The notes under the pieces: generated by a model
Seen by the model: the letters and a program-made list of their open reading frames with translations, nothing else
What the model was told of the DNA's origin: nothing
The model's database searches: none
Position numbers and translations under genes: made by a program
Shown here: positions 1 to 64,000 of the stretch, one piece after another
Layout: every line of letters starts with the position of its first letter
How positions within the stretch are numbered: the stretch's first letter is position 1
NCBI GenBank assembly: GCA_904846145.1
Contig: CAJGZL010000001.1
Coordinates: forward strand, 1-64,000
Direction of reading: 5' to 3'
Length of the DNA: 64,000 nucleotides
Origin: Psychrobacter immobilis
GTDB taxonomy: Bacteria > Pseudomonadota > Gammaproteobacteria > Pseudomonadales > Moraxellaceae

Positions 1-41
1 GTTCTATTTATTAGGTGTCTTAAGTTTGGGAGGGTTACCGT

Positions 42-1478
42 ATGTTCATTCCATCAGATTCAGAGTTGTTACTCAACAGAGATGAAGTATCTTTGATACT
101 AGATTACACTCTCGCTCTCTCTATTATGCGAAATGCAAGTAAAGCGGAAATTAATGATGTATTTGCTCGTATAAATACTTACGGACATCGTTTAAGTGAT
201 CAAGAAAGACGTCAGGCTGGGGTACAGAACGACTTTTCAGAAGTAGTTCGAACTATTGCTTGCCAAATTAGAGGAGATAGCTCATTAGACATTTTACCTT
301 TGAGTCAAATGCCTTCAATAAGTATAGACTTACCTATGTCCAATCATGGATATGATGTAAAAGCAGAAGAAGTATTTTGGGTACAACAAGGTATCCTTCG
401 CTCAACCGATCTAAGAGATAGTATGGATGAGCAATGTATTGCTGATATTGTAGCCTCAATTGTCGGTGGTGAACTACTTGCAAGGTCTAAAGATGCTTTA
501 GATAAAATCTATATAGAAGATAGTGTTCAAAGCAAAAAAGTTCTAGATGGATTAGATGTATATGGTTCTGATCGTATTGTAGAAGAGTTTAAATACTGTA
601 TAGCAGAAATAGAAAAAGTAAGTCAATCTGGAGGTGATGACAAACTGCGAGATATTATTTTCGAAAAACCTACATCAAATGCATTTCCATCTACATTCTC
701 AGCTCTGTTTATAGCTTTCTATGAAAGCTTAATCGTTAATAAAAAGACAATATCCAATTATGCAGAAACTCGAAAATCTCTTACCAATTTATCGACAAGA
801 ATAGAATCAAGTCGTAGAGGAACATCACCAGATGAGAGAAGAAAAAATATAAATATGATCCAAGGGCTTATCTCCGATTATTTGATTGATACAGCTAACT
901 TAGATCATATCTATGGCGCTCATACTCATATTGATATAGAAAATATTATAAAACGTTCCGAAATAGAGCTACCTAATTATGAGCTCAAACAAGGCCTACT
1001 AAGATTAGATAACGGCAGGTCTGTTGATGGAAATATGATTACTAAAGTTATTAAAACTATATGTGCTATAGCCAATAACGGTCCTAATAATGCTGGAACA
1101 ATTATTATAGGTATTGTTGATAGCGAAAGTGATAAAAATAGAGTTTATGACTTAGATAGAATTGAAGCTAAAAAAGTTGGCAAAAAATATATCGTTGGTG
1201 TGTCAAGAGAAGCTAAAGCATTAAATATCACCGTAGAAGAATACTTTGCTAGATGGAAGGATGGGATAAGAAACTCTGCATTATCCGAAAGCTTAAAGGA
1301 TCAAGTTCTGTCTAATATTGATTATCATGACTTTTTTGGATTAGGTCTCATTATAATTAACATCCCTCCTCAGAAAGAAGTATCTTATTATGAGGATGAT
1401 ATATATTTTCGGTCAGCAGATGAAACTACTAAGGCAGAAAAATCAAAAAAAATCGCAGATATAGTTCAAAGGTTTTGA
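42..1478 (+). CDS. DUF262-like / AlbA_2 (Schlafen-type) domain protein, N-terminus probably lost
   Basis: The 478-residue product has two recognisable parts. Residues about 15-60 match the second half of the DUF262 (GmrSD/ParB-like) domain, with the typical FARINTYG...LSDQE..R.A stretch at 41-59. Residues about 315-478 look like an AlbA_2 (Schlafen-type) domain: ELKQG near the start, a helix with AIANNG, then TIIIGIVD, and YFRSADET near the end. The DUF262 catalytic start (QR..W and DGQQR motifs) is absent. A good ribosome site (GGGAGG at 28-33) precedes the ATG, and in-frame stops lie at 12 and 21, so this start is usable. However, the +1-shifted frame is open from base 2 with FYLLGVLSLGGLP, which could be the preceding part of the same domain, so a frameshift is possible. 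The gene is AT-rich (18 G+C in bases 541-600). Known DUF262 proteins include phage-defence nucleases; a defence role here is inference. Confidence 0.6.
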   Translation: MFIPSDSELLLNRDEVSLILDYTLALSIMRNASKAEINDVFARINTYGHRLSDQERRQAGVQNDFSEVVRTIACQIRGDSSLDILPLSQMPSISIDLPMSNHGYDVKAEEVFWVQQGILRSTDLRDSMDEQCIADIVASIVGGELLARSKDALDKIYIEDSVQSKKVLDGLDVYGSDRIVEEFKYCIAEIEKVSQSGGDDKLRDIIFEKPTSNAFPSTFSALFIAFYESLIVNKKTISNYAETRKSLTNLSTRIESSRRGTSPDERRKNINMIQGLISDYLIDTANLDHIYGAHTHIDIENIIKRSEIELPNYELKQGLLRLDNGRSVDGNMITKVIKTICAIANNGPNNAGTIIIGIVDSESDKNRVYDLDRIEAKKVGKKYIVGVSREAKALNITVEEYFARWKDGIRNSALSESLKDQVLSNIDYHDFFGLGLIIINIPPQKEVSYYEDDIYFRSADETTKAEKSKKIADIVQRF

Positions 1479-1845
1479 AAATAATTAATAGACCTAATTA
1501 GCATAAATAAAGGGCGTTCCTAGTTATAGGATGCACCCAGCGCACCGATGATATATAAATTGTATTTAAAGGTGCGCGAGGCGCACCTTACAAATTACGC
1601 CCAAACAGAAGAGTCGTTGAGAAGAAAGAAAGATGCCTTAACACGGTCGTTTAGCCTCGACTATAGCGGTATCCTGCTGACGACGATGGCGATGCAGGCT
1701 GTGGCTGAACGTAGTATCGAGACAACAGGAATGCGGTCAGACACAATAGACTGCACGCCAGCGGCAAAGCAGATACAAGCGGTAGGCGGGATTGGCTACT
1801 GTTATAATGAAAACATACAAACAGAACTAAAACGACGGAGGTCAT
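1479..1845. other. intergenic stretch with REP-like hairpin and a non-coding-looking ORF
   Basis: No gene is called here. A hairpin (1569-1589) sits inside a weak outer inverted repeat (GGGCGT at 1512-1517 with ACGCCC at 1597-1602). The plus strand is open from 1548 to 1946, but that reading begins inside the hairpin and runs into the next gene, so it is not called. The segment from about 1620 to 1840 reads as a fairly protein-like string (AVAERSIETTGMRSDT) that might be the tail of a decayed transposase; this could not be confirmed. Confidence 0.4.
1569..1589. repeat. REP-like perfect hairpin
   Basis: Nine-base arms AAGGTGCGC and GCGCACCTT flank a GAG loop. The GGTGCGC core resembles other palindromic elements in this window (8700-8727, 21495-21618, 36652-36742) that share a GTAGGGTG/GCACC theme. 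There is no T-run, so a terminator is unlikely. Confidence 0.6.
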
Positions 1846-2145
1846 GTGCAATATACCGCAATCATCAAAGACGGTGGTTTGTTTATCCCAAACGTATTTT
1901 CAGACCTAAACGATGGTGGCTCGCATATCGTACAAGTCGAGGTTGATATCGAAGCTGTCCGTGAGCAATTAGACGCCAATGAAAGTCCAAAAAAGACAGT
2001 AGCAAAGCAGTCGAAAAGACCTGTGAAAAAAGCGACTAAGAAACAGATACACGACGCAGATTTGGACAAACTACGTCATAGTGCTACTGGTGAATTAGCA
2101 GCATTCGATGATGGTGAGCTGAGCGAGATGCTAAGGCTTATATGA
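1846..2145 (+). CDS. DUF104/AF2212-like antitoxin-type protein
   Basis: The 99-residue protein starts at GTG 1846, four bases after a GGAGG at 1837-1841. Its first 15 or so residues (MQYTAIIKDGGLFIP) resemble the DUF104/AF2212-like antitoxins, which begin with a short strand, an I-x-NGG/KDGG turn and then a hydrophobic pair. A lysine-rich linker follows (about residues 49-65), then an acidic helical tail (DLDKLRHS...FDDGELSEMLRLI). Its stop codon overlaps the next ATG (ATGA at 2142-2145), the usual arrangement of an antitoxin translationally coupled to a toxin, but the partner is only 15 codons long. The family assignment rests on the N-terminus only. A role as orphan antitoxin is inference. 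Confidence 0.5.
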   Translation: MQYTAIIKDGGLFIPNVFSDLNDGGSHIVQVEVDIEAVREQLDANESPKKTVAKQSKRPVKKATKKQIHDADLDKLRHSATGELAAFDDGELSEMLRLI

Positions 2146-2189
2146 ATGATGAGCAAATATCGGCGCAGATATCACTGGAGAATTTATAG
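2142..2189 (+). pseudogene. 15-codon stump coupled to the upstream antitoxin-like gene
   Basis: The ATG overlaps the upstream stop as ATGA and the frame runs MNDEQISAQISLENL before TAG at 2187-2189. The start resembles small DUF2281-type partners (M-x-x-x-x-I-x-x-x-I), but everything downstream is missing. It is either a degraded toxin/partner gene or chance. No function is claimed. Confidence 0.35.
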
Positions 2190-2211
2190 TTCTCAAAATG
2201 TATCTGGAAAC

Positions 2212-2238
2212 CTGATAGGTATATTAAGTTGTTATAAT
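2212..2238 (+). promoter_or_regulatory. possible sigma-70 promoter for the 49-residue ORF
   Basis: A perfect TATAAT (2233-2238) lies 37 bases before the ATG at 2276. The best -35 candidate, CTGATA (2212-2217), gives a short 15-base spacer. It is offered only because the -10 is perfect and the next gene has its own ribosome site. Confidence 0.3.
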
Positions 2239-2275
2239 TAAAAGATATTTTCTTAGATCAATGAAGGAAAACACT

Positions 2276-2425
2276 ATGACTCATGAAGTTGATGAACGGA
2301 CAAATATATTGAGTTTGATAGATGATATTTCTGAAGAACAGAATGATATAGAGCTAGGTAAAATAGTTGAACAGCGAATAAATGATGGACAACCACCGAT
2401 ACGAGTAATATTAGACGATTTGTAA
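2276..2425 (+). CDS. small acidic hypothetical protein (49 aa)
   Basis: The ATG at 2276 follows AAGGA (2264-2268) at good spacing, and the frame ends at TAA 2423-2425. The product is acidic (many D and E), begins MTHEVDERTNILSLIDD and ends PPIRVILDDL. That size and composition are common in small antitoxins and regulators, and the gene lies just after an antitoxin-like gene, but no family was recognised. The opposite strand is also open here but has no ribosome site. It lies between the accessory genes and nrdB, 85 bases upstream of the nrdB start. Confidence 0.45.
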   Translation: MTHEVDERTNILSLIDDISEEQNDIELGKIVEQRINDGQPPIRVILDDL

Positions 2426-2510
2426 TCCTATAACGAATACTTTTATTTTGCTGAGCTAAAGCCACAGCCTACACTTACTAACAGACGCATAACCAATAAA
2501 GGCCACTCCC

Positions 2511-3644
2511 ATGACTTACTCAATCTTTAATCAAACGCCAAATGATGCTATGAAAGAGCCTATGTTCTTTGGTCAGCCGGTCAACGTCGCGCGCTACGAT
2601 CAGCAAAAGCATCCTATCTTTGAGCAATTGATTGAGAAGCAGCTGAGCTTTTTTTGGCGACCTGAGGAAGTCGATGTCTCAAAAGACCGCATGGATTATG
2701 GTAACTTGTCCTCGCATGAGCAGCATATCTTTACCAGTAATCTAAAGTATCAGACCCTACTCGACTCTATTCAAGGTCGTAGTCCGAACGTCGTGCTATT
2801 GCCATTAGTCTCTATTCCTGAGCTTGAGACTTGGATTGAAACGTGGACCTTCTCTGAGACCATTCATTCGCGCAGCTATACCCATATCATTCGTAATATC
2901 GTTAATGATCCTGGTCTTATCTTTGATGACATCATGCAAAATGAGCATATCTTAGAGCGTGCCTCTGACATCGCGAAGTATTACGATGATTTGTACTACA
3001 ACGCCCAGCTCTATAACTTATATGGTGCGGGCACGCATACGGTGAATGGCGAGACGGTCACCGTTGATTTGCGCTCGCTTAAAAAGCAATTATATCTCTG
3101 CCTTATGGCAGTCAACGTCTTAGAGGCGATTCGCTTTTATGTGTCCTTTGCCTGCTCATTTGCCTTTGCTGAGCGCAAGCTTATGGAAGGTAATGCCAAA
3201 ATCATTAAGCTAATCGCTCGTGATGAGGCGCTGCATCTGACAGGGACGCAGCATATGCTTAATCTAATGCGCAACGGTCGCGATGATCCTGAGATGGTTG
3301 AGATTGCTGCTGAGTGTCATGAACAAGGTATCGAGATCTTCCGCAAAGCGGCTGAGCAAGAAAAAGAATGGGCGGGTTATCTATTCAAAGACGGCTCGAT
3401 GATTGGTCTAAATAAAGATATTCTTTGTCAGTATATTGAGTACATTACTAACCTGCGTATGGAAGCCGTTGGTCTACCATCAGCCTTTCCAAATTCAAAA
3501 TCCAATCCGATACCTTGGATCAATACTTGGTTGTCCTCTGATAATGTGCAAGTGGCACCGCAAGAGACTGAGATTAGCTCATACTTAGTCGGTCAGATCG
3601 ACTCTGATCTTTCAGATAGCGACTTTGATGATTTTGAGCTTTAA
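2511..3644 (+). CDS. nrdB: class Ia ribonucleoside-diphosphate reductase subunit beta
   Basis: NrdB supplies the tyrosyl radical and diiron site to NrdA for conversion of ribonucleotides to deoxyribonucleotides in the cytoplasm. The 377-residue length matches the family. Numbered against E. coli NrdB with a one-residue offset, the iron and radical residues are visible: D85, E116, H119 and radical Tyr123 in [11 protein letters not shown]. The second iron-ligand helix contains ARDEALHL near residue 240. The C-terminus ends in an acidic DSDFDDFEL tail of the type that docks into NrdA. The start follows an AAAGG. A ferredoxin for cluster maintenance follows 83 bases later. The usual partner nrdA is not in the window; upstream lie small accessory genes instead. 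Confidence 0.98.
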
Positions 3645-3727
3645 TACTGAATGATAGATTTGGTTTATAAAGCTAGACTAAGAGTATTTTAAAGAGTATT
3701 AAGTTATTAAGTACGGCAGGGTTTATT

Positions 3728-3994
3728 ATGACTTGGGTAACGACTAGCAAAATGCGCTTTTATTTGCATGATGATGAGAGTCTGCTTGATGGGCTCTTGC
3801 GTACCGGTCATGAGGTCAATTTTCAATGCCGTGAGGGCTATTGTGGTAGCTGCCGCGTGCAGAAACTATCCAGCTCACATGAGGTCGACTACCCTTTTGC
3901 ACCGCTGGCGATGATTGAGGATAATGAGATTCTGCCTTGTTGCTGCCGAGTCAAAGGGGTGATCCATATCGACCATGAGTTTATCAAGAGCTAA
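3728..3994 (+). CDS. yfaE: [2Fe-2S] ferredoxin, YfaE-like, for NrdB maintenance
   Basis: This 88-residue plant-type ferredoxin has cluster ligands C34, C39 and C42 (CREGYCGSC) with the fourth in the CCC run at 71-73. In enterobacteria YfaE reduces the diiron centre of NrdB so that the tyrosyl radical can be regenerated, and its gene sits directly after nrdB, as here. The short length without a reductase domain fits YfaE rather than a larger oxygenase component. A strong terminator follows 40 bases after the stop, so nrdB and this gene likely end one transcript. The triple cysteine is slightly unusual: only one of the three is needed as ligand. Confidence 0.9.
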   Translation: MTWVTTSKMRFYLHDDESLLDGLLRTGHEVNFQCREGYCGSCRVQKLSSSHEVDYPFAPLAMIEDNEILPCCCRVKGVIHIDHEFIKS

Positions 3995-4034
3995 TACCTT
4001 TAGCGTTAACACCCTTAGAATAAGAAAATGAATC

Positions 4035-4071
4035 AAAAAAACGCGCTAACTCTATGCTAGCGCGTTTTTTT
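4035..4071. terminator. bidirectional rho-independent terminator
   Basis: Arms ACGCGCTA (4041-4048) and TAGCGCGT (4058-4065) with a 9-base loop are bounded by an A-run on the left and a T-run on the right. It therefore works in both directions and serves the convergent ferredoxin and protease genes. Confidence 0.9.
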
Positions 4072-4095
4072 GATCTGAGCGTCTCTCTGTATAGC

Positions 4096-5427
4096 CTACT
4101 GAACCGCACCGTCTTGCTCAAACAGCTTCATCAGCTCCTCACGCATACGATCACGTTCCTCCTCGCTCATCATCGGTCTGTTTTGAGCTTGACCATGATA
4201 ATCAGGCTCTTCAAGACCACCTTGCCCACCTCCAATAGCGACAGGACGTTGCACGACTTCTTGTACAGGACGCTCCTCTAACATAATCTCAACTTGAGCG
4301 TTTTTGCCTCTACGCAATATTTGCGCGTTCAATACCGTATTGGGTGGCTTACGCGCCACGTATTGAATCAGTCTATTGGCATCAGTCATCTCAACATCAT
4401 CGATAGTCAAGATAACATCCCCTACTTGCAAGCCACTCTTAGCCGCTGGGCCTTGTGGGACAACTTTTAACACTTCGACACCCGTAGTGGTCTCAAGCTG
4501 CGTTGGATCACGTAGCTGTGATTGAATCTCAATGCCTAGCCAGCCACGACTGACACGACCATCTTTGATTAGCGCGTTCATCACCTGCTCAACCAGTGCC
4601 GTTGGGATAGCAAAGCCAATACCCATCGAACCACCTGAGCGTGAGAAGATAACCGTATTGATCCCGACCAGCTCGCCACGCGCATCAACTAATGCGCCCC
4701 CTGAATTACCGGGGTTGATAGCCGCATCGGTCTGAATAAAGTCTTCAAATTTATTGACACCTAGACCAGTACGACCCGTCGCTGAGATAATGCCTTGGGT
4801 AACGGTCTGACCTACGCCAAACGGATTACCAATCGCTAAGGCTAAGTCACCAACGCGAATAGGCTCTTCACGAAATCCTAAAGGCGTAAGTCCTGTCATG
4901 TCGACTCGAATCACCGCCAAATCACTATCAGGATCCGTACCAATAACTTTTGCGCGGCTCTTACGCCCATCACTAAATGCTACGGTAATCTCATCGGCCT
5001 TTTCGACCACATGCGCGTTAGTCACGATATAACCATCTTCTGAGACGATAACACCAGAGCCTAAATTAGTAGGCCCTGCTCCTTGCTGACTGTCTTGATT
5101 TTCAAAAAATCGACGTAGGACAGGATCATCAATGTAGGGATGCTCAGCCATAGCTTGGGTGGTATAGATATTGACCACTGACTGTGAGGCGCGCGCGACT
5201 GCATTATGATAAGACGAAATCGGTGCAGGCGTATCGCTTACAGGTGCTGAGGCTTGTTGCTCCTCAGGCGTCGTCCTCGGCGGCTCCCAAGCGTTTGATG
5301 CGCTATTCATACTAGTGAATAGCCAAGTAAATGCAGCAAGAACTATTAATAAAAGCACCCAAGGCAGCCACTTTAGTAGCGTGCCCTTACTGTTAGCCTG
5401 TGAGTTGTTAGCTCGTGGAGACGACAT
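4096..5427 (-). CDS. degS: DegS/AlgW-type periplasmic serine protease
   Basis: This 443-residue HtrA-family protease is inner-membrane anchored. A single N-terminal membrane helix (about 19-39) is followed by a periplasmic trypsin-like domain with catalytic H139 (TNAHVV), D169 (DSDLAV) and S242 (NPGNSGGA), then one PDZ domain (about 297-390). One PDZ and an uncleaved anchor fit DegS/AlgW, which senses misfolded outer-membrane proteins and cleaves the anti-sigma factor RseA/MucA. DegP/DegQ would have two PDZ domains and a cleaved signal. The C-terminal 50 residues are a charged, Q-rich tail beyond the PDZ. The RseA-type partner is not in the window, so DegS function is by family. The gene is convergent with the ferredoxin. 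Confidence 0.85.
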   Translation of the reverse strand: MSSPRANNSQANSKGTLLKWLPWVLLLIVLAAFTWLFTSMNSASNAWEPPRTTPEEQQASAPVSDTPAPISSYHNAVARASQSVVNIYTTQAMAEHPYIDDPVLRRFFENQDSQQGAGPTNLGSGVIVSEDGYIVTNAHVVEKADEITVAFSDGRKSRAKVIGTDPDSDLAVIRVDMTGLTPLGFREEPIRVGDLALAIGNPFGVGQTVTQGIISATGRTGLGVNKFEDFIQTDAAINPGNSGGALVDARGELVGINTVIFSRSGGSMGIGFAIPTALVEQVMNALIKDGRVSRGWLGIEIQSQLRDPTQLETTTGVEVLKVVPQGPAAKSGLQVGDVILTIDDVEMTDANRLIQYVARKPPNTVLNAQILRRGKNAQVEIMLEERPVQEVVQRPVAIGGGQGGLEEPDYHGQAQNRPMMSEEERDRMREELMKLFEQDGAVQ

Positions 5428-5813
5428 ATAAAACCTCTGTAAATTTTATGCGGCAAATAGTAGCGAATATAATACTTAATTAAAAAACACTTAGTTAAAA
5501 TTTAATCTGAGTCTATATTTTTCTTAATAATTAAGACACAGTCAAATAGAATTTATGTAGATCATTACCCTTGAAGACAAGGCTTAGCAATCATAAATAG
5601 TTTGATAAATAGCTTTAGCTAATAATTATAGCTGGGCTTACTATTTAATAGTAAATCTTCGTGTAGCCTTTAAGTTATCACGGTTAACGCAATTTTTGCT
5701 ATCGCTTAATAGCGAAACCTTAGGACATATTGCGTCAATTAATGATGTGATAAACTACAGTCAATAATGATAACTTGCTTATTCATTTAAGCTTAGCAGA
5801 TTAGGAATACTCA
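5428..5813. other. divergent intergenic region, no gene seen
   Basis: This 386-base AT-rich spacer lies between two divergently transcribed genes (protease leftward, Nif3 protein rightward), so it should carry both promoters. No clear -10/-35 pair, operator or structured RNA was identified. Confidence 0.5.
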
Positions 5814-6662
5814 ATGACCCATAACCATAATGCAAGTGCTCTGAGCGTAACCCGCAACAATGATACCCATACAAAACCATCTTCTATAACGCCACAGGCT
5901 CTAGTTGCATTCTGCGATGACTACTTAGAGGCAAGCGCATTTAAAGACTATGCTCCCAATGGACTACAAGTAGATGGTGGTCAAGTCATTACCAGTATTA
6001 TAACGGGTGTTACCGCTTGCGAGGCGCTTATTGATGCCGCAATTGTGGCAAAGGCTGACGCTATCATGGTACATCATGGCTATTTTTGGAAAGGTGAATC
6101 TGAGCCTATCACGGGCATGAAAGGTCGCCGTATTCGTAAACTTATGCAACATGGCATCTCTCTGATCGCCTATCACCTCCCACTCGATGCGCATCCTATC
6201 ATCGGTAACAATGCCAAACTTGCTCAAGCTTTAGGACTGACGATAACAGGCGCGCTGTATCCGCATGAATCGCATCCCGTCGGTAATATTGCAACATGCC
6301 TGCCGCAAAGTGCAGCAAGCTTGAGCGCTACTATTACTCAGGCCCTGCACCGTGCTCCGCTACATATCGCAAGCGACTTCAGCCCATCGAATATAAACTT
6401 TGAAAAAACTATCGAGCGTATAGGAATATGTACAGGCGGCGCACAGGATATGATTGAACAAGCGGCTGTTATGGGCTGTGATGCTTACCTCTCAGGAGAG
6501 ATATCAGAACGTACGACTCATAGCGCGCGCGAACTTGGCATAGATTATTTTGCTTGTGGTCATCATGCAACAGAACGCGGTGGTATTCAGGCTTTAGGCG
6601 ATATAATTGCTGAACAATTTGCGCTAAAAGTAGACTTTACAGATATCGATAATCCTGCTTAA
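5814..6662 (+). CDS. Nif3-like dinuclear metal centre protein
   Basis: The Nif3/YbgI/DUF34 family forms hexameric toroids with a dinuclear metal site; its biochemical role remains uncertain, and older annotations as GTP cyclohydrolase I type 2 are not secure. Metal-site motifs are visible: MVHHGYFW about residue 85, AYHLPLDAH about 118-126, and the C-terminal HHATERGG near 245, which supplies the last ligands. At 282 residues it is the standard single-domain length plus a polar N-terminal extension of about 25 residues. It is monocistronic: an 804-base spacer follows. Confidence 0.88.
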   Translation: MTHNHNASALSVTRNNDTHTKPSSITPQALVAFCDDYLEASAFKDYAPNGLQVDGGQVITSIITGVTACEALIDAAIVAKADAIMVHHGYFWKGESEPITGMKGRRIRKLMQHGISLIAYHLPLDAHPIIGNNAKLAQALGLTITGALYPHESHPVGNIATCLPQSAASLSATITQALHRAPLHIASDFSPSNINFEKTIERIGICTGGAQDMIEQAAVMGCDAYLSGEISERTTHSARELGIDYFACGHHATERGGIQALGDIIAEQFALKVDFTDIDNPA

Positions 6663-7466
6663 TTGTTAATTTTTATTACTGATTTGTTAGTTTAACTTGA
6701 ATAACAGCCTTTAGATCCCTATAAAGTGTAATTGTAAGAGAATGTTCCGTCATGAAACTTTTCATTAACTACAGCCTCCGGTTATAGCATTAGCATGGTT
6801 TGTTAAATCATTTTATATAAGTATCGCTATTAGTAATTAGATCCTTATATAAGCTAATGTTGCAGTCATTTTCAATTTACTCTTAAATATTTATCAGCGT
6901 TTTGGCTTCGCTATACAAAATAGCGGTAAATTTAAGAGACTTTATAATGACGCTGGATGATCGCTATTTGATATGAGATTATTTTTACTAACAGTATCTA
7001 AGGTAATTATTTTTATCCTTAGACCTAGATTACTTAGTGGTTATCGCAATAATTTATTCATGACCTGACCCCTGTATCGCATAATTAAACTCGTTATAGT
7101 GAAGCGACTATTAAGTGAGTTATTTTCACAAGTTCAAAGTTTGCTATTTATTTAAGTGACTTGTTAATTTAAATAATCCACTAATTTAAGCAGCCTACTA
7201 ACGAGTTATATGACTATCATTTTTATTTATAGCTTTATTATCGATCCTATATTTAATTGATAATAAGCGTAAATTGTAATTAAAAATATAGTCGTGATTA
7301 TTTAAATGATTAAAATTATGCTGATACAAACCAATGCTTGCCTAACTACTGTGTGCTATAGCACCTAATAGAATGGCATTGTACAAGTCGCAGTTTTAGC
7401 TATAAGTTAAATTATGCTAAACGTGCGCTTGAGGGTGAGTAGGATGGCTACAATTAGGAGACATCC
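6663..7466. other. long AT-rich intergenic region, no gene seen
   Basis: This is the longest gene-free stretch in the window (804 bases). Both strands are closed by frequent stops, and no tRNA-like cloverleaf, repeat pair or terminator stood out. It presumably holds the promoter of the transglycosylase gene (AGGAG just before 7467) and may contain an unrecognised small RNA. Confidence 0.4.
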
Positions 7467-8675
7467 ATGCAGCGTATTACTTATCGTGTAAAAGTATCTG
7501 CGCAAGGCGCTAAACGTAGTATTACCCATTTACTACGGCCCGCTCAGCGTTTGCTTAACACCAAAAGTAACCTCGTTACATCTGTTCCATCGGCTAAAGT
7601 CACTCGTTTTGCCAAGTCCAAAAAGGCGGTGCAGGTTTCTAGCATCGCTATGCTATCTCTACCTGCTCAAAGCTTAACCACTACTAATAGTGATGTATCT
7701 GCTTATGATCAGGTTATTGTCAGTAATACTTTGACGATTGCAGCAGTCCCAGGTGATAGCACTTATTTTGCCACCGATGGCTTCCAGCATGGTTTTGGCT
7801 ACGATTTAGTACGCAGCTATGCCGATGAGCTTGGCGTGGCTATCCGTCTTAAGGCTTACGCTAATGAAGAGGCGGCTCTTAGAGCACTAAAGTCAGGTGA
7901 TGCTGATATGGCACTGACCACCGCCAGCACTGAGCTGAGAAATGAGCTTGCTCTACCCTCAGTCAATGTCAGCTGTGGCTATGATACTAGCTTGACCAAA
8001 AACGGCCTACACCCCAAGGTCAGCTGGGCTTTTCAAGAGTCTGACGATCCTCTATCAAAAAAAGCCAGCAGCTTTCTATGCAATAACATCAAGCTTAATA
8101 ACACCCAAAAGCTAGCCGCATTTTATAATCAAAACTTGTTAAAAGATGCGTACAGTCAGCAGCACTTTCAAAAGACCTTGACTGAAAAGCTGCCTGATTA
8201 TCAGTCTTCTTTTAAGGCGCAAGCTCAAAACTATAATCATGACTGGGAGCTGCTCGTCGCAATGGGTTACCAAGAGTCGCATTTGGATGCGAGCGCCGTA
8301 TCGCCTACTGGCGTGCGCGGTATTATGATGCTGACCAACGTTACTGCTAAAGAGATGGGCGTCGCTGATCGCGTTGATCCTTATCAAAGTATTGGTGGCG
8401 GCGCGCGCTATCTTAAGCAAGTAAAAGCAGACTTTGCAGATGTACCCAAAAGGGATAGAGTTTGGTTTGCCTTAGCAGGCTACAATATGGGCCCTAATGC
8501 GGTAAAGCGTATTCAACGTAAGCTACGTGCACAGGATATAGATGATAAGAGCTGGGCAAATGTATATTCTTATATGTCTGAAAATAAAGCAGATAACAGT
8601 CGCTATGGACAAGCAATGCATTACGTCAGCAATATCAGAAGTTATCTCGAAACGATTAAGACCCAGACCGTTTAA
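7467..8675 (+). CDS. MltF-like lytic transglycosylase, short form
   Basis: The 402-residue product combines a shortened solute-binding (SBP_bac_3-like) segment (about 85-165, with GFGYDLVRSYADELGV) and a C-terminal SLT/lysozyme-like domain (about 255-395). The SLT catalytic glutamate is E270 in MGYQESHLD, followed by SPTGVRGIMMLT and ALAGYNMGP, both typical. MltF cleaves peptidoglycan glycan strands to 1,6-anhydromuropeptides. E. coli MltF is about 520 residues; here the regulatory domain is clearly shorter and ends before its second lobe. The N-terminus is basic, with a weak hydrophobic stretch at 56-70 instead of a clear signal peptide, so export is uncertain. The ATG follows AGGAG. It is convergent with a second transglycosylase. 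Confidence 0.82.
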   Translation: MQRITYRVKVSAQGAKRSITHLLRPAQRLLNTKSNLVTSVPSAKVTRFAKSKKAVQVSSIAMLSLPAQSLTTTNSDVSAYDQVIVSNTLTIAAVPGDSTYFATDGFQHGFGYDLVRSYADELGVAIRLKAYANEEAALRALKSGDADMALTTASTELRNELALPSVNVSCGYDTSLTKNGLHPKVSWAFQESDDPLSKKASSFLCNNIKLNNTQKLAAFYNQNLLKDAYSQQHFQKTLTEKLPDYQSSFKAQAQNYNHDWELLVAMGYQESHLDASAVSPTGVRGIMMLTNVTAKEMGVADRVDPYQSIGGGARYLKQVKADFADVPKRDRVWFALAGYNMGPNAVKRIQRKLRAQDIDDKSWANVYSYMSENKADNSRYGQAMHYVSNIRSYLETIKTQTV

Positions 8676-8786
8676 TCGTTTCTGTTAATGCGTTAGTCTT
8701 TGTAGGGTGTGTTCCATCGCACCGTCAGCTGAGATACAACCGCTAATCAGTAGTTAGTCAATCGAATTCATATCTCTTAACCATGT

Positions 8787-8818
8787 AAAAAGGCGACTCT
8801 TAATAGAGTCGCCTTTTT
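8787..8818. terminator. bidirectional terminator between the two transglycosylase genes
   Basis: Perfect 14-base arms, AAAAAGGCGACTCT (8787-8800) and AGAGTCGCCTTTTT (8805-8818), flank a TAAT loop, with A- and T-runs making it bidirectional. A short REP-like string (GTAGGGTGTG, then GCACCG) lies upstream at about 8702-8726. Confidence 0.9.
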
Positions 8819-8844
8819 AGTGCTAATCGCTCTAAAACACAGTA

Positions 8845-11800
8845 TTAACGATTAGGAACCGTTAGCTTCTGACCACGCTGGAGCATAGTATCCGCTGCAA
8901 TACTATTCATATCAGCCAGCTCTTTGGTTGAGACACCATACTTACGTGCCAGTCCAATTAAGCTGTCACCTGAGCCTACCGTATAGCTAACGGTAACTTT
9001 AGGAACTTTGAGGGTTTGTCCGCGTTGCAATTGTGCATTAGCCGCAATGTCGTTAGTTGCTGCTAAGTCCTGCACAGATACGCCAAAGCGCGCTGCTAAA
9101 GCAATCAAACCATCACCCGATTGTACCTTGTAGTTTTCAGTGTTGCCTAGCTTCTTGCCATTACTGCTGCTAGAGGTGCTGGTTTTATTACTACTGGTAT
9201 TGCTACTCGTACTGCTGCTAGATGATGAACCACCGCTACCATTAGCAGGAATGGTCAAGCTGCGCCCTAATATTAAGTTTGAGGTAGTGCTTAGATTATT
9301 AGCTGCTGCCAAGTCACTTACGCCAATCTTGTAACGATTGGCCACCCCAATTAAGGTATCACCTGATTGAATCTTGTAGCTGACAGGCTTGTCATTGAGC
9401 TTGATATCTACTTGAGCTTTAGACGCTGGCACTTTTATCGTTTGACCGCGTTGCAGACGTGCGTTGGCATCAAAGCTACTATTAACCGCCGCTACTTGCT
9501 CAGCACTCACCCCAATGCTATTGGCAATACCTATCAAAGTTTCGCCTGATTTTACTTTGTAAGAGCTCGTCGCCACTGAGCTGGCACTGCTTGAACTACT
9601 GCTGCTTGAGTTACTACTTGTCACACTCGTATCAGCATTAGCAGGGACTTTTAGAGTCTGGCCTACATATAGGGAATCTCTAGCACCGATACCGTTGAGA
9701 CCCGCTAGTGCTTGGGTCGAAATACCGAACTGTTTTGCTAAGGCAATAAGTCCATCACCTGAGCGCACTTTGTAGTTCTTGGTTGCTATGTTTGGCTTAC
9801 TTGGAGCGGCAGCTGGCGTGCTAACAGGGGCTTTTACTTTGCCCGGAATTAACCATAGCTTTTGCCCTCTGAGTAAATCGGCACGACTGCTTATATTATT
9901 ATAGCTGGCCAACTGAGTGACCGATAGACCAAAGCGGTTGGCGGTACCGATAAGCGTATCACCACCTTGTACGACGTAACTCTCAGGCTGGCTGGCTGTT
10001 GTAGCGCTAGTACTGCTTATAGGTTCAATGGTTTTGGCATTATATAAATACAGCGTACTACCTGATAATAAATTGGCATTGGCGTCAATCTGATTCCACT
10101 CTGCAATATCACGCCAGCTCACGCCAGCTCGGGTGGCAATATTAGATAAGGTATCACCGCGCTTTACCGTATAAGTAGAGCGTTCACCTTGCGGTTTTGG
10201 CTTATCGGTAGCTTTATTTGAAAAGGTTATTTTTTTCTCTTTACCACTAGCCTCTAAGATAGACTGCTGGGTTTGGATTGCTGAGAGCTTAATATTACCG
10301 TCGACGGCGCTAACGATATCGCGCTGCTCAGGCGTTTGCCGTTGAATCTGTTGAGCAATGAAGTCACGCTCAGCTGCACTTAGTGGTGGCTCTTGGGTGA
10401 TAGTATTGTTACGAGTGATCTGTGCTGAGGTCGTCGGCAAGCTATTGCTGCTCTTAAGTTCAGCATTGATTTTATTGGTTTCACTGCTAGTAATCGGCGG
10501 CTCACTACTGACTGACGCATTACTGCTATACACTGAGCTGCTGGTCGGCGTTGGCGTCGGTGAAATATAGCTCGTCGTTTGCTGCGGGACGCTGGCACTC
10601 GAAGCATACTCCGCTAGTCCACCACCAGTAGAAGGCAGTGAGGAGCTAGTATAAGGCTGATTATTATAGCTTGGTGTATTATTTGAGGCGCTGCCAGGTG
10701 TCGTTGAGGCAATCACATTACTACTACCATTACCTCTTAGGCTGCTCAACTTTGCATCGACATTGAGATCAACGTCATTAGGAATAATCACCCGCTGCGG
10801 ACCTGACGAGTCAACACGAGAAGAGGTCAATGCGGTATTAAGCCTTTCTAGCTCATCATAACTGACACCCGTCACCTGTGATACCTCAGCTAAGCTGACG
10901 CCATAATTAGCAGGCACGCTGCGAAAATGCTGACGGTTGGCGATAGCTGGCAGGTAAACCCCAAATTGCTGTGGATCAGCGACGATTTCAGCTACTGCCA
11001 AAAAGCGCGGCACATAATTCATCGTCTCTGTTGGTAATCTGAGTGACCAATAGTCGGTCGGTAAGCCTTGCGCTGCATTGGCGTCTATTGCTTTTTGGAC
11101 ACGACCAGGGCCTGCATTATAAGCCGCTAATGCCAGCTCCCATGAGCCAAACTGATTATGCAGAGCGGTCAAAAAGTCATAAGCGGCTCGTGTTGATTCA
11201 ATGACATCTCGACGACCATCGTAGGTACTGCTCTGATTAAGACCATAGATGCGACCCGTACTGGGAATAAACTGCCATAATCCTGCCGCAGCTGCGCTAC
11301 TAGTTCCACTAGGGTCATAGGAGCTTTCAATGACAGGCAATAGCGCCAACTCAGTTGGAATATTACGACGCTCAGCCTCACGTACTGTATGATAAAGATA
11401 ACGACTTGCTCGGGCAGTAAGGCGATTTAGATAGTCTTGTCTGCTAGTAAACCAGCCCTTTTGACCTTCGATACGTTGATTATAGGTAGCTTGACCGCCA
11501 TTCATACGATAGCCTGCACGCAGACGACTCCATAAATCACCGTACTGTTGAATGGCAAGCTTATTGCCCTCAACCATCGTCATGTCACTGGCTTCAAGCA
11601 AATCCGCCAGCTCATCTAGGCTATCAGCATCCAGATAGGCTGTTGAATAATCGGTGCCTGTATTGGCGGTAGGCTGAGTGACTGCTGGCGGTTGACCAAC
11701 AGGGCGCTTGGTCACTACTGGTGCCTGTTTGGAGATCGTACCTTGTCTGACAGTCGAGGTATTGCTACAGGCGCTAATGAGTAGCGTTGAAATAACTAGC

Positions 11801-11850
11801 GTCAAAGGTAATGCGACGAATGAGCGAGATTTGGAGGACACAGTAGACAT
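8845..11850 (-). CDS. mltD: MltD-like lytic transglycosylase lipoprotein with seven LysM repeats
   Basis: The 1001-residue product is an outer-membrane peptidoglycan hydrolase. The signal ends in a lipobox (LLISAC, Cys28). An SLT domain spans about 160-300, with catalytic E175 in LPVIESSYDP, and AGLWQFIPSTG and ALAAYNAGPGRV follow. A degenerate LysM-like unit (317-357) comes next, then a long Ser/Thr/Pro linker (about 370-555). Seven canonical LysM repeats follow at about 559-603, 624-668, 692-736, 763-808, 823-868, 906-950 and 955-999, each with a Y-x-V-x-x-G-[DE] start. E. coli MltD has about 450 residues and far fewer repeats, so the binding part is greatly expanded. Serine-rich tracts join repeats 3-4 and 5-6. 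The gene stands alone. Confidence 0.93.
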   Translation of the reverse strand: MSTVSSKSRSFVALPLTLVISTLLISACSNTSTVRQGTISKQAPVVTKRPVGQPPAVTQPTANTGTDYSTAYLDADSLDELADLLEASDMTMVEGNKLAIQQYGDLWSRLRAGYRMNGGQATYNQRIEGQKGWFTSRQDYLNRLTARASRYLYHTVREAERRNIPTELALLPVIESSYDPSGTSSAAAAGLWQFIPSTGRIYGLNQSSTYDGRRDVIESTRAAYDFLTALHNQFGSWELALAAYNAGPGRVQKAIDANAAQGLPTDYWSLRLPTETMNYVPRFLAVAEIVADPQQFGVYLPAIANRQHFRSVPANYGVSLAEVSQVTGVSYDELERLNTALTSSRVDSSGPQRVIIPNDVDLNVDAKLSSLRGNGSSNVIASTTPGSASNNTPSYNNQPYTSSSLPSTGGGLAEYASSASVPQQTTSYISPTPTPTSSSVYSSNASVSSEPPITSSETNKINAELKSSNSLPTTSAQITRNNTITQEPPLSAAERDFIAQQIQRQTPEQRDIVSAVDGNIKLSAIQTQQSILEASGKEKKITFSNKATDKPKPQGERSTYTVKRGDTLSNIATRAGVSWRDIAEWNQIDANANLLSGSTLYLYNAKTIEPISSTSATTASQPESYVVQGGDTLIGTANRFGLSVTQLASYNNISSRADLLRGQKLWLIPGKVKAPVSTPAAAPSKPNIATKNYKVRSGDGLIALAKQFGISTQALAGLNGIGARDSLYVGQTLKVPANADTSVTSSNSSSSSSSSASSVATSSYKVKSGETLIGIANSIGVSAEQVAAVNSSFDANARLQRGQTIKVPASKAQVDIKLNDKPVSYKIQSGDTLIGVANRYKIGVSDLAAANNLSTTSNLILGRSLTIPANGSGGSSSSSSTSSNTSSNKTSTSSSSNGKKLGNTENYKVQSGDGLIALAARFGVSVQDLAATNDIAANAQLQRGQTLKVPKVTVSYTVGSGDSLIGLARKYGVSTKELADMNSIAADTMLQRGQKLTVPNR

Positions 11851-12107
11851 AATTATTGATATTTCCTAGCAGCGAGTACGGTTAACTTGTATAAGAAACT
11901 AAACGGCTTATCTAATAGCACTTTTTAATGAGTAGCTTAATCAGTAGTATAGTATGCAATGCTAGCTAAAAACCATAACTAGCTAAAGATATTGAATTAA
12001 ATTTTAATTTAGTAATGAGTAAGATGATTATCCCGACATTAATTGTCACAGGCTATCATATCTACTCTAATGACAACTGCTTTGAGTTGCCTTTAATCAA
12101 TCGATAA

Positions 12108-12602
12108 TTAATCAATGGTCACTTGTGATACTGCTCTAAGTAATACCGCATTGCCGGTGGCTACCGTTAAGGTGACTCGTGAATTAGTAACAAACGAGAC
12201 ATCTTGACCATCTTTGACCCAGCTTTCGGTCGTAGTCACATTGGCTTTTGCCTGTTCACCAGTCGTCACGATATTATTAATGCTAATCTCATAACGATAA
12301 TTGGACGTTTGATTCCAGCCTGTTTGTAGCAGTTTTAGGTAGGCGTCTTTGTCTAAACTAGTCGACTTGCCTTTTCTAGATAAAGAAATCAGCGCGTCAT
12401 CAGACACCAAACGTGCCACTTGATTAATATTTTTGCTGTTGGCAGCGGATTTCATGGCAGATGAGTAATTCTGAACTAAGCTATCTGTCATAGTCGCCGC
12501 TTGCGCGCTGATAACAAAAGTGCTGGCGACCGCTGCTAGGGCAACGATACTGGTACTTTTAATGAGTAAAGCGAATAGACCTTTTTCCCATAGTTTTTTC
12601 AT
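12108..12602 (-). CDS. secreted SnoaL/NTF2-like protein
   Basis: The start is set at 12602 because AAGGA lies just upstream of this ATG, giving 164 residues; a longer reading from 12617 would overlap that site. The N-terminus is a classic signal peptide (KKLWEKG, then a hydrophobic core, ending SAQA-AT at about residue 36). The rest (SAMKSAANSKNINQVARLV...) has the alternating helix/strand pattern of the SnoaL/NTF2 fold: a short helical start followed by strands such as RYEISINNIVTTG and RVTLTVATGNA. No catalytic residues can be assigned. It is a likely periplasmic protein of unknown function, on its own between long spacers. Confidence 0.6.
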   Translation of the reverse strand: MKKLWEKGLFALLIKSTSIVALAAVASTFVISAQAATMTDSLVQNYSSAMKSAANSKNINQVARLVSDDALISLSRKGKSTSLDKDAYLKLLQTGWNQTSNYRYEISINNIVTTGEQAKANVTTTESWVKDGQDVSFVTNSRVTLTVATGNAVLLRAVSQVTID

Positions 12603-12894
12603 TATAATCCTTAGCAATAATAGTGGTTAAGTATGCAGCACTAAATATTTATATTTCAAGATTTAACTGACCTTAGGTTATAGTTATTCCTAAATCTTAA
12701 TACAAATTATTTAGCCGTTTTTTAGCCTAACTTTAGCGTATCATTAATTTATCACAACCATGTAACACCCTGTGTGAGTATTGATATAACACGCTTATGC
12801 CTTTCTTATAATAACTTATAATAAAGCTTATACATCTATAATAGTCTTATCATAAAATAAAATGAAAATTGCCTTTAGGCTCTAAAAGTCAAAA

Positions 12895-14073
12895 CTACAT
12901 TCTAGCCTCATTATTTTGTTTTTCATGCTCTTCATCATCACTAAGTTTCATACCCAAGCGCTCAACTCGTCTATCCATCATCTGCCGTGCGAGCGCCTGC
13001 ATATCTTCAACTCGATCAATCTCGTCAACGATCTCAAGCCCTAATAAAGTCTCGAACACATCTTCTAAAGTAACGAGTCCTTTGACCTCACCATACTCAC
13101 CGACGGTGATGGCGATATGAATGCGGTTTTTTAGCATTAGCTCTAATAGATCAAATAGCTTCATCTTCGAGAATACAAAGCTAATTTCCCGCTCAAACTG
13201 GGTCAAGGGCTTATGCATCGCATGGTTTACTTTAGCGAGTAGCATGTCCGTCTTGAGCACAAATCCTGTAATGTTATCCAAATCGCCATCATAAATAGGT
13301 AGCCGCGAAAAGGTTAGTTTAGGTCGATCAACCATCACCTCAGCGACTGTCTTAGTCTGCTCAAACGCCAGCATTACCGAGCGCGGCGTCATGATATCTT
13401 CGACTTTTATCGCACCAAAAGCTAATAAATTACGAATAATACGCGCCTCAAGCGGATCAATTTGACCCGCCTCTTCACCAATATTCGTTAACGCTGCAAA
13501 CTCACGGCGACTAAACACATTAGTATCTTTACCACCGACCAGCAGCTTAGTTAAGCGCTCAGACAGCCAAATAAGCGGATATAAGACAATAATAATTCCG
13601 CGCACAAAGTATGCGACAGGTCCACTTAACTGACGCCAGTAGACTGTGCCTAAAGTTTTGGGAATAATTTCAGAAAAGGTAAGAATCGCTAAGGTCATTA
13701 ACGCTGAAAACAGCCCGAACCAAGCACTACCGAAAACGATAGTCGCTTGCGCACCAGCGCCAATAGAGCCTAAAGTATTGGCGATAGTATTAAGCGTTAA
13801 GATAGCGGCCAAAGACTGATCGACGCTGTCTTGTTTTAGGCGCTTAAGCATTTTTGCTTTTTTCGGATTACTCTCTTGCACATCAGCAATATATGATGGC
13901 GTCATACTCAGCAATACAGACTCTGCCATGGAACAGACAAAAGATAGACCAATAGCCATACTGACAAAACCAATGAGCAATAACACATTGGCAGTGGTCG
14001 GTTCAGTTAAAGTCTCAGCAGCAAAAGCAGGATAAGGTAGTATCAAGAATATCAATAGTAAAGCATAAGACAT
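12895..14073 (-). CDS. CNNM/CBS-domain transporter (HlyC/CorC family)
   Basis: This inner-membrane protein has a CNNM transmembrane domain (first helix LLLIFLILPYPAFA, then helices at about residues 25-45, 95-125 and 135-160) followed by a CBS pair (about 215-340, with VEDIMTPRSVML and GLVTLEDVFETLLG). The family is linked to Mg2+/Co2+ homeostasis; old 'hemolysin' labels are misleading. The characteristic EIIPKTLG motif is present. It lacks the C-terminal CorC_HlyC domain, ending soon after the CBS pair with a charged tail. The start is uncertain: the frame stays open to TTG 14214 and an ATG at 14133, but the membrane helix begins directly after the ATG at 14073, preceded by AAGG. Confidence 0.82.
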   Translation of the reverse strand: MSYALLLIFLILPYPAFAAETLTEPTTANVLLLIGFVSMAIGLSFVCSMAESVLLSMTPSYIADVQESNPKKAKMLKRLKQDSVDQSLAAILTLNTIANTLGSIGAGAQATIVFGSAWFGLFSALMTLAILTFSEIIPKTLGTVYWRQLSGPVAYFVRGIIIVLYPLIWLSERLTKLLVGGKDTNVFSRREFAALTNIGEEAGQIDPLEARIIRNLLAFGAIKVEDIMTPRSVMLAFEQTKTVAEVMVDRPKLTFSRLPIYDGDLDNITGFVLKTDMLLAKVNHAMHKPLTQFEREISFVFSKMKLFDLLELMLKNRIHIAITVGEYGEVKGLVTLEDVFETLLGLEIVDEIDRVEDMQALARQMMDRRVERLGMKLSDDEEHEKQNNEARM

Positions 14074-14602
14074 AAGCCTTGCAGATTTACTATGAAAATA
14101 ATCGGACAAATAAAGATAGTAGGCAAACCTCATCGGCGGAGGTTCTGCAGGCGCTTCTTGTTCAGAGGCGCACGAATGAGATAAGCAAGGTGTAAACATA
14201 GGATTGGGGAGCAAGGGTAAGTAACCTAAAGATTATGAGAAGAATAAAAGGTAATTTAGAAAAAACATCAAACACAAAATATTAAATACGGGGTATCAAA
14301 CATAAGGTTTTTAATGATTCGATAGTAGCATTGATAAAGCTGTTTAACAATAATTTGTATGGGCAACTACTGTTTATTTTCGTAGATTTTTGCCATTATA
14401 CTTTAGTTTTTAAATCGCCATATTAAATCACCAATGACAGCGATAGCGCTTATTGAACTTATCAGATATCTGTATAGCTCAAAAACAACAGCGCCAATCG
14501 CAAAAATATACCTATACGCTAGTATTAACTAATGCTAAGCCTAAGAAATTTTGTTACTATGCGTCTAATTTTATTATTATCTACGACTTACTGAGAGAAT
14601 TT
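14074..14602. other. divergent spacer upstream of yajC
   Basis: This stretch lies between the divergent CNNM gene and yajC. Part may encode an N-terminal extension of the CNNM protein (to 14214) and a long open frame precedes yajC in phase from 14453. The only promoter hint is TATACT at 14397-14402, without a convincing -35. No RNA gene was recognised. Confidence 0.35.
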
Positions 14603-14932
14603 ATGAGCTTTTTTATCCAATCTGCCCATGCCGCTGAGGCTGCTGGCGGCGGCGCTTCGTTATTTGGTCAAATCTTACTACCTGTAGCTTTTTTTGCTAT
14701 TTTTTACTTTTTAGTCATTCGTCCACAGTCTAAACGCACCAAAGAGCATCGTGCTATGGTCAGCGCTTTGACTGTAGGTAGCGAAATTATCTTTGCGGGT
14801 GGTCTTATGGGCCGCATCAAATCTTTAGAAGGCGACTACGCCATTGTAAGCCTGAATAATAATACTGATGTCAAAGTACAACGTGCATCAGTGATTTCAG
14901 TACTGCCTAAAGGTACTATTGAAAGCGTTTAG
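14603..14932 (+). CDS. yajC: preprotein translocase subunit YajC
   Basis: YajC is a small inner-membrane partner of SecDF-YidC that helps late steps of Sec-dependent export. The frame is open from 14453, but family length and the GAGAGAA before 14603 place the start there, giving 109 residues. The single membrane helix (about 23-42, LLPVAFFAIFYFLVI) is followed by the hallmark RPQSKRTKEH and by a small cytoplasmic domain with VGSEIIFAGGLMGRI. It is the first gene of yajC-secD-secF; two hairpins lie in the 123-base gap before secD. Confidence 0.95.
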   Translation: MSFFIQSAHAAEAAGGGASLFGQILLPVAFFAIFYFLVIRPQSKRTKEHRAMVSALTVGSEIIFAGGLMGRIKSLEGDYAIVSLNNNTDVKVQRASVISVLPKGTIESV

Positions 14933-14948
14933 ATTGTCAAGACAATCT
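14931..14948 (+). promoter_or_regulatory. perfect 8-bp hairpin over the yajC stop codon
   Basis: AGATTGTC (14931-14938) and GACAATCT (14941-14948) pair perfectly with a two-base loop, and the first arm begins within the yajC stop codon. There is no T-run; it may protect or process the message. Confidence 0.5.
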
Positions 14949-14971
14949 AGCGTATCAATATAAAAATTTAT

Positions 14972-15002
14972 AAAATGACCGTTAACGATTTACGGTCATT
15001 TT
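14972..15002 (+). terminator. attenuator-type hairpin between yajC and secD
   Basis: AAAATGACCGT (14972-14982) pairs with ACGGTCATTTT (14992-15002) across a 9-base loop, with a short T tract. It looks like a partial terminator that would set yajC expression above secDF, ending 53 bases before the secD start. Confidence 0.65.
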
Positions 15003-15055
15003 CTGCTTACTTGTGGCCTGCATCGCCAGTATTTTATTAACATAAAGAAGTGATT

Positions 15056-16936
15056 ATGCAATATCCCGCTTGGAAATACTTCGTTATCGTCATCGTGCTC
15101 ATAGTAGCTGGTCTCTATGCAGCGCCCAACCTCTATCCTGATGAGCCCGCTGTACAGATCACTAGTGCTGCGGCTGGCACTCAGCTGTCTGAGGGGGTGT
15201 TGACTCAGTCGCAAAGCCTGCTCGATGAGGCTGGCGTGAGTTATATAGACGGTAGTTTTGAGGGCAATAGCGCTCTGCTACGTCTAAATAATTCAGTTAC
15301 TCAGCTCAAAGCTCGAGAGGTGCTGATACAGAACTTAGGCGATGATTACGTGGTCGCGCTTAATTCAGCGCAAACGACTCCGCAGTGGCTACGTGATATC
15401 GGTGCCAAACCGATGAAACTAGGACTTGATTTGCGCGGTGGCGTACGTTTTGTCTTAGAAGTAGATATGGATGAGGCCATAGAGCAGCGTTTGAATAATG
15501 CAAGCCGTGAAGCGCGTAGTAGTTTGCGTGCTGAGCGTGTCGCTGTCAAAGGGATTAAGACTGAAGGGCAAACTATCGCTCTGCATTTCGCTGATACGGA
15601 TACCCGTAATCGCGCGCAAAATATTTTGCAAGGCGCTATGGGTAATGATTTTAGCTTACAGTCATCAATCGATGAGCAAGGCCCTGCCCTTATCATGGCA
15701 TATAACGATGCCAAATTAGATGAGATCAATAGCTACGCGGTCAATCAAAACTTAAATACTTTGCGCAATCGTATTAGTGAGCTTGGGGTTGCTGAGGCGC
15801 TCGTACAGTCACAAGGTGCTAGCCGTATCGTTGTTGAGCTACCAGGGATTCAAGATCCTGCTGAAGCCAAGCGGGTATTGGGCCGTACTGCCAATCTCGA
15901 GTTTAGAATGGTTGCCAAGGATGCTGAGAACTTTACAGGGGGTATTCCGCCTGCAGGTACTGAGGCGTTCCCCTTTGAGACTCTTGATGGGCCGCCCGTG
16001 CTGCTTGAGCGTCAAGCTATTGTTACCGGCGAAAAAGTCACTGATGCACAGACCAATGTTGATCCAGAAAGTGGTCAGCCTGAGGTTAGCATTACTTTAG
16101 ATAGTGCCGGTGGTAAGCTGATGCAAAACGCGACTCGTACGCGTGTTGGCGATCAGATGGCGGTATTGTTTATTGAAAATAAGCAAAAAATCACTTATGA
16201 AGAAGACCCAACTACAGGTGAAATCACGGAGATACGTACGCCGTATTCTGAGACTAAAGTCATTAACCGCGCTAATATTCAGGCGGTATTAGGCTCTTCC
16301 TTCCGTATTACAGGTCTAGATAGTAGTGCCGAAGCTGCTGAGCTTGCCCTGCTCCTACGCTCAGGCGCACTCGCTGCTCCGATGTATTTTGTTGAAGAGC
16401 GCACCATTGGCCCATCACTTGGACAAGAGAATATCGATAAAGGCTTATTCTCAACTCAAGTAGGTTACCTGTTAGTCTTTGCCTTTATGATTATTTTTTA
16501 TCGGGTGTTTGGCGTCATTGCCAATATCGCCTTGGCAGTCAACGTTATTATCATAATCTCCATTATGTCTATCTTAGGCTCATCACTCACCTTACCTGGT
16601 ATCGCAGGTATTGTACTGACTATCGGTATGGCGGTCGATGCTAACGTGCTGATCTTTGAGCGCATACGTGAAGAGCTGGCAAATGGTATCAAACCAAAGA
16701 ATGCGATCAGCGCAGGGTTTGATCGCGCCTTTAGTAGTATCTTTGATGCCAACATCACCACTTTGCTAGTCGCCTTTATTCTATTTGCCATTGGTACGGG
16801 ACCGATCAAAGGCTTCGCAATTACATTAGCTATTGGTATTGTCAGCTCGCTATTTACCGCTATTTTGGTCACTCGAGCGCTAGTACAAATTGCTTATGGT
16901 AAGCGCAAATCAATCAAACGTCTGAGCATCGGTTAG
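15056..16936 (+). CDS. secD: protein translocase subunit SecD
   Basis: SecD and SecF form the proton-driven inner-membrane complex that completes protein release into the periplasm. The ATG at 15056 is preferred over GTG 15050 because the purine-rich AAAGAAG (15044-15050) then sits five bases upstream. The 626-residue product starts with a membrane helix (about 8-24), then the large periplasmic P1 domain, with the conserved GLDLRGGVRFVLEVD at about 122-136. A C-terminal six-helix block holds the GMAVDANVLIFERIREEL motif, including the Asp needed for proton transport, and AFSSIFDANITTLL. It lies nine bases upstream of secF. Confidence 0.97.
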   Translation: MQYPAWKYFVIVIVLIVAGLYAAPNLYPDEPAVQITSAAAGTQLSEGVLTQSQSLLDEAGVSYIDGSFEGNSALLRLNNSVTQLKAREVLIQNLGDDYVVALNSAQTTPQWLRDIGAKPMKLGLDLRGGVRFVLEVDMDEAIEQRLNNASREARSSLRAERVAVKGIKTEGQTIALHFADTDTRNRAQNILQGAMGNDFSLQSSIDEQGPALIMAYNDAKLDEINSYAVNQNLNTLRNRISELGVAEALVQSQGASRIVVELPGIQDPAEAKRVLGRTANLEFRMVAKDAENFTGGIPPAGTEAFPFETLDGPPVLLERQAIVTGEKVTDAQTNVDPESGQPEVSITLDSAGGKLMQNATRTRVGDQMAVLFIENKQKITYEEDPTTGEITEIRTPYSETKVINRANIQAVLGSSFRITGLDSSAEAAELALLLRSGALAAPMYFVEERTIGPSLGQENIDKGLFSTQVGYLLVFAFMIIFYRVFGVIANIALAVNVIIIISIMSILGSSLTLPGIAGIVLTIGMAVDANVLIFERIREELANGIKPKNAISAGFDRAFSSIFDANITTLLVAFILFAIGTGPIKGFAITLAIGIVSSLFTAILVTRALVQIAYGKRKSIKRLSIG

Positions 16937-16945
16937 GAGAATACT

Positions 16946-18235
16946 ATGGCGATCGAACAAAAAGGCCCTACCAATAAGGACAACACACCGACTTCTAATA
17001 GTTCAGGTGGCAGCTCAGGTGGTGGTTCCAATAGTGGCAATGAAGCGGCACAAGAAAAAGCACGCCGCCGCCGTAATAAGCCACGCCGCGATGGCAAAGG
17101 CAGTAACACTCAGACTAATAAGTCTAGTGTCAAGGCTGACACTACTAAAAGCAAAAAGCGCGGTGAAAAAACATCCCATAGCTTAGCAGTACAGCCACCG
17201 GCAGCAACGCATGAGCCTATCGATAGCATGGATAGTATGGAGGAGAGCGCAGCGGCACAAGCTGAGGGCGGTATCAAAGCGATTGGTAATCAGCGTATTA
17301 TCCCGTTTATGAGTATAGAGAAGCCGATGGGTATTCTATCTATCATCTTGGTGATTGGTAGTATCATCGCTATTGCAGTTAACGGTCTTAACTTCGGTCT
17401 GGACTTTACGGGCGGTGTCTCAGCTGATGTAGCATACGAGCAGCCTGTTGAGCAAGTTGCTGTCGTGCAAGCGCTTGCAGATAATGGCTTTGATGATGCG
17501 GTCGTACAGTACTTAGGGACGCGAGATGAGCTGCTTATTCGCCTGCCACCACAAGCGGATGATATCAGTGGCTTAAATACCAATCTTGAAAACGCCTTAG
17601 CGTTACCTAATAATCAAGTCGAAATCACCAACGTTAATATTATCGGCAGTCAGGTCGGTAATGAGGTTTATCTCAACTCATTAATGGCGCTAGCTTTAGC
17701 GCTGGTTAGTATGCTCGGCTACGTCGCGCTACGCTTCCAGTTCAAACTAGCATTAGGTGCTGTGTTATCGCTATTCCATGACGCTATCGTGACTATCGGG
17801 GTTTTTGCGCTATTTGGTTTCCCCTTCGATTTGACCGTACTAGCGGCTATCTTAGCGCTGATTGGTTATTCATTGAATGATACCATCGTCGTCTACGACC
17901 GTATCCGTGAGAACTTCCGCCGTGTACGAGGCATCACCCCGCGTCAAACCCTTGATCTCTCATTGACCGAGACTTTGCGTCGTACTATTATGACCATCTC
18001 GACGGTACTATTAGTCGTGCTGGCTATGATGTTCTTAGGCGGTGACGGCTTGTATTGGTTCTCAGTAGCACTATTTATTGGTCTGCTTGCGGGTACTTAT
18101 TCTTCAACTTATATTGCCAGCTCTATTCCCTTGGCAATGGGTCTATCGCGCGATGACTTTGTGGTAAAAGTAAAACCTGAGTTTGAAGAAGAAATCGTCA
18201 CTTTCAATGACCCAAAAATGTTTGAACAAGAGTAG
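16946..18235 (+). CDS. secF: protein translocase subunit SecF with basic N-terminal extension
   Basis: This is the second half of the SecDF motor. Residues about 117-415 are the normal SecF domain: the first membrane helix with KPMGILSIILVIG, the FGLDFTGG motif, periplasmic strands, then five helices with SLNDTIVVYDRIRENFRR. The first 115 residues are unusual: low-complexity Ser/Gly, then strongly basic (KARRRRNKPRR at about 38-48, later TKSKKRGEK), then acidic near SMDSMEESA. E. coli SecF is about 320 residues and lacks this, so the extension is an extra cytoplasmic tail of unknown use. The gene has its own AGGAG ribosome site and closes the yajC-secD-secF set. Confidence 0.96.
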   Translation: MAIEQKGPTNKDNTPTSNSSGGSSGGGSNSGNEAAQEKARRRRNKPRRDGKGSNTQTNKSSVKADTTKSKKRGEKTSHSLAVQPPAATHEPIDSMDSMEESAAAQAEGGIKAIGNQRIIPFMSIEKPMGILSIILVIGSIIAIAVNGLNFGLDFTGGVSADVAYEQPVEQVAVVQALADNGFDDAVVQYLGTRDELLIRLPPQADDISGLNTNLENALALPNNQVEITNVNIIGSQVGNEVYLNSLMALALALVSMLGYVALRFQFKLALGAVLSLFHDAIVTIGVFALFGFPFDLTVLAAILALIGYSLNDTIVVYDRIRENFRRVRGITPRQTLDLSLTETLRRTIMTISTVLLVVLAMMFLGGDGLYWFSVALFIGLLAGTYSSTYIASSIPLAMGLSRDDFVVKVKPEFEEEIVTFNDPKMFEQE

Positions 18236-18252
18236 TTATAATAATTCAGTAA

Positions 18253-18319
18253 AACGCTGCTAATGTTTGCAGCGTCTTATAAACACTCTATAAAAGCACC
18301 TATTCGTTAGGTGCTTTTA
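18253..18319 (+). terminator. tandem hairpins after secF
   Basis: The first hairpin pairs ACGCTGC (18253-18259) with GCAGCGT (18269-18275). The second pairs AAAAGCACCTA (18292-18302) with TAGGTGCTTTT (18308-18318) around TTCGT and ends in T-rich sequence. The second is a good bidirectional-looking terminator. Confidence 0.85.
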
Positions 18320-18388
18320 TCTTTTTGCTGTTTTGTGCATACTGCTTTTGTATGCCGCTCTTTGTATACCAGTACAAGCGATTCTTTC

Positions 18389-19813
18389 ATGACTCCAGTT
18401 GCCCCACCTAACACTCTTACGCCCATTGATACTCGCTATAAGCGTATCATTGCTATTGCTGTGCCTGTGATGTTGGCTAATTTGGCAGTGCCCCTGCAAA
18501 GTGTGATTGATACGGCTATCGTTGGTAATATGAATGACGCAGCGAAGCTGGCTGGCATGGGTTTGGCTATTCAGTTACTGTCGCTATTACTGGTCAGCTT
18601 TAACTTTTTGCAATATGCTTCTTCGGGATTATCTGCGCAGGCACTCGGACAACTGGCGAACAGCAATTATGAAAAGGGTAATAAGAATAATGTAGAAAAC
18701 TCTATAAAATCGCAATCTCCCCTACTGCCTATTTTGCAGCGGGCGCTATTATTAGCTTTTGTTATTGGCATGGTATTGCTGCTGACAAAGCCTTGGCTAA
18801 TTGATTATGGCTTGCAAGCTTTATCAGCCAATCCTGCTAGTGGTCTGGCTGCCAAGACTTATTTAGATGTGCGTTTTTGGGGCGTCATCGCTGAATTAAT
18901 GAACTTTGCTTTTATTGGCTGGTTTGCAGGTCAAGGCAAGACTCGCTATATGCTCTATCAACAAGGCTTTATCGCTATTGCTAATATCACTCTAACCTTG
19001 TTTTTTGTTTACGGTCTGCAAATGGGATTAGTCGGTGTAGCATTAGGTACGGCTATTGCTTTTTGGCTGGGTGTCGTATTAGCGTTATGGCTCAGTCGCC
19101 AACATCTAAAAATCAACTGGCAAGCATTATTTATTATCGATCCAGAGCAGTTTACTCGTTATAAAATGCTTAGGCTATTTATGCTGAATAAAGATATCTT
19201 TATTCGTACGCTGATCTTAACATTGAGCTTCGCTTGGGTCACTCGCTTATCAGCGCAAAGTGGTGATTTAGTGCTGGCGGCGAATGCTATTTTATTACAG
19301 ATACTGAGTATCTCAGCTTTTGCGCTTGATGGTGTGGCAGTATCTGCTGAAACCTTGACCGGTCAAGCAGCAGGTCGCCGTGATTGGAAGCATTTTGCTA
19401 TTATCGTTAAACGCACAGGTATCGTCAGCTATGGACTTGCTCTAGTGCTCAGCTTGATTTGGTGGGCTGCAGCACCTAGTTATTTGACAATGATGACTAA
19501 TATTAGTGAGGTCTTTAATTTAGCGAACGCCTATAAAAATTACGCTATTTTATTACCGCTGATAGGCGTTGGCGCATATTGGATGGATGGGATATTTTTT
19601 GGTTTGACCGCAGGCAGTGTCATTCGCAATGCGGCTATAATATGGGCGGCTATCTTCTTTCCGATTAGCTGGCTACTCTATCAGCGCTATGATATGACCG
19701 GTATTTGGCTAAGCGTCTGGTGTATTTTGATCTTGCGCATGCTAGTGCTTGGGGTATATCTATATCGAGCACAGCGCACAGGCAGCTATGAGATTTTGCA
19801 GCCTGACCAATAA
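18389..19813 (+). CDS. MATE family efflux transporter (DinF-like)
   Basis: This 474-residue polytopic inner-membrane protein has about twelve hydrophobic segments, the layout of MATE exporters that expel cationic drugs or toxic compounds by Na+ or H+ exchange. The first helix region (IAVPVMLANLAVPLQSVIDTAIVG) is the typical MatE opening, and a second repeat starts near IRTLILTLSFAWVTRLSAQSGD, with ALDGVAVSAETLTGQAAGRRD in its third helix, a common DinF-subgroup string. The ATG at 18389 is chosen because the open frame farther upstream runs back into the secF terminator; no strong ribosome site is visible. The substrate is unknown. Confidence 0.88.
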   Translation: MTPVAPPNTLTPIDTRYKRIIAIAVPVMLANLAVPLQSVIDTAIVGNMNDAAKLAGMGLAIQLLSLLLVSFNFLQYASSGLSAQALGQLANSNYEKGNKNNVENSIKSQSPLLPILQRALLLAFVIGMVLLLTKPWLIDYGLQALSANPASGLAAKTYLDVRFWGVIAELMNFAFIGWFAGQGKTRYMLYQQGFIAIANITLTLFFVYGLQMGLVGVALGTAIAFWLGVVLALWLSRQHLKINWQALFIIDPEQFTRYKMLRLFMLNKDIFIRTLILTLSFAWVTRLSAQSGDLVLAANAILLQILSISAFALDGVAVSAETLTGQAAGRRDWKHFAIIVKRTGIVSYGLALVLSLIWWAAAPSYLTMMTNISEVFNLANAYKNYAILLPLIGVGAYWMDGIFFGLTAGSVIRNAAIIWAAIFFPISWLLYQRYDMTGIWLSVWCILILRMLVLGVYLYRAQRTGSYEILQPDQ

Positions 19814-19933
19814 TGGCTGAGCCACTCCTCATAAAGATTGAGAGTAAAGCTAAGCAAAAATGTTATGAAAATAGCAAATTTTCGGCTTAGATAAAATAAT
19901 AAGTATATAGAACGCTAAAATCTAGGATATCAA

Positions 19934-20653
19934 GTGGAAACCTATTCGCAAGTACAATTACAGACGACTCAATGGGCACAAGGCTTTAAAAAAAGTATTC
20001 CTGTCGCCATGGGGTACCTGCCAGCTGGCATCGCATTTGGCGTGTTGGCGCAAGTGGCAGGCGTGCCTATATGGGCGACGATTATGCTTAGCATAGTTTT
20101 GTATGCAGGAGCCGCGCAATATGCTTGTTTGCCGATGCTGAGTGCGGGCTTACCTGTGGGAAGTATGGCGACTAATATCGCTGCTATTAATCTGCGTCAT
20201 GTGTTCTATGCCGTGCCTTTATTACAAACCATGCCGACCCAAAAGCTCGCCAAGACTTACTGCCTATTTGCTCTCACCGATGAGACCTTTTCGGTGATGA
20301 CCAGCTTGCCTGTCAGCGAGCGACGAGCACTTATGTTGCCGATTAGTCTATTTAATCAAAGCTGGTGGGTGCTAGCGACGGCAATCGGGGTGATGATAGG
20401 TAGCGCCTTAAATGATCTAGTGCCGAATTTGGACTTTGCTTTAGTATGTCTATTTGCCATTTTGGCTTATGAGCAATTTAAAATGATTAAACGATATTTC
20501 CCAATTATCATAGCCGTTATTAGCTTAGCTATCGCCTCCCTATTTACCAGTGATTGGTTATTACTCGTGGCGATTGCTATCTGTATGGTAATGATCTTGG
20601 CACGTGGATTTTGGTTAAAAAAAGTGGCTAAAAAAGCGAGGACTAGCAAATGA
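19934..20653 (+). CDS. azlC: AzlC family branched-chain amino acid exporter subunit
   Basis: This large subunit of an AzlCD-type exporter has 239 residues and a GTG start at 19934 preceded by AGGA. It opens with the family signature GFKKSIPVAMGYLPAGIAFGVLA and continues with YAGAAQYACLPMLSAG and the NLRHVFYA motif in the next helices. E. coli YgaZH exports valine, and Bacillus AzlCD affects azaleucine resistance; the substrate here is inferred from family. It overlaps the small subunit by four bases (ATGA), so the two are translationally coupled. Confidence 0.9.
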   Translation: METYSQVQLQTTQWAQGFKKSIPVAMGYLPAGIAFGVLAQVAGVPIWATIMLSIVLYAGAAQYACLPMLSAGLPVGSMATNIAAINLRHVFYAVPLLQTMPTQKLAKTYCLFALTDETFSVMTSLPVSERRALMLPISLFNQSWWVLATAIGVMIGSALNDLVPNLDFALVCLFAILAYEQFKMIKRYFPIIIAVISLAIASLFTSDWLLLVAIAICMVMILARGFWLKKVAKKARTSK

Positions 20654-21009
20654 CAAGTAGTTATTTAATCTTGGCAACTTTTGCGATGGCAGGTGTGACG
20701 TTTATTACTCGTGCAATACCTGCGCTGATACCTCAAAAGTTACTCGACAAGCCTTGGCTACATCGTCTTAACGAGAGCTTACCGTTATCAGTTATGGTCT
20801 TACTGATTCTAACCAGTCTGAGTTATCTGGATTTAAATATAACCACCCGTATTGATAGTCCAGAGTTGCATTTATTATTAGCTCAAATAAGCGCTTTGGG
20901 ATTGGTATTACTCGTCTATCATGTCAGCCGTCAGCTACTGGTCAGTATGGTCGTTGGCATTGCTGCGTTAAATGGCTTGCTTTGGGTGTTTGAGCGGTTT
21001 TTGGGTTAG
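20650..21009 (+). CDS. azlD: AzlD family small exporter subunit
   Basis: The 119-residue product has about four hydrophobic helices; the start overlaps the azlC stop as ATGA. AzlD/YgaH-type proteins pair with AzlC to form the exporter. The FITRAIPALIP string near residues 18-28 is typical of the family. No separate promoter is visible, so expression depends on azlC. The next gene is 110 bases downstream with its own strong ribosome site. Confidence 0.88.
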   Translation: MTSSYLILATFAMAGVTFITRAIPALIPQKLLDKPWLHRLNESLPLSVMVLLILTSLSYLDLNITTRIDSPELHLLLAQISALGLVLLVYHVSRQLLVSMVVGIAALNGLLWVFERFLG

Positions 21010-21119
21010 ATTGGCGTTTATTTTCTTTTTATAGATTAAAACCCTGATTGTGTATCATGGCGAATAAAAGGTGCAACAGACTCACCCGACATTTCAGAGC
21101 TTAAGAAAGGAGGCTTTAA

Positions 21120-21479
21120 ATGGAAAATCCAGAAGAGTTAAATATAGGTATGTCATTCGTTCGAATAATAGCGAAATACATAAGAAGAGGATGGTATCGG
21201 GTTGGTGGTAGAGGAGATAAACTAAATTGTATAGTTTTTCATACTCACCAAGATGACGGTGATAAAACAGAAAAACTTATCCGTCCATTGCTTAGTGATT
21301 ATTGGTTTTTTGATCGTTTTGCCTCTAACCGCTTTTTAATTTGTTCAAAGCTGTACCACCAACTATCGATTATAGAAAAAAGGGATATGCAATATGTTAA
21401 TAAAACACATCCTAATCATAGTTATGAGACTGGTAGCGAGATGAAAAAGTTGATAGAGATTATTGATAAAATGGACTAA
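21120..21479 (+). CDS. hypothetical protein, 119 aa, orphan
   Basis: The ATG at 21120 sits six bases after a perfect AAAGGAGG (21106-21113), the strongest ribosome site noted in the window, so the gene is probably real. The product is basic at the start (FVRIIAKYIRRGWYRVGGRGDK), then has CIVFHTHQDDGDKTEKLIRPLL, and ends in a charged helix. There is no signal peptide and no membrane helix. I do not recognise a family. It is AT-richer than azlCD and is followed immediately by a palindromic repeat, which fits an acquired gene. No function is proposed. Confidence 0.55.
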   Translation: MENPEELNIGMSFVRIIAKYIRRGWYRVGGRGDKLNCIVFHTHQDDGDKTEKLIRPLLSDYWFFDRFASNRFLICSKLYHQLSIIEKRDMQYVNKTHPNHSYETGSEMKKLIEIIDKMD

Positions 21480-21494
21480 AGTTTGTTATATCAG

Positions 21495-21618
21495 AAAGCG
21501 TAGGGTAGGTTAGTTTTGTCAAATTCTTGTAGAGAATATAGACAAGACGTAACCCACTGTTGAATGTTTGAATTATAGATTTGGTGGGTTAAGCTATCGC
21601 TAACCCACCCTACGCTTT
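21495..21618. repeat. 124-bp palindromic intergenic repeat (MITE/REPIN-like)
   Basis: Nineteen-base terminal inverted repeats at 21495-21513 and 21600-21618 match at 18 of 19 positions (GCGTAGGGT[A/G]GGTTAG core). An inner inverted pair, TAACCCAC near 21550 and GTGGGTTA near 21583, makes the unit a long imperfect hairpin. No coding capacity and no clear target duplication were seen. The end sequence recurs in the element at 36652-36742. Confidence 0.75.
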
Positions 21619-21785
21619 ACTCAAGGACTAAGCTGAATTTGCCGAGGGTGAGCGAGGAAACAACGAAGCACAGCTTTTGCCGAGGGACGAGGCACGAAGC
21701 TAACCATTAAAAATCAATAACCCAAGCCCCGCATATTTCACGACTATTAAAGAACTCAAATCTAGAGGCCATTCTTTTAAAACAC
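21619..21785. other. short intergenic stretch with degenerate direct repeats
   Basis: Two related strings beginning TTGCCGAGGG (about 21639 and 21677) each run into a CGAGG and CGAAGC theme. No gene; they are part of the repeat-rich spacer downstream of the orphan gene. Confidence 0.4.
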
Positions 21786-21820
21786 AAAAAAGCTGGACTC
21801 ACATAGAATCCAGCTTTTTT
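21786..21820 (-). terminator. purF terminator
   Basis: AAAAAAGCTGGA (21786-21797) pairs with TCCAGCTTTTTT (21809-21820). It lies 28 bases beyond the purF stop and has T-runs in both directions. Confidence 0.88.
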
Positions 21821-21848
21821 ATTATCAAAAATCTATATATTTAAAGAC

Positions 21849-23384
21849 TTACATCTCTTCTACACCCATCATATCGACTGGTGTATCGGCGACTATTTGC
21901 ATGCCCTTCTTGCCTGTTTTAGCCGTTTCACTACGCTGCTCTTGCAAATGATCAAGGTACGCTTCGTTGATCTGACCTGTGATATAGCAGCCATTAAATA
22001 CTGCACAATCAAAGCCTTCAACACGGCTATGCTTGGTATCTTTTACCGCGTCAATTAGATCATCTAAATCCTGAAAGATTAAGCGATCAGCACCGATAAT
22101 TTTACGGACTTCCTCGACGCTATGACCTGAAGCAATCAGCTCACTACGTACAGGCATATCAATACCGTAGACGTTAGGATACTTTACAGGTGGCGCGGCA
22201 CTAGCGAAGAATACCTTTCGCGCGCCCGCGTCACGGGCCATCTGAATAATCTCATAACATGTGGTGCCACGGACGATAGAGTCATCGACTAGCAAGACGT
22301 TTTTACCTTTAAACTCTAATGGCACAGCACTCAGCTTCTGACGCACTGACTTTTTGCGCTGCTGCTGACCTGGCATGATAAAGGTACGTCCGATATAGCG
22401 GTTTTTCATAAAGCCTTCGCGGTACTTAATATTCATCTGTAGCGCCAGCTCCATCGCTGAGGTGCGCGAGGTATCAGGAATAGGAATGACCACATCGATA
22501 TCGTGATCCTCGCCCCACTCTTTCATGATCTTTTGTCCTAGTTTTTCACCCATGCGCAGACGTGATTTATAGACAGAGATATTATCCATGATCGAGTCTG
22601 GACGAGCAAAATACACATATTCAAAGATACACGGTGTGTACTCTTGCTGCTCAACACACTGATGGGTATGCAGCTGATGATTTAGATCAATGAAGATTGC
22701 CTCACCTGGCTTGACGTCACGGATGATAGTATAGCCACAACCTGTCAGGGCTACCGATTCAGAGGCGACCATATATTCTGTACCACCATTCGCGGCTAAG
22801 CGCTCACCAAAGATTAGCGGACGAATACCATTAGGATCACGAAACGCTAATAAACCATGACCCGTAATGAGGGCTACTACCCCATAAGCGCCTTCGATAC
22901 GGCTATAGACAGCGGTCACTGCTGAAAAAATATCCACAGCGGTTGGATGAGTTTTATCTAAATTTTGCATCTCATGAGCCAAGACATTCAATAAAACTTC
23001 AGAGTCTGAGTCGGTATTAAGATGACGACGGTCTTCTACATAAAGTGATTTGGCAAGGCTCTCAGCATTAGTTAAGTTGCCATTGTGCGCCAAAGTGATA
23101 CCGTATGGAGAATTAACATAGAACGGCTGCGCCTCGGCGCTGCTAGAGGTACCCGCAGTAGGATAGCGGACATGACCGATGCCAAATTTACCGACTAGCT
23201 TGATCATATGATGGTTCATAAACACATCGCGAACCATGCCATTTTCTTTACGTAGATACAAGCGGCCATCTTGCAGCGTCACAATACCTGCTGCATCTTG
23301 CCCACGGTGCTGTAGCATCGTGAGGGCATCATAAAGAACTTGATTAACGGGTTCATGAGCGGCAACGCCGACAACTCCACACAT
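21849..23384 (-). CDS. purF: amidophosphoribosyltransferase
   Basis: PurF catalyses the first committed step of purine synthesis, PRPP plus glutamine to phosphoribosylamine. The 511-residue length is normal. The N-terminal Ntn glutaminase begins MCGVVGV with catalytic Cys2 after Met removal, and [16 protein letters not shown] and AHNGNLTN follow. The C-terminal phosphoribosyltransferase carries the PRPP loop [13 protein letters not shown] at about residues 357-369. It is preceded on the same strand by cvpA, the standard purF neighbour, with a gap of about 117 bases. Confidence 0.98.
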
Positions 23385-23501
23385 AGGTATATCCTGTTTT
23401 AAGCAAATAGTGATAATGAGATAAAGCTAATCTAACACGGTTGAAGCGTAATAATAATGACTCACGTAATAATAGTAACTGGCAGTGTTTTAAAACGCTG
23501 T

Positions 23502-23999
23502 TTATGACTGATTGATCTGACCCCAAGCGGCACCAAGCATATCTTTAGCCAGCTCTTTGCCCATCGGTGCATAGGGCAGTAATTCAGGAGCAATCACTGA
23601 AGCTTGCCACTGCGGCATTTGTACTAATAGTGGCGCGCTGATACTGAGAATGACAAGGATAACTAGTACATTTTTGGCAGCGCCTAATACGCCGCCCGCC
23701 ATCTTATCTACTACCCCTAAACGCAAAGTTTTGAGCGCACTTGAGAATACAAAGGCGAGCAGATGCATGATGGCTAATATAAAAATCACTACCACTAAAA
23801 AAGCTAGAGCGGTTTGTAATACGGGGGTTTCAACGATAGCGGATAGCTCCGGGGCAATATAGCTTGCCAGACGAGTCGCCGCAATCAAAGCAATAAACCA
23901 GCCCGCTAGACCGACGGCTGTCTTAATCAAACCGACTTGAAAGCCGCGCCATAAGCCAATTAACACCACTACGGCAATGACAATATCTATGCCACTCAT
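23502..23999 (-). CDS. cvpA: CvpA family membrane protein
   Basis: The 165-residue inner-membrane protein has four hydrophobic segments (about 3-22, 25-42, 60-85, 100-122) and the typical opening DIVIAVVVLIGLWRGFQVGL. CvpA was named for colicin V production and lies upstream of purF in many proteobacteria; its molecular role is not settled, with links to envelope stability. It probably shares a transcript with purF downstream and pyrD upstream, since the gap to pyrD is only 30 bases. Confidence 0.92.
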   Translation of the reverse strand: MSGIDIVIAVVVLIGLWRGFQVGLIKTAVGLAGWFIALIAATRLASYIAPELSAIVETPVLQTALAFLVVVIFILAIMHLLAFVFSSALKTLRLGVVDKMAGGVLGAAKNVLVILVILSISAPLLVQMPQWQASVIAPELLPYAPMGKELAKDMLGAAWGQINQS

Positions 24000-24029
24000 A
24001 AACAGCGTCCTATTATTTTGACTACTTCA

Positions 24030-25139
24030 TTACTGTTCATTTGGTTTCATGTCCACTGCATCACTATCTATCATATTACCGGCTTTATTGTCATCATCTA
24101 TTGCATCGCTATCCATCGCATCGTAATAGCCACCGATAGCCTGAATACAGGATTGCACTAGACCTGGACCTCGATATATAAGCCCCGTATAAAGCTGTAC
24201 TAATTCTGCACCCGCTTTTATTTTTTTAACCGCTTTGTCGCCACTATCAATACCACCAACCCCAATTAGTGCAACTTTATCACCCAACTGATCGGAGAAC
24301 TGTTGCAATATTTGGGTACTAGTATGACTGACAGGACGCCCTGATAGACCGCCCATTTGATCACCGTCGCGCAGATCTTCCACCCCTATACGGCTCAAAG
24401 TGGTATTAGTGGCTATAAGTCCATCAATCTCAAAGTCTAATAGCTGCTGGGAGATATAATCAACTTGTTCAGGCTCTAGATCAGGTGCGACTTTTAGCAC
24501 CAGCGGCACGTAAAAGCCGTACTCAGTTGCCAGCTGACTGTGGCGGTTTTTGATGTTGTCTAATAGATGAGTAAGTGCTTCTCCGCTTTGTAGATCACGC
24601 AGATTCTCAGTATTAGGTGAGGAGATATTGACGGTAATATAGGAGGCGTGGGGATAGACGCGCTCTAAACAATACACGTAATCATCAGCTGCTTGCTCAA
24701 CAGGCGTGCTCGCGTTTTTGCCAATATTAATACCTATATTGCCTTTATATTTGCAGTGCTTAACGTTTTCAATCAGGTGCTCAACGCCATGATTATTAAA
24801 GCCCATACGGTTAATAATGGCATCGGCTTGCTTGAGTCGAAACAGGCGAGGCTTATCATTACCCAGTTGTGGCTTTGGGGTGACTGTACCGACCTCAATA
24901 AAACCAAATCCTAACTCGGCAAGCGCATCAATATAGTCGCCATTTTTATCTAGCCCTGCTGCTAAGCCTACTGGATTATTAAACTGCAGACCCATACAAG
25001 TGGTGGGCTGCATGTGCTGACCATAAGCCAAGCCCAAAGCACGCGCTTTATGAGCTTTTTCAAGCAAAGCCAGCGTCATATCATGAGCGTTTTCAGGATC
25101 CATCTTAAATAATAACGGACGCAGTAAGGCGTAAGACAT
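24030..25139 (-). CDS. pyrD: dihydroorotate dehydrogenase (quinone), class 2
   Basis: PyrD oxidises dihydroorotate to orotate at the inner membrane, passing electrons to quinone. The ATG at 25139 is chosen over TTG 25151; it gives the class-2 N-terminal amphipathic segment [19 protein letters not shown]. The FMN barrel shows [28 protein letters not shown] and the catalytic serine in [12 protein letters not shown], typical of class 2. The C-terminus carries a non-conserved acidic tail of about 30 residues rich in Asp. It sits directly upstream of cvpA-purF, joining pyrimidine and purine genes in one direction. Confidence 0.97.
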
Positions 25140-25262
25140 AGCAAAAATCAATCCAAATTAATGGTGAATAATAGGGCAATACAAATAAAATTAACCTATA
25201 AAGGCAATCGCTGCGATTATATCAGCTTAATAGAGATAACACTAAAGTTTCATGTTGAGCAG

Positions 25263-25823
25263 TTAAGGCACTGGACGATTATCAGTCAAAGCAATCCAGC
25301 CTCTAACAATACGGTACAAGTGCCAAATAACGGTAATACCAATAATGAATACGCCAAAGCCGCCCAATGCCATCGAGCCATAAGTCATGCCACTACTGTT
25401 GGCTAGCGTGCCTATACCTAGTACACCAAAAGCGGATAACAAAATGACAGTACCGATGACAAAACCGACAATACTGTACCAAAAGGTCTTAATCTGCCAA
25501 TCAAAATGAGTTGCCAGCCAAGTGTTATCCGCATCGTGACGCTTGATGTAATTCATCACAATAGGCACGATCCATAATAACCCAGCGGTAAAATAGCTCA
25601 GTACATATAACAAGTAAGTAATATGATTATAAGCAGTCAGCGTGCGCTGTTGACTATCAATCATGCTATTACTTTGCCGTTGCTGTGCTAAATCATAACT
25701 CAATTGCGACTGTATATCAGAGTCAGCAAAGAATCGAGGCGGCTCAGTGATTTGCGGTTGGTGGCGCTGACTATTGTTAGTATCGTCATTGTTATCAGCT
25801 TTATTATTTAAAGGATCGTTCAT
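25263..25823 (-). CDS. membrane protein, DUF4870/TMEM-like
   Basis: The 186-residue product starts at ATG 25823; a longer frame reaches 25859 but adds an unlikely leader. A polar, Asn/Gln-rich N-terminus (about 1-70) is followed by three hydrophobic segments (about 68-90, 113-135, 145-172). The spacing, and a YNHITYLLYVLSYFTAGLLWIVPIVMNY-type opening (residues 66-93) with W..THF.WQ.KTF, resembles DUF4870-type membrane proteins. Its function is unknown. It lies between gspM and pyrD on the same strand, with more than 100 bases on each side, so an operon link is weak. Confidence 0.65.
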   Translation of the reverse strand: MNDPLNNKADNNDDTNNSQRHQPQITEPPRFFADSDIQSQLSYDLAQQRQSNSMIDSQQRTLTAYNHITYLLYVLSYFTAGLLWIVPIVMNYIKRHDADNTWLATHFDWQIKTFWYSIVGFVIGTVILLSAFGVLGIGTLANSSGMTYGSMALGGFGVFIIGITVIWHLYRIVRGWIALTDNRPVP

Positions 25824-25971
25824 AGTAAGTATCCATAATAGGCGGCAACCACGCAGCATTTTTGCTCAAAAGCTTTAGGACACGCCTAATAAAGTATTTT
25901 GAACCTTATCATTGTTTTATTGTGGCATTATTGAGCGTTTTCAAGATAAACCGCTGCAATGCTCATTAGCA

Positions 25972-26511
25972 TTAGTTAATAATAGTAGCTTGTACTTGGA
26001 TCTGTTTAGTCGCTATATCTTGTTGCATCGTCAATTGATCAAACTGCCAGCCTTGCTGCTCAAGCTGACCGAGCGCATTACTGACCACGCTTTGACTATT
26101 ATTGGCAAAACTTAATTGCACTGACTCGCCAGCCGCGACGACTTGCGCATCATTGATACCTGACCCATTGAGTAGAGCACTAACTCGACTAGCCGCAGGC
26201 TGCGCTGTACCCTCATTATTGTTATTATTGATCGCACTGCTATCGATATTACCCGCTTGCGAGCGTAACCAAAAATAGTCCGTGACTTGCTGTTGGTACT
26301 CAGTTTTGCTGTCTTTGGCGGATTGATACAGTGTATAGCCACCAAACCCACCAATGAATAATAGTAAAAATACTAATAAGACACTCAGAGCCAGCTGATC
26401 GCGCGCGGACAGGGCTTGCCAGCGTGACCATAGCAAATCTTGATAGCCACTGGTACGAGCAGTTGCAGAGCTTGCAGATGCATTATTGTTGCGACGCTTT
26501 AATATACTCAT
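25972..26511 (-). CDS. gspM: type II secretion system protein M
   Basis: GspM is an inner-membrane platform protein that pairs with GspL. The 179-residue product has a cytoplasmic basic start, one membrane helix (about 40-60, LALSVLLVFLLLFIGGFGGY), then a periplasmic ferredoxin-like domain. The helix preceded by WQALSARDQ and followed by LYQSAKDSKTEYQQQV is the family pattern. It directly follows gspL with a 30-base gap. Other T2SS genes are not in the window, so the system is split across the chromosome, as known for Acinetobacter relatives. Confidence 0.88.
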   Translation of the reverse strand: MSILKRRNNNASASSATARTSGYQDLLWSRWQALSARDQLALSVLLVFLLLFIGGFGGYTLYQSAKDSKTEYQQQVTDYFWLRSQAGNIDSSAINNNNNEGTAQPAASRVSALLNGSGINDAQVVAAGESVQLSFANNSQSVVSNALGQLEQQGWQFDQLTMQQDIATKQIQVQATIIN

Positions 26512-26541
26512 CCTGTAGCCTTGTTCAAATCTTATCTTAAT

Positions 26542-27834
26542 TTAAGAATCTGCGCTGAGCCTAGCAGCAGGCTGATTATTTGCGGCATCATTTACTGCGT
26601 TGTCTGCGATACTCACTGTAATCTCGCCACTAAATTGTCCTTGCTCGCCACTATTGACCCGCTGTAAGCTGGCACTTAAGCCTTGCTCATTCAAAGTATT
26701 GGCGAATTTATCCAAGCTATCACGATCGGGCGCTATGATAGTAAAGCTCAAGCTCGTTGGTTGTACAGTCAAAGATTGTGCTTGCAGAGACGACTGCTTT
26801 ATCAAAGGCGAAATACGTGCTAAAGCTGCCATAGAAGGCGAGGTTTGAGTACCAGTACGCAGCTTATCACGCATCTGCGCCTCAAGCCCTGTCCGTGGGT
26901 TTAAGCGCTCATCAACGAACCAAGACTGATACTGCGTCGCAATCGCTTGCTCAGTAGCGCTGGCAGCCGCATCGTAACGATACCACTGCAAGCCATCTGC
27001 CGCCATTTGTAGTACTAGTGCTGATAAGACGACTATCAGAGTTATGCGTAGATAAGGGGATAACTTAGTGTCTGAGGTCTTGACAAAAAAGTTAAGCGTA
27101 TGACGTTCAGGATAGTCAATAGGTTTAGGACGAATGGTGAATGGCGTCAATAACAGCTGCTGATCGCTAATGAGGGTGGCCGTCTCAGCGGTTACATTGT
27201 TAGTGTAGTCACTATCTGCTGTATCGCTAATAGCTGGCAAGCTACACACTTCGCTTAGCTGTGGCAGACGCTCAAATAGTAGCGGTAGATAGCTGACTGC
27301 AAGACCTTGATACTCCGCCTGACGCACTAAGGTGGTATCCGCATCTTGATAGAGAGCAACTTGCTGCCCTGCCCCCTCCTCAGGAGTCGGTAATAACAGA
27401 AAATCAGGGAGTAAGGCGTTAACTTTTAGCCCTGCTAAAGCTGCACCTTGTTGCCAAGTTTCGATATCGTTTTGTGCTAAGGCATACAGATAAGAGGCAT
27501 TGGTCTGATTAATCTGCTTTACGCTCAGCTGCTCAATCGGCGTCAGTGATGTCTCCTCGAACAGATATTGTCTGCCTGTACTCCCTAGCTGCTTAAGCTG
27601 CGCGCTAGTCAATTGAGTGTCAACTTGCAACATATGGCTAGTAGGAAAATACAGACACAACGCCTTACTGCTATTGGCTCTATGGCTAGAATTGATACCA
27701 TTAGAATTAACATAAGTATCATGCAGCTGTTGCCAGCTATCGACCGTTTGCCACTGACCCGTCTCTACTTGCCAAACAGCCAGCGAGCTGTGCTGCGCTC
27801 TCAACCATACCTGTAACACTAAGCGCGTCCTCAA
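26542..27834 (-). CDS. gspL: type II secretion system protein L
   Basis: GspL bridges the cytoplasmic ATPase GspE and the periplasmic GspM. The 430-residue product shows the actin-like cytoplasmic domain (about 1-230, with LCLYFPTSHMLQVDTQLT and QYLFEETSLTPIEQL), a single membrane helix (about 262-281, ITLIVVLSALVLQMAADGL), and a C-terminal periplasmic domain ending in ITVSIAD. It is followed by gspM and preceded by sixA at 64 bases; sixA, gspL and gspM may be cotranscribed. The gene is rich in Gln codons. Confidence 0.9.
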   Translation of the reverse strand: MRTRLVLQVWLRAQHSSLAVWQVETGQWQTVDSWQQLHDTYVNSNGINSSHRANSSKALCLYFPTSHMLQVDTQLTSAQLKQLGSTGRQYLFEETSLTPIEQLSVKQINQTNASYLYALAQNDIETWQQGAALAGLKVNALLPDFLLLPTPEEGAGQQVALYQDADTTLVRQAEYQGLAVSYLPLLFERLPQLSEVCSLPAISDTADSDYTNNVTAETATLISDQQLLLTPFTIRPKPIDYPERHTLNFFVKTSDTKLSPYLRITLIVVLSALVLQMAADGLQWYRYDAAASATEQAIATQYQSWFVDERLNPRTGLEAQMRDKLRTGTQTSPSMAALARISPLIKQSSLQAQSLTVQPTSLSFTIIAPDRDSLDKFANTLNEQGLSASLQRVNSGEQGQFSGEITVSIADNAVNDAANNQPAARLSADS

Positions 27835-27898
27835 TGAATAAAATAACGAAGTAAAGAGCTTACAAAAACAGTAACGTTAAGCTTAGCTATTATTAAGG

Positions 27899-28354
27899 CT
27901 AAGGCTGCTCAGGTACAAAGCGATCAATCTCGGTTGCCATACCTGACATGACAAACTCCATCTCAAATACCCGAGCCTCTGCTAGTGCAAAGCTCTCTGG
28001 GCTTATTCCTGTGAGCAAGCTGGCAATGTTAGCAATAATGGACATATGACAGACCACTATCAGACACTCAGCTTCGATACGGCTAAGCGCTGCCAACGCT
28101 GCACGAGCGTCGTCACCTGGAGTAATATTATCTTGTATAGTAACAGGTATTTTTGGTGCAATCGCTTGTAATTGTTTTAGCGTCTGCTGCGCTCGAACGT
28201 AGGGACTGACCATAAAATAATCAGGCTGATAGTTGTCGATAATATAACCCGCCGTTTGCGCAGCTTGTCGCTGACCAAAATCCGTTAGCTGGCGCGCACT
28301 ATCAGGATGACTATACTCTCCTGCTTGTCCATGACGTATTAATATAATTTTCAT
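27899..28354 (-). CDS. sixA: phosphohistidine phosphatase SixA
   Basis: SixA removes phosphate from histidine in phosphorelay proteins (ArcB, and NPr of the PTS-Ntr system in E. coli). The 151-residue length is typical for this histidine-phosphatase clade. The RHG motif is at 7-9 (LIRHGQAGE) with nucleophile H8; VSPYVRAQQTLKQL carries the second arginine, and VVCHMSI the second catalytic histidine. It lies between the nuclease-like gene (50 bases upstream) and gspL. Confidence 0.92.
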   Translation of the reverse strand: MKIILIRHGQAGEYSHPDSARQLTDFGQRQAAQTAGYIIDNYQPDYFMVSPYVRAQQTLKQLQAIAPKIPVTIQDNITPGDDARAALAALSRIEAECLIVVCHMSIIANIASLLTGISPESFALAEARVFEMEFVMSGMATEIDRFVPEQP

Positions 28355-28404
28355 AGCGTCCTTTTGTACATTTTAAAGCATTATTTTTAGTTATTTCGAT
28401 AAAG

Positions 28405-29469
28405 TTACTTGTTAAGCGTTTTTTCTATCCATTCAGGGGTCATTGCTCTTAATGCTTCTTTAGCACCGTGACATTCATAGACCGGGTATTCATCTTTTAG
28501 AGAAGTTAAGTTCAGGTAAGCATGTAGCTTATATTCATCTTTATTTTTTAAATAAATACCATATCTCAATCCGTCCGTAACTATCAGTCTGTTGCAGTTG
28601 TCTTTACCAACAGAGTACGATTGTGCTTGTGATTTAGCTGAAAGACATGAATTCCCTTTTTTCTTAGCTTCCACTACTATCTGTAAATTTTCATCTTTTC
28701 TTGGTAGTTGGCTAAATAAAGCAATGTCTACTTTATTCCACTCAATAGCCATCTTTTGAGGTGTCCAGCCAAGTGCTCGCAACAACGGAACAACCAGATA
28801 AGCAACCGTTTCAAATTCTGATGGGTTGTCATTGTTACGGTTATACCATTTGGCTATTCTTATTAATTCGTCTATTTCATCCATTAGTGTCTGAATAGAG
28901 TTACTAGATATTCCTTCATTAAAAAGATATTCAGAAATTTCTTCAAAATTGATCGTTTTTTGAGATACTGCCTTAGGTAAGGCTACGAGTTCTCTGTCGT
29001 AATTCTTGGTAACATCCAATGTTTCTAGCCATTTTTCAACCAATTCTGAATCTAAACGTTGAGTAGGGTCACCTAGTTTTAAAGAATAAATAGGGAATTT
29101 CTCTTTTCCTTTCCATAGCCATTTAACCCTTCTTACATGTTGCAAATCCCAACCATCAATATCAGAAAAGTCTTCAAGCCATTCGTACTCGCCAACAATG
29201 ACACCAACCCCATAAATTCTATTAGTTCCCAAACGTAATACAACAATATCACCATCTTTCATTTTTTCAGCGAATCTTGATAAGTTTGTAATCTTCTTCG
29301 AACTCGTACCATTTTCTTCTAAGATAACTTTAACGTCAGGAAATACTCCAGCATTTCCTGGCCCATTCAAAATCACATCCCATTTAAGACAGGTTTCTAT
29401 ATAATTTCTGTCTGTGTCACCTGCTGCTTGTTGCCAAATAACTTTATTATCTATATTCATAATTTGCAT
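28405..29469 (-). CDS. predicted PUA/EVE-like plus PD-(D/E)XK nuclease protein
   Basis: The 354-residue protein has three visible parts. Residues about 60-135 resemble an EVE/PUA-type reader domain (KDGDIVVLRLGTNRIYGVGVIVGEY, a strand-turn seen in proteins that bind modified bases). Residues 170-215 are a helical linker. Residues about 215-345 match the N-terminal nuclease fold of type I restriction HsdR subunits: E219 in a helix followed by VVPLLRALGW, then D248 (VDIALF), E267-x-K269 (IVVEAKK), and Q281/Q283 (SAKSQAQSY). This is a complete PD-(D/E)XK active-site set. It reads as a stand-alone modification-dependent or defence nuclease. No helicase or methylase partner is adjacent. The DNA is AT-rich (17 G+C in 28861-28920) compared with core genes. 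No strong ribosome site precedes the start (second ATG at 29460). The activity is inference. Confidence 0.6.
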   Translation of the reverse strand: MQIMNIDNKVIWQQAAGDTDRNYIETCLKWDVILNGPGNAGVFPDVKVILEENGTSSKKITNLSRFAEKMKDGDIVVLRLGTNRIYGVGVIVGEYEWLEDFSDIDGWDLQHVRRVKWLWKGKEKFPIYSLKLGDPTQRLDSELVEKWLETLDVTKNYDRELVALPKAVSQKTINFEEISEYLFNEGISSNSIQTLMDEIDELIRIAKWYNRNNDNPSEFETVAYLVVPLLRALGWTPQKMAIEWNKVDIALFSQLPRKDENLQIVVEAKKKGNSCLSAKSQAQSYSVGKDNCNRLIVTDGLRYGIYLKNKDEYKLHAYLNLTSLKDEYPVYECHGAKEALRAMTPEWIEKTLNK

Positions 29470-29530
29470 AAAATAAAGGGGAAGTTAATTTTAGACGAGA
29501 ACTTAATACTTTCATCTCGCAGAGCAACGC

Positions 29531-29566
29531 CAATCTATTATATTTATTATTAAATATAATAGATTG
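29531..29566. repeat. perfect AT-rich 16-bp hairpin
   Basis: Bases 29531-29546 and 29551-29566 pair perfectly around a four-base TTAT loop. It is almost pure A+T and is not followed by a T-run on either strand. It lies between the gpsA end and the nuclease-gene start, 62 bases upstream of the latter, so it could be a regulatory site, a weak terminator or a scar. Confidence 0.7.
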
Positions 29567-29673
29567 CTTTAAGAACTTGATAATATCAAGAGACGGAGCG
29601 GCTCTTAAACATAAGACACATAATAAGTATAATCAAGCTGCCTGATTGAATTTTTGTATCGGCCTCAATAAAA

Positions 29674-30978
29674 CTAGTCATCATCAGATTTATCAGCATC
29701 ATCATCACTATTCTCTTGCGCAGCAGCGTTCATCTGCGCGGTTAATGCAGCGTTACTATGATCGTGCGGCATCACAAACTCGACATCACTACGGAATCCT
29801 GCTTCCATTAGATGTAGAGCCACGCCTAATGCCGCTTTATCTTCATAGATCACTGCATATAAAGCATGGGTGATTGGCATATAGATGCCCTGTCTGGTCG
29901 CTTTTTCATGTACCTGCTGAATGGTATTGACCCCTTCAGCGGTCTGACCTAACTTTTTAACCGCCGCATCAATACTCATACCGCGACCGAGCATATTACC
30001 GATACGATAATTACGACTGAGCTCAGAGCTACAAGTAGCATACAGATCACCTACCCCTGATAAGCCTAAAAAGGTCAATGGGTTGGCACCTTCCTCAAGC
30101 CCAAAACGACTCATCTCGGCAAGTGAGCGAGTCAATAGCATTGCTTTAGTATTCTCGCCAACATCGTAAGCTGCCGCCATACCCATCGCGATAGCATAGA
30201 TGTTTTTGAGAGCGCCACCAAGCTCAACCCCACGGATGTCATCGCTGGCAAAGACACGGAAAAACGCACTGTGTAGCGCGGCTTGTACTGCATGACGTAG
30301 TGGCTCAGATTGACTGGCAATCACTGTCGCTGATGGCATATTTTTCATGATTTCAATAGCCAAATTCGGCCCTGACATCACCCCAAAGTTCACCTCTGGC
30401 AACTCATCTTTGATGATATCACTCATCATAGCAAAAGTATCTTTTTCCATACCTTTAGTGAGTGACACTATCGACTGCCCAGTGATGTAAGGGGCTATGT
30501 TTTTAAGGGTTTGACGAAAGGCTGAACTCGGTACTGCCAAAAAGATAATATCTTTATCTTTAACCGCTGACTCCAAGTCATGGCTAAATTTGAGTCGATC
30601 ATCGAGCTTAAATCCAGGCAGATACTTCTTGTTCATGCGTAGCTTCGTCATTGACTTAACCGTCCGCTTATCGCGCACCCAAAGCGTGGTATCACAGCCA
30701 TTACGTGCGGCTAAGTTTGCCATTGCCGTACCAAAGCTGCCACCGCCCAAAAACGCCAAGCGCAGTTTGGTTGGCGACTTATGAATATCATCCATATTAT
30801 TGGCTACAGCAGATTCTACGCTACTAGGATTAAGCTTTTTACGCACAAGTCCTGACTTGTTAGCGCGCTCAATAATAGTTGCCAGCAAGCCGCCTTGCTT
30901 TTCATTGTTAGCGTTATTAGCATCAGAATCATTGTGATTATCTATATCACTGTTAGGCGTTTTATTATCTTTAGTCAT
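29674..30978 (-). CDS. gpsA: glycerol-3-phosphate dehydrogenase (NAD(P)+)
   Basis: GpsA reduces dihydroxyacetone phosphate to sn-glycerol-3-phosphate for phospholipid synthesis. The start at ATG 30978 gives 434 residues; the family is about 335. The surplus is an acidic, Asn/Asp-rich N-terminal tail of about 75 residues and a short Asp-rich C-terminal tail. The core starts with the dinucleotide loop LAFLGGGSFGTAMANLA, then VPSSAFRQTL, the catalytic lysine in VELGGALKNIYAIAMGMA, and LSGVGDLYATC. It heads a same-strand series (nuclease, sixA, gspL, gspM) and follows a nitroreductase gene with a gap of about 110 bases. Confidence 0.96.
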   Translation of the reverse strand: MTKDNKTPNSDIDNHNDSDANNANNEKQGGLLATIIERANKSGLVRKKLNPSSVESAVANNMDDIHKSPTKLRLAFLGGGSFGTAMANLAARNGCDTTLWVRDKRTVKSMTKLRMNKKYLPGFKLDDRLKFSHDLESAVKDKDIIFLAVPSSAFRQTLKNIAPYITGQSIVSLTKGMEKDTFAMMSDIIKDELPEVNFGVMSGPNLAIEIMKNMPSATVIASQSEPLRHAVQAALHSAFFRVFASDDIRGVELGGALKNIYAIAMGMAAAYDVGENTKAMLLTRSLAEMSRFGLEEGANPLTFLGLSGVGDLYATCSSELSRNYRIGNMLGRGMSIDAAVKKLGQTAEGVNTIQQVHEKATRQGIYMPITHALYAVIYEDKAALGVALHLMEAGFRSDVEFVMPHDHSNAALTAQMNAAAQENSDDDADKSDDD

Positions 30979-31086
30979 ATCTATTATCCAATCCTCTGAT
31001 ATTATTTTGGTTGCTTGTAGGCTTGACACCTAAAGATATAGCTTTATTTTACAGCAATCTCAGTTTGCTTTAAGTTTATATTAGTT

Positions 31087-31725
31087 CTAAGACTCAAAGC
31101 GCAACAAAGTCTCGATATCGATAGGCTTACGTGAGGTTTTTTCCACAGGACTTGTACCTGTATAGACAAAAGCGGTGACATAGTCATCCTCGCCAATACC
31201 AAAGTAAGCTTTTACAGCGGGCTCATTACATAATAATCCTGTCCGCCATACTGTGCTAAAGCCTTGTGCTTTTAATGCTAATATCAGATTCTGTACCGCA
31301 GAGCCTGCGCTTAACATCTGTTCGAAGGGGGGTACTTTTTTATTTTCTTGCATTTGAGTGACTACGGTAATAATGACGGGCGCGCGCAGGGGTAGATGAG
31401 CAGTTTTATGCACAGTTTTCTCAGATAACTCTTCATCATCAATAGCTGCTTTAGCTTGAGCGGCAGCGACCAGTGCTTGACCTAATTGATGTCGAGCTTC
31501 ACCTTCGGTAACAATAAAACGCCATGGTCGCAGCTTTTTATGATCAGGGGCGGTTGCTGCGCAGCCAATAGCCGAGCGAATTTGCTCATGATTTGGTGCA
31601 GGCTCATTTAGAGTACCTATGCTACGTCTAGAGTTAATCCAACTAATCAGCTGCTCAGCGCTCATTTGATCGTCAGTATTATCATTAGTTACATCGTCAT
31701 CATCGATATGATTATCTATACTCAT
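31087..31725 (-). CDS. nitroreductase family protein, YdjA-like
   Basis: The 212-residue FMN-dependent reductase has the minimal nitroreductase length. Features include SRRSIGTLNEP near the start (RRS FMN contact), CAATAPDHKKLRPWRFIV (the YdjA-type DHKxLRPWRF string), a central AGSAVQNLILALKAQGFSTVWRTG, and a C-terminal FVYTGTSP. Asp-rich residues open the protein (IDDDDVTNDNTDDQ). YdjA subfamily members have a small active site and unknown natural substrate. The gene lies between zapE and gpsA on the same strand. Confidence 0.88.
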   Translation of the reverse strand: MSIDNHIDDDDVTNDNTDDQMSAEQLISWINSRRSIGTLNEPAPNHEQIRSAIGCAATAPDHKKLRPWRFIVTEGEARHQLGQALVAAAQAKAAIDDEELSEKTVHKTAHLPLRAPVIITVVTQMQENKKVPPFEQMLSAGSAVQNLILALKAQGFSTVWRTGLLCNEPAVKAYFGIGEDDYVTAFVYTGTSPVEKTSRKPIDIETLLRFES

Positions 31726-31813
31726 TATCTATCCTTAATTTTTAATTATTTTTAGTGTTGAATGCTTTCGATAGTTAATCCTAGTTTAATTCTATCAAGC
31801 GCTTTAAAGTATA

Positions 31814-31843
31814 AAGCCATACAAAGCTATTTTTGTATGGCTT
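31814..31843 (-). terminator. 12-bp hairpin after zapE
   Basis: AAGCCATACAAA (31814-31825) pairs perfectly with TTTGTATGGCTT (31832-31843) over a six-base loop. It lies about 93 bases beyond the zapE stop. The T-run on the minus strand is weak, so termination may be inefficient. Confidence 0.6.
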
Positions 31844-31935
31844 ATGCTGAGCATTCTTACAAGCTCACTGTAATAAGTTTGGATACAGTGTAATAAGCAA
31901 TGTATAACAAAATCCATCTTACCTAATAAAAAAGC

Positions 31936-33051
31936 TTATGCTATATCATCAAGGCGATGCTTCATCTTCAAATAATCCTCTGACTGCATCTCAAGCAATC
32001 GTGAGCGCGTACGCTCAATCTCAAAGGCTAACTTTTCGCCTTGATATAAGTCTAAAATAGACTGCTCAGCTCGAATTAACAGTTTGACCCGCCGATCATA
32101 GAACTCATCAACCATATAAATAAAACGCCGAGTCGGATCACGCAGATCGTCGTCTAAGGCAGGTACGGCATTGACCAGCACCGTACTATAACGATTGGCA
32201 ATTTCAATAAAGTCTGACGCTGAGCGCGGCTGCATGCACAAGTGCCGAAAATCACAAAAAAGCATGGTTTCAGTACGGGCGTTTATTTTGACCTCACGAC
32301 CATTGACTTCGATAGGCTCGCTGCTAATCTTAATATTAGTAGATAAACTGGCAAAACGGTTCGCCAGCCAATTATGATTATCTCGCGTCATCGGTGACTT
32401 ATAAAGCTCAGCTTGTTGCAATAGTCGCAGTCGATAATCCACCCCTGCATCGATATTCATCACCGTAGTATGAGTCTCAACCTCAGCTATCGCAGGTAAA
32501 AAACGATCCCGATGCAGACCATCTTTATACAAGCCAGAGGGTTCGATGTTGGAGGTGGCAACTAAAGTCACCCCACGATTAAACAACATAGTAAATAAGT
32601 CGCCTAAAATCATCGCATCGGAGACGTTAGAGACAAAAAACTCATCGAAGCAGATAACAACGGCTTCGTTATAGATAATATCAGCCACTTTTTCTAGGGG
32701 ATCTGCTTGACCCTGAATCTGATTAAGCTCTTTATGTACTCGCTGCATGAAATGATGAAAGTGCTGACGCATCTTGCGATCGATAGTTAGTGAATCATAG
32801 AACATATCCATCATCCACGTCTTACCACGACCGACTCCGCCCCACATATACAAGCCCTTTGGCGCGGCAGGTTTTGATTTTAAAAAACTAAACATGCTCT
32901 TTTTTTGATTCGCACTTTCATTCAGCTGATGGTAGAGATGATCAAGATAGCTCATAGCTTGATGCTGTTGCTCATCTTTATTAAAGCCTTCTTGCTCAAT
33001 GGCTTGCTCGTAGCGCTGCAATGGAGATAAACTCATAATGCGACTCATCAT
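31936..33051 (-). CDS. zapE: cell division protein ZapE (AFG1-like ATPase)
   Basis: ZapE is an ATPase that interacts with FtsZ in the division ring. The 371-residue protein begins LSPLQRYEQAIEQEGF, has Walker A GGVGRGKT at 71-78, a Walker B-type region VICFDEFFVSNVSDAM, sensor VATSNIEPSGLYKDGL, and the late LFCDFRHLC and EFYDRRVKLLIRAE motifs of the family. Three closely spaced ATGs exist (33051, 33048, 33036); the last gives the shortest N-terminus and is equally possible. It is transcribed alone and is followed by a hairpin. Confidence 0.93.
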   Translation of the reverse strand: MMSRIMSLSPLQRYEQAIEQEGFNKDEQQHQAMSYLDHLYHQLNESANQKKSMFSFLKSKPAAPKGLYMWGGVGRGKTWMMDMFYDSLTIDRKMRQHFHHFMQRVHKELNQIQGQADPLEKVADIIYNEAVVICFDEFFVSNVSDAMILGDLFTMLFNRGVTLVATSNIEPSGLYKDGLHRDRFLPAIAEVETHTTVMNIDAGVDYRLRLLQQAELYKSPMTRDNHNWLANRFASLSTNIKISSEPIEVNGREVKINARTETMLFCDFRHLCMQPRSASDFIEIANRYSTVLVNAVPALDDDLRDPTRRFIYMVDEFYDRRVKLLIRAEQSILDLYQGEKLAFEIERTRSRLLEMQSEDYLKMKHRLDDIA

Positions 33052-33335
33052 TTGACAAAATAAATAAAAGTATTACTATCAACAATGGCTACTAACTTAT
33101 GTCTTTAACACTGAGTATAGTGACCATTGTACTACCCGAACAATCTTCAAACAGCATCTAAAAACTAGGCTTATAAACCATTATCAAAGATGAACTAGCT
33201 TAAGCTTGCCGCTTAATATAGGCTTTAGAATACAAGCTTTAGACTATAAACTCTATAGCATAGGTTATAAAACATCGTCTTTATAACTTAAAATTTATAA
33301 CCTAAACCTTAGCACTTGGCCTTCAAACATCAGCT

Positions 33336-33986
33336 TTACTCTGCGCTATGCTGCGCCAATAGTTTTTTGAGCTCTGACAAGCGTCCATGAAAAAAGTGCC
33401 CTGCGCCATCAACGACACTGACCTCAATGCCTAAACGCTCAGCAAAAGCTTGCATATTGGCAGGCTCAATCACTTCATCAGCATTGCCATAGATCTCAAA
33501 AGTTTTTTCTATAGGCAAGCTGATATCATCGCTAGCGTTTTTCTCTATTGACGGCGAGATTAGCGCTACCTTGTCAATCTCAAAGTCACTCAAGCCCCAT
33601 ATATGAGGTGATATTAGCATCTGTTCAGCCACTCGGGCGGTCACATAACCCCCGAAAGAGAAGCCACCAAGCCATATTTTTCGGGCATTGGTTTGGGTCG
33701 CCAGCCATTGTAGCACGGTCATAGCATCGAGTAATTCACCATCCGCGTAATCATGCTCGCCTGTCGATTGACCCACGCCGCGAAAATTAAAGCGTACCAC
33801 ATGCATGCCATTGTCACGGGCAAATCGATACATAGTAGTGACGACTTTATTATTCATCGTGCCTTCAAATAGAGGGTTAGGATGGCATAATAGCGCTACA
33901 GTATCGGTACTAGCATCGTTAGGATTGTCTTGTTGCCAGAGCGCGTCAACTTCCAACACGCCAGCAGGAGCAGGAATTAAGGGCAT
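33336..33986 (-). CDS. alpha/beta hydrolase
   Basis: The 216-residue hydrolase has its nucleophile S110 in GGFSFGGYV and a final catalytic histidine in GAGHFFHGRL. The strings LLCHPNPLFEGTMNNKVV and VRFNFRGVGQSTGEHDYADGE are those of the small proteobacterial hydrolase group near dienelactone hydrolases and YcjY/KANL3-like proteins; substrates are generally unknown. There is no signal peptide, so it is cytoplasmic. It stands alone with AT-rich flanks of about 270-280 bases on each side. Confidence 0.85.
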   Translation of the reverse strand: MPLIPAPAGVLEVDALWQQDNPNDASTDTVALLCHPNPLFEGTMNNKVVTTMYRFARDNGMHVVRFNFRGVGQSTGEHDYADGELLDAMTVLQWLATQTNARKIWLGGFSFGGYVTARVAEQMLISPHIWGLSDFEIDKVALISPSIEKNASDDISLPIEKTFEIYGNADEVIEPANMQAFAERLGIEVSVVDGAGHFFHGRLSELKKLLAQHSAE

Positions 33987-34251
33987 AATGATAACTACAG
34001 GTTAAGAATATAGACCAATTATCCTAGATACAGCTTATATTTCAAGTTATTTGCTGCTTATCGAACAAAATAGCTCTAATTAAAGCAATGTTGCTATCGA
34101 AACATCTGTTTTTTATTCTACTCATATTATCTTTGGGCAACATAGAGGTAATATCGTACACACTAACCCTCTATACGCTACCACTATTAATCAGGTAGAT
34201 TCACATGGTTCGTTAGAAGACTAATTTTGCATGACTTAAAGGATATAACTC

Positions 34252-34632
34252 ATGATAAATAACCAAGCTACTTTGAATAAAACTTTAGCGCTCAGTGCAA
34301 CTATTGCAGTGGCTTTAGCCCTTAGCGCTTGCCAAAGCACGCCCTCATCCCCAGTCATTCAGCGGGCTGACGCCACTTTCGAGACCACAGGTTTAGGCGA
34401 GTCAAAAGTAAAAGCGCAGCAGAACGCTATCGATAGTGCCAATAAAACCTGTCGCAGTAAACAAGTGATCATCGTCAATGACGAAGTGAAATATAATGGC
34501 CTATTAGATGAGCGTGCTGGACGCATGATTGGACAAGTAGGTGCGGTGGTTGGCTCAGTGCTGGGTAATAAATCACCAGACTTTTCGCGTGATGATGATT
34601 ATGAATACACTATTAACTTTCGTTGCCAATAA
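34252..34632 (+). CDS. small lipoprotein with glycine-zipper-like segment
   Basis: The 126-residue protein has a lipoprotein signal (TIAVALALSAC, lipobox cysteine at about residue 27), so it is membrane attached at the periplasm. A conserved-looking middle reads GLGESKVKAQQNAIDSANKTC, which resembles the repeats of bacterial small lipoproteins of unknown function. Near the end, GRMIGQVGAVVGSVLGNK is a glycine-spaced hydrophobic stretch. No enzyme motif is present. It is followed by a clear terminator, so it is transcribed on its own. Confidence 0.7.
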   Translation: MINNQATLNKTLALSATIAVALALSACQSTPSSPVIQRADATFETTGLGESKVKAQQNAIDSANKTCRSKQVIIVNDEVKYNGLLDERAGRMIGQVGAVVGSVLGNKSPDFSRDDDYEYTINFRCQ

Positions 34633-34665
34633 GTTAAAAACTTAACGGTAAAGTGTCAGAATTTT

Positions 34666-34711
34666 AGCCAATAACTAGGATAATAATTTTATGGTCGTTA
34701 TTGGCTTTTTT
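34666..34711 (+). terminator. terminator of the lipoprotein gene
   Basis: AGCCAATAAC (34666-34675) pairs with GTTATTGGCT (34697-34706), followed by a T-run to 34711. Confidence 0.85.
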
Positions 34712-34803
34712 ATGAATAGACTTTTTGTTAGCCTACTTTTGAGCTAAGCTAGCGCTTTGACATTTTATTATAGACATATCATCGATAGCTATCTGGTCTT
34801 ATT

Positions 34804-36342
34804 ATGCGTAAACCTAATCTTAATGCTGTATCAGTAAGCAAAAAATCAGCCGCCGAAAATAACGCTAAAGTAATAACCCCTGCCAAGGATTTAGAAACTC
34901 TAGAGGCTGAGCTGGCCGAGGTTGAGGCTAGTTTAGAGACCAATCTTGAGGATACCGTACTGCGCCTGAGCGATTATCTCGCAGCAGTAGATATGGTCAT
35001 CAAGCAAACCTTTGCGCATCGGGTTTGGGTCAAAGCTGAGATTCGCAACTTATCCAGTAAAGGCGGACATTATTATTTTGAGCTGGCTGAAAAGGACGAT
35101 GATGGCAAAGTGGTTGCCAGCTGTCGTGGTAATCTTTGGCGCTTTAAAGCCACGCGTGTATTAGCCAAGTTTGAGCGCGCGACGGGCATGCCACTGGCAC
35201 GCGATCTAACAGTGCTGCTAAAAGTCTCCGCCAGCTTCCATGCGCAGTATGGTTTTGCCTTAACGATTGAAGATATCGATCCTAGCTATACTTTAGGCGA
35301 TTTGGCGCGCCAATATGCGCAGATGGTCGATCGTCTGACGGGTGAAGGGCTACTCCATCTGAATCAGCAGCTACCCAAGCCCTTTGATATCGAGCACGTT
35401 ATCATCATCGCCCCTGAAAAGGCAGCAGGACTCGGCGACTTTCAAGCCGATGCCGATCGACTTGCCAGCACAGGCGCTTGCCAGTTTCACTATTATAATG
35501 CTACCTTTCAGGGCAATCATGCGCCAGGCGAGATACGCCAAGCGATTGTCAGCGCTCAGCAGCAGTTTTATGATAATTATCAGCACCTCCCTGATTTATT
35601 AGTGATTATTCGTGGTGGCGGTGCGGTTGGCGATTTGGCTTATCTCAATGATTATGAGCTGGCGGCCCTCATAGCTGAGCAGCCTGTCCCTGTTTGGGTA
35701 GGTATCGGTCATGAGCGTGATAAAGTCATCTTAGATGAAGTGGCGCATACTAGCTTTGATACGCCATCCAAAGTTATCGCGGCTATCAGCGCGCATTTGG
35801 CTAACTTAGTCGCGCAAACGATGCAGTATCGGGCGCAAATCACACAAGCCGCCCAGCGACAGCTGAAAAGCGCTGAACAGCAAGCTATTCGTCAGCTCAG
35901 TCAGTTGCAATCGCAAACTATAGGTCAGCTAACTGCACTACAAAAAGACAGCGACTATGCTTGGCGTAGTATTCAACAAAGTGCCCAGAGGCAAGTCAAG
36001 CAAGCGACTAGATTAACTATCGATTATCAAAGTCAAATAGAACAAGCCGCCCAGCAAATTATAACGACGGCTAGTATAGAATCTAGCAACCAACGAGAGA
36101 CAATTATGCACAGCGCTGAGCAGCAGCTAATAAAAGCGCAACGTGAAAGCACTTATCTGCGCGACATTGTGCTATTGCATCGACCTGAGCGAGTACTGAA
36201 TCAGGGTTATACCCTGCTAACGACTACAGCTGGCAAGCATACCTTGACCAGCAGTACGCAGCTCTATCCTGAGCAAATAATTAAAATCAGGCTAAAAGAC
36301 GGTCAAGCGACTGCGCAAATCTTAGACGTTACTGGCTTTTAA
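34804..36342 (+). CDS. xseA: exodeoxyribonuclease VII large subunit
   Basis: XseA with XseB degrades single-stranded DNA in both directions. The 512-residue protein has an N-terminal extension of about 45 residues before the OB-fold (LRLSDYLAAVDMVIKQTFAHRVWVKAEIRNL), then a catalytic core with RGGGAVGDLAYLNDYELA and GIGHERDKVILDEVAHTSFDTPS. A long Gln-rich coiled-coil helix (about 345-450) is the arm that binds XseB copies. The C-terminus closes with RVLNQGYTLL. The small subunit follows 44 bases later with its own ribosome site, AAGGAA. Confidence 0.97.
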   Translation: MRKPNLNAVSVSKKSAAENNAKVITPAKDLETLEAELAEVEASLETNLEDTVLRLSDYLAAVDMVIKQTFAHRVWVKAEIRNLSSKGGHYYFELAEKDDDGKVVASCRGNLWRFKATRVLAKFERATGMPLARDLTVLLKVSASFHAQYGFALTIEDIDPSYTLGDLARQYAQMVDRLTGEGLLHLNQQLPKPFDIEHVIIIAPEKAAGLGDFQADADRLASTGACQFHYYNATFQGNHAPGEIRQAIVSAQQQFYDNYQHLPDLLVIIRGGGAVGDLAYLNDYELAALIAEQPVPVWVGIGHERDKVILDEVAHTSFDTPSKVIAAISAHLANLVAQTMQYRAQITQAAQRQLKSAEQQAIRQLSQLQSQTIGQLTALQKDSDYAWRSIQQSAQRQVKQATRLTIDYQSQIEQAAQQIITTASIESSNQRETIMHSAEQQLIKAQRESTYLRDIVLLHRPERVLNQGYTLLTTTAGKHTLTSSTQLYPEQIIKIRLKDGQATAQILDVTGF

Positions 36343-36386
36343 TTTAGCAAATAACTTGATAACAAAACTTGAATTAAGGAAAGACT

Positions 36387-36629
36387 ATGACAACGACTCG
36401 CAAACGCAAAAAAGCCGCCCCAAAAACCTTCAAGGCGGCCTACGATATTTTAAAAACCAATGCCGCTGATTTGCAAGCACAAGATGAGCCAGATATCGAT
36501 AATTTGATGACGACTGTTGAAGAATCTATTGCCGCCTATCGCGTTTGTGAGACTCGCATTAATGCGGTGCAACAGGCATTAGACGCAGCGTTTTCTGATG
36601 AAGAAGTGGCTGCTAGCACTGATAATTGA
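36387..36629 (+). CDS. xseB: exodeoxyribonuclease VII small subunit
   Basis: The 80-residue product has the XseB helical pair: FKAAYDILKTNAADLQAQDEPDIDNLMTTVEESIAAY spans residues 15-51, followed by a second helix VCETRINAVQQALDAAF. Several copies coat the coiled-coil arm of XseA. A basic N-terminus (TTRKRKKAAPK) is common in Moraxellaceae. It is the second gene of the xseAB pair; a palindromic repeat follows right after its stop. Confidence 0.9.
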   Translation: MTTTRKRKKAAPKTFKAAYDILKTNAADLQAQDEPDIDNLMTTVEESIAAYRVCETRINAVQQALDAAFSDEEVAASTDN

Positions 36630-36651
36630 TGTTCAATGAAGTGGAATCAAA

Positions 36652-36742
36652 ATGTTACGCAGTTTTGCAGGGTGCTTTTTAAGCACCGATTCTTAATTAT
36701 GACTAATTAATGGTGCGATGGAGAGCACCCTACGCAACATTC
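36652..36742. repeat. palindromic intergenic repeat after xseB
   Basis: The left arm (36652-36676) and right arm (36725-36742) are inverted copies of AATGTTGCGTAGGGTGCT, with one substitution and an eight-base insertion in the left arm. The inner part contains a smaller GGTGCTTTTTAAGCACC hairpin. The end shares the GCGTAGGGT string with the repeat at 21495-21618, so both appear to be one family. Confidence 0.7.
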
Positions 36743-36763
36743 CAGTTAGATTCTTCTGTCAAT

Positions 36764-38008
36764 CTAATCCAACTTATCCACCTCAAATACTTGGCGCAAA
36801 TAAGCCAGATAAGTATCGTTATTAATCATAGTTTTGCCAGGACTGTCAGATAGTTTTGCGACGGGCTGACCATTACACTCAACCAGCTTTAGGACAATAT
36901 TCAATTGCGTCAAACCCATATCATTAGTCAAATTGGTGCCAATGCCAAAGCTGGTCTTAATGCGATCTTTGAAGTACTGATGCAGATCCCAAGCCTTATC
37001 AAGATTAAGCCCATCGCTAAAGGTTAATACTTTAGTTTTTGGATCTATTTTTAACTTATGATAATGAGCGATCGCTTTATCACCCCACACGTAAGGGTCG
37101 CCACTGTCATGACGCAAGCCATCAAATAACTTGGCAAAATATAAATCAAAATCACGTAAGAACGCATCCATACCTACTACATCCGTCAAGGCAATACCTA
37201 AATCACCACGATATTCATGCACCCAAGCTTCAAGAGCGGCTTTTTGTGAATCACGCAGACGTACATCAAGCGCTTGAAAGGCTTGCATAAATTCATGCGC
37301 CATCGTGCCTATCGGTGTCATTTCTAGGTTTTTTGCCAGCAACACGTTTGAGGTGCCACTCACGATATCGGGCTCAGCTTTATGCAGGGTCTCAACTACA
37401 TGCGCCTGCCAGCTTTTGCTAAAACGGCGACGAGTGCCAAAGTCTGCCACAATAAATGGTGGTATATTATCTTGATTATGATCAGCTTGACGCTTCGCAT
37501 ACTCATGCAATAAAGCGACCTTTTCATCCAATCGGCGCTGACCTTCTGCGATAACGCTTGGATCGGATAGAGCATTGAAGTACAGCTCATTGACGATAGC
37601 TAATACAAAGACTTCAAAGAACATCGCTTGAATCATTGGCCCTTCGATATCAACAAACAATCGGCTTTTGCTATCGGTACTCACCGTAATGAAGCGACGT
37701 TTGAGCTGAAACAGCTCTAAATAATCCACAAAGTCTGAGCGCATAAAACGCAAACTACGCAGATACTCAAGCTCATCAGGTAAAAAGCGCAGTTGACATA
37801 AGCTGTCTAACTGCTGTTCTAGCGCCTCTTTGATAGTCCCAAGCGGATAATCAGTATCTTGATTATTGCGACAACGAAACCGATAAACCCCATGCGTCTG
37901 CGGGAACTGATGCAACATCGCTTGCAGCATGGTAAATTTATATAAGTCATTATCAAGCAATGAGGTGATGATAGGAGGATAAGTAATAGGGTTAGGGGTA
38001 GCAGTCAT
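36764..38008 (-). CDS. pncB: nicotinate phosphoribosyltransferase
   Basis: PncB converts nicotinate and PRPP to nicotinate mononucleotide with ATP hydrolysis in the NAD salvage pathway. The 414-residue length is usual. Visible motifs are [20 protein letters not shown] at the start, FGTRRRFS, the histidine-containing [16 protein letters not shown] (His phosphorylated in the reaction), and [16 protein letters not shown] with [10 protein letters not shown]. It is monocistronic on the minus strand, with a 320-base spacer upstream. Confidence 0.97.
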
Positions 38009-38328
38009 GCTAAAACCTTAAAATAGTAAAAGTGAAAGAATTGGTAGATAAAACAAATGTAGTATTTATGATTTTAAAATCAATAAAGCGCCATTAGCAT
38101 TAATTGACACCCAACATAAGCAAATAGTATAACTAAATTTACGCTTCGTTGTTGCTTTCACTACTTATTACAAACACTTTCTATTGTGATACTAGCGCTC
38201 ATATCAATAGCAGTAGACAATGACGTCTATAGTAAAATTTGCTAAAATATAATGTCTTTTTACGATATTTATTAATTATTTATTTAAAAGTCACTTATTT
38301 AGAACCTACTTATTTTGAGAATTAAATT
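38009..38328. other. divergent AT-rich spacer, no gene seen
   Basis: This 320-base spacer lies between divergent pncB and the DUF2058 gene and is expected to carry both promoters. No structured RNA, repeat or operator was recognised. Confidence 0.45.
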
Positions 38329-38886
38329 ATGGCAAAAAATGCCCTGCAAGCGCAGCTGTTAAAAGCTGGATTAGTCGATAGTAAAAAAGCGAACAAGATA
38401 AGCAAACAATCTCAACATGCTAAGCGCACAGGGGATGCCTCCAATATTGAGGCCAAAAAGGCACTAGCCGAGGCGCAGGCAAAAAAGGTCGCTAAGGATC
38501 AGCAACTTAATCATGAAAAGCAGCTGATTTTAGAGCAAAAAACGCTCCATGCTAATATTATTCAAATGATAAAACAGCATCAGCTCACGGACACTCAAGG
38601 CGAGGTCAGCTATCAGTTTGTCGATAATAGCAAAATCAAAAAGCTCTATGTCACCCAGAAATTATATGAGCAAATAGTTGCAGGTCATGTGGTTATTGCG
38701 CGTTTAGAAGATAACAGCAGCTTAGATAACTCTTTAAGTTATGCCCTACTACCGCGTCCACTAGCCGATCGTATTGAGTCCAAATTGACAGGATTCATAG
38801 TAGTGTCGAATGATAAGTCAGATATCGAGCTGGAGGAAGATGATCCCTATGCCGCTTATGTGATTCCAGATGATTTAATGTGGTAG
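38329..38886 (+). CDS. DUF2058 family protein (YaiL-like)
   Basis: The 185-residue protein starts with the family opening MAKNALQAQLLKAGLVDSKKA, followed by a long Lys/Gln/Ala-rich helix (about 20-75) and a C-terminal domain with VSYQFVDNSKIKKLYVTQKLYEQI and ARLEDNSSLDNSLSYALLPRPLADRI. This is the order in E. coli YaiL, a nucleoprotein/polysome-associated protein of uncertain role. It ends in an acidic EEDDPYAAYVIPDDLMW tail. It is convergent with the ABC transporter genes and stands alone. Confidence 0.85.
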   Translation: MAKNALQAQLLKAGLVDSKKANKISKQSQHAKRTGDASNIEAKKALAEAQAKKVAKDQQLNHEKQLILEQKTLHANIIQMIKQHQLTDTQGEVSYQFVDNSKIKKLYVTQKLYEQIVAGHVVIARLEDNSSLDNSLSYALLPRPLADRIESKLTGFIVVSNDKSDIELEEDDPYAAYVIPDDLMW

Positions 38887-38912
38887 TTTTCCTGATCTAA
38901 TGCGGATATGCC

Positions 38913-39803
38913 CTAATGCTTAGCACTCATAAACTGCGCGACATAATCATCCGCAGGCGTGTCCCGTAATTGTGTAGGGGTACCTGTCTGCACTAAGCGC
39001 CCGCCATTTAAAATACTAATACGTTGACCGACTTTGACTGCTTCGTCGATATCATGAGTGATAAAAACAATAGTTTTATGCAGGCGCTCTTGCAGCTCTA
39101 ATAGCTGATCTTGCAATTGATTGCGAATAAGAGGATCAAGCGCGGAAAAGGCTTCATCCATCAATAGTATAGGCGTATCGGCGGCTAGTGCTCGTGCTAG
39201 CCCTACCCGCTGCTGCATACCACCCGATAGCTCATCGGGATAGCTTTGCTCTAGATTTGGCAAGCCAACTTCGTTTAGCCAATGGCGTGCAATCTCATGA
39301 CGCTCACTGACACTCATTTTGCGCACTCTTAGACCGTAAGCGACGTTTTGAATAACCGTCAAATGCGGCATTAAGCCAAAATGCTGAAATACCATACTGA
39401 TGGTTTGCTGCCGATATTGCTGCAAGCCTTTATCATCTAATTCTAAAATATTAATAGCAGAATCTGTCACGCTGTTACTGGTGCGCTTTACTTCGAAATT
39501 ACTCTTATCAGTAGTAGTTGAATTAATACTAGTATCGACTAATATCTTGCCACTAGTCGGATCTATCAGACGATTAAGATGGCGTATCAGCGTTGATTTA
39601 CCCGAACCTGACAGCCCCATAATACAATGCAGCTCACCTGCTTTTATCGCCAGATTGACATCATATAGTCCTACCGAATACCCTGTTTGCGCTTTTAGCG
39701 TAGCGCTATCCATGCCCTCAGCCAATAGCTTCAATGCTGACTCTGCTTGCTTGCCTTTAGCATTATATATCTTACTGATATTTTCAAGTTGAATATGATT
39801 CAT
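38913..39803 (-). CDS. proV: glycine betaine/choline ABC transporter ATPase, ProV-like without CBS domains
   Basis: This is the ATPase of an osmolyte importer. ATG 39803 is used rather than TTG 39815. It has the ProV-specific opening (SALKLLAEGMDSATLKAQTG), then Walker A GLSGSGKST at 63-71, Q-loop VFQHFGLMPH, signature LSGGMQQRVGLARAL and Walker B ILLMDEAFSALDPL. Between Walker A and the Q-loop there is a longer insertion (about residues 90-115, Ser/Thr-rich). At 296 residues it lacks the C-terminal CBS pair that senses ionic strength in ProV/OpuAA of about 400 residues. It lies directly downstream of the fused binding protein/permease gene, with an 80-base gap. Confidence 0.88.
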   Translation of the reverse strand: MNHIQLENISKIYNAKGKQAESALKLLAEGMDSATLKAQTGYSVGLYDVNLAIKAGELHCIMGLSGSGKSTLIRHLNRLIDPTSGKILVDTSINSTTTDKSNFEVKRTSNSVTDSAINILELDDKGLQQYRQQTISMVFQHFGLMPHLTVIQNVAYGLRVRKMSVSERHEIARHWLNEVGLPNLEQSYPDELSGGMQQRVGLARALAADTPILLMDEAFSALDPLIRNQLQDQLLELQERLHKTIVFITHDIDEAVKVGQRISILNGGRLVQTGTPTQLRDTPADDYVAQFMSAKH

Positions 39804-39883
39804 TATTATTCTCAATTTGCTAATTTTTAATATGGATTCAAAAAGCTACTGTTTATAAACTCAAGTCATAAGTTTAAAAAACT

Positions 39884-41839
39884 TTAGCCAGCATGGCGCT
39901 TGGCTGCGGCAATAGTCTTTTGACGGGCGCGTTTACCTTGACCAAAAGCTTGAGTAATACGATCAATAATGATCGCTACTATGACAATAGCCGTCCCTGC
40001 TTGCAAGCCTTGCCCAATATTGAGGGTCTGGATAGATTGCAACACATCTTCACCAAGGCCTGGCGCACCAATCATAGATGCCAATACCACCATGGCTAGT
40101 GACATCATAACCGCCTGATTGATACCTGCCATGATGCTAGGCAGCGCTTGTGGTAGCTTAACCCAAATCAATAATTGCCAATGCGTGCTGCCAAATGAGC
40201 GCCCCGCTTCTATCATTTCATGATTAACCTGCTTAATACCGAGCGTCGTTAAGCGAATAAGTGGTGGCAACGCATAAATAATCGTCGCAAATAGCGCAGG
40301 TACTTTGCCAATACCGAATAGCATCAGCACAGGTATCAAGTAGACAAAGCTTGGCATCGTCTGCATCACATCTAGGATAGGCGTGACTATCTTACGTAAT
40401 ATAGTACTCCCCGACATCGCAATTCCGATAGGAATACCGATAATAACCGTGACTAATACTGAGACAATAAGCAAAGCAAAAGTATCGATCAGCGCAACCC
40501 AGAGACCAAAAGAGCCAATCAAAAACAGCCCAAAGCCGCAAGCTAAGGCAAACCAGACTTTGCGCACGCCAAACCAAGCTAATATCGTGACTAGAGCGAT
40601 AATCAGCCAAGGCGGAACGATAGTTAACAGACGCTCGATGGGCAGTAGTAAATAAGTCAACGCGACATGGCTAATACCGCGAAACACATCGCCATAGTTT
40701 TTGACTAGCGCTGACAAAGATCGGTTCAAGGGGTCTTCGAGCGACCATGAAGGGAAATATGAGGATAAAGCTAGTATAGAGCTAGTGCTGTCAACGCTAT
40801 TAAGCGGGCTATCCATATCTGTATTACCAGCACCGCCTACCTTATTGTCAATACCGAGGGCTGTCGCAAGATTGTTTGCAGCCTCTGGTGTCAGCCAAGA
40901 TTGCCAAACTTGCGGATTCTCTCGTAAGAATACGAGCGCTTGCTCATCACCGCTGCGCTTATTCTCACTCATAGCCAAGATTGCGCCATTGAGCTGATCG
41001 GCGGTGAGCTGCACTTTTTTATAAGCTTGAGTAAGCTCTGGATGACTGGCGATAAAAGGCGTTGAGGCCGCAATTGCTAATGGCGATACAGGCGCGCCTG
41101 AGACACAGTTAGAAGTACCATCAGCTAACAATAAGTCCTGCCAGCAAGCATCATCATGTGGCGGAAACTCTATCTTGGCAAAGTCATATTTAGCGATTAA
41201 CCCTGTTGGCTGCCAATAATAAAACAGCAGCGGTTTGCGCTGCTCAAACGCTGAGGCAATCTCAGCATCCAATGCTGCGCCCGTACCAGGATGCGCATTG
41301 TTAAAGGTGCTATCAAGCCCTGTGTTTTCAAGCAGGCGCGTATTGAAAACTTCACACGCCCAGCCCGAAGGACAGTTCATAAAACGCGCTTTACTGGGGT
41401 CTTCAGGATCGGTAAATAGCTCGCTGTATTTGGGCAAATCTTGATAGCGACGCAAGCCTGGATTATCATCCATCACATATTGCGGAACATACCAGCCTTG
41501 GGTGGCACCGCCTTTGAGCGTATCACCAATCACCGCGACTTTATTATCGCTAATAGCTTGCTCCATGATCGGCGAGCGCCCCACCCACTGCTCGCCAATG
41601 ATTTGGATATCATCTTGCGACAATGCAGTCTCAAGCGCAGGCCCAGCCCCTGGTACTTCCTCGATGGCGCAGCCGTAACCACTCTCAGTAATATATTTTA
41701 GAATACCTGTAGTGAACTGCCCGCTCTCCCATGTCAGTGCACCGAACTTAATCGGCGTATCACAGGTGGCAGCTAGTGCTGACTGGGGTACTAAAAAAGC
41801 AGCTATCCATAGCAAACTCACTGCAATCCATTGGTGCAT
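39884..41839 (-). CDS. fused substrate-binding protein and permease of glycine betaine/choline ABC importer
   Basis: The 651-residue product has a cleavable-looking signal (1-23, ending ALA-AT) and an OpuAC/ProX-type substrate-binding domain (about 24-335) rich in Trp and Tyr (FGALTWESGQF, IIGEQWVGRSP, FYYWQPTGLIAKYDF). A ProW-type permease follows from about 400 to 640, with FGVRKVWFALACG, PIGIAMSG..LRK and the ATPase-contact EAGRSFGSTHWQL. The aromatic residues could form the usual cage for a quaternary amine. Fusion with the binding domain at the N-terminus leaves it tethered outside the membrane, unlike Lactococcus OpuABC where it is C-terminal. The ATPase gene follows. The substrate is inferred. 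Confidence 0.9.
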   Translation of the reverse strand: MHQWIAVSLLWIAAFLVPQSALAATCDTPIKFGALTWESGQFTTGILKYITESGYGCAIEEVPGAGPALETALSQDDIQIIGEQWVGRSPIMEQAISDNKVAVIGDTLKGGATQGWYVPQYVMDDNPGLRRYQDLPKYSELFTDPEDPSKARFMNCPSGWACEVFNTRLLENTGLDSTFNNAHPGTGAALDAEIASAFEQRKPLLFYYWQPTGLIAKYDFAKIEFPPHDDACWQDLLLADGTSNCVSGAPVSPLAIAASTPFIASHPELTQAYKKVQLTADQLNGAILAMSENKRSGDEQALVFLRENPQVWQSWLTPEAANNLATALGIDNKVGGAGNTDMDSPLNSVDSTSSILALSSYFPSWSLEDPLNRSLSALVKNYGDVFRGISHVALTYLLLPIERLLTIVPPWLIIALVTILAWFGVRKVWFALACGFGLFLIGSFGLWVALIDTFALLIVSVLVTVIIGIPIGIAMSGSTILRKIVTPILDVMQTMPSFVYLIPVLMLFGIGKVPALFATIIYALPPLIRLTTLGIKQVNHEMIEAGRSFGSTHWQLLIWVKLPQALPSIMAGINQAVMMSLAMVVLASMIGAPGLGEDVLQSIQTLNIGQGLQAGTAIVIVAIIIDRITQAFGQGKRARQKTIAAAKRHAG

Positions 41840-41974
41840 AAAACGTCCTAATTATTAAAATTTTTATTATTAACAAGTTTTAAAAGTGTAGCTGCTTATC
41901 CTATCTATAACCAATAGCTATTTGGTAACGGTTTTAAAACGAATTATAAAAAACAAGTTATAAAAGATAGGCAT

Positions 41975-42005
41975 AAAAAAGCGCTTATCGTGATAAGCGC
42001 TTTTT
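41975..42005. terminator. bidirectional terminator between aldehyde dehydrogenase and ABC genes
   Basis: GCGCTTATC (41981-41989) pairs with GATAAGCGC (41992-42000), with an A-run before and a T-run after. It lies just beyond the aldehyde dehydrogenase stop (minus strand) and thereby insulates the ABC transporter genes. Confidence 0.88.
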
Positions 42006-42033
42006 ATTAAAATAAATATTTAAAACAAGCAGG

Positions 42034-43527
42034 CTATTTTAAGAACATACCCATAGCTCGTTTGAATAACTTATCATAAGGCGGTAGTAGTAGATTCATA
42101 CCATTTAATTTGGACTGTACAAATACAGGCTTCATATGGCTTAAACGCTCAAATCCTGCTTTACCGTGGTATGAGCCCATTCCTGAATGACCGACGCCGC
42201 CAAACGGCAAGTCATGCTGCGCCACATGAATAATGACTTCGTTAATACAAACGCCACCTGACACGGTATGAGTCCGTATCTGCTCAATGCTGCGATCATC
42301 ATTGCCGAATACATAGAGCGCCAAAGGACGTGGACGCGCATTGACAAAGTCAATAGCATCATCAAGGTTGTCATAGTGCATCAAAGGCAGTACAGGGGCA
42401 AAGATCTCATTCTGCATAACGTCGCTATCAAGCGCCGGCTCCGTGACGATAACAGGTGGCATCAAGCGCGTCTCAGTATTGGCATCGACATCAGTCGTCT
42501 TATGAACGCTATCGGCAGGCAAGCTCTCAACATAGCCTTGTACACGATCAAACTGCTGTTGATTGATGATATAGCTATAGTCTTCGTTATTAGCGATATC
42601 TGGATAATGCTCTTGCATCCACTCTTTGGCTAACTCGATAAAGCGCTGATGCAGCGGACGTTGAATCAACACATAATCAGGCGCGATACAAGTCTGACCT
42701 GCATTAATCGTTTTGCCCATCATCACTCGATTAACCGCTGATTCAAGATTGGCATCGTCAAGCACGATCACCGGCGACTTACCGCCCAGCTCTAGAGTCA
42801 CAGGCGTCAAGTTTGGCGCGGCGGCAGCCATTACTTTTTTGCCGACCTCAGTTGAGCCTGTATAAAGCAGATGATCAAACGGTAACTTACTAAACTCTGT
42901 CGCTATATCGACCTCACCTAATACGACGCTGACCATGTCGGAGGAAAAATACTGCGCAATTGCCTCAGCAAATGCTTGCGCAAACTTAGGCGCCGCTTCA
43001 CTCATTTTTATCATGATGCGGTTACCAGCGGTCAGCGCATCTATCATCGGCCCTATCGCTAGATACAGCGGATAGTTCCACGGTACCATAATACCGATAA
43101 GACCTAATGGCTGTGGCTGAATCTCGTTATGAGCGGGCAAGTATAAAGCGGAGATAGCCACGCGGCGGGTTTTCATCCAAGATTTGCCGTTCTTTTTGGC
43201 ATGTGTGATGCCGGTAAAGCTTGGGAATAGCTCAGCAAATTGAGTCTCAGAGGTGCTGCGATAGCCGAAATCGCTACTTATAGATTGGGCTAGCGTATCT
43301 TGATTGTCTCGAAGTAGCGCATCTAGCTTATCCAGTAGCTCGGCGCGCGTGTCCCAATCTAGGATGGGCTGAGTACGGCTAAGCTCTTGCATATGCGTAA
43401 ACTGAGCTTTTAGCTTATCTATAGTCGTGATGATGCTAGGTTTAGCAGTAGACTGAGTGTTATCATTTAAGCTGTCAAGATGACGCTCATCAAGCTTTTG
43501 ATCAAAAGTGTTCTGTATAGTATCCAT
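42034..43527 (-). CDS. aldehyde dehydrogenase (coniferyl aldehyde dehydrogenase-like)
   Basis: The 497-residue NAD(P)+-dependent enzyme oxidises an aldehyde to its acid. The catalytic pair is visible: E246 in VTLELGGKSP and C280 in NAGQTCIAPDYVL. PWNYPLYLAIGPMIDALTAGNR supplies the cofactor site, and the C-terminal region is of the class-3/coniferyl type (PFGGVGHSGMGSYHGKAGFE, then LLPPYDKLF). An N-terminal extension of about 30 polar residues precedes the domain. It is transcribed toward the ABC genes but separated from them by a strong terminator, so a betaine-aldehyde role is not supported by context; the substrate is unknown. Confidence 0.9.
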   Translation of the reverse strand: MDTIQNTFDQKLDERHLDSLNDNTQSTAKPSIITTIDKLKAQFTHMQELSRTQPILDWDTRAELLDKLDALLRDNQDTLAQSISSDFGYRSTSETQFAELFPSFTGITHAKKNGKSWMKTRRVAISALYLPAHNEIQPQPLGLIGIMVPWNYPLYLAIGPMIDALTAGNRIMIKMSEAAPKFAQAFAEAIAQYFSSDMVSVVLGEVDIATEFSKLPFDHLLYTGSTEVGKKVMAAAAPNLTPVTLELGGKSPVIVLDDANLESAVNRVMMGKTINAGQTCIAPDYVLIQRPLHQRFIELAKEWMQEHYPDIANNEDYSYIINQQQFDRVQGYVESLPADSVHKTTDVDANTETRLMPPVIVTEPALDSDVMQNEIFAPVLPLMHYDNLDDAIDFVNARPRPLALYVFGNDDRSIEQIRTHTVSGGVCINEVIIHVAQHDLPFGGVGHSGMGSYHGKAGFERLSHMKPVFVQSKLNGMNLLLPPYDKLFKRAMGMFLK

Positions 43528-43870
43528 TATCGGTCATCCCTTTAGTCATAAGTATTAGAATAAATGCATTCTAGGCTAGTCATCAATTGATTTATTCAAT
43601 AGAAGGCCTTGCGCTAATAACTTATTTTTTTTAATTGCTATGTAATGTAACTTATTGACTAGATAATGAAAAGTTTATTTATAACACTGACAGGTGCGAA
43701 ATAGGTTACAAATCAGCTATAAAATCTCAATAATGAGTCAAGATTGAATAATGACTCTCACTGGAGTTTAAACGCTTTTATCAAAATACTGCTAAACTCT
43801 AGCCATTAATTTACAATACTACTGTGCTCGTTTCGAATCCTTATGCTAAAACTATAAGACGGTAACGCTT
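43528..43870. other. divergent spacer upstream of lipB, no gene seen
   Basis: This 343-base AT-rich spacer lies between the divergent aldehyde dehydrogenase and lipB genes. No repeat, RNA or operator was recognised. Confidence 0.45.
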
Positions 43871-44758
43871 ATGACCTCTGTAACGCCTATTGCTCCTACC
43901 AATGCCAGTAATCTTGATAATGATATCAACGCTCTCAATGATATTAATCAGGCTGCTGACTTAGCTATTAATAAGACTGTTATTAGCGATATGCTTATAA
44001 GCAAATCGCTAAACGCTGCTGATTATAATCCCACTCATGAAGCTATGCTGGCGCTTACCCTTGAGCGTATTGCGCTCAAAAAACAGCAAGGGTTGCGCAC
44101 CCCTGATGAGCTATGGATCGTCGATCATAATGATGTCTACACCCTTGGGCAGGCGGGCAAAGAGGAACATATCTTAGCGCATACCACTACCCCTATTATC
44201 AAGACGGATCGCGGTGGGCAAGTCACTTGGCACGGGCATGGACAGCTAGTGATTTATTGGTTATTTGATTTACAAGCTCTTGGCTGGAGTGTGCGCAACT
44301 TAGTCTCGCATGCTGAGCAAGCGATTGAAGATGTCATAAATGAATGCCTGCATGGGCAAAATAATATCTATGCTAAGGCACGTAGCGATGCGCCTGGCGT
44401 CTATCTATATAGCAAAATAGATGCTAATGCTAACAAAGGCATTGAAAATAACAATGACCCTATTATGCTGGGTAAAATGGCTTCATTGGGCTTTAAGATC
44501 AAGCACGGCTTTAGCTATCATGGTATTGCGCTCAATATCGATTGCGACCTAAAAGCCTTTAATGCGATTAATCCTTGCGGCTACGCGGGTATGCAGATGT
44601 TACGCTTGAGTGATTTTGTTGCTATGAGTGATGCTAATGCTATGAGTGGTGCTGACACTGATTCATTAAGTTATAGCGAGGTCACCCAAAAGCTTATTGA
44701 TAATATTGCTCAGCGTCATGCTGGAATCCTTAAGCTGCGTCCTATCGCTGCTAACTGA
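43871..44758 (+). CDS. lipB: octanoyl-ACP:protein N-octanoyltransferase
   Basis: LipB transfers octanoate from acyl carrier protein to lipoyl domains, the first step of lipoate assembly. The 295-residue protein exceeds the usual 210-230 by an N-terminal extension of about 45 polar residues and a short insert (NKGIENNNDP). Core motifs are DRGGQVTWHGHGQLVIYWL, a catalytic lysine in GKMASLGFKIKHGFSYHGIALNI and the thioester cysteine in INPCGYAGMQM. The C-terminus contains a Ser/Asp-rich insert (ANAMSGADTDSLSY). lipA is not adjacent. The start ATG lacks a strong ribosome site, so a later start is possible. Confidence 0.94.
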   Translation: MTSVTPIAPTNASNLDNDINALNDINQAADLAINKTVISDMLISKSLNAADYNPTHEAMLALTLERIALKKQQGLRTPDELWIVDHNDVYTLGQAGKEEHILAHTTTPIIKTDRGGQVTWHGHGQLVIYWLFDLQALGWSVRNLVSHAEQAIEDVINECLHGQNNIYAKARSDAPGVYLYSKIDANANKGIENNNDPIMLGKMASLGFKIKHGFSYHGIALNIDCDLKAFNAINPCGYAGMQMLRLSDFVAMSDANAMSGADTDSLSYSEVTQKLIDNIAQRHAGILKLRPIAAN

Positions 44759-44980
44759 CTAACAATAAAATATATTGAGTCTTTTTTTGCATAATATCGT
44801 GCCAGCTTTGACTTAAGCGTAATCACAAAAACGCGGTCAAACTTGCTATACTCGCTCTCGATATAATTTATGCAGGGTTACTACTTATTGCACCGTCGAT
44901 AAAGTGTGTAGCCCGTGATAAAAACAGTGCATTACCCTTTTAATAACTTTCTATTTTTAACAAAAAGCACAGGAGTAGTT

Positions 44981-45511
44981 ATGGCAGATTTTAATAAAAT
45001 TTTGGACGCAGGTGATGTTGATGGCGGTATTATCAATGTAGTCGTTGAGATTCCAGCAAATAGCAGTCATAAGATAGAGTGGAACCGCGAGTTAGCCGTT
45101 TTTGAGCTGGATCGTATTGATCCGCAAATCTTTGCTAAGCCTTGCAACTATGGTTTTATCCCGCAAACCTTGGACGAAGATGGCGATGAGCTAGATGCCT
45201 TAATCATCACCGAACAGCCGCTACCTACTGGCATATTCTTAAAAGCCAAAGTCATTGGTGTGATGAAATTCGTCGATGATGGCGAAGTCGATGACAAAAT
45301 CGTCGTCGTACCTGCTGATGATCGTGACACAGGCAACGCTTATAACAGCTTAGAAGATCTGCCAAAACAGCTTATCAATCAGCTAAACTTCCATTTTAGT
45401 CACTATAAAGACCTGAAAAAAGCAGGCACAACGGTGGTTGAGTCTTGGGGTGATGTCACGGAAGCCAAAGAAGTCATCAAAGAGTCTATTCAGCGCTGGA
45501 AAGATTTATAA
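44981..45511 (+). CDS. ppa: inorganic pyrophosphatase
   Basis: Family I soluble pyrophosphatase hydrolyses pyrophosphate, pulling biosynthetic reactions forward. The ATG at 44981 is chosen because AGGAG is at 44971-44975, giving 176 residues, exactly family length; an upstream in-frame start would add 22 unrelated residues. The signature DGDELDAL is present with its metal-binding aspartates. Other active-site strings are HKIEWNRELAVFELDR, CNYGFIPQT and VVPADDRD. A clear terminator follows, so it is a single-gene transcript. Confidence 0.97.
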   Translation: MADFNKILDAGDVDGGIINVVVEIPANSSHKIEWNRELAVFELDRIDPQIFAKPCNYGFIPQTLDEDGDELDALIITEQPLPTGIFLKAKVIGVMKFVDDGEVDDKIVVVPADDRDTGNAYNSLEDLPKQLINQLNFHFSHYKDLKKAGTTVVESWGDVTEAKEVIKESIQRWKDL

Positions 45512-45557
45512 TTTTAGAAAAATTGTAAGTCATAAAACTATAAATTTTAAAAATCTC

Positions 45558-45594
45558 AAAAATACCGCTATCCTCTTGATTGCGGTATTTTTTT
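45558..45594 (+). terminator. ppa terminator
   Basis: AAAAATACCGC (45558-45568) pairs with GCGGTATTTTT (45582-45592) around a 13-base loop, followed by more T. It lies 47 bases after the ppa stop. Confidence 0.88.
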
Positions 45595-45710
45595 GGATAA
45601 CGATTCGATTATAGAAATCAGTAATAGAGTTGCTATACTAGTTGCTTAAGCTGTTTAGGTTATTAAACAGGTGCTAGACATCGTTTTAACTTTTTCCCAT
45701 AAGGATCTTT

Positions 45711-46175
45711 ATGTTCAATCCAGACGCTAGCGCCCAATCAATCCGTAAGAAATTACCAAAATCAGTAGTGATTATGGTCGAAAAAGGCAATTTGGTTATG
45801 GCAATTAAAACCTTAGCAGCGGATGAAGGTATCTCAATGGAGACAGCCAAAGCTCGTATTGATGAGTATGAAGACGCTATCAAAGCCAAACAGCAGCAAA
45901 AGCTGACAACTATCGCCAATAAACAAGGCATTCCGAACAGCGCTATTAGCTTTGATGAAGCGCATGTCGAAGAAGAATTTGGCACGTTATCAAAAGATAA
46001 AGTTAAGACCACCCCGAAAGAGCAAGGTTTTAAGAGTCTACAAGCTGGGGTCAATAGTCAGCTTGATGATTTAGGTTATAAAAAGCCGTTTGTACCTTTT
46101 TGGGGTAAGCGTCTGCTCATTATCGCAATCATTATGCTTGGCGTGTTTTGGATATTATGGCGTGTTTTTAGTTAA
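45711..46175 (+). CDS. tail-anchored protein with bL12-like helical segment
   Basis: The 154-residue protein has an AAGGA ribosome site. It is cytoplasmic with a single C-terminal membrane helix (about 134-153, LLIIAIIMLGVFWILWRVF), so it is tail-anchored. Near the start, VEKGNLVMAIKTLAADEGISMETAKARIDEYE follows the helix-turn-helix pattern of the ribosomal protein bL7/L12 C-terminal domain (KVIK.IRE.TGLGLKEAK..V). Similar L12-like membrane proteins exist in gammaproteobacteria with unknown function. The middle is acidic and polar. The gene is monocistronic, between the ppa terminator and the accessory patch. Confidence 0.55.
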   Translation: MFNPDASAQSIRKKLPKSVVIMVEKGNLVMAIKTLAADEGISMETAKARIDEYEDAIKAKQQQKLTTIANKQGIPNSAISFDEAHVEEEFGTLSKDKVKTTPKEQGFKSLQAGVNSQLDDLGYKKPFVPFWGKRLLIIAIIMLGVFWILWRVFS

Positions 46176-46418
46176 ATAATCTGTTAAAAGTGGTTCCAGT
46201 ATGGCGGTCTATTTTAAGTAGTCTATTAATACGTTTGAGGGGTGAAACAGCTGGTTCCTCTAGGGTATAGCTTTTGAAACCATTTTTTCTTTATATTGTC
46301 ACTTAGACAGGCTGGGCATTTGATGTATAGTGTCATTTGCATTTCACTATTTATCAATTTCTCAGCCTGTTTTTTTTCAGCCTACTTTTTGAACCACCAC
46401 CCGGATATAAATGTAACT

Positions 46419-47252
46419 ATGAATAAAACAACTTTTAAAATATCGAAGATGGACTGCCCTTCGGAGGAAAACCTAATCCGAATGAAATTAGAGGGCCACT
46501 CGAATATTGAACATCTTGAGTTCGACATTCCTAACCGTCAATTAACTGTGTTTCATCATGACAATATAGAAGGGATAGAGACTGCTATTCATGACCTAAA
46601 ATTAGGAGACACCCTACTCTCGACCGAAACCATTGACCCCTCTGATCCCAACAATAATTTTAAAATTGATGCTGACTCTAGTCACAAAAAAGATGCTGAG
46701 CAAAGAAAGCTACTATGGATAGTGCTGGTCATTAACTTTGCTTTCTTTATTATTGAAATGAGCACGGGACTGATTTCTCGTTCGATGGGGTTGGTCGCCG
46801 ACAGCTTAGATATGTTAGCAGATAGCTTGGTGTACGGAATTAGCTTATTTGCGGTCGGTGGAACGGTCATTAAGAAAAAACGGATTGCTAGAATTGCCGG
46901 ATATTTTCAAATTACGCTAGCGATTCTTGGTTTTTTAGAAGTACTAAGACGTTTCTTTGGCAATGAGCAGTTACCTGACTTTTCTACCATGATAGTCATA
47001 TCGATTCTTGCGCTAATTGCAAACTTGATTTGCCTCTATTTACTACAAAAATCGAAAAGCAAAGAAGAAGAAGCCCATATGCAAGCCAGTATGATTTTCA
47101 CTTCAAACGATGTGATTATCAATTTAGGGGTAATTGTTGCAGGGATTTTGGTTAATTGGTTACACTCTAGTACGCCTGATTTGATTATTGGTAGCATCGT
47201 ATTTGCTTTAGTTATTCAGGGCGCCTTTAGAATATTGAAGTTGAGTAAGTAG
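46419..47252 (+). CDS. CDF-type cation transporter with N-terminal HMA-like domain
   Basis: The 277-residue protein has a small cytoplasmic HMA-like domain (KISKMDCPSEENLIRMKLEG, with only one cysteine of the usual pair) followed by a six-helix cation diffusion facilitator domain (about 90-275). Helix II carries VADSLDMLADSLVYG, in which two aspartates mark the metal site; the helix V site reads SNDVIINLG instead of the usual H..D pattern, so one ligand differs. Likely substrates are Zn, Cd or Co; this is inferred from family. The start at 46419 is chosen from homology of the HMA part; the upstream open frame to 46296 looks unrelated. It is the first gene of the accessory patch. Confidence 0.8.
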   Translation: MNKTTFKISKMDCPSEENLIRMKLEGHSNIEHLEFDIPNRQLTVFHHDNIEGIETAIHDLKLGDTLLSTETIDPSDPNNNFKIDADSSHKKDAEQRKLLWIVLVINFAFFIIEMSTGLISRSMGLVADSLDMLADSLVYGISLFAVGGTVIKKKRIARIAGYFQITLAILGFLEVLRRFFGNEQLPDFSTMIVISILALIANLICLYLLQKSKSKEEEAHMQASMIFTSNDVIINLGVIVAGILVNWLHSSTPDLIIGSIVFALVIQGAFRILKLSK

Positions 47253-47366
47253 CCAAGCCTAATAACTGAAGCAAATAGCTCAAGTAAGTAGCTTAATTAA
47301 ACCGCTAAGTGTAAAGTAACTGGGTTTGAAGCAAATAAACATCATAAGGATATGAGACCTCAAGCA

Positions 47367-47638
47367 ATGATTGAACAAACTTTAAATCTAGTCACCACCA
47401 AAGACCATCAGCAAGTTGCCGTTTGGCGAATAATAGATGATGAAGTCTTTGATAAGAATCTGGTGGTGGTCAACTAATTTAGGACACTAATAAAATTCAA
47501 ACCTACATCGCCATTACTTATAACCCTGAGTCGAGAACGGATAATAATTATAAGCGTTGGGGCAACTTTTATGACCGCCAAGATCTGTTAGTAGGTGACG
47601 AGTTGTGTCAGGTGGTTAATTTTCAGAGACCTTCCTAA
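47367..47638 (+). pseudogene. broken small ORF ending in the insertion-sequence footprint
   Basis: The start MIEQTLNLVTTKDHQQ reads 36 codons to a TAA at 47475. A different frame then continues (about 47483-47638: KIQTYIAITYNPESR, RWGNFYDRQDLLVGDELCQ) and stops inside the IS256-type repeat. Such a switch looks like a frameshifted and truncated gene. The protein family is not recognised. Confidence 0.35.
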
Positions 47639-47694
47639 ATTTTGTGTAAGTATTTAATCTAAACGTCAGTTACACAGAATCTGGGATGGTCTCT
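47625..47694. mobile_element. IS256-type solo footprint: two inverted repeats with 20 bases between
   Basis: Bases 47625-47649 and 47670-47694 are 25-base inverted repeats matching at 21 of 25 positions. Their layout, outward GAGACC and inward TGTGTAA/TTACACA, is that of IS256-family ends. The whole transposase region is missing; only 20 bases separate the ends. No 8-9 bp target duplication was found in the flanks. Confidence 0.65.
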
Positions 47695-47828
47695 TCAAGT
47701 CCTCACTAGCGCACCGATCATAGATAGAATATCTATGGTAAGTACATCATGAAGTACACTGTGGCTATCTCAGCAAGTTGAAACCTTAATACCATTAGCT
47801 CACAGCCAAAGATTCAAGTCCTCACTAG
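47694..47828. repeat. 16-bp direct repeat flanking a 103-base stretch
   Basis: TTCAAGTCCTCACTAG occurs at 47694-47709 and again at 47813-47828. Between them lies a small hairpin (CATAGATA / TATCTATG, 47719-47737). The first copy starts at the outer base of the IS256-type footprint. Confidence 0.7.
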
Positions 47829-47880
47829 GGAACCTGACCCTTACCTCATAATGTCAATGACATAAAAAAGGATACCTCAG
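47804..47880. repeat. left copy of an imperfect direct repeat around the BASS gene
   Basis: This segment (AGCCAAAGATTCAAG... ending AAAAAAGGATACC) resembles 49011-49087 (AGCCAAACCTTAAAG... ending AAAAAAGGATACC) in the same order and orientation. The right copy is the 3' end and terminator of the SDR gene; here the hairpin has decayed. Confidence 0.55.
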
Positions 47881-47923
47881 CCCGTAGATACCATGAGCTG
47901 AAACCTGACCTTAAATCTATACT

Positions 47924-48838
47924 TCAAGGTGTATGGCGTTTTGCCATATATTTGCCCAGTAAAGGTAAGCAGAATGCTGGTAATTGAAAGGCACCTAGTA
48001 ACGGTAGAAACACCGCGCCCATAAAGGGTACCGTTATGGTGTAAGCAAGTAGTACATTGCGTCCGCCGCACACCAGCGCCGCGACAATGGCATTTTCATA
48101 GCCAAAACGCCGATATATGATGTAAGCACTAAAATAAAACACCAATGCCAATACCGAACTTAGCACTAGTAATAACAATGCTTGCCACGGATCGTGGTCA
48201 AAGGTAGTACGAAATCCTGCCATCAGTCCCAATGGAAACAACATCAGCAGTAAAATATTAAACTGTCCAATTTTGGGATAATAACGTGACAAAATAGCAG
48301 GTGGAACGAACCGACGCACCCCTACAGCTAGTACCATTGGCATAACGATATAAACTAACAAGCGTTTGATATAAGTACCAACATCTATATGCGCATTTCC
48401 ATCGCCTAATAGCCACAATACGCCTAATAAGGTAAATGGCATAACGAGGGTCGCAGCGATAGTTTTTGCCGTTGCCAGTTGTGCATCAAACCCCACTGCA
48501 TTGACCAACGCACCACTACCAAATAATGGAGCAGTGGCACCAAGACCTGCAGTGGCCAATAGCCAATCGCCACGTACACCAAGCGCATAAGCAATGACTA
48601 TCAAAGCTAGACTCATGCCCCCGCTTTGTAACAAGGCAAAAACCCAGACATAGCTTGTCGCTATACGCTTTAACAGCGCATATTGATCGATACCCAATAA
48701 AGTGAAAAACATCAAGAAGAACAGTATTTGAGGTAAATATACCAATACTGCATTGGATAAGTTTGGAAAAATAAAGCCCACAATAGCGCAAACTGGCATA
48801 ATTAATGTGCTATGACGCGCAATAAAACGAAGAAGCAT
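47924..48838 (-). CDS. BASS-type (bile acid:Na+ symporter-like) transporter
   Basis: The 304-residue protein has about nine to ten hydrophobic segments (FPNLSNAVLVYLPQILFFLMFFTLLGID near the start) and the cross-over motif CGGRNVLLAYT near residue 266, as in the BASS/ACR3 superfamily. The first half has GLGATAPLFGSGALVNAVGFD, a typical symporter hinge. It lacks the conserved cysteine context of ACR3 arsenite exporters, so a Na+-dependent organic acid or pantoate/pyruvate-type carrier is more likely; the substrate is unknown. Ribosome site AGGATAGG. A terminator-like hairpin ends about 25 bases before the ATG, and imperfect direct repeats flank the gene. Confidence 0.78.
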   Translation of the reverse strand: MLLRFIARHSTLIMPVCAIVGFIFPNLSNAVLVYLPQILFFLMFFTLLGIDQYALLKRIATSYVWVFALLQSGGMSLALIVIAYALGVRGDWLLATAGLGATAPLFGSGALVNAVGFDAQLATAKTIAATLVMPFTLLGVLWLLGDGNAHIDVGTYIKRLLVYIVMPMVLAVGVRRFVPPAILSRYYPKIGQFNILLLMLFPLGLMAGFRTTFDHDPWQALLLLVLSSVLALVFYFSAYIIYRRFGYENAIVAALVCGGRNVLLAYTITVPFMGAVFLPLLGAFQLPAFCLPLLGKYMAKRHTP

Positions 48839-48863
48839 GACCTATCCTAATAAAAATATTCAT

Positions 48864-48894
48864 AAAAAAGTGGGGGAGTAATACCCACTTTTTT
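48864..48894 (-). terminator. terminator-like hairpin directly upstream of the BASS gene
   Basis: AAAAAAGTGGG (48864-48874) pairs with CCCACTTTTTT (48884-48894). Read on the minus strand it ends in a T-run only about 25 bases before the BASS start codon, leaving no room for a promoter in between; it may be an attenuator. Confidence 0.75.
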
Positions 48895-49010
48895 ACCATC
48901 CGTTATGAAAATAATCCCCACATAATACGCTTTTAGTACTTTAATTATCTAGGGTCTGTTGAACAATACACTGCTACAAACCACTCAAAATCTTAGTGCC
49001 ATTGTCCTAA

Positions 49011-49087
49011 AGCCAAACCTTAAAGTCTTCACTGGGAAATCGCGCGTATCCTCGTAAAATCAATTAAACAAAAAAAGGATACCGAAG
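49011..49087. repeat. right copy of the imperfect direct repeat around the BASS gene
   Basis: This is the partner of 47804-47880. The hairpin is intact in this copy and forms the SDR terminator. Confidence 0.55.
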
Positions 49088-49095
49088 TATCCTTT
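49070..49095 (-). terminator. SDR gene terminator
   Basis: AAAGGATAC (49074-49082) pairs perfectly with GTATCCTTT (49087-49095) around a CGAA tetraloop, with a T-run on the minus strand. It lies 33 bases past the stop. Confidence 0.88.
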
Positions 49096-49127
49096 AACTC
49101 TTAGAGAATAATATTAAACTATTGGAA

Positions 49128-50012
49128 TTAATGCTCGCCAGGGATCAGCTTTGCAAAGGCACGTTGGGCGATATTAGGTTTAGAGTCCGTGGTTTGTGCG
49201 GCACTTGAGCTTGGGAAGATACGATAACCAATAGACTGGACACCGACGTTGAACGCTGGCACTAATGAATAAGTCGCCGACGCAAATTTACCCATATTAC
49301 TAGCGATGCTATTGGGCTGCTCTACTATCGCTTTTGCTACCATCATTGCTGCCTCATCAGGCATCAGCGCTGGCATATAACGGTACAGCTTAGTCGGCGC
49401 AATCATAGGCGTGCGCACTAGCGGCATAAAGACATTGGTTATGGTGATATTATTGCCTTTTACTTCAGCAGCTAGACAACGACTGAAAGCATCCAATGCT
49501 GCCTTTGATGCGACGTAAGCGGCAAAGCGTGGACTATTAGCAAGTACACCAATAGAGGAGATGTTAACAATTTGACCTGTCTGGCGACTAATCATAGTTG
49601 GTAAAAAGGCCAAAATAGTCTTAACCGCACCAAAATAGTTAATACTCATGGTGCGCTCAAAATCATGAAAGCGATTGACCGACTCATGAACCGAACGGCG
49701 GATAGAGCGTCCTGCATTGTTTACCAGTATATCTATATGACTGAAGTCAGCAATAATTTGATTAGTGATTTTTTCGATATCATCCATATCCGTCAAATCA
49801 CAAGCATAATAACTAGCTTTACCGCCGTTTTGCTCGATTTCGTCCTTGACCATCTTAAGATTTTCTTCTGTACGTGCCAGTAAAATGACATGAGCGCCAC
49901 ATTCGCTAAGCAAATGCGCAGTGCGCTCACCAATACCACTTGAGGCACCTGTGATAAGAATGTTCTTGCCCTTAACGGCCTTAGCGATTACTTTTTTTGA
50001 TATATTAGCCAT
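49128..50012 (-). CDS. SDR family NAD(P)-dependent oxidoreductase
   Basis: The 294-residue classical short-chain dehydrogenase has its nucleotide motif TGASSGIG at 21-28, NNAG at 98-101, catalytic S152/S153, Y166 and K170 in YVASKAALD. A C-terminal extension beyond the usual 250 residues (MPALMPDEAAMMVAKAIVEQPN, then a hydrophobic AFNVGVQSIGYRIF) is typical of the acyl-glycerone/fatty acyl-CoA type subfamily that is membrane associated. The substrate is unknown. It is a single gene with its own terminator. Confidence 0.88.
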   Translation of the reverse strand: MANISKKVIAKAVKGKNILITGASSGIGERTAHLLSECGAHVILLARTEENLKMVKDEIEQNGGKASYYACDLTDMDDIEKITNQIIADFSHIDILVNNAGRSIRRSVHESVNRFHDFERTMSINYFGAVKTILAFLPTMISRQTGQIVNISSIGVLANSPRFAAYVASKAALDAFSRCLAAEVKGNNITITNVFMPLVRTPMIAPTKLYRYMPALMPDEAAMMVAKAIVEQPNSIASNMGKFASATYSLVPAFNVGVQSIGYRIFPSSSAAQTTDSKPNIAQRAFAKLIPGEH

Positions 50013-50374
50013 AAAACGTCCTTGTTGTTTAATGTGGTCCAGCCACTATCCAGTTTTAGCATAGCAAAAACTAATTACTCTTAGTTAAAGAGATGCGCAT
50101 AAAGCCTTATAATGCAGCGATTATCACCATTAAGCAAATATTTGTAAAGGTATTAGTAGTCATAGTAATCTATCAGTTATATAGTACCGTTTAGCTTATT
50201 ACTATTGACAAACATTATTTAGCAAGTATCAAAGCATTATTAATCAGTAACTATTTAGCAGTAGCTTTCATTTTTCACTAATTTATTTTATGCAGTAACT
50301 TAGTTATATAAAACAGCTCGCAAGTCTTAAAAAACAATCTATTAGAGGCTTTAAAATCGATATTTTAAATCACT
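50013..50374. other. intergenic spacer upstream of the SDR gene, no gene seen
   Basis: This AT-rich 362-base stretch lies between dusB (ends at 50375) and the SDR start. No tRNA, repeat or terminator stood out. It would carry the SDR promoter. Confidence 0.4.
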
Positions 50375-51442
50375 TTATTCATGCGCTTGTAGGAAACTCT
50401 CCACCACTTTGAATTGTCCAGCGGTGCTCTCCTCTCCATACATCGCTTGGCGAAAGGCATTAGAATTAGGAATACCTGTAGTATACCAAGCAATATGCTT
50501 ACGAGCGATACGACAGCCAGAGTATTCACCGTAAAAGCCATACAACTCTTGCAGATGTGTGAGCACAATCTCCTTAATTTCACTAACCGTTGGCGCATCT
50601 AGTACCTGACCTGTGCGCAGATAATGCTCGATATCACGAAATAGCCACGGCTGACCTTGGGCCGCGCGCCCTATCATCACTGCATCACAGCCAGTTAGCT
50701 CATAAACCTGCTGGGCTTTTTGGGCGCTATCAATATCACCATTGGCAATGACAGGAATGCTAATACTCTCTTTGACCTCACGTATCAGCTCATAACGCGC
50801 CAAGCCTGTATACATGTCTTCGCGAGTACGACCATGAATAGCAATCGCCGCAATGCCCGCTTGCTCGGCCATCTTGGCGACGCGCAGAATATTCTCGCGA
50901 CCATTCTCAAAGCCTAAGCGCGTCTTTAGCGTTACTGGTGCGTCGACCGCGTTTACTGCTGCATCAAGTAATCTTGCGACTAGATCCTCATCTTGTAGCA
51001 GCGCTGACCCTGCCAGCTTACGGCAGACCTTTTTGGCAGGACAGCCCATATTGATATCGATAATCTGTGCACCATTATCGATCTGATAGCGTGCCGCCTC
51101 ACTGAGTTTATCGGGCTCAGCCCCTGCAATTTGTGCAGAGATAGGCGCAATTTCATTATCGAAGTTAGCACGATAAAGCGACTTTTTACGCGCATAAAGC
51201 GCCGTATCAGCGATAATCATTTCGCTGACTGCGTGACCTGCGCCAAAGGATTTGCACAATCTGCGAAAAGGATTATCTGTGACACCTGCCATCGGCGCGA
51301 CCATTAAGCGGTTCTCTATCGTCAAGCCGCCAATCGCTAATGGCTGTAATAGCGGATGAGCACTATCAGACCTCGCTGCTGCTGCAGTATTGGGACTGAG
51401 TTCTAGACTTGACTTTGGACGAATGAGCGTATTTATAGACAT
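50375..51442 (-). CDS. dusB: tRNA dihydrouridine synthase B
   Basis: DusB reduces uridine at position 17 in the tRNA D-loop using FMN and NADPH. The 355-residue protein has a polar leader of about 35 residues, then LMVAPMAGVTDNPFRRLCKSFGAG, DINMGCPAKKVCRKLAGSALLQDE with the catalytic cysteine, AIHGRTREDMYTG, and PVIANGDI with MIGRAAQGQPW. These match DusB rather than DusA/DusC. The start codon comes right after a hairpin/T-run, so expression may be attenuated. fis, the usual partner in enterobacteria, is not adjacent on the 3' side. Confidence 0.94.
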   Translation of the reverse strand: MSINTLIRPKSSLELSPNTAAAARSDSAHPLLQPLAIGGLTIENRLMVAPMAGVTDNPFRRLCKSFGAGHAVSEMIIADTALYARKKSLYRANFDNEIAPISAQIAGAEPDKLSEAARYQIDNGAQIIDINMGCPAKKVCRKLAGSALLQDEDLVARLLDAAVNAVDAPVTLKTRLGFENGRENILRVAKMAEQAGIAAIAIHGRTREDMYTGLARYELIREVKESISIPVIANGDIDSAQKAQQVYELTGCDAVMIGRAAQGQPWLFRDIEHYLRTGQVLDAPTVSEIKEIVLTHLQELYGFYGEYSGCRIARKHIAWYTTGIPNSNAFRQAMYGEESTAGQFKVVESFLQAHE

Positions 51443-51446
51443 AAAA

Positions 51447-51492
51447 AACGGCTTGCCCTTTGATAAAATTAAATCAATAAAAACAAGCCGTT
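51447..51492 (-). terminator. hairpin and T-run abutting the dusB start codon
   Basis: AACGGCTTG (51447-51455) and CAAGCCGTT (51484-51492) pair across a 28-base loop. On the minus strand the T-run ends directly at the dusB ATG (51442). It may be the terminator of the upstream transporter gene, an attenuator of dusB, or both. The dusB ribosome site lies in the loop. Confidence 0.65.
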
Positions 51493-51535
51493 ATTCTAAG
51501 GGTTATTATAGGTTTTGCAAGGTTTAAAACCGATA

Positions 51536-53584
51536 CTATTTATCAAACACACTACCCTGCTCAAGGGTAAGGTCTTCATCATGCTCTTGCATACGCCATG
51601 GCAAACTATTAGGCGACTCATTTAAGAAGTGCAAGTACTTTTCAAACTGATCAATGATGTCGTTAATGACAGACTCTGATTGATAGCCATATAGATCATA
51701 GGTTTGGGCACCGCGGCGTAAGTACACTTGCGCTCGATGATAGTGATCTTGCGATAGCCCATTTTTTGAGTCATCTGAGTAATAATCAGGCGTATCATAA
51801 TGTGATAAGCGCACTTCATACCAAAACTCGACATCGTCACCACGTTGTAATTCCAATACCGCTCGATTATTAGTATCATCGTAGTTAACTTCAGGAATCC
51901 AACCTGTCTCTTTAAATTTCTCGGCCACCTCAGTCATAGACGACATAACCGTACCTTTGATATATTCCAGTACTTCCTCACGACTTGGTTGTTCGGTAAT
52001 ATAGTCAATACGGTCGCGCCATGATTCAAGTTTGAGCAGGTGCGGTGGTAGATGATTGTCATTGGCCAAACTTTGATTACGATGACCCTCAATGCGTAGG
52101 GCACGCCACATGCCAAAGATAGAGATTAAAATAATAATGGCAAAAGGTAGAGCACTGACGATAGCCGCCGTTTGCAACGCTGTCAAACCACCTGCAATTA
52201 ACAGAACAGCAGCAACTGCGCCCTCTGTTACTACCCAAAATGAGCGCTGCCACCATGGTGTATCACTACGGCCACCAGCTGCTAGTGAGTCAATCACTAG
52301 TGACCCTGAATCCGATGAAGTCACAAAAAAAGTAATAATTAACAATACCGTGATAGAAGATATTATCTGAGTAAAAGGCAGATTCTCTAATAATTTGAAT
52401 AACGCAATCGCTTGGTTATTCTGCACGTCAGTGATTAAAGAGTCATACCCTTGAACCATAATCATATTAAGCGCAGTATCACCGAATACTGAAAACCAAA
52501 AGAAGGTGAAAATAGTTGGCACCAGCATGACACCCGCGATGAACTCACGGATAGTACGGCCACGGCTGATTTTAGCGATAAACAAACCAACAAAAGGCGC
52601 CCAGGCAATCGTCCATGCAAAGATAAACAGTGTCCAACTACCAATCCAATCACTAGACTTGTAAGCTTGCAAACTAAAACTACGCTCAACGATATTACCT
52701 AAATAACTGCCCGTGTTTTCCATAAAAGCGTTTAGAATAAATATCGTTGGACCCACAACGAATACAAAAATCATTAATGAAGTTGCCAGCACCATATTTA
52801 AGATAGATAAGCGCTTGACCCCTTTGTCCATACCTGCCAACACTGATATCAGCGCCAAACCCGTCACCACTGCAATCGTAATCACTTGTACCGTTGTATT
52901 AACGGGGACTAAGTTAGGTAATAGATAATTTAAACCCGCATTAATTTGCGCGACAGACAGACCTAAACTAGTGGCAATACCGAACATCGTTCCCAAAATC
53001 GCAAAGACATCAACCGTATGACCAATAGGACCATAGATTTTATCGCCGATAAGTGGATAAAGAGTGGAACGTATAGACAAAGGCAAACCATGTCGAAAGG
53101 CGAAATAGGCCAGCGATAAACCAACAACCCCATAGATCGCCCAAATATGAAAGCCCCAATGAAAATAGGCGATCTGCATGGCTTCTTTAGCGGCAGCAAT
53201 AGTTTCAGGCTGTGAGAGTGGCGGACTCGCAAAATGTATGACTGGCTCGGCTACACCATAAAATAGTAGTGCAATGCCGTAACCTGCTGAAAACAGCATC
53301 GCAAACCATTCGAGAAACTTATATTCCGCTTCGCCATGATCAGGACCGAGCTTGATACTGCCATAAGATGAAAAAGCTAGCATAATGATAAAAATCAAAA
53401 ATATAGCGACCGCTAGCATATAAAACCAGCCGAAAGTGTCGGTGATAAAATTGAGCACATCGCTGAATACTGCACCAGCAGCTTCTGGATTAATAGACGT
53501 ACCAATAACTAACAAAATCATAATGATAGCTGCTGGTATAAATACAGGCAGCAAGATGGTAGAACGAGAGGATCTATTTTCCAT
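51536..53584 (-). CDS. betT: BCCT family choline/betaine transporter
   Basis: This 682-residue secondary transporter has twelve membrane helices and a long C-terminal cytoplasmic domain (about 515-682), as in BetT of Gram-negatives, where the tail adjusts activity to osmotic stress. The conserved helix IV/VIII strings are present: YFHWGFHIWAIYGVVGLSLAYFAFRHG and SWTLFIFAWTIAWAPFVGLFIAKISRGRT (aromatic cage Trp residues), and STVLL-like SSDSGSLVIDSLAAGG. The substrate is inferred as choline or betaine. It runs toward dusB and has no adjacent betA/betB genes; the ABC importer elsewhere in the window has an overlapping role. Confidence 0.92.
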   Translation of the reverse strand: MENRSSRSTILLPVFIPAAIIMILLVIGTSINPEAAGAVFSDVLNFITDTFGWFYMLAVAIFLIFIIMLAFSSYGSIKLGPDHGEAEYKFLEWFAMLFSAGYGIALLFYGVAEPVIHFASPPLSQPETIAAAKEAMQIAYFHWGFHIWAIYGVVGLSLAYFAFRHGLPLSIRSTLYPLIGDKIYGPIGHTVDVFAILGTMFGIATSLGLSVAQINAGLNYLLPNLVPVNTTVQVITIAVVTGLALISVLAGMDKGVKRLSILNMVLATSLMIFVFVVGPTIFILNAFMENTGSYLGNIVERSFSLQAYKSSDWIGSWTLFIFAWTIAWAPFVGLFIAKISRGRTIREFIAGVMLVPTIFTFFWFSVFGDTALNMIMVQGYDSLITDVQNNQAIALFKLLENLPFTQIISSITVLLIITFFVTSSDSGSLVIDSLAAGGRSDTPWWQRSFWVVTEGAVAAVLLIAGGLTALQTAAIVSALPFAIIILISIFGMWRALRIEGHRNQSLANDNHLPPHLLKLESWRDRIDYITEQPSREEVLEYIKGTVMSSMTEVAEKFKETGWIPEVNYDDTNNRAVLELQRGDDVEFWYEVRLSHYDTPDYYSDDSKNGLSQDHYHRAQVYLRRGAQTYDLYGYQSESVINDIIDQFEKYLHFLNESPNSLPWRMQEHDEDLTLEQGSVFDK

Positions 53585-53808
53585 AAACGTGGTCTCTTAT
53601 TATTATGGTAACAAGGTTCTATTAAAAGTTCTGTTACTAGCCTTAAGCATTGAGCACTTACAGCCACTGAATCCATATAACGGTGCTATGCAGGTTATAA
53701 AAAAGGTTGTAGGCGACAATAATTAACACAATCATTAGAAAAACCCCAGAAAACGACCTAACATATAACAATACATTAACATTTGTTACTAGACTGTTAC
53801 CCAAAATT

Positions 53809-53834
53809 AAAAAAGGCAACTTGTCAGCTGCCTT
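53809..53834 (-). terminator. HIT gene terminator
   Basis: AAGGCA (53813-53818) pairs with TGCCTT (53829-53834), with one further wobble step, and an A-run at 53809-53814 gives a T-run on the minus strand. It is about 40 bases past the HIT-gene stop. Confidence 0.7.
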
Positions 53835-53871
53835 CTTCATAGTTAGATCATAAGTGCGTAGTCAAGATAGC

Positions 53872-54300
53872 TTACTCAATTATTTTTCCAGCAAGTTGCT
53901 GAGCTAATTTGGCCAGCTCTGCATTATCCGCTTGTGTGACCGCATGACGACCTAGCTCATGAATGCTGCTAGGGATAAGATGAATATGGTAGTGAAACAC
54001 CGTCTGCCCTGCCTCGCTACCATTAAGCTGCATTTGAATAATGCCTTCACGCGCAAATACTTGCCGCTGGGCTGCCATAACTTTTTTGGCGGTCATCAGT
54101 ACCGCCGACGCATATTCAGGCTCAAGATCGGCCAAATCCACTGCTTTTTGTTTAGGGATCACGAGTACGTGCCCCTTCGCTTGCGGCATAATATCCATAA
54201 AAGCGAGCGTTTTATCATCTTCATAAACCTTATGATAAGGAATATCGCCATTAAGCATTTTGGCAAAGATGTTATTGTCGTCATATGTAGGTTGGCTCAT
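53872..54300 (-). CDS. HIT family hydrolase
   Basis: The 142-residue histidine-triad protein has HYHIHLIP at 103-110 with H103, H105 and H107. The N-terminal NIFAKMLNGDIPYHKVYEDDKTLAFMDIMPQAKGHVLVIPK is the classical HINT/HIT opening. The start is ATG 54300 with AAAGGG upstream; a longer frame to 54324 is unlikely. Members hydrolyse nucleoside phosphoramidates or related nucleotides; the natural substrate is unknown. It is transcribed leftward, divergent from the next gene, and ends in a terminator. Confidence 0.93.
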   Translation of the reverse strand: MSQPTYDDNNIFAKMLNGDIPYHKVYEDDKTLAFMDIMPQAKGHVLVIPKQKAVDLADLEPEYASAVLMTAKKVMAAQRQVFAREGIIQMQLNGSEAGQTVFHYHIHLIPSSIHELGRHAVTQADNAELAKLAQQLAGKIIE

Positions 54301-54455
54301 GGTAAACCCTTTATTGGTTATCAAATATTTTATAATATAGTGGACGAATTTTTATGCTAGTTCAAGTAATCTCTACTCCAAAAAACTGTAAATTGATGGC
54401 GAGATAATCCATAAAAAATGTTATATTGATAGGCTATTTTTACAACTTTGAGCTT

Positions 54456-55226
54456 ATGAATTTGATTGCCTCACCAACTGCTTTGTCGACTGTATCAGCT
54501 GATAATACTGACACTCATATCGAGCCATATAATGATAGTATGTCAGATACTGGTTCGGCAGACAAAACTAATATTGTCATGAGTGCTCCGATAATTGATC
54601 CTAATGCTATTATTCTAACTGAGGCTTTGACAGACACAGCTATTAGCTGGCGTATTCATAACTGCAAAATTAGCAAAAAGACCGTCACTCAAGATTTACC
54701 ACTTCCATTCTTATATCATTACGATAGTTTAGATGACGTTATTAAGCAGGCAAATCCATTAATACCAAAGCTACTGGCGCAGTTTAATACACCAATGACG
54801 GCAACTGAGGCTGCGCAACTTATTGGCATTGACACCGCATTAATCACGAGTCCTTGGCATGTCAAGGTAACAGGATCATTAGTCGTGTTTAGTGAAGTAC
54901 TGCAACTAGCAGTACGGCTACATTGGACCAATACAGGCAAAGCAACCGAGCAGCTCTATACAAAAGATGCCACAGAGGCATTAGTTGCGGCGTTTAAAGA
55001 CTGGCAGTTTTTTGGTCGTATCGATGTACTGTATAAAAACACTAAGCAGACATTGATTAGTATCGATGAAAACGCTGTAGGTAATAAGCAATTACTCACT
55101 ATTGACGCCAGCGCTGATTATCAATACTTGCCAGCGTCTCATGCCCTACTCGTTATTGCTAAATTAGAAGCGGATAAAGAACAACTACCTTGGTTTGAAT
55201 CGGCAATTTTAGAGCGTCTTGAGTAA
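54456..55226 (+). CDS. hypothetical protein, 256 aa
   Basis: The ATG at 54456 is preferred; a TTG at 54426 would add ten residues. The first 50 residues are polar and Asp/Ser/Thr-rich and probably disordered. The rest contains HNCKISKKTVTQDLPLPFLYHYDSLDDVI, a helical section ITSPWHVKVTGSLVVFSEVLQLAVRLHW, and a mixed C-terminal part with DWQFFGRIDVLYKN. There is no signal peptide and no membrane helix. I did not recognise a family; it looks Moraxellaceae-specific. It lies between the HIT gene (divergent) and ilvD (same strand, 228 bases downstream). Confidence 0.6.
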   Translation: MNLIASPTALSTVSADNTDTHIEPYNDSMSDTGSADKTNIVMSAPIIDPNAIILTEALTDTAISWRIHNCKISKKTVTQDLPLPFLYHYDSLDDVIKQANPLIPKLLAQFNTPMTATEAAQLIGIDTALITSPWHVKVTGSLVVFSEVLQLAVRLHWTNTGKATEQLYTKDATEALVAAFKDWQFFGRIDVLYKNTKQTLISIDENAVGNKQLLTIDASADYQYLPASHALLVIAKLEADKEQLPWFESAILERLE

Positions 55227-55454
55227 CGCTAATTGACATAGTGTTATTTAATTTAGTCATTTGCGCTCCAATGCTTTTAGACCTGTTCGCTGATTGTTTT
55301 GATTTATTAATAGCTGATGGTAAGGTAGCTCCTTAGTATTATTCATTGGTTCTCACTGTTTATAAAAAGCACAATAATCATAAAAGTCACAACAACTTTA
55401 TTATATTTGTAGGTGAAAACTTAAGTCACCTCGACTAATCGCAAGGAATCTCAC

Positions 55455-57341
55455 ATGGATTATCGCTCAAAGACCTCAACTGGCGGTCGTAATATGGCAG
55501 GCGCACGCGCACTCTGGCGTGCCACTGGCATGACTGATAGCGACTTTGGCAAACCTATTATCGCTATCTCAAACTCTTTTACTCAGTTTGTACCAGGACA
55601 CGTACATCTAAAAGACTTAGGTCAGCTGGTCGCGCGTGAAATTGAAAAAGCAGGCGGTGTGGCAAAAGAGTTTAATACTATCGCGGTCGATGATGGTATT
55701 GCCATGGGTCACAGTGGCATGCTGTACTCTCTACCGAGCCGTGACTTAATCGCTGATTCAGTAGAGTATATGGTCAATGCTCACTGCGCCGATGCATTAG
55801 TGTGTATCTCTAACTGCGATAAAATCACGCCAGGTATGTTGATGGCCGCCATGCGCTTAAACATTCCAGTAGTGTTTATTTCTGGTGGCCCAATGGAAGC
55901 GGGTAAAATTGTCGCCAGTACCGTTGGCAAAAGCCATAATACTGATGGCAGTGATAGCAGTGCCATTCGTAAGCTTGATCTCGTTGATGCGATGATGGAC
56001 GCGGCTGACGACAGCATTAGTGATGAGGATGTGGCTGCGATTGAAGCCTCAGCTTGCCCAACTTGTGGGTCGTGCTCTGGTATGTTCACTGCAAACTCGA
56101 TGAACTGCTTAACCGAAGCTTTAGGCTTGGCACTACCGGGTAATGGCTCACTACTGGCGACTCATTCACTACGCCGCGAGCTATTCTTAGAAGCGGGTCG
56201 CACTATTGTATCGCTTGCCAAGCGCCGTTATGAGCAAGATGATGATTCAGTATTGCCACGCTCAATCGCGAGCAAAGCAGCTTTTGAAAACGCGATGACC
56301 TTAGATATCGCCATGGGCGGCTCGACCAACACTATTTTGCATCTATTGGCTGCAGCGAACGAAGCTGAAGTTGACTTTAAAATGCATGATATCGACCGTT
56401 TAAGTCGTGGTGTGCCTTGCCTTGCAAAAGTCGCTCCTGCCTCACAAAAATATCATATGGAAGATGTGCATCGTGCTGGCGGTGTCTTTGCGCTGTTAGC
56501 AGAGCTGGATCGTGCCGGATTACTCAAAACTGACGTGCCGACCATCCATAGTGCGACGATGAAAGAAGCGATTGACAAGTGGGATATCATGAACACTGAT
56601 AACCTTGAGGCGCGCGCACGCTTCCTTGCAGCACCAGGTGGCGTACGTACCACACAAGCCTTCTCACAATCAAAAGAATGGTCAAACCTCGACGTCAATC
56701 GTGAGTCAGGCTGTATCCGTAGTGCTCAGCATGCTTATTCAGCAGATGGTGGTTTGGCAGTACTGTACGGCAATATCGCTGAACGCGGCTGTGTGGTCAA
56801 GACCGCAGGCGTTGATGACAGTATCTTAGTATTTACAGGTCGTGCACGACTTTTTGAATCTCAAGATGATGCCGTAGCTGCGGTACTTGACGACCAAATC
56901 ATCGCAGGCGACGTGGTTATCATTCGTTATGAAGGTCCAAAAGGTGGCCCTGGTATGCAGGAAATGCTCTATCCGACTACCTATCTTAAATCTAAAGGAT
57001 TAGGTAAAGAGTGTGCCCTACTTACCGATGGAAGATTTTCAGGTGGTACCTCAGGACTATCGATTGGTCATGCCAGCCCTGAAGCTGCTGAAGGTGGCGC
57101 TATTGGTTTAGTTGCTGAGGGCGATACTATTCATATTGATATCCCAAACCGTACTATTAATATGCTGGTTGACGATGCTGAATTGGCCGCGCGCCGTGAG
57201 GAAATGGAAAGCCGTGGTAGTCAGGCATGGAAACCTGTCAGTCGCGTACGTCATGTGACTCCTGCACTTCGAGCCTATGCCGCGATGACGACTAGTGCTG
57301 ATACTGGCGCTGTGCGTGATGTCAGTCAAGTTGAGCGTTAG
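55455..57341 (+). CDS. ilvD: dihydroxy-acid dehydratase
   Basis: IlvD dehydrates 2,3-dihydroxy-3-methylbutanoate (and the isoleucine analogue) in branched-chain amino acid synthesis, using an Fe-S cluster. The 628-residue protein begins [26 protein letters not shown]. Cluster cysteines are in [14 protein letters not shown] and [20 protein letters not shown]. The C-terminal part holds [15 protein letters not shown] and [24 protein letters not shown] with the catalytic serine. It has an AAGGA ribosome site and a terminator after its stop, so it is single. Confidence 0.98.
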
Positions 57342-57382
57342 GATCTATTTATAGTTTTACTTAAAGAGTATTATTCAATATT

Positions 57383-57408
57383 AAGCCAGCGCTATGCTGG
57401 CTTTTTTT
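57383..57408 (+). terminator. ilvD terminator
   Basis: AAGCCAGC (57383-57390) pairs with GCTGGCTT (57396-57403) around five bases, followed by T to 57408. Confidence 0.92.
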
Positions 57409-57569
57409 GTGGCTCATTATTTATATAGCTGACTATTTGTATAGCTATTGATGGGCAACTACCAAAAACCAACGTAATCTAAGCTCTGATAACGTTTTTT
57501 TGCTTAATATTTTTATTTTTTGCGTCATTATAAATAACTTTTTATCATTAGGGCGTGCCTGCAAAGCTG

Positions 57570-58820
57570 ATGCTTGAAAATTATAATTTACTCTTATTAA
57601 TTGGTGGTTTTGCGTTTTTACTTGGCGCTCTGTTTCCGATCATCTTTAGACGCACCCCTATCTCCTTGCCTATTTTACAAGTTCTATTTGGTATGGCGAT
57701 AGGGTATTGGTGGACGGGTCTAACGTTTTTGGATCCTATTGATAATGGTTTAGCGATTGAAAAAATCACTGAGATTGTGGTACTAGTCTCGCTGGTTGGC
57801 GCGGGTATCAAGATTGATACTGATCTGACCTGGCAGCTATGGCGGCCTACTATGCGCTTGCTGCTTATTACAATGCCCATTTGTATTTTTACCATGGCGG
57901 TACTCGGCTATTATACTTTTGGCCTGAGTATTGGTGCCGCTATTTTACTTGGTGCGGTACTAGCACCTACTGATCCAGTATTAGCGGCTAGCATCCAAGT
58001 TGGACCCCCTAATACGGGCGGTGAAGATACGACACGCTTTACCTTGACCTCTGAGGCTGGACTCAATGATGGTCTGGCGTTCCCTTTTGTCTATTTAGCC
58101 ATCAAAGTAGCCGAAGCTTTTAGCGAGGGCAAGCGCTTCACCAGTGAGATGCTATGGTCATGGTTCACCCAAGACGTACTATGGCAAATCGGCGCAGGCG
58201 TCATTGTTGGCATAGTCGTGGGTAAAGTATTAGCAAAAATAGTATTCTCAAAACATACCAAAGATACAGCGCTCTCACAAGGTTATGTGGTGATCGCGCT
58301 GACGCTGCTCGCTTATGGCTTGGCTGAGCACATACATAGCTATGGCTTTATTGCGGTGTTTGTCGCTGCCTTCGCTTTTCGGCGTTCAGAGTGTGAGCAT
58401 GAGTATCATGAAAAACTCCATGACTTTGCTGAACAGTCCGAGGGTTTACTCATGTCGCTAGTTCTAGTGGGTTTTGGGATATTAATCGGTCAAGGCTTAC
58501 AATCTGGTATTGAGCTGACTTGGAAAGTATATGCAGTCAGCTTAGCATTTTTAGTATTTATACGTCCTTTAGGTGGGATTATTGCTCTATCAGGCTTAGA
58601 TATGCACCGAACCGAAAAATATGCTATATCAGCATTAGGTATCCGTGGTATCGGTACCTTATATTACTTATCTTATGCCTTAAATCAAGGTTACTTCGCT
58701 GATGATGATGCACTTAAATTATGGATTGTTTGCTCTATTGTTATCTTAGCCTCAATCTTCGTTCATGGATTAAGTGCGCCAAGTTTATTGAAAATGACGC
58801 CAAAAAATCCTCATAATTAA
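57570..58820 (+). CDS. CPA1-type cation:proton antiporter (NhaP-like)
   Basis: The 416-residue membrane antiporter has about twelve helices. The ion-site motif TSEAGLNDGLAFPFVYLAI (ND motif) and the earlier VLAPTDPVLAASIQ (TDPV) match the CPA1 group of Na+ or K+/H+ exchangers. It lacks the long cytoplasmic tail of larger CPA1 proteins, ending soon after the last helix. The ATG at 57570 is used; GTG 57555 would add five residues, and neither has a strong ribosome site. Transport ions are inferred. Together with the BCCT and ABC systems it fits a salt-exposed lifestyle. Confidence 0.88.
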   Translation: MLENYNLLLLIGGFAFLLGALFPIIFRRTPISLPILQVLFGMAIGYWWTGLTFLDPIDNGLAIEKITEIVVLVSLVGAGIKIDTDLTWQLWRPTMRLLLITMPICIFTMAVLGYYTFGLSIGAAILLGAVLAPTDPVLAASIQVGPPNTGGEDTTRFTLTSEAGLNDGLAFPFVYLAIKVAEAFSEGKRFTSEMLWSWFTQDVLWQIGAGVIVGIVVGKVLAKIVFSKHTKDTALSQGYVVIALTLLAYGLAEHIHSYGFIAVFVAAFAFRRSECEHEYHEKLHDFAEQSEGLLMSLVLVGFGILIGQGLQSGIELTWKVYAVSLAFLVFIRPLGGIIALSGLDMHRTEKYAISALGIRGIGTLYYLSYALNQGYFADDDALKLWIVCSIVILASIFVHGLSAPSLLKMTPKNPHN

Positions 58821-58866
58821 TGGCTTTTTTATACTTAATATTAGGGCGTTGTTGCATTCAATAATT

Positions 58867-60222
58867 TTATTCATTAGTTTTATCAACTAAAGCTAATATT
58901 GCTTCTGTCAATGCAAATTGACGAATATCGTTTAGCATAGTGACATCAAAATTATGGACAAAAGCAAACGATAATTGGCGCGTCGGCTCACACCACGCTA
59001 CCGAACCGTTATAGCCCATATGTCCAAAGCCCTGCTCAGCGTTATTATTGCAGATACTAAATAGTCGGTGATAACCTAGACGCCAGCTCATTTCTGCTGG
59101 CATGACTGCATCCATGCCCGTCACTTGCAGCGCTGATAATTGCTCAAAGGTGCGGCTATCAATCAAGGTTTTACCTTGCCATACGCCGCCATTCGCCAGC
59201 ATAGCGTAAATCGTTGCTAATGCCTGAGCTGAGACAACACCATTTGCTGCTGGAATGACCGCTTGCATCACTTGCTCATCATAGTAGTCAATAGGCTGTT
59301 TACTCGCAGGGACTAACGCCGCTCGATAGTTATTAGCATTGATACTGCCATGACTAAAATATAAGCGATTAATTTGCACAGCATTGAGCTTATCGTCAGC
59401 TAAGTTGAGCTGTTTATCGGTGGCTTGCTGTAGCCAACATGGATAACTCGCTAGCTGCTGATAGGTTTGCATAGTAGCTTCAGAGTCCACTTTTAGAGTC
59501 GGCTTATGGCGTTTTTTGCCCAGTTGTGAGTTATTACCTTTGTCTGCGGTAAAGTCTTTGGTCAGCTTGGCTACTTCACCAACACGCTCAGTTGGCACAC
59601 CAAAGTAACAACTGTCCGCAATGCCCAAAGGAGTCGTTAAATAATGCTTTAGTGCTTTAGCCAAGCTCATCTCGCTAACAATCTCTATCAAACCACCCAA
59701 TATCCAACCATAAACCAAAGCGCTGTAGGCAGAGTGATAAGCTGCTGACGACTTTTCATCTTGACTAGGTGTCGTCAACGGCATAGCCGCCACTAGATCA
59801 ACCATCTTATCCCAGTCGAGCAGTGTTTCGTTATCGACGTCAATAGTACTGATTGCAAACAGATCAGCTTGATGCGACATCAGCATCCGCAGCGTTATAT
59901 CAGCTTTACCATTGGCGGCAAATGCAGGCCAGTACTCAGCAATTGGCGTATCGTACGCAAGCCGTTGCTGCGAGACCAATACGTGAGCCAAAGTTGCCAA
60001 TACACCTTTACCTGTCGAGAAATTCAGTGATAAAGTATCAGCTTGCCAAGGCATGTCTATTTGCGCCATACCGACACTGGCTTGTGCGATGCATTGACCC
60101 GCTTGATAAACCATTAAAGACCCGCCAGCTGGCGCATCATCTAGCTGCAAATCAATTAGCAGTTGTTGTAAGTGTTGCTGCAACTCAGTGTTACTAAAAA
60201 CGATGTTCTCATTATGGGTCAT
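58867..60222 (-). CDS. serine hydrolase, beta-lactamase/EstB family
   Basis: This class-C beta-lactamase-like hydrolase (451 residues from ATG 60222; an ATG at 60243 adds seven) has the S-x-x-K nucleophile in LNFSTGKGVLATLAHVL, the tyrosine site in YHSAYSALVYGWILGG, and a late GHMGYNGSVAWCEPTRQL replacing the KTG box. It has no signal peptide, which points to an intracellular esterase/carboxylesterase (EstB-like) rather than a beta-lactamase. An insertion of about 60 residues, Lys/Gln-rich (about 215-275), interrupts the fold. The substrate is unknown. It lies on the minus strand after a terminator hairpin. Confidence 0.85.
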   Translation of the reverse strand: MTHNENIVFSNTELQQHLQQLLIDLQLDDAPAGGSLMVYQAGQCIAQASVGMAQIDMPWQADTLSLNFSTGKGVLATLAHVLVSQQRLAYDTPIAEYWPAFAANGKADITLRMLMSHQADLFAISTIDVDNETLLDWDKMVDLVAAMPLTTPSQDEKSSAAYHSAYSALVYGWILGGLIEIVSEMSLAKALKHYLTTPLGIADSCYFGVPTERVGEVAKLTKDFTADKGNNSQLGKKRHKPTLKVDSEATMQTYQQLASYPCWLQQATDKQLNLADDKLNAVQINRLYFSHGSINANNYRAALVPASKQPIDYYDEQVMQAVIPAANGVVSAQALATIYAMLANGGVWQGKTLIDSRTFEQLSALQVTGMDAVMPAEMSWRLGYHRLFSICNNNAEQGFGHMGYNGSVAWCEPTRQLSFAFVHNFDVTMLNDIRQFALTEAILALVDKTNE

Positions 60223-60268
60223 AGCTGTCTCATTGCAGTTCATCTATAGATGGATCAGTAGCGAATAG

Positions 60269-60300
60269 TAAAACAGGCCACTTAATAGTTGCCTGTTTTA
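60269..60300 (-). terminator. terminator between phosphatase and serine hydrolase genes
   Basis: TAAAACAGGC (60269-60278) pairs with GCCTGTTTTA (60291-60300) around a 12-base loop, about 50 bases past the phosphatase stop. The T-tract on the minus strand is short. Confidence 0.75.
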
Positions 60301-60348
60301 TGAAATAAAATTTTATAAAGAAGCTTATAAATTCAGAAGCTTTTAAGC

Positions 60349-60966
60349 TTAGCGCGGTACAAGCAAACGGTTATGCGCCTCTTCCTCTAAGCTTGTCAGC
60401 CCATGATCATAGCCATGCTTCATTGCCGTATCCATTTTGCGACCACGCAACCAACCAGAACGCAGCGTCATTGCAGCGCCTACTCTATTGCCAGAGCCAC
60501 AATGCATCGCTATTTTTTTGCCATGATACTGACGTAATAGCTTGTCAAACGCTAATATCTTAAGCTGCTTTAGATCCTCTGCGCCACCGATAGGCAGGTG
60601 CTCATAGGCCATACCCGCTTGTTGAACAGCAGCGGCTTCATCAAAGTCTAGCTCAGTATCAGGCTGTAGGTTAATCACTAGCTCAACGCCAGCATCTGCT
60701 AGCGCTTGCACTTTTTTATCATCCAATGCTCCGCAAACGATAGTCTGCTCATTTGGGCGATAATAAGGACTCAACGTCGCAGATAGATTGACAGTGTTAT
60801 CAGCATCAAGATAGATCACACCCTCTTCGTTATTATCGACCTTTTCACTATTATTTATCTCTTTGGCATTGAAAGTATCGTTAGCCGCCATTTGGTCTTG
60901 GCTATTTCCAACTTGATTACTTTGAGCTTGGTTGCTCTTATCTTGATTACTTTGCGTCATAGTCAT
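60349..60966 (-). CDS. DSP-PTPase (TIGR01244/DUF442-like) phosphatase family protein
   Basis: The 205-residue protein has a polar leader (about 1-55, Gln/Asn-rich), then the beta-lactamase hydrolase-like phosphatase domain: YRPNEQTIVCGALDDKKVQALADAGVELVINLQPD, GMAYEHLPIGGAEDL and the active-site loop MHCGSGNRVGAAMTL, a Cys-x4-Arg version typical of this subfamily (C-x5-R in other PTPs). Substrates are unknown; relatives are linked with sulfide oxidation (Blh) or cysteine phosphatase activity. Runs of SNQ repeat residues in the leader indicate low complexity. A terminator follows. Confidence 0.8.
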   Translation of the reverse strand: MTMTQSNQDKSNQAQSNQVGNSQDQMAANDTFNAKEINNSEKVDNNEEGVIYLDADNTVNLSATLSPYYRPNEQTIVCGALDDKKVQALADAGVELVINLQPDTELDFDEAAAVQQAGMAYEHLPIGGAEDLKQLKILAFDKLLRQYHGKKIAMHCGSGNRVGAAMTLRSGWLRGRKMDTAMKHGYDHGLTSLEEEAHNRLLVPR

Positions 60967-61013
60967 AGTTCTATAAAGTTGCGATCGCTTATTAGTTGTT
61001 AATGGTTATAAGA

Positions 61014-61937
61014 TTAGGCCTTTTCTTTATTAACTAAATTTAGGTGACCTGTTAGATGCGGCTTATCATTTTTGGCACTATATAAACCAAATACGCAGTT
61101 GTCCTCAGCACTCTTAAGCTTAGCAACGGGCTCAGCGATCAGCTCAACCTCGGATGGCAAGAAGATCGGTAGCTTAAATGCCACGACAGCGCTACAAGCC
61201 TCTGGTAGCTCGCCCATCATCGCTAGACACTTAGCTTTAGACCACATGCCATGGGCGATAGCTTTAGGAAAACCAAAAGCTTTGGCTGATAAAGGATGCA
61301 GGTGAATCAAATTAAAATCACCCGAAACAAATGCATAACGACGACCCATATCTTCAGGGACTTCAAATATCTTATGGACGCCCGCCTCATCAATCATTGG
61401 CTTGACGGTCACAGGACGCGGCGCACTTTTCTTGATGGCAGCGCTATCGCCTTTTTTGTTACTACGCGCCAAGTAAGTTGACGACCCTTGCCAAATAATA
61501 TCCTCTTGCGACTTAACAATGGTCACAAAGTCAAACTGCTGCCCCTGCGCATGATCGCGTAGGTTTGCAAAACTGACTGACATACTGACAGTCTCGCGCT
61601 CTCCAATGGGGCGATACTGCGTCACAGTATTATCGACATGTACTAGCCCTAATAGCGCAAAAGGGAACGGCTCTTTAACCATCATGTTCATCTGCAGCGC
61701 TTGTGATAATACTGAAAAATAAGTAATCGGCACTTTACCATTATCCAAAAACCCACAAATCTTGCGATAATCATCGAGATTATCTTGATCAATATGCATA
61801 TCATCGACGCTATAAGTGGCTTGTGGCAGCTGATCCTTGCTAACTTTGCCACTATTACCGATAGGCAGTAAGCTCTTGATGATATTAGCGTAAGTGGTAT
61901 GCGCTTTAGGAAGAGCATCAAAATTTTTATCTGACAT
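61014..61937 (-). CDS. MaoC family (R)-hydratase/acyl dehydratase
   Basis: The 307-residue protein has a hot-dog fold dehydratase domain in the C-terminal half. The hydratase motif is visible: FVSGDFNLIHLHPLSAKAFGFPKAIAHGMW, with D207 and H212 as the catalytic pair, following the order in PhaJ/MaoC-type enzymes that hydrate trans-2-enoyl-CoA. The first half (FFSVL-like ITYFSVLSQALQMNM, GLVHVDNTVTQYRP) is a second, non-catalytic hot-dog domain, so the chain is a double hot-dog as in long MaoC proteins. A FabG-type reductase lies upstream on the same strand, about 317 bases away, and the two could act together on fatty acyl chains. Confidence 0.88.
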   Translation of the reverse strand: MSDKNFDALPKAHTTYANIIKSLLPIGNSGKVSKDQLPQATYSVDDMHIDQDNLDDYRKICGFLDNGKVPITYFSVLSQALQMNMMVKEPFPFALLGLVHVDNTVTQYRPIGERETVSMSVSFANLRDHAQGQQFDFVTIVKSQEDIIWQGSSTYLARSNKKGDSAAIKKSAPRPVTVKPMIDEAGVHKIFEVPEDMGRRYAFVSGDFNLIHLHPLSAKAFGFPKAIAHGMWSKAKCLAMMGELPEACSAVVAFKLPIFLPSEVELIAEPVAKLKSAEDNCVFGLYSAKNDKPHLTGHLNLVNKEKA

Positions 61938-62254
61938 AAGTTAGTCCTAGATATTTTTTATTAAGAAGTGATTATATGAAGCGTTTTAAAATAGTTGAGC
62001 GTTAGATTTATTTTACAGTATTTCTAGGAACAATTCATAGCATAACAACTTGAATGAGTACTAAATAAATAATATAAAAAAAGCCACCCGTAGGCAGCTT
62101 TATCGATCTTCATCGGCGTATTTTTGGTAAGCAATTATTACTTTCAACATAGTTTAAAAGTAGCCTTAAAAATTAATCGTTAAGCCAACTCTATTTGTAA
62201 CTATAGTCAAAAGCAATAGTATTAGAGATCAATAATGTTAAAGAGCCACAGCTT
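61938..62254. other. spacer between MaoC and FabG genes with one terminator
   Basis: This 317-base stretch contains a terminator-like hairpin at 62076-62101 and otherwise AT-rich sequence. No gene seen. The hairpin would separate the reductase transcript from the dehydratase. Confidence 0.45.
62076..62101 (-). terminator. fabG-like gene terminator
   Basis: On the minus strand, AGCTGCC and GGTGGCT pair with two G-U wobbles around TACG, and a seven-T run follows. It lies about 155 bases beyond the reductase stop. Confidence 0.65.
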
Positions 62255-63655
62255 TTATGCGCCTAGCAGACTTTGACCACAGACGCGGACGGTATTGCCG
62301 TTCAGGCCGCCCGAGGCAGGAGACGCAAGCCAAGCGATCGTTTCTGCGACATCTACTGGCAAACCACCTTGACTCATAGAGTTCATGCGACGACCTGCTT
62401 CACGAATAGCAAAAGGAATCGCTTCGGTCATTTGAGTTTCGATGAATCCTGGCGCTACAGCGTTAATAGTCATGCCTTTATCGTTGCGGCTTAATTGCTT
62501 GGCAGTCGCATCGACTAAACCAATAACCCCTGCTTTTGAAGTGGCATAGTTGGTTTGACCTAGGTTACCTGCGATACCTGATATTGATGAGACACAGACG
62601 ATACGAGCATCGTCTTTGAGTACGTCATTATCGAGCAAATAGCGATCTAGCTTGGCGATACTGGCCAGATTAATATTGATCACCATATCCCACTTTTGCT
62701 CATCCATATTGGCTAAAGTTTTATCACGAGTGACGCCAGCGTTATGAATAATAGCATCAAGACCACCACGTTTTTCGGCAGCGTCGGCAACCTGCGCGCC
62801 AGCATCGTCGCTAGTGATATCAACTAATAATGTCGAGCCGCTAATCTCACTAGCGACTTTTTGTAGATCTGCTTGCTGCTGTGGCACATCCAAGCAGATA
62901 ACATGAGCGCCTTCACGAGCTAGTACGCGCGCGATTGACTCACCGATGCCGCGACTAGCGCCAGTTACTAGCATGGTTTTGCCACCTAGCGGCTGCGCCC
63001 AATCAATATCAATGGCATTGGCTTTATCGACACGGATAACTTGACCTGAGACATAAGCTGAACGCGCTGAGGTAAAGAATCTCAGGGTTGAATCTAGGTT
63101 TTGCTCAGCATCTTCAGCGACATAGATCAATTGAGCGGTAATACCACGTTTGAACTCTTTACCGACGGACTTGATAAAACCTTCAAGCGCGCGCTGAGCC
63201 AAAGCGAATTCGATATCATCGCATTCCTCTGGTGGACGACCGATAATAACCACGCGACCTGAGCGCTCAACACGGCGAGCGACGGCATGAAAGAATTCGT
63301 AAACTTGTTTGAGCTCACTGGCATTACTGATATTACTAGCATCAAACAGTAAAACTTTGAATTTGTTATCATCAGCCGTATTAGCTTTGGCCTCAACACC
63401 CGCATCAGCCAGCGCGCCTTTGACATAGTCATTATTATTAACAAAAATTTCGGCATGTAGCTCTGAGAAGATACGGGCAATAGCTTGGCTGACACGGTTG
63501 TCTTCACCAGTCGCAGCACCGACTAGTACGCTACCGCGTATTAAGCGTTGACCACTCTCAAAACGATCTAAGCCTACTGGCAGTGGCAAGCCTAAGTTTT
63601 TGGCGACTTTTTTGCCGATTGAAGATTGAACGAAATCACCATAACGGTCTGACAT
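62255..63655 (-). CDS. 3-oxoacyl-ACP reductase, long form (FabG4-like)
   Basis: The 466-residue protein has two Rossmann-type halves. The C-terminal half (about 225-466) is the catalytic SDR domain: TGASRGIGESIARVLAREGAH, NAGVTRD, SSISGIAGNLGQTNYATSKAG with Ser, Tyr and Lys of the active site, and AVAPGFIETQMTEAIP. The N-terminal half (about 1-220) is a degenerate flavodoxin-like domain without a catalytic set. This architecture is that of high-molecular-weight FabG (FabG4), which reduces 3-oxoacyl-CoA or ACP. It precedes the MaoC gene on the same strand; together they resemble a fatty acyl reduction/hydration pair. The start ATG lies at 63655. Confidence 0.9.
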   Translation of the reverse strand: MSDRYGDFVQSSIGKKVAKNLGLPLPVGLDRFESGQRLIRGSVLVGAATGEDNRVSQAIARIFSELHAEIFVNNNDYVKGALADAGVEAKANTADDNKFKVLLFDASNISNASELKQVYEFFHAVARRVERSGRVVIIGRPPEECDDIEFALAQRALEGFIKSVGKEFKRGITAQLIYVAEDAEQNLDSTLRFFTSARSAYVSGQVIRVDKANAIDIDWAQPLGGKTMLVTGASRGIGESIARVLAREGAHVICLDVPQQQADLQKVASEISGSTLLVDITSDDAGAQVADAAEKRGGLDAIIHNAGVTRDKTLANMDEQKWDMVININLASIAKLDRYLLDNDVLKDDARIVCVSSISGIAGNLGQTNYATSKAGVIGLVDATAKQLSRNDKGMTINAVAPGFIETQMTEAIPFAIREAGRRMNSMSQGGLPVDVAETIAWLASPASGGLNGNTVRVCGQSLLGA

Positions 63656-64000
63656 AATATAATCCTATTATTTATGATTAAAGGTTAACTATTTAAAGAT
63701 AAAAAGCGTATCTATAATAGTAGATACACTTTTTGAGATTGATTATTTAGAGTTCAATAAATGAGGCTTAAGCTGTCCTAACTATACACATCTAGAATGG
63801 ACAAGTCCAAATGTCTATAGTCATTTGTAAACAATCCAGTACACAAGTTGTTCATCGTAACTGACATATATCGTCAAATGCTTATGCTAGAATGGAACTT
63901 ATAAGTTATAGCTCATGCAAATAGCAATAACAATATATTATCAGAAACTTCATACTACTAGGTCAATTATTGATACTGGTCAGTTTATAGATTAGCTTGA
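63656..64000. other. window-end region upstream of the fabG-like gene, no gene seen
   Basis: These 345 AT-rich bases hold the promoter region of the reductase gene. Nothing else was recognised, and the region is cut off by the window edge. Confidence 0.4.

Follow-up and report, generated by a model that had tools for sequence, protein, structure and literature searches.

A predicted base reader joined to an HsdR-type nuclease between gpsA and sixA of Psychrobacter immobilis, a candidate type IV restriction enzyme

What is a single AT-rich gene doing within a run of core genes? This question is raised by a locus in Psychrobacter immobilis (assembly GCA_904846145.1), which we analysed within a window comprising the first 64,000 nucleotides of contig CAJGZL010000001.1. 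The original prediction, made from the DNA sequence, placed an open reading frame (ORF) at 28405-29469, between gpsA and sixA in a same-strand core run, and regarded it as a possible undescribed defence gene. The position and setting were confirmed, and the frame is intact. The gene and its immediate surroundings are as follows:

28405-29469, minus strand: coding sequence with an ATG start for a 354-residue protein, a putative EVE/YTH-type reader plus a predicted HsdR-type PD-(D/E)XK nuclease (from alignment and structure model)
27899-28354, minus strand: SixA-type histidine phosphatase, flanking core gene
29674-31029, minus strand: gpsA, flanking core gene
29531-29566, unstranded: perfect palindrome with 16-nt arms and a 4-nt loop, upstream of the gene

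The AT-richness anticipated for this DNA was borne out. The ORF has a GC content of 0.352 and a GC3 of 0.276, against means of 0.444 (sd 0.034) and 0.411 for the 47 window ORFs of at least 150 residues (itself counted in), among which its GC is the second lowest. The lowest belongs to ORF 42-1478 (GC 0.335), which matches Schlafen AlbA_2 and directly follows an IS end with which the contig starts (bases 2-39, 100% identity over 38).

Beyond sixA and gpsA lie genes for type II secretion L and M proteins, dihydroorotate dehydrogenase, a nitroreductase, an AFG1-type ATPase and one protein without a Pfam match. A domain search of the eight surrounding genes (24030-33051) agreed with the expectation that no helicase, methylase or specificity gene is nearby, and no methylase, specificity subunit or restriction helicase was found among ten other window ORFs that include these eight. 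Neither a recognised defence gene nor a recombinase was present among the tested neighbours. A terminator scan returned nothing for the gene, the palindrome being absent from its output, and promoter-like sites in the gene region were at chance level (6 found against 5.5 expected).

Predicted reader and nuclease domains

An AlphaFold2 model built from ten sequences (mf35d32ec53b1; mean pLDDT 86.9, pTM 0.84) comprised two domains; a single-sequence prediction (pLDDT 34.7) was discarded. Searching solved structures with Foldseek gave no match at E <= 0.001, the best being YTH domains and PH1033 (1.2e-3), followed by HsdR 3h1t (3.6e-3). Z-scores were obtained by VIA-align re-alignment of Foldseek's own top 1000 candidates, 999 of which were aligned. 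The following features were delimited:

29014-29469, minus strand: putative reader domain of EVE/YTH fold, approximately residues 1-152 (structure comparison, profile alignment and PDC-S02 match)
28834-28989, minus strand: predicted helical linker, approximately residues 161-212, with helices at 175-184 and 189-211 (secondary structure of the model)
28408-28833, minus strand: predicted HsdR-type PD-(D/E)XK nuclease domain, residues 213-354 (model and profile matches)
28810-28818, minus strand: E218-F219-E220, with the acidic residues of the first nuclease helix
28726-28728, minus strand: D248, predicted metal ligand
28663-28671, minus strand: E267-A268-K269, (D/E)xK motif
28615-28629, minus strand: Q281-x-x-x-Y285, QxxxY motif of RecB/HsdR type

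A modified-base reader had been proposed for about residues 60-135. The model supports the existence of such a domain but not those limits, which we correct to approximately 1-152. Residues 9-152 of the predicted model aligned with PH1033 (Z 11.6), which we take to be an EVE protein, residues 1-161 with YTHDC1 carrying an N6mA oligonucleotide (Z 10.8), and residues 9-158 with the EVE-HNH restriction enzyme VcaM4I (PDB 6yex; Z 10.5). YTH domains bound to m6A RNA were also among the best fold matches. In PADLOC, the PDC-S02 model matched residues 52-118 (E 4.7e-7), a match covering model positions 55-117 of 346, and PDLC04815 was matched by 7 of the 11 aligned family sequences at E <= 0.01.

A reader profile made from 10 family sequences aligned by hhalign with the readers of six McrB-like AAA proteins (98.3%, E 1.1e-14) and with those of three PDC-S02 proteins (96.0%, E 3.7e-9). 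An unrelated control profile, that of the PDC-S02 nuclease, gave 0.4%. On this profile evidence the reader is homologous to the McrB-embedded and PDC-S02 readers, the resemblance being more than chance relative to the control. From fold and homology the domain is predicted to bind modified bases in DNA, and the conserved aromatic residues at positions 30, 107 and 117 may line its pocket. Elsewhere in the genus (genome G008) we observed a stand-alone frame of 169 residues resembling the reader (L003), located by eye near a methylase-like gene.

The C-terminal part of the model resembles restriction nucleases: residues 213-354 aligned with HsdR 3h1t (Z 12.5, rmsd 2.3, 114 residues aligned) and residues 194-349 with the DrdV restriction enzyme (Z 10.0). 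The predicted structure therefore contains the nuclease fold that the original assignment to the HsdR_N type implied. HSDR_N_2 scored 17.8 bits on the single window protein, under the Pfam cut-off of 25, and HSDR_N was matched by 9 of the 11 sequences in the family alignment (E <= 0.1, best 2.1e-7). An hhalign comparison of the nuclease profile with the genome's own HsdR-type protein (86.4%, E 4.7e-6) paired the upstream E, the D (D248 in the window protein), ExK and QxxxY.

Nine residues are identical in all 11 aligned family sequences (E218, E220, Q238, E243, D248, E267, K269, Q281 and Y285). The proposed active-site residues D248 and E267-x-K269 stand, but the proposed upstream acidic residue does not, position 219 being a phenylalanine between the acidic E218 and E220. 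The QxxxY motif was absent from that proposal and is added here. In the portion of the literature on EcoR124I used here, the HsdR nuclease domain has three active-site residues plus QxxxY, with cleavage coupled to translocation (PMC4454674). Pfam matched no helicase, AAA or HNH domain in the 354-residue protein.

Other libraries contributed little. Sequence searches against solved structures gave no credible match (9, 1 and 1 hits with best E 0.0027, 0.087 and 0.83; one further search was empty). The hits, which included a cysteine desulfurase, an allergen, a repeat protein and chains of antibody-like and TAL type, were dropped as seemingly unrelated. Two entries of a viral structure library fell below E 0.001, one of them named as an HsdR N-terminal domain; both had an rmsd >16 and were dropped. 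PHROGs returned one weak entry (E 0.048). Weak matches to mad2 (4/11 family sequences), REase_II (2/11), CARF (1/11) and JetC (1/11) in PADLOC, and to TyrRSs_C (2/11), PDDEXK_9 and other single entries in Pfam, were set aside. Clear PADLOC matches were limited to the reader, the weak mad2 match (E 0.0072) touching the nuclease, and NCBIfam holds no family for the window protein; annotation from these two libraries therefore probably misses the gene.

Distribution, acquisition and relatives

Comparison of the gpsA-sixA interval across Psychrobacter, as the original prediction had proposed, revealed that the gene is not conserved. The full protein was present in 1 of 100 genomes of the genus, namely the window's own, and four more carried the first domain only (5 matches in total). 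Among 398 genomes of the phylum, a family profile at E <= 1e-10 matched this same genome alone. We located sixA in 24 further genomes of the genus, not counting 13 other-order genomes that lacked a sixA match at E <= 1e-20. In every one of the 24, gpsA adjoins sixA without the gene, and the distance from the end of the gpsA match to sixA is 28-344 bases, compared with 1322 in the window. Two features bear on how the interval was altered:

28366-29715, unstranded: interval in whose place the same-species genome G031 has 96 bases, a site without the gene
29595-29662, unstranded: IS relic (right end of a 1.2-kb element) between the gene and gpsA, outer limit approximate (aligned core 29607-29662)

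The flanks of the G031 site are 93% and 98% identical to the window. The intergenic part of that site differs from the window, no clean insertion junction was found and no target-site duplication was seen at the insertion. The 56-base core of the relic is 87.5% identical to the right end of an IS of which six copies were read in the same genome; this element, which we take to be of the IS3 group, encodes an rve-type transposase (rve domains). The relic indicates that an IS once sat beside the gene. The window gene is horizontally acquired.

Its relatives, 51-68% identical, are scattered over several phyla. A pattern-limited scan of genome contigs from 84,980 species yielded eight, from Photobacterium, Thalassomonas, Anaerobacillus and five metagenome genomes (named as Nitrospirae, Saprospiraceae, Planctomycetota, Deltaproteobacteria and Bacteroidota). 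Plasmid records contained three, two from Cupriavidus metallidurans (57.5%) and one on a Photobacterium toruni plasmid (29.7%); IMG/VR contributed one (L017), from one of four scans, and the phage records contained none. As measured on the proteins, identity to the window protein does not follow taxonomy (67% for a deltaproteobacterial fragment, 64% for Saprospiraceae, 57% for Anaerobacillus). These counts retain partial relatives: L010 is cut by a contig end, L011 ends early, L012 has the nuclease half only and L016 is missing the initial part of its reader. In L012 (8010-8609) the nuclease half stands alone at 67% identity, with an integrase approximately 2.3 kb away. L016 (8750-10864, on the P. 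toruni plasmid) starts just past an annotated IS3 transposase and was perhaps truncated by it.

Neighbouring genes were searched in part, with Pfam or PADLOC, at 11 loci (L006-L014, L016 and L017, with L015 omitted because it represents another strain of L014). At 10 of the 11, a recognised defence or mobility gene lay within approximately 5.5 kb, a proportion to be read with caution, such genes being common in variable regions. L006 has GajA and GajB, with GajB 4.2 kb away, and at the planctomycete locus L011 (8920-10110) a GajB-like helicase ORF overlaps the end of the gene (E 2.9e-85, profile positions 75-435 of 565). Two serine recombinases occur at both L008 and L017, accompanied at L008 by two AbiH genes. 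Integrases are present at L007, L010 (approximately 70 bases upstream) and L012, a Mu/TnsB-type transposase at L014 and MkoA at L016. At L009 the two proteins tested revealed DUF2779 and no recognised defence or mobility gene. The distant relative L013 (33% identity) directly follows a specificity gene within a type I restriction-modification (RM) cluster, with an HsdR-like gene also upstream and a methylase gene 2 kb downstream; it is the sole locus seen inside such a cluster. We regard these neighbourhoods as supporting evidence only.

Proposed mechanism and rival explanations

We favour, with a probability of roughly 0.75, the interpretation that the gene, a solitary defence gene disseminated by horizontal transfer, encodes a one-polypeptide, motor-free, modification-dependent (type IV) restriction endonuclease. 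The single-gene, type IV-like nuclease first suggested is thus supported by the model as the best reading, the predicted fold and the distribution both agreeing with it. The protein probably destroys invading DNA bearing modified bases, whether in an anti-phage or an anti-plasmid role. We know of no relative with an established activity. Further points against the interpretation are that no recognised defence gene was found among the tested neighbours of the window gene, that the phage records contained no relative and just one of four IMG/VR scans yielded one, and that Foldseek matched no solved structure at E <= 0.001.

In the mechanism that we propose, the N-terminal EVE/YTH-type domain would flip a modified base of incoming DNA into the aromatic pocket to which positions 30, 107 and 117 are candidate contributors. 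Binding of the base would position or release the C-terminal HsdR-type nuclease through the helical linker, and a dimer would cut nearby with little sequence preference. Whereas the HsdR nuclease works with an ATP-driven motor, in the window protein the reader would take the motor's place. The published description of VcaM4I, in the part cited here, has the EVE domain flipping a modified cytosine into its pocket while EVE domain and linker block the nuclease (PMC7897488); by analogy, we infer that binding of the base licenses cutting.

The base recognised may be of either kind. The YTH domain of Thermococcus gammatolerans McrB is described as reading 6mA (portions of PMC12707154 and PMC7897488) and the EVE domain of VcaM4I reads a cytosine mark; cytosine and adenine marks are therefore both possible. 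The host itself may constrain the choice. Its genome contains a C5 cytosine methylase (L058; contig C1, near 307,300-308,150), with a weak RE_HpaII match in the same frame (E 0.00019, below cut-off), a sequence match that suggests possible 5mC in the host, and N6_Mtase is matched in it 11 times, in some cases by fragments of a single gene. A broad reader of 5mC or 6mA would therefore risk self-cutting. If the host methylases are active, the enzyme would have to spare the marks that they make, and a target that is hypermodified or dependent on context would be more likely. More tentatively, the protein may represent a distinct type IV family in which a base-flipping reader of YTH/EVE type directly activates an HsdR/RecB-type nuclease and has a selectivity unlike that of known enzymes; as part of the same speculative proposal, that selectivity could be for a hypermodified phage base, or for 6mA or 5mC in a context absent from the host. 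If active, a motor-free enzyme of 354 residues would be convenient for mapping base modifications and would also constitute a compact anti-phage gene.

Four other explanations were weighed. The reader might recognise modified RNA instead of DNA, and the nuclease might act on RNA or serve as an effector of abortive infection. RNA too can be read by YTH and EVE domains, which speaks against an exclusively DNA-directed reading; the best fold matches include YTH domains in complex with m6A RNA, and in the portion of PMC11090510 considered, EVE-like domains occur in McrBC relatives for which RNA is the predicted target. Nevertheless, the nuclease most resembles HsdR and DrdV, both of which belong to DNA restriction enzymes, and retains D, ExK and QxxxY, and VcaM4I, with the same kind of reader fold, is described as flipping modified bases in DNA (PMC7897488, in part). 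We therefore consider an RNA target unlikely.

Slightly less likely still is that the protein is part of, or left over from, a modification-protected RM system whose protecting methylase resides elsewhere in the host. Such an origin would suit an HsdR-like nuclease in a genome with N6_Mtase and C5 methylase matches, and the location of L013 inside a type I RM cluster fits a role within an RM system and counts against a solitary one. However, testing the eight genes that surround the window gene (24030-33051) revealed no methylase or specificity gene, nor was one present among the tested part of the neighbours of the other relatives, and the second domain has a base-reader fold, not that of a known target-recognition domain.

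It is improbable that the gene is a mobile-element weapon, a cargo that attacks the modified DNA of rival elements and defends the host incidentally. The recombinases, integrases and Mu/TnsB-type transposase at L007, L008, L010, L012, L014 and L017 and the IS relic beside the window gene would be in keeping with this, yet the window gene stands alone between core genes, without a recombinase among its tested neighbours; the molecular mechanism would in any case be that of the type IV enzyme, with only the beneficiary differing. Finally, apart from the position inside a core-gene run, nothing was found in favour of a housekeeping role in DNA repair or quality control. The distribution contradicts such a role (presence in 1 of 100 genus genomes, a same-species genome without the gene and relatives over distant phyla), which is scarcely credible.

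Comparison with known systems

Members of the window protein's reader family are also embedded in AAA proteins resembling McrB, of which L002, L004 and L005 belong to the window's genus. There the reader accompanies an AAA motor and a downstream McrC-family gene, whereas the window protein combines reader and nuclease without a motor. AAA_5 was matched in both of the McrB-like proteins checked by Pfam (L002 and L055, of six), and a McrC-family PF10117 match was found in the ORF following L002 and in that following L004, the two loci tested. The window protein and its tested neighbours include no McrBC pair of AAA GTPase McrB and McrC, the sole AAA protein among those neighbours being of AFG1 type.

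PDC-S02, a PADLOC phage defence candidate, shares with the window protein a homologous reader and is similar to it in length and domain order. Fifteen genomes matched it; we used only the three with a match over most of the model, the others being mostly reader or nuclease alone. These three near-whole-model members (L048-L050, PDLC04815) end in Mrr_cat, the profile of which gave no alignment with the window nuclease profile (0.6%), and the window protein gives no whole-model PDC-S02 match with an Mrr-type nuclease. One reader family is thus found in at least three cutting contexts, namely the HsdR-type fusion of the window protein, the Mrr-type fusion of PDC-S02 and motor-driven McrB, a natural set with which to ask to what extent the choice of modified DNA for attack depends on the reader alone.

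With type I HsdR, the window protein shares the fold (3h1t) and the D, ExK and QxxxY motifs but, at 354 residues, has no helicase, and neither HsdM nor HsdS was among the tested neighbours. CMoRE, a type IV enzyme of the GIY-YIG kind, is likewise a single-protein, modification-dependent restriction enzyme; in the part of its description drawn upon here, the GIY-YIG nuclease is N-terminal and the sensor C-terminal (PMC12923530), and it is by this description that the two are set apart. VcaM4I is similar in being a single protein with an N-terminal EVE domain, a linker helix and a C-terminal nuclease. Its nuclease, however, is HNH and its target 5mC/5hmC according to the portion of PMC7897488 cited, in contrast to the HsdR-type PD-(D/E)XK nuclease of the window protein.

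A literature search returned no paper on the window protein family; many subscription papers lay outside its reach and a description elsewhere is possible. The pertinent part of the survey by Bell, Wolf and Koonin (2020; PMC7641849) names EVE-McrB as the most frequent EVE architecture among defence systems and includes EVE-PD(D/E)XK proteins among the putative type IV restriction enzymes. The text of its section 9 names neither the window family nor an HsdR-type nuclease with QxxxY, although the class as presented there shares with the window protein a base reader and a PD-(D/E)XK nuclease within one polypeptide and a predicted dependence on modification. The suggestion of an undescribed defence gene accordingly holds for the family but not for the kind: the window protein is a new family of the already predicted EVE-PD(D/E)XK type IV kind.
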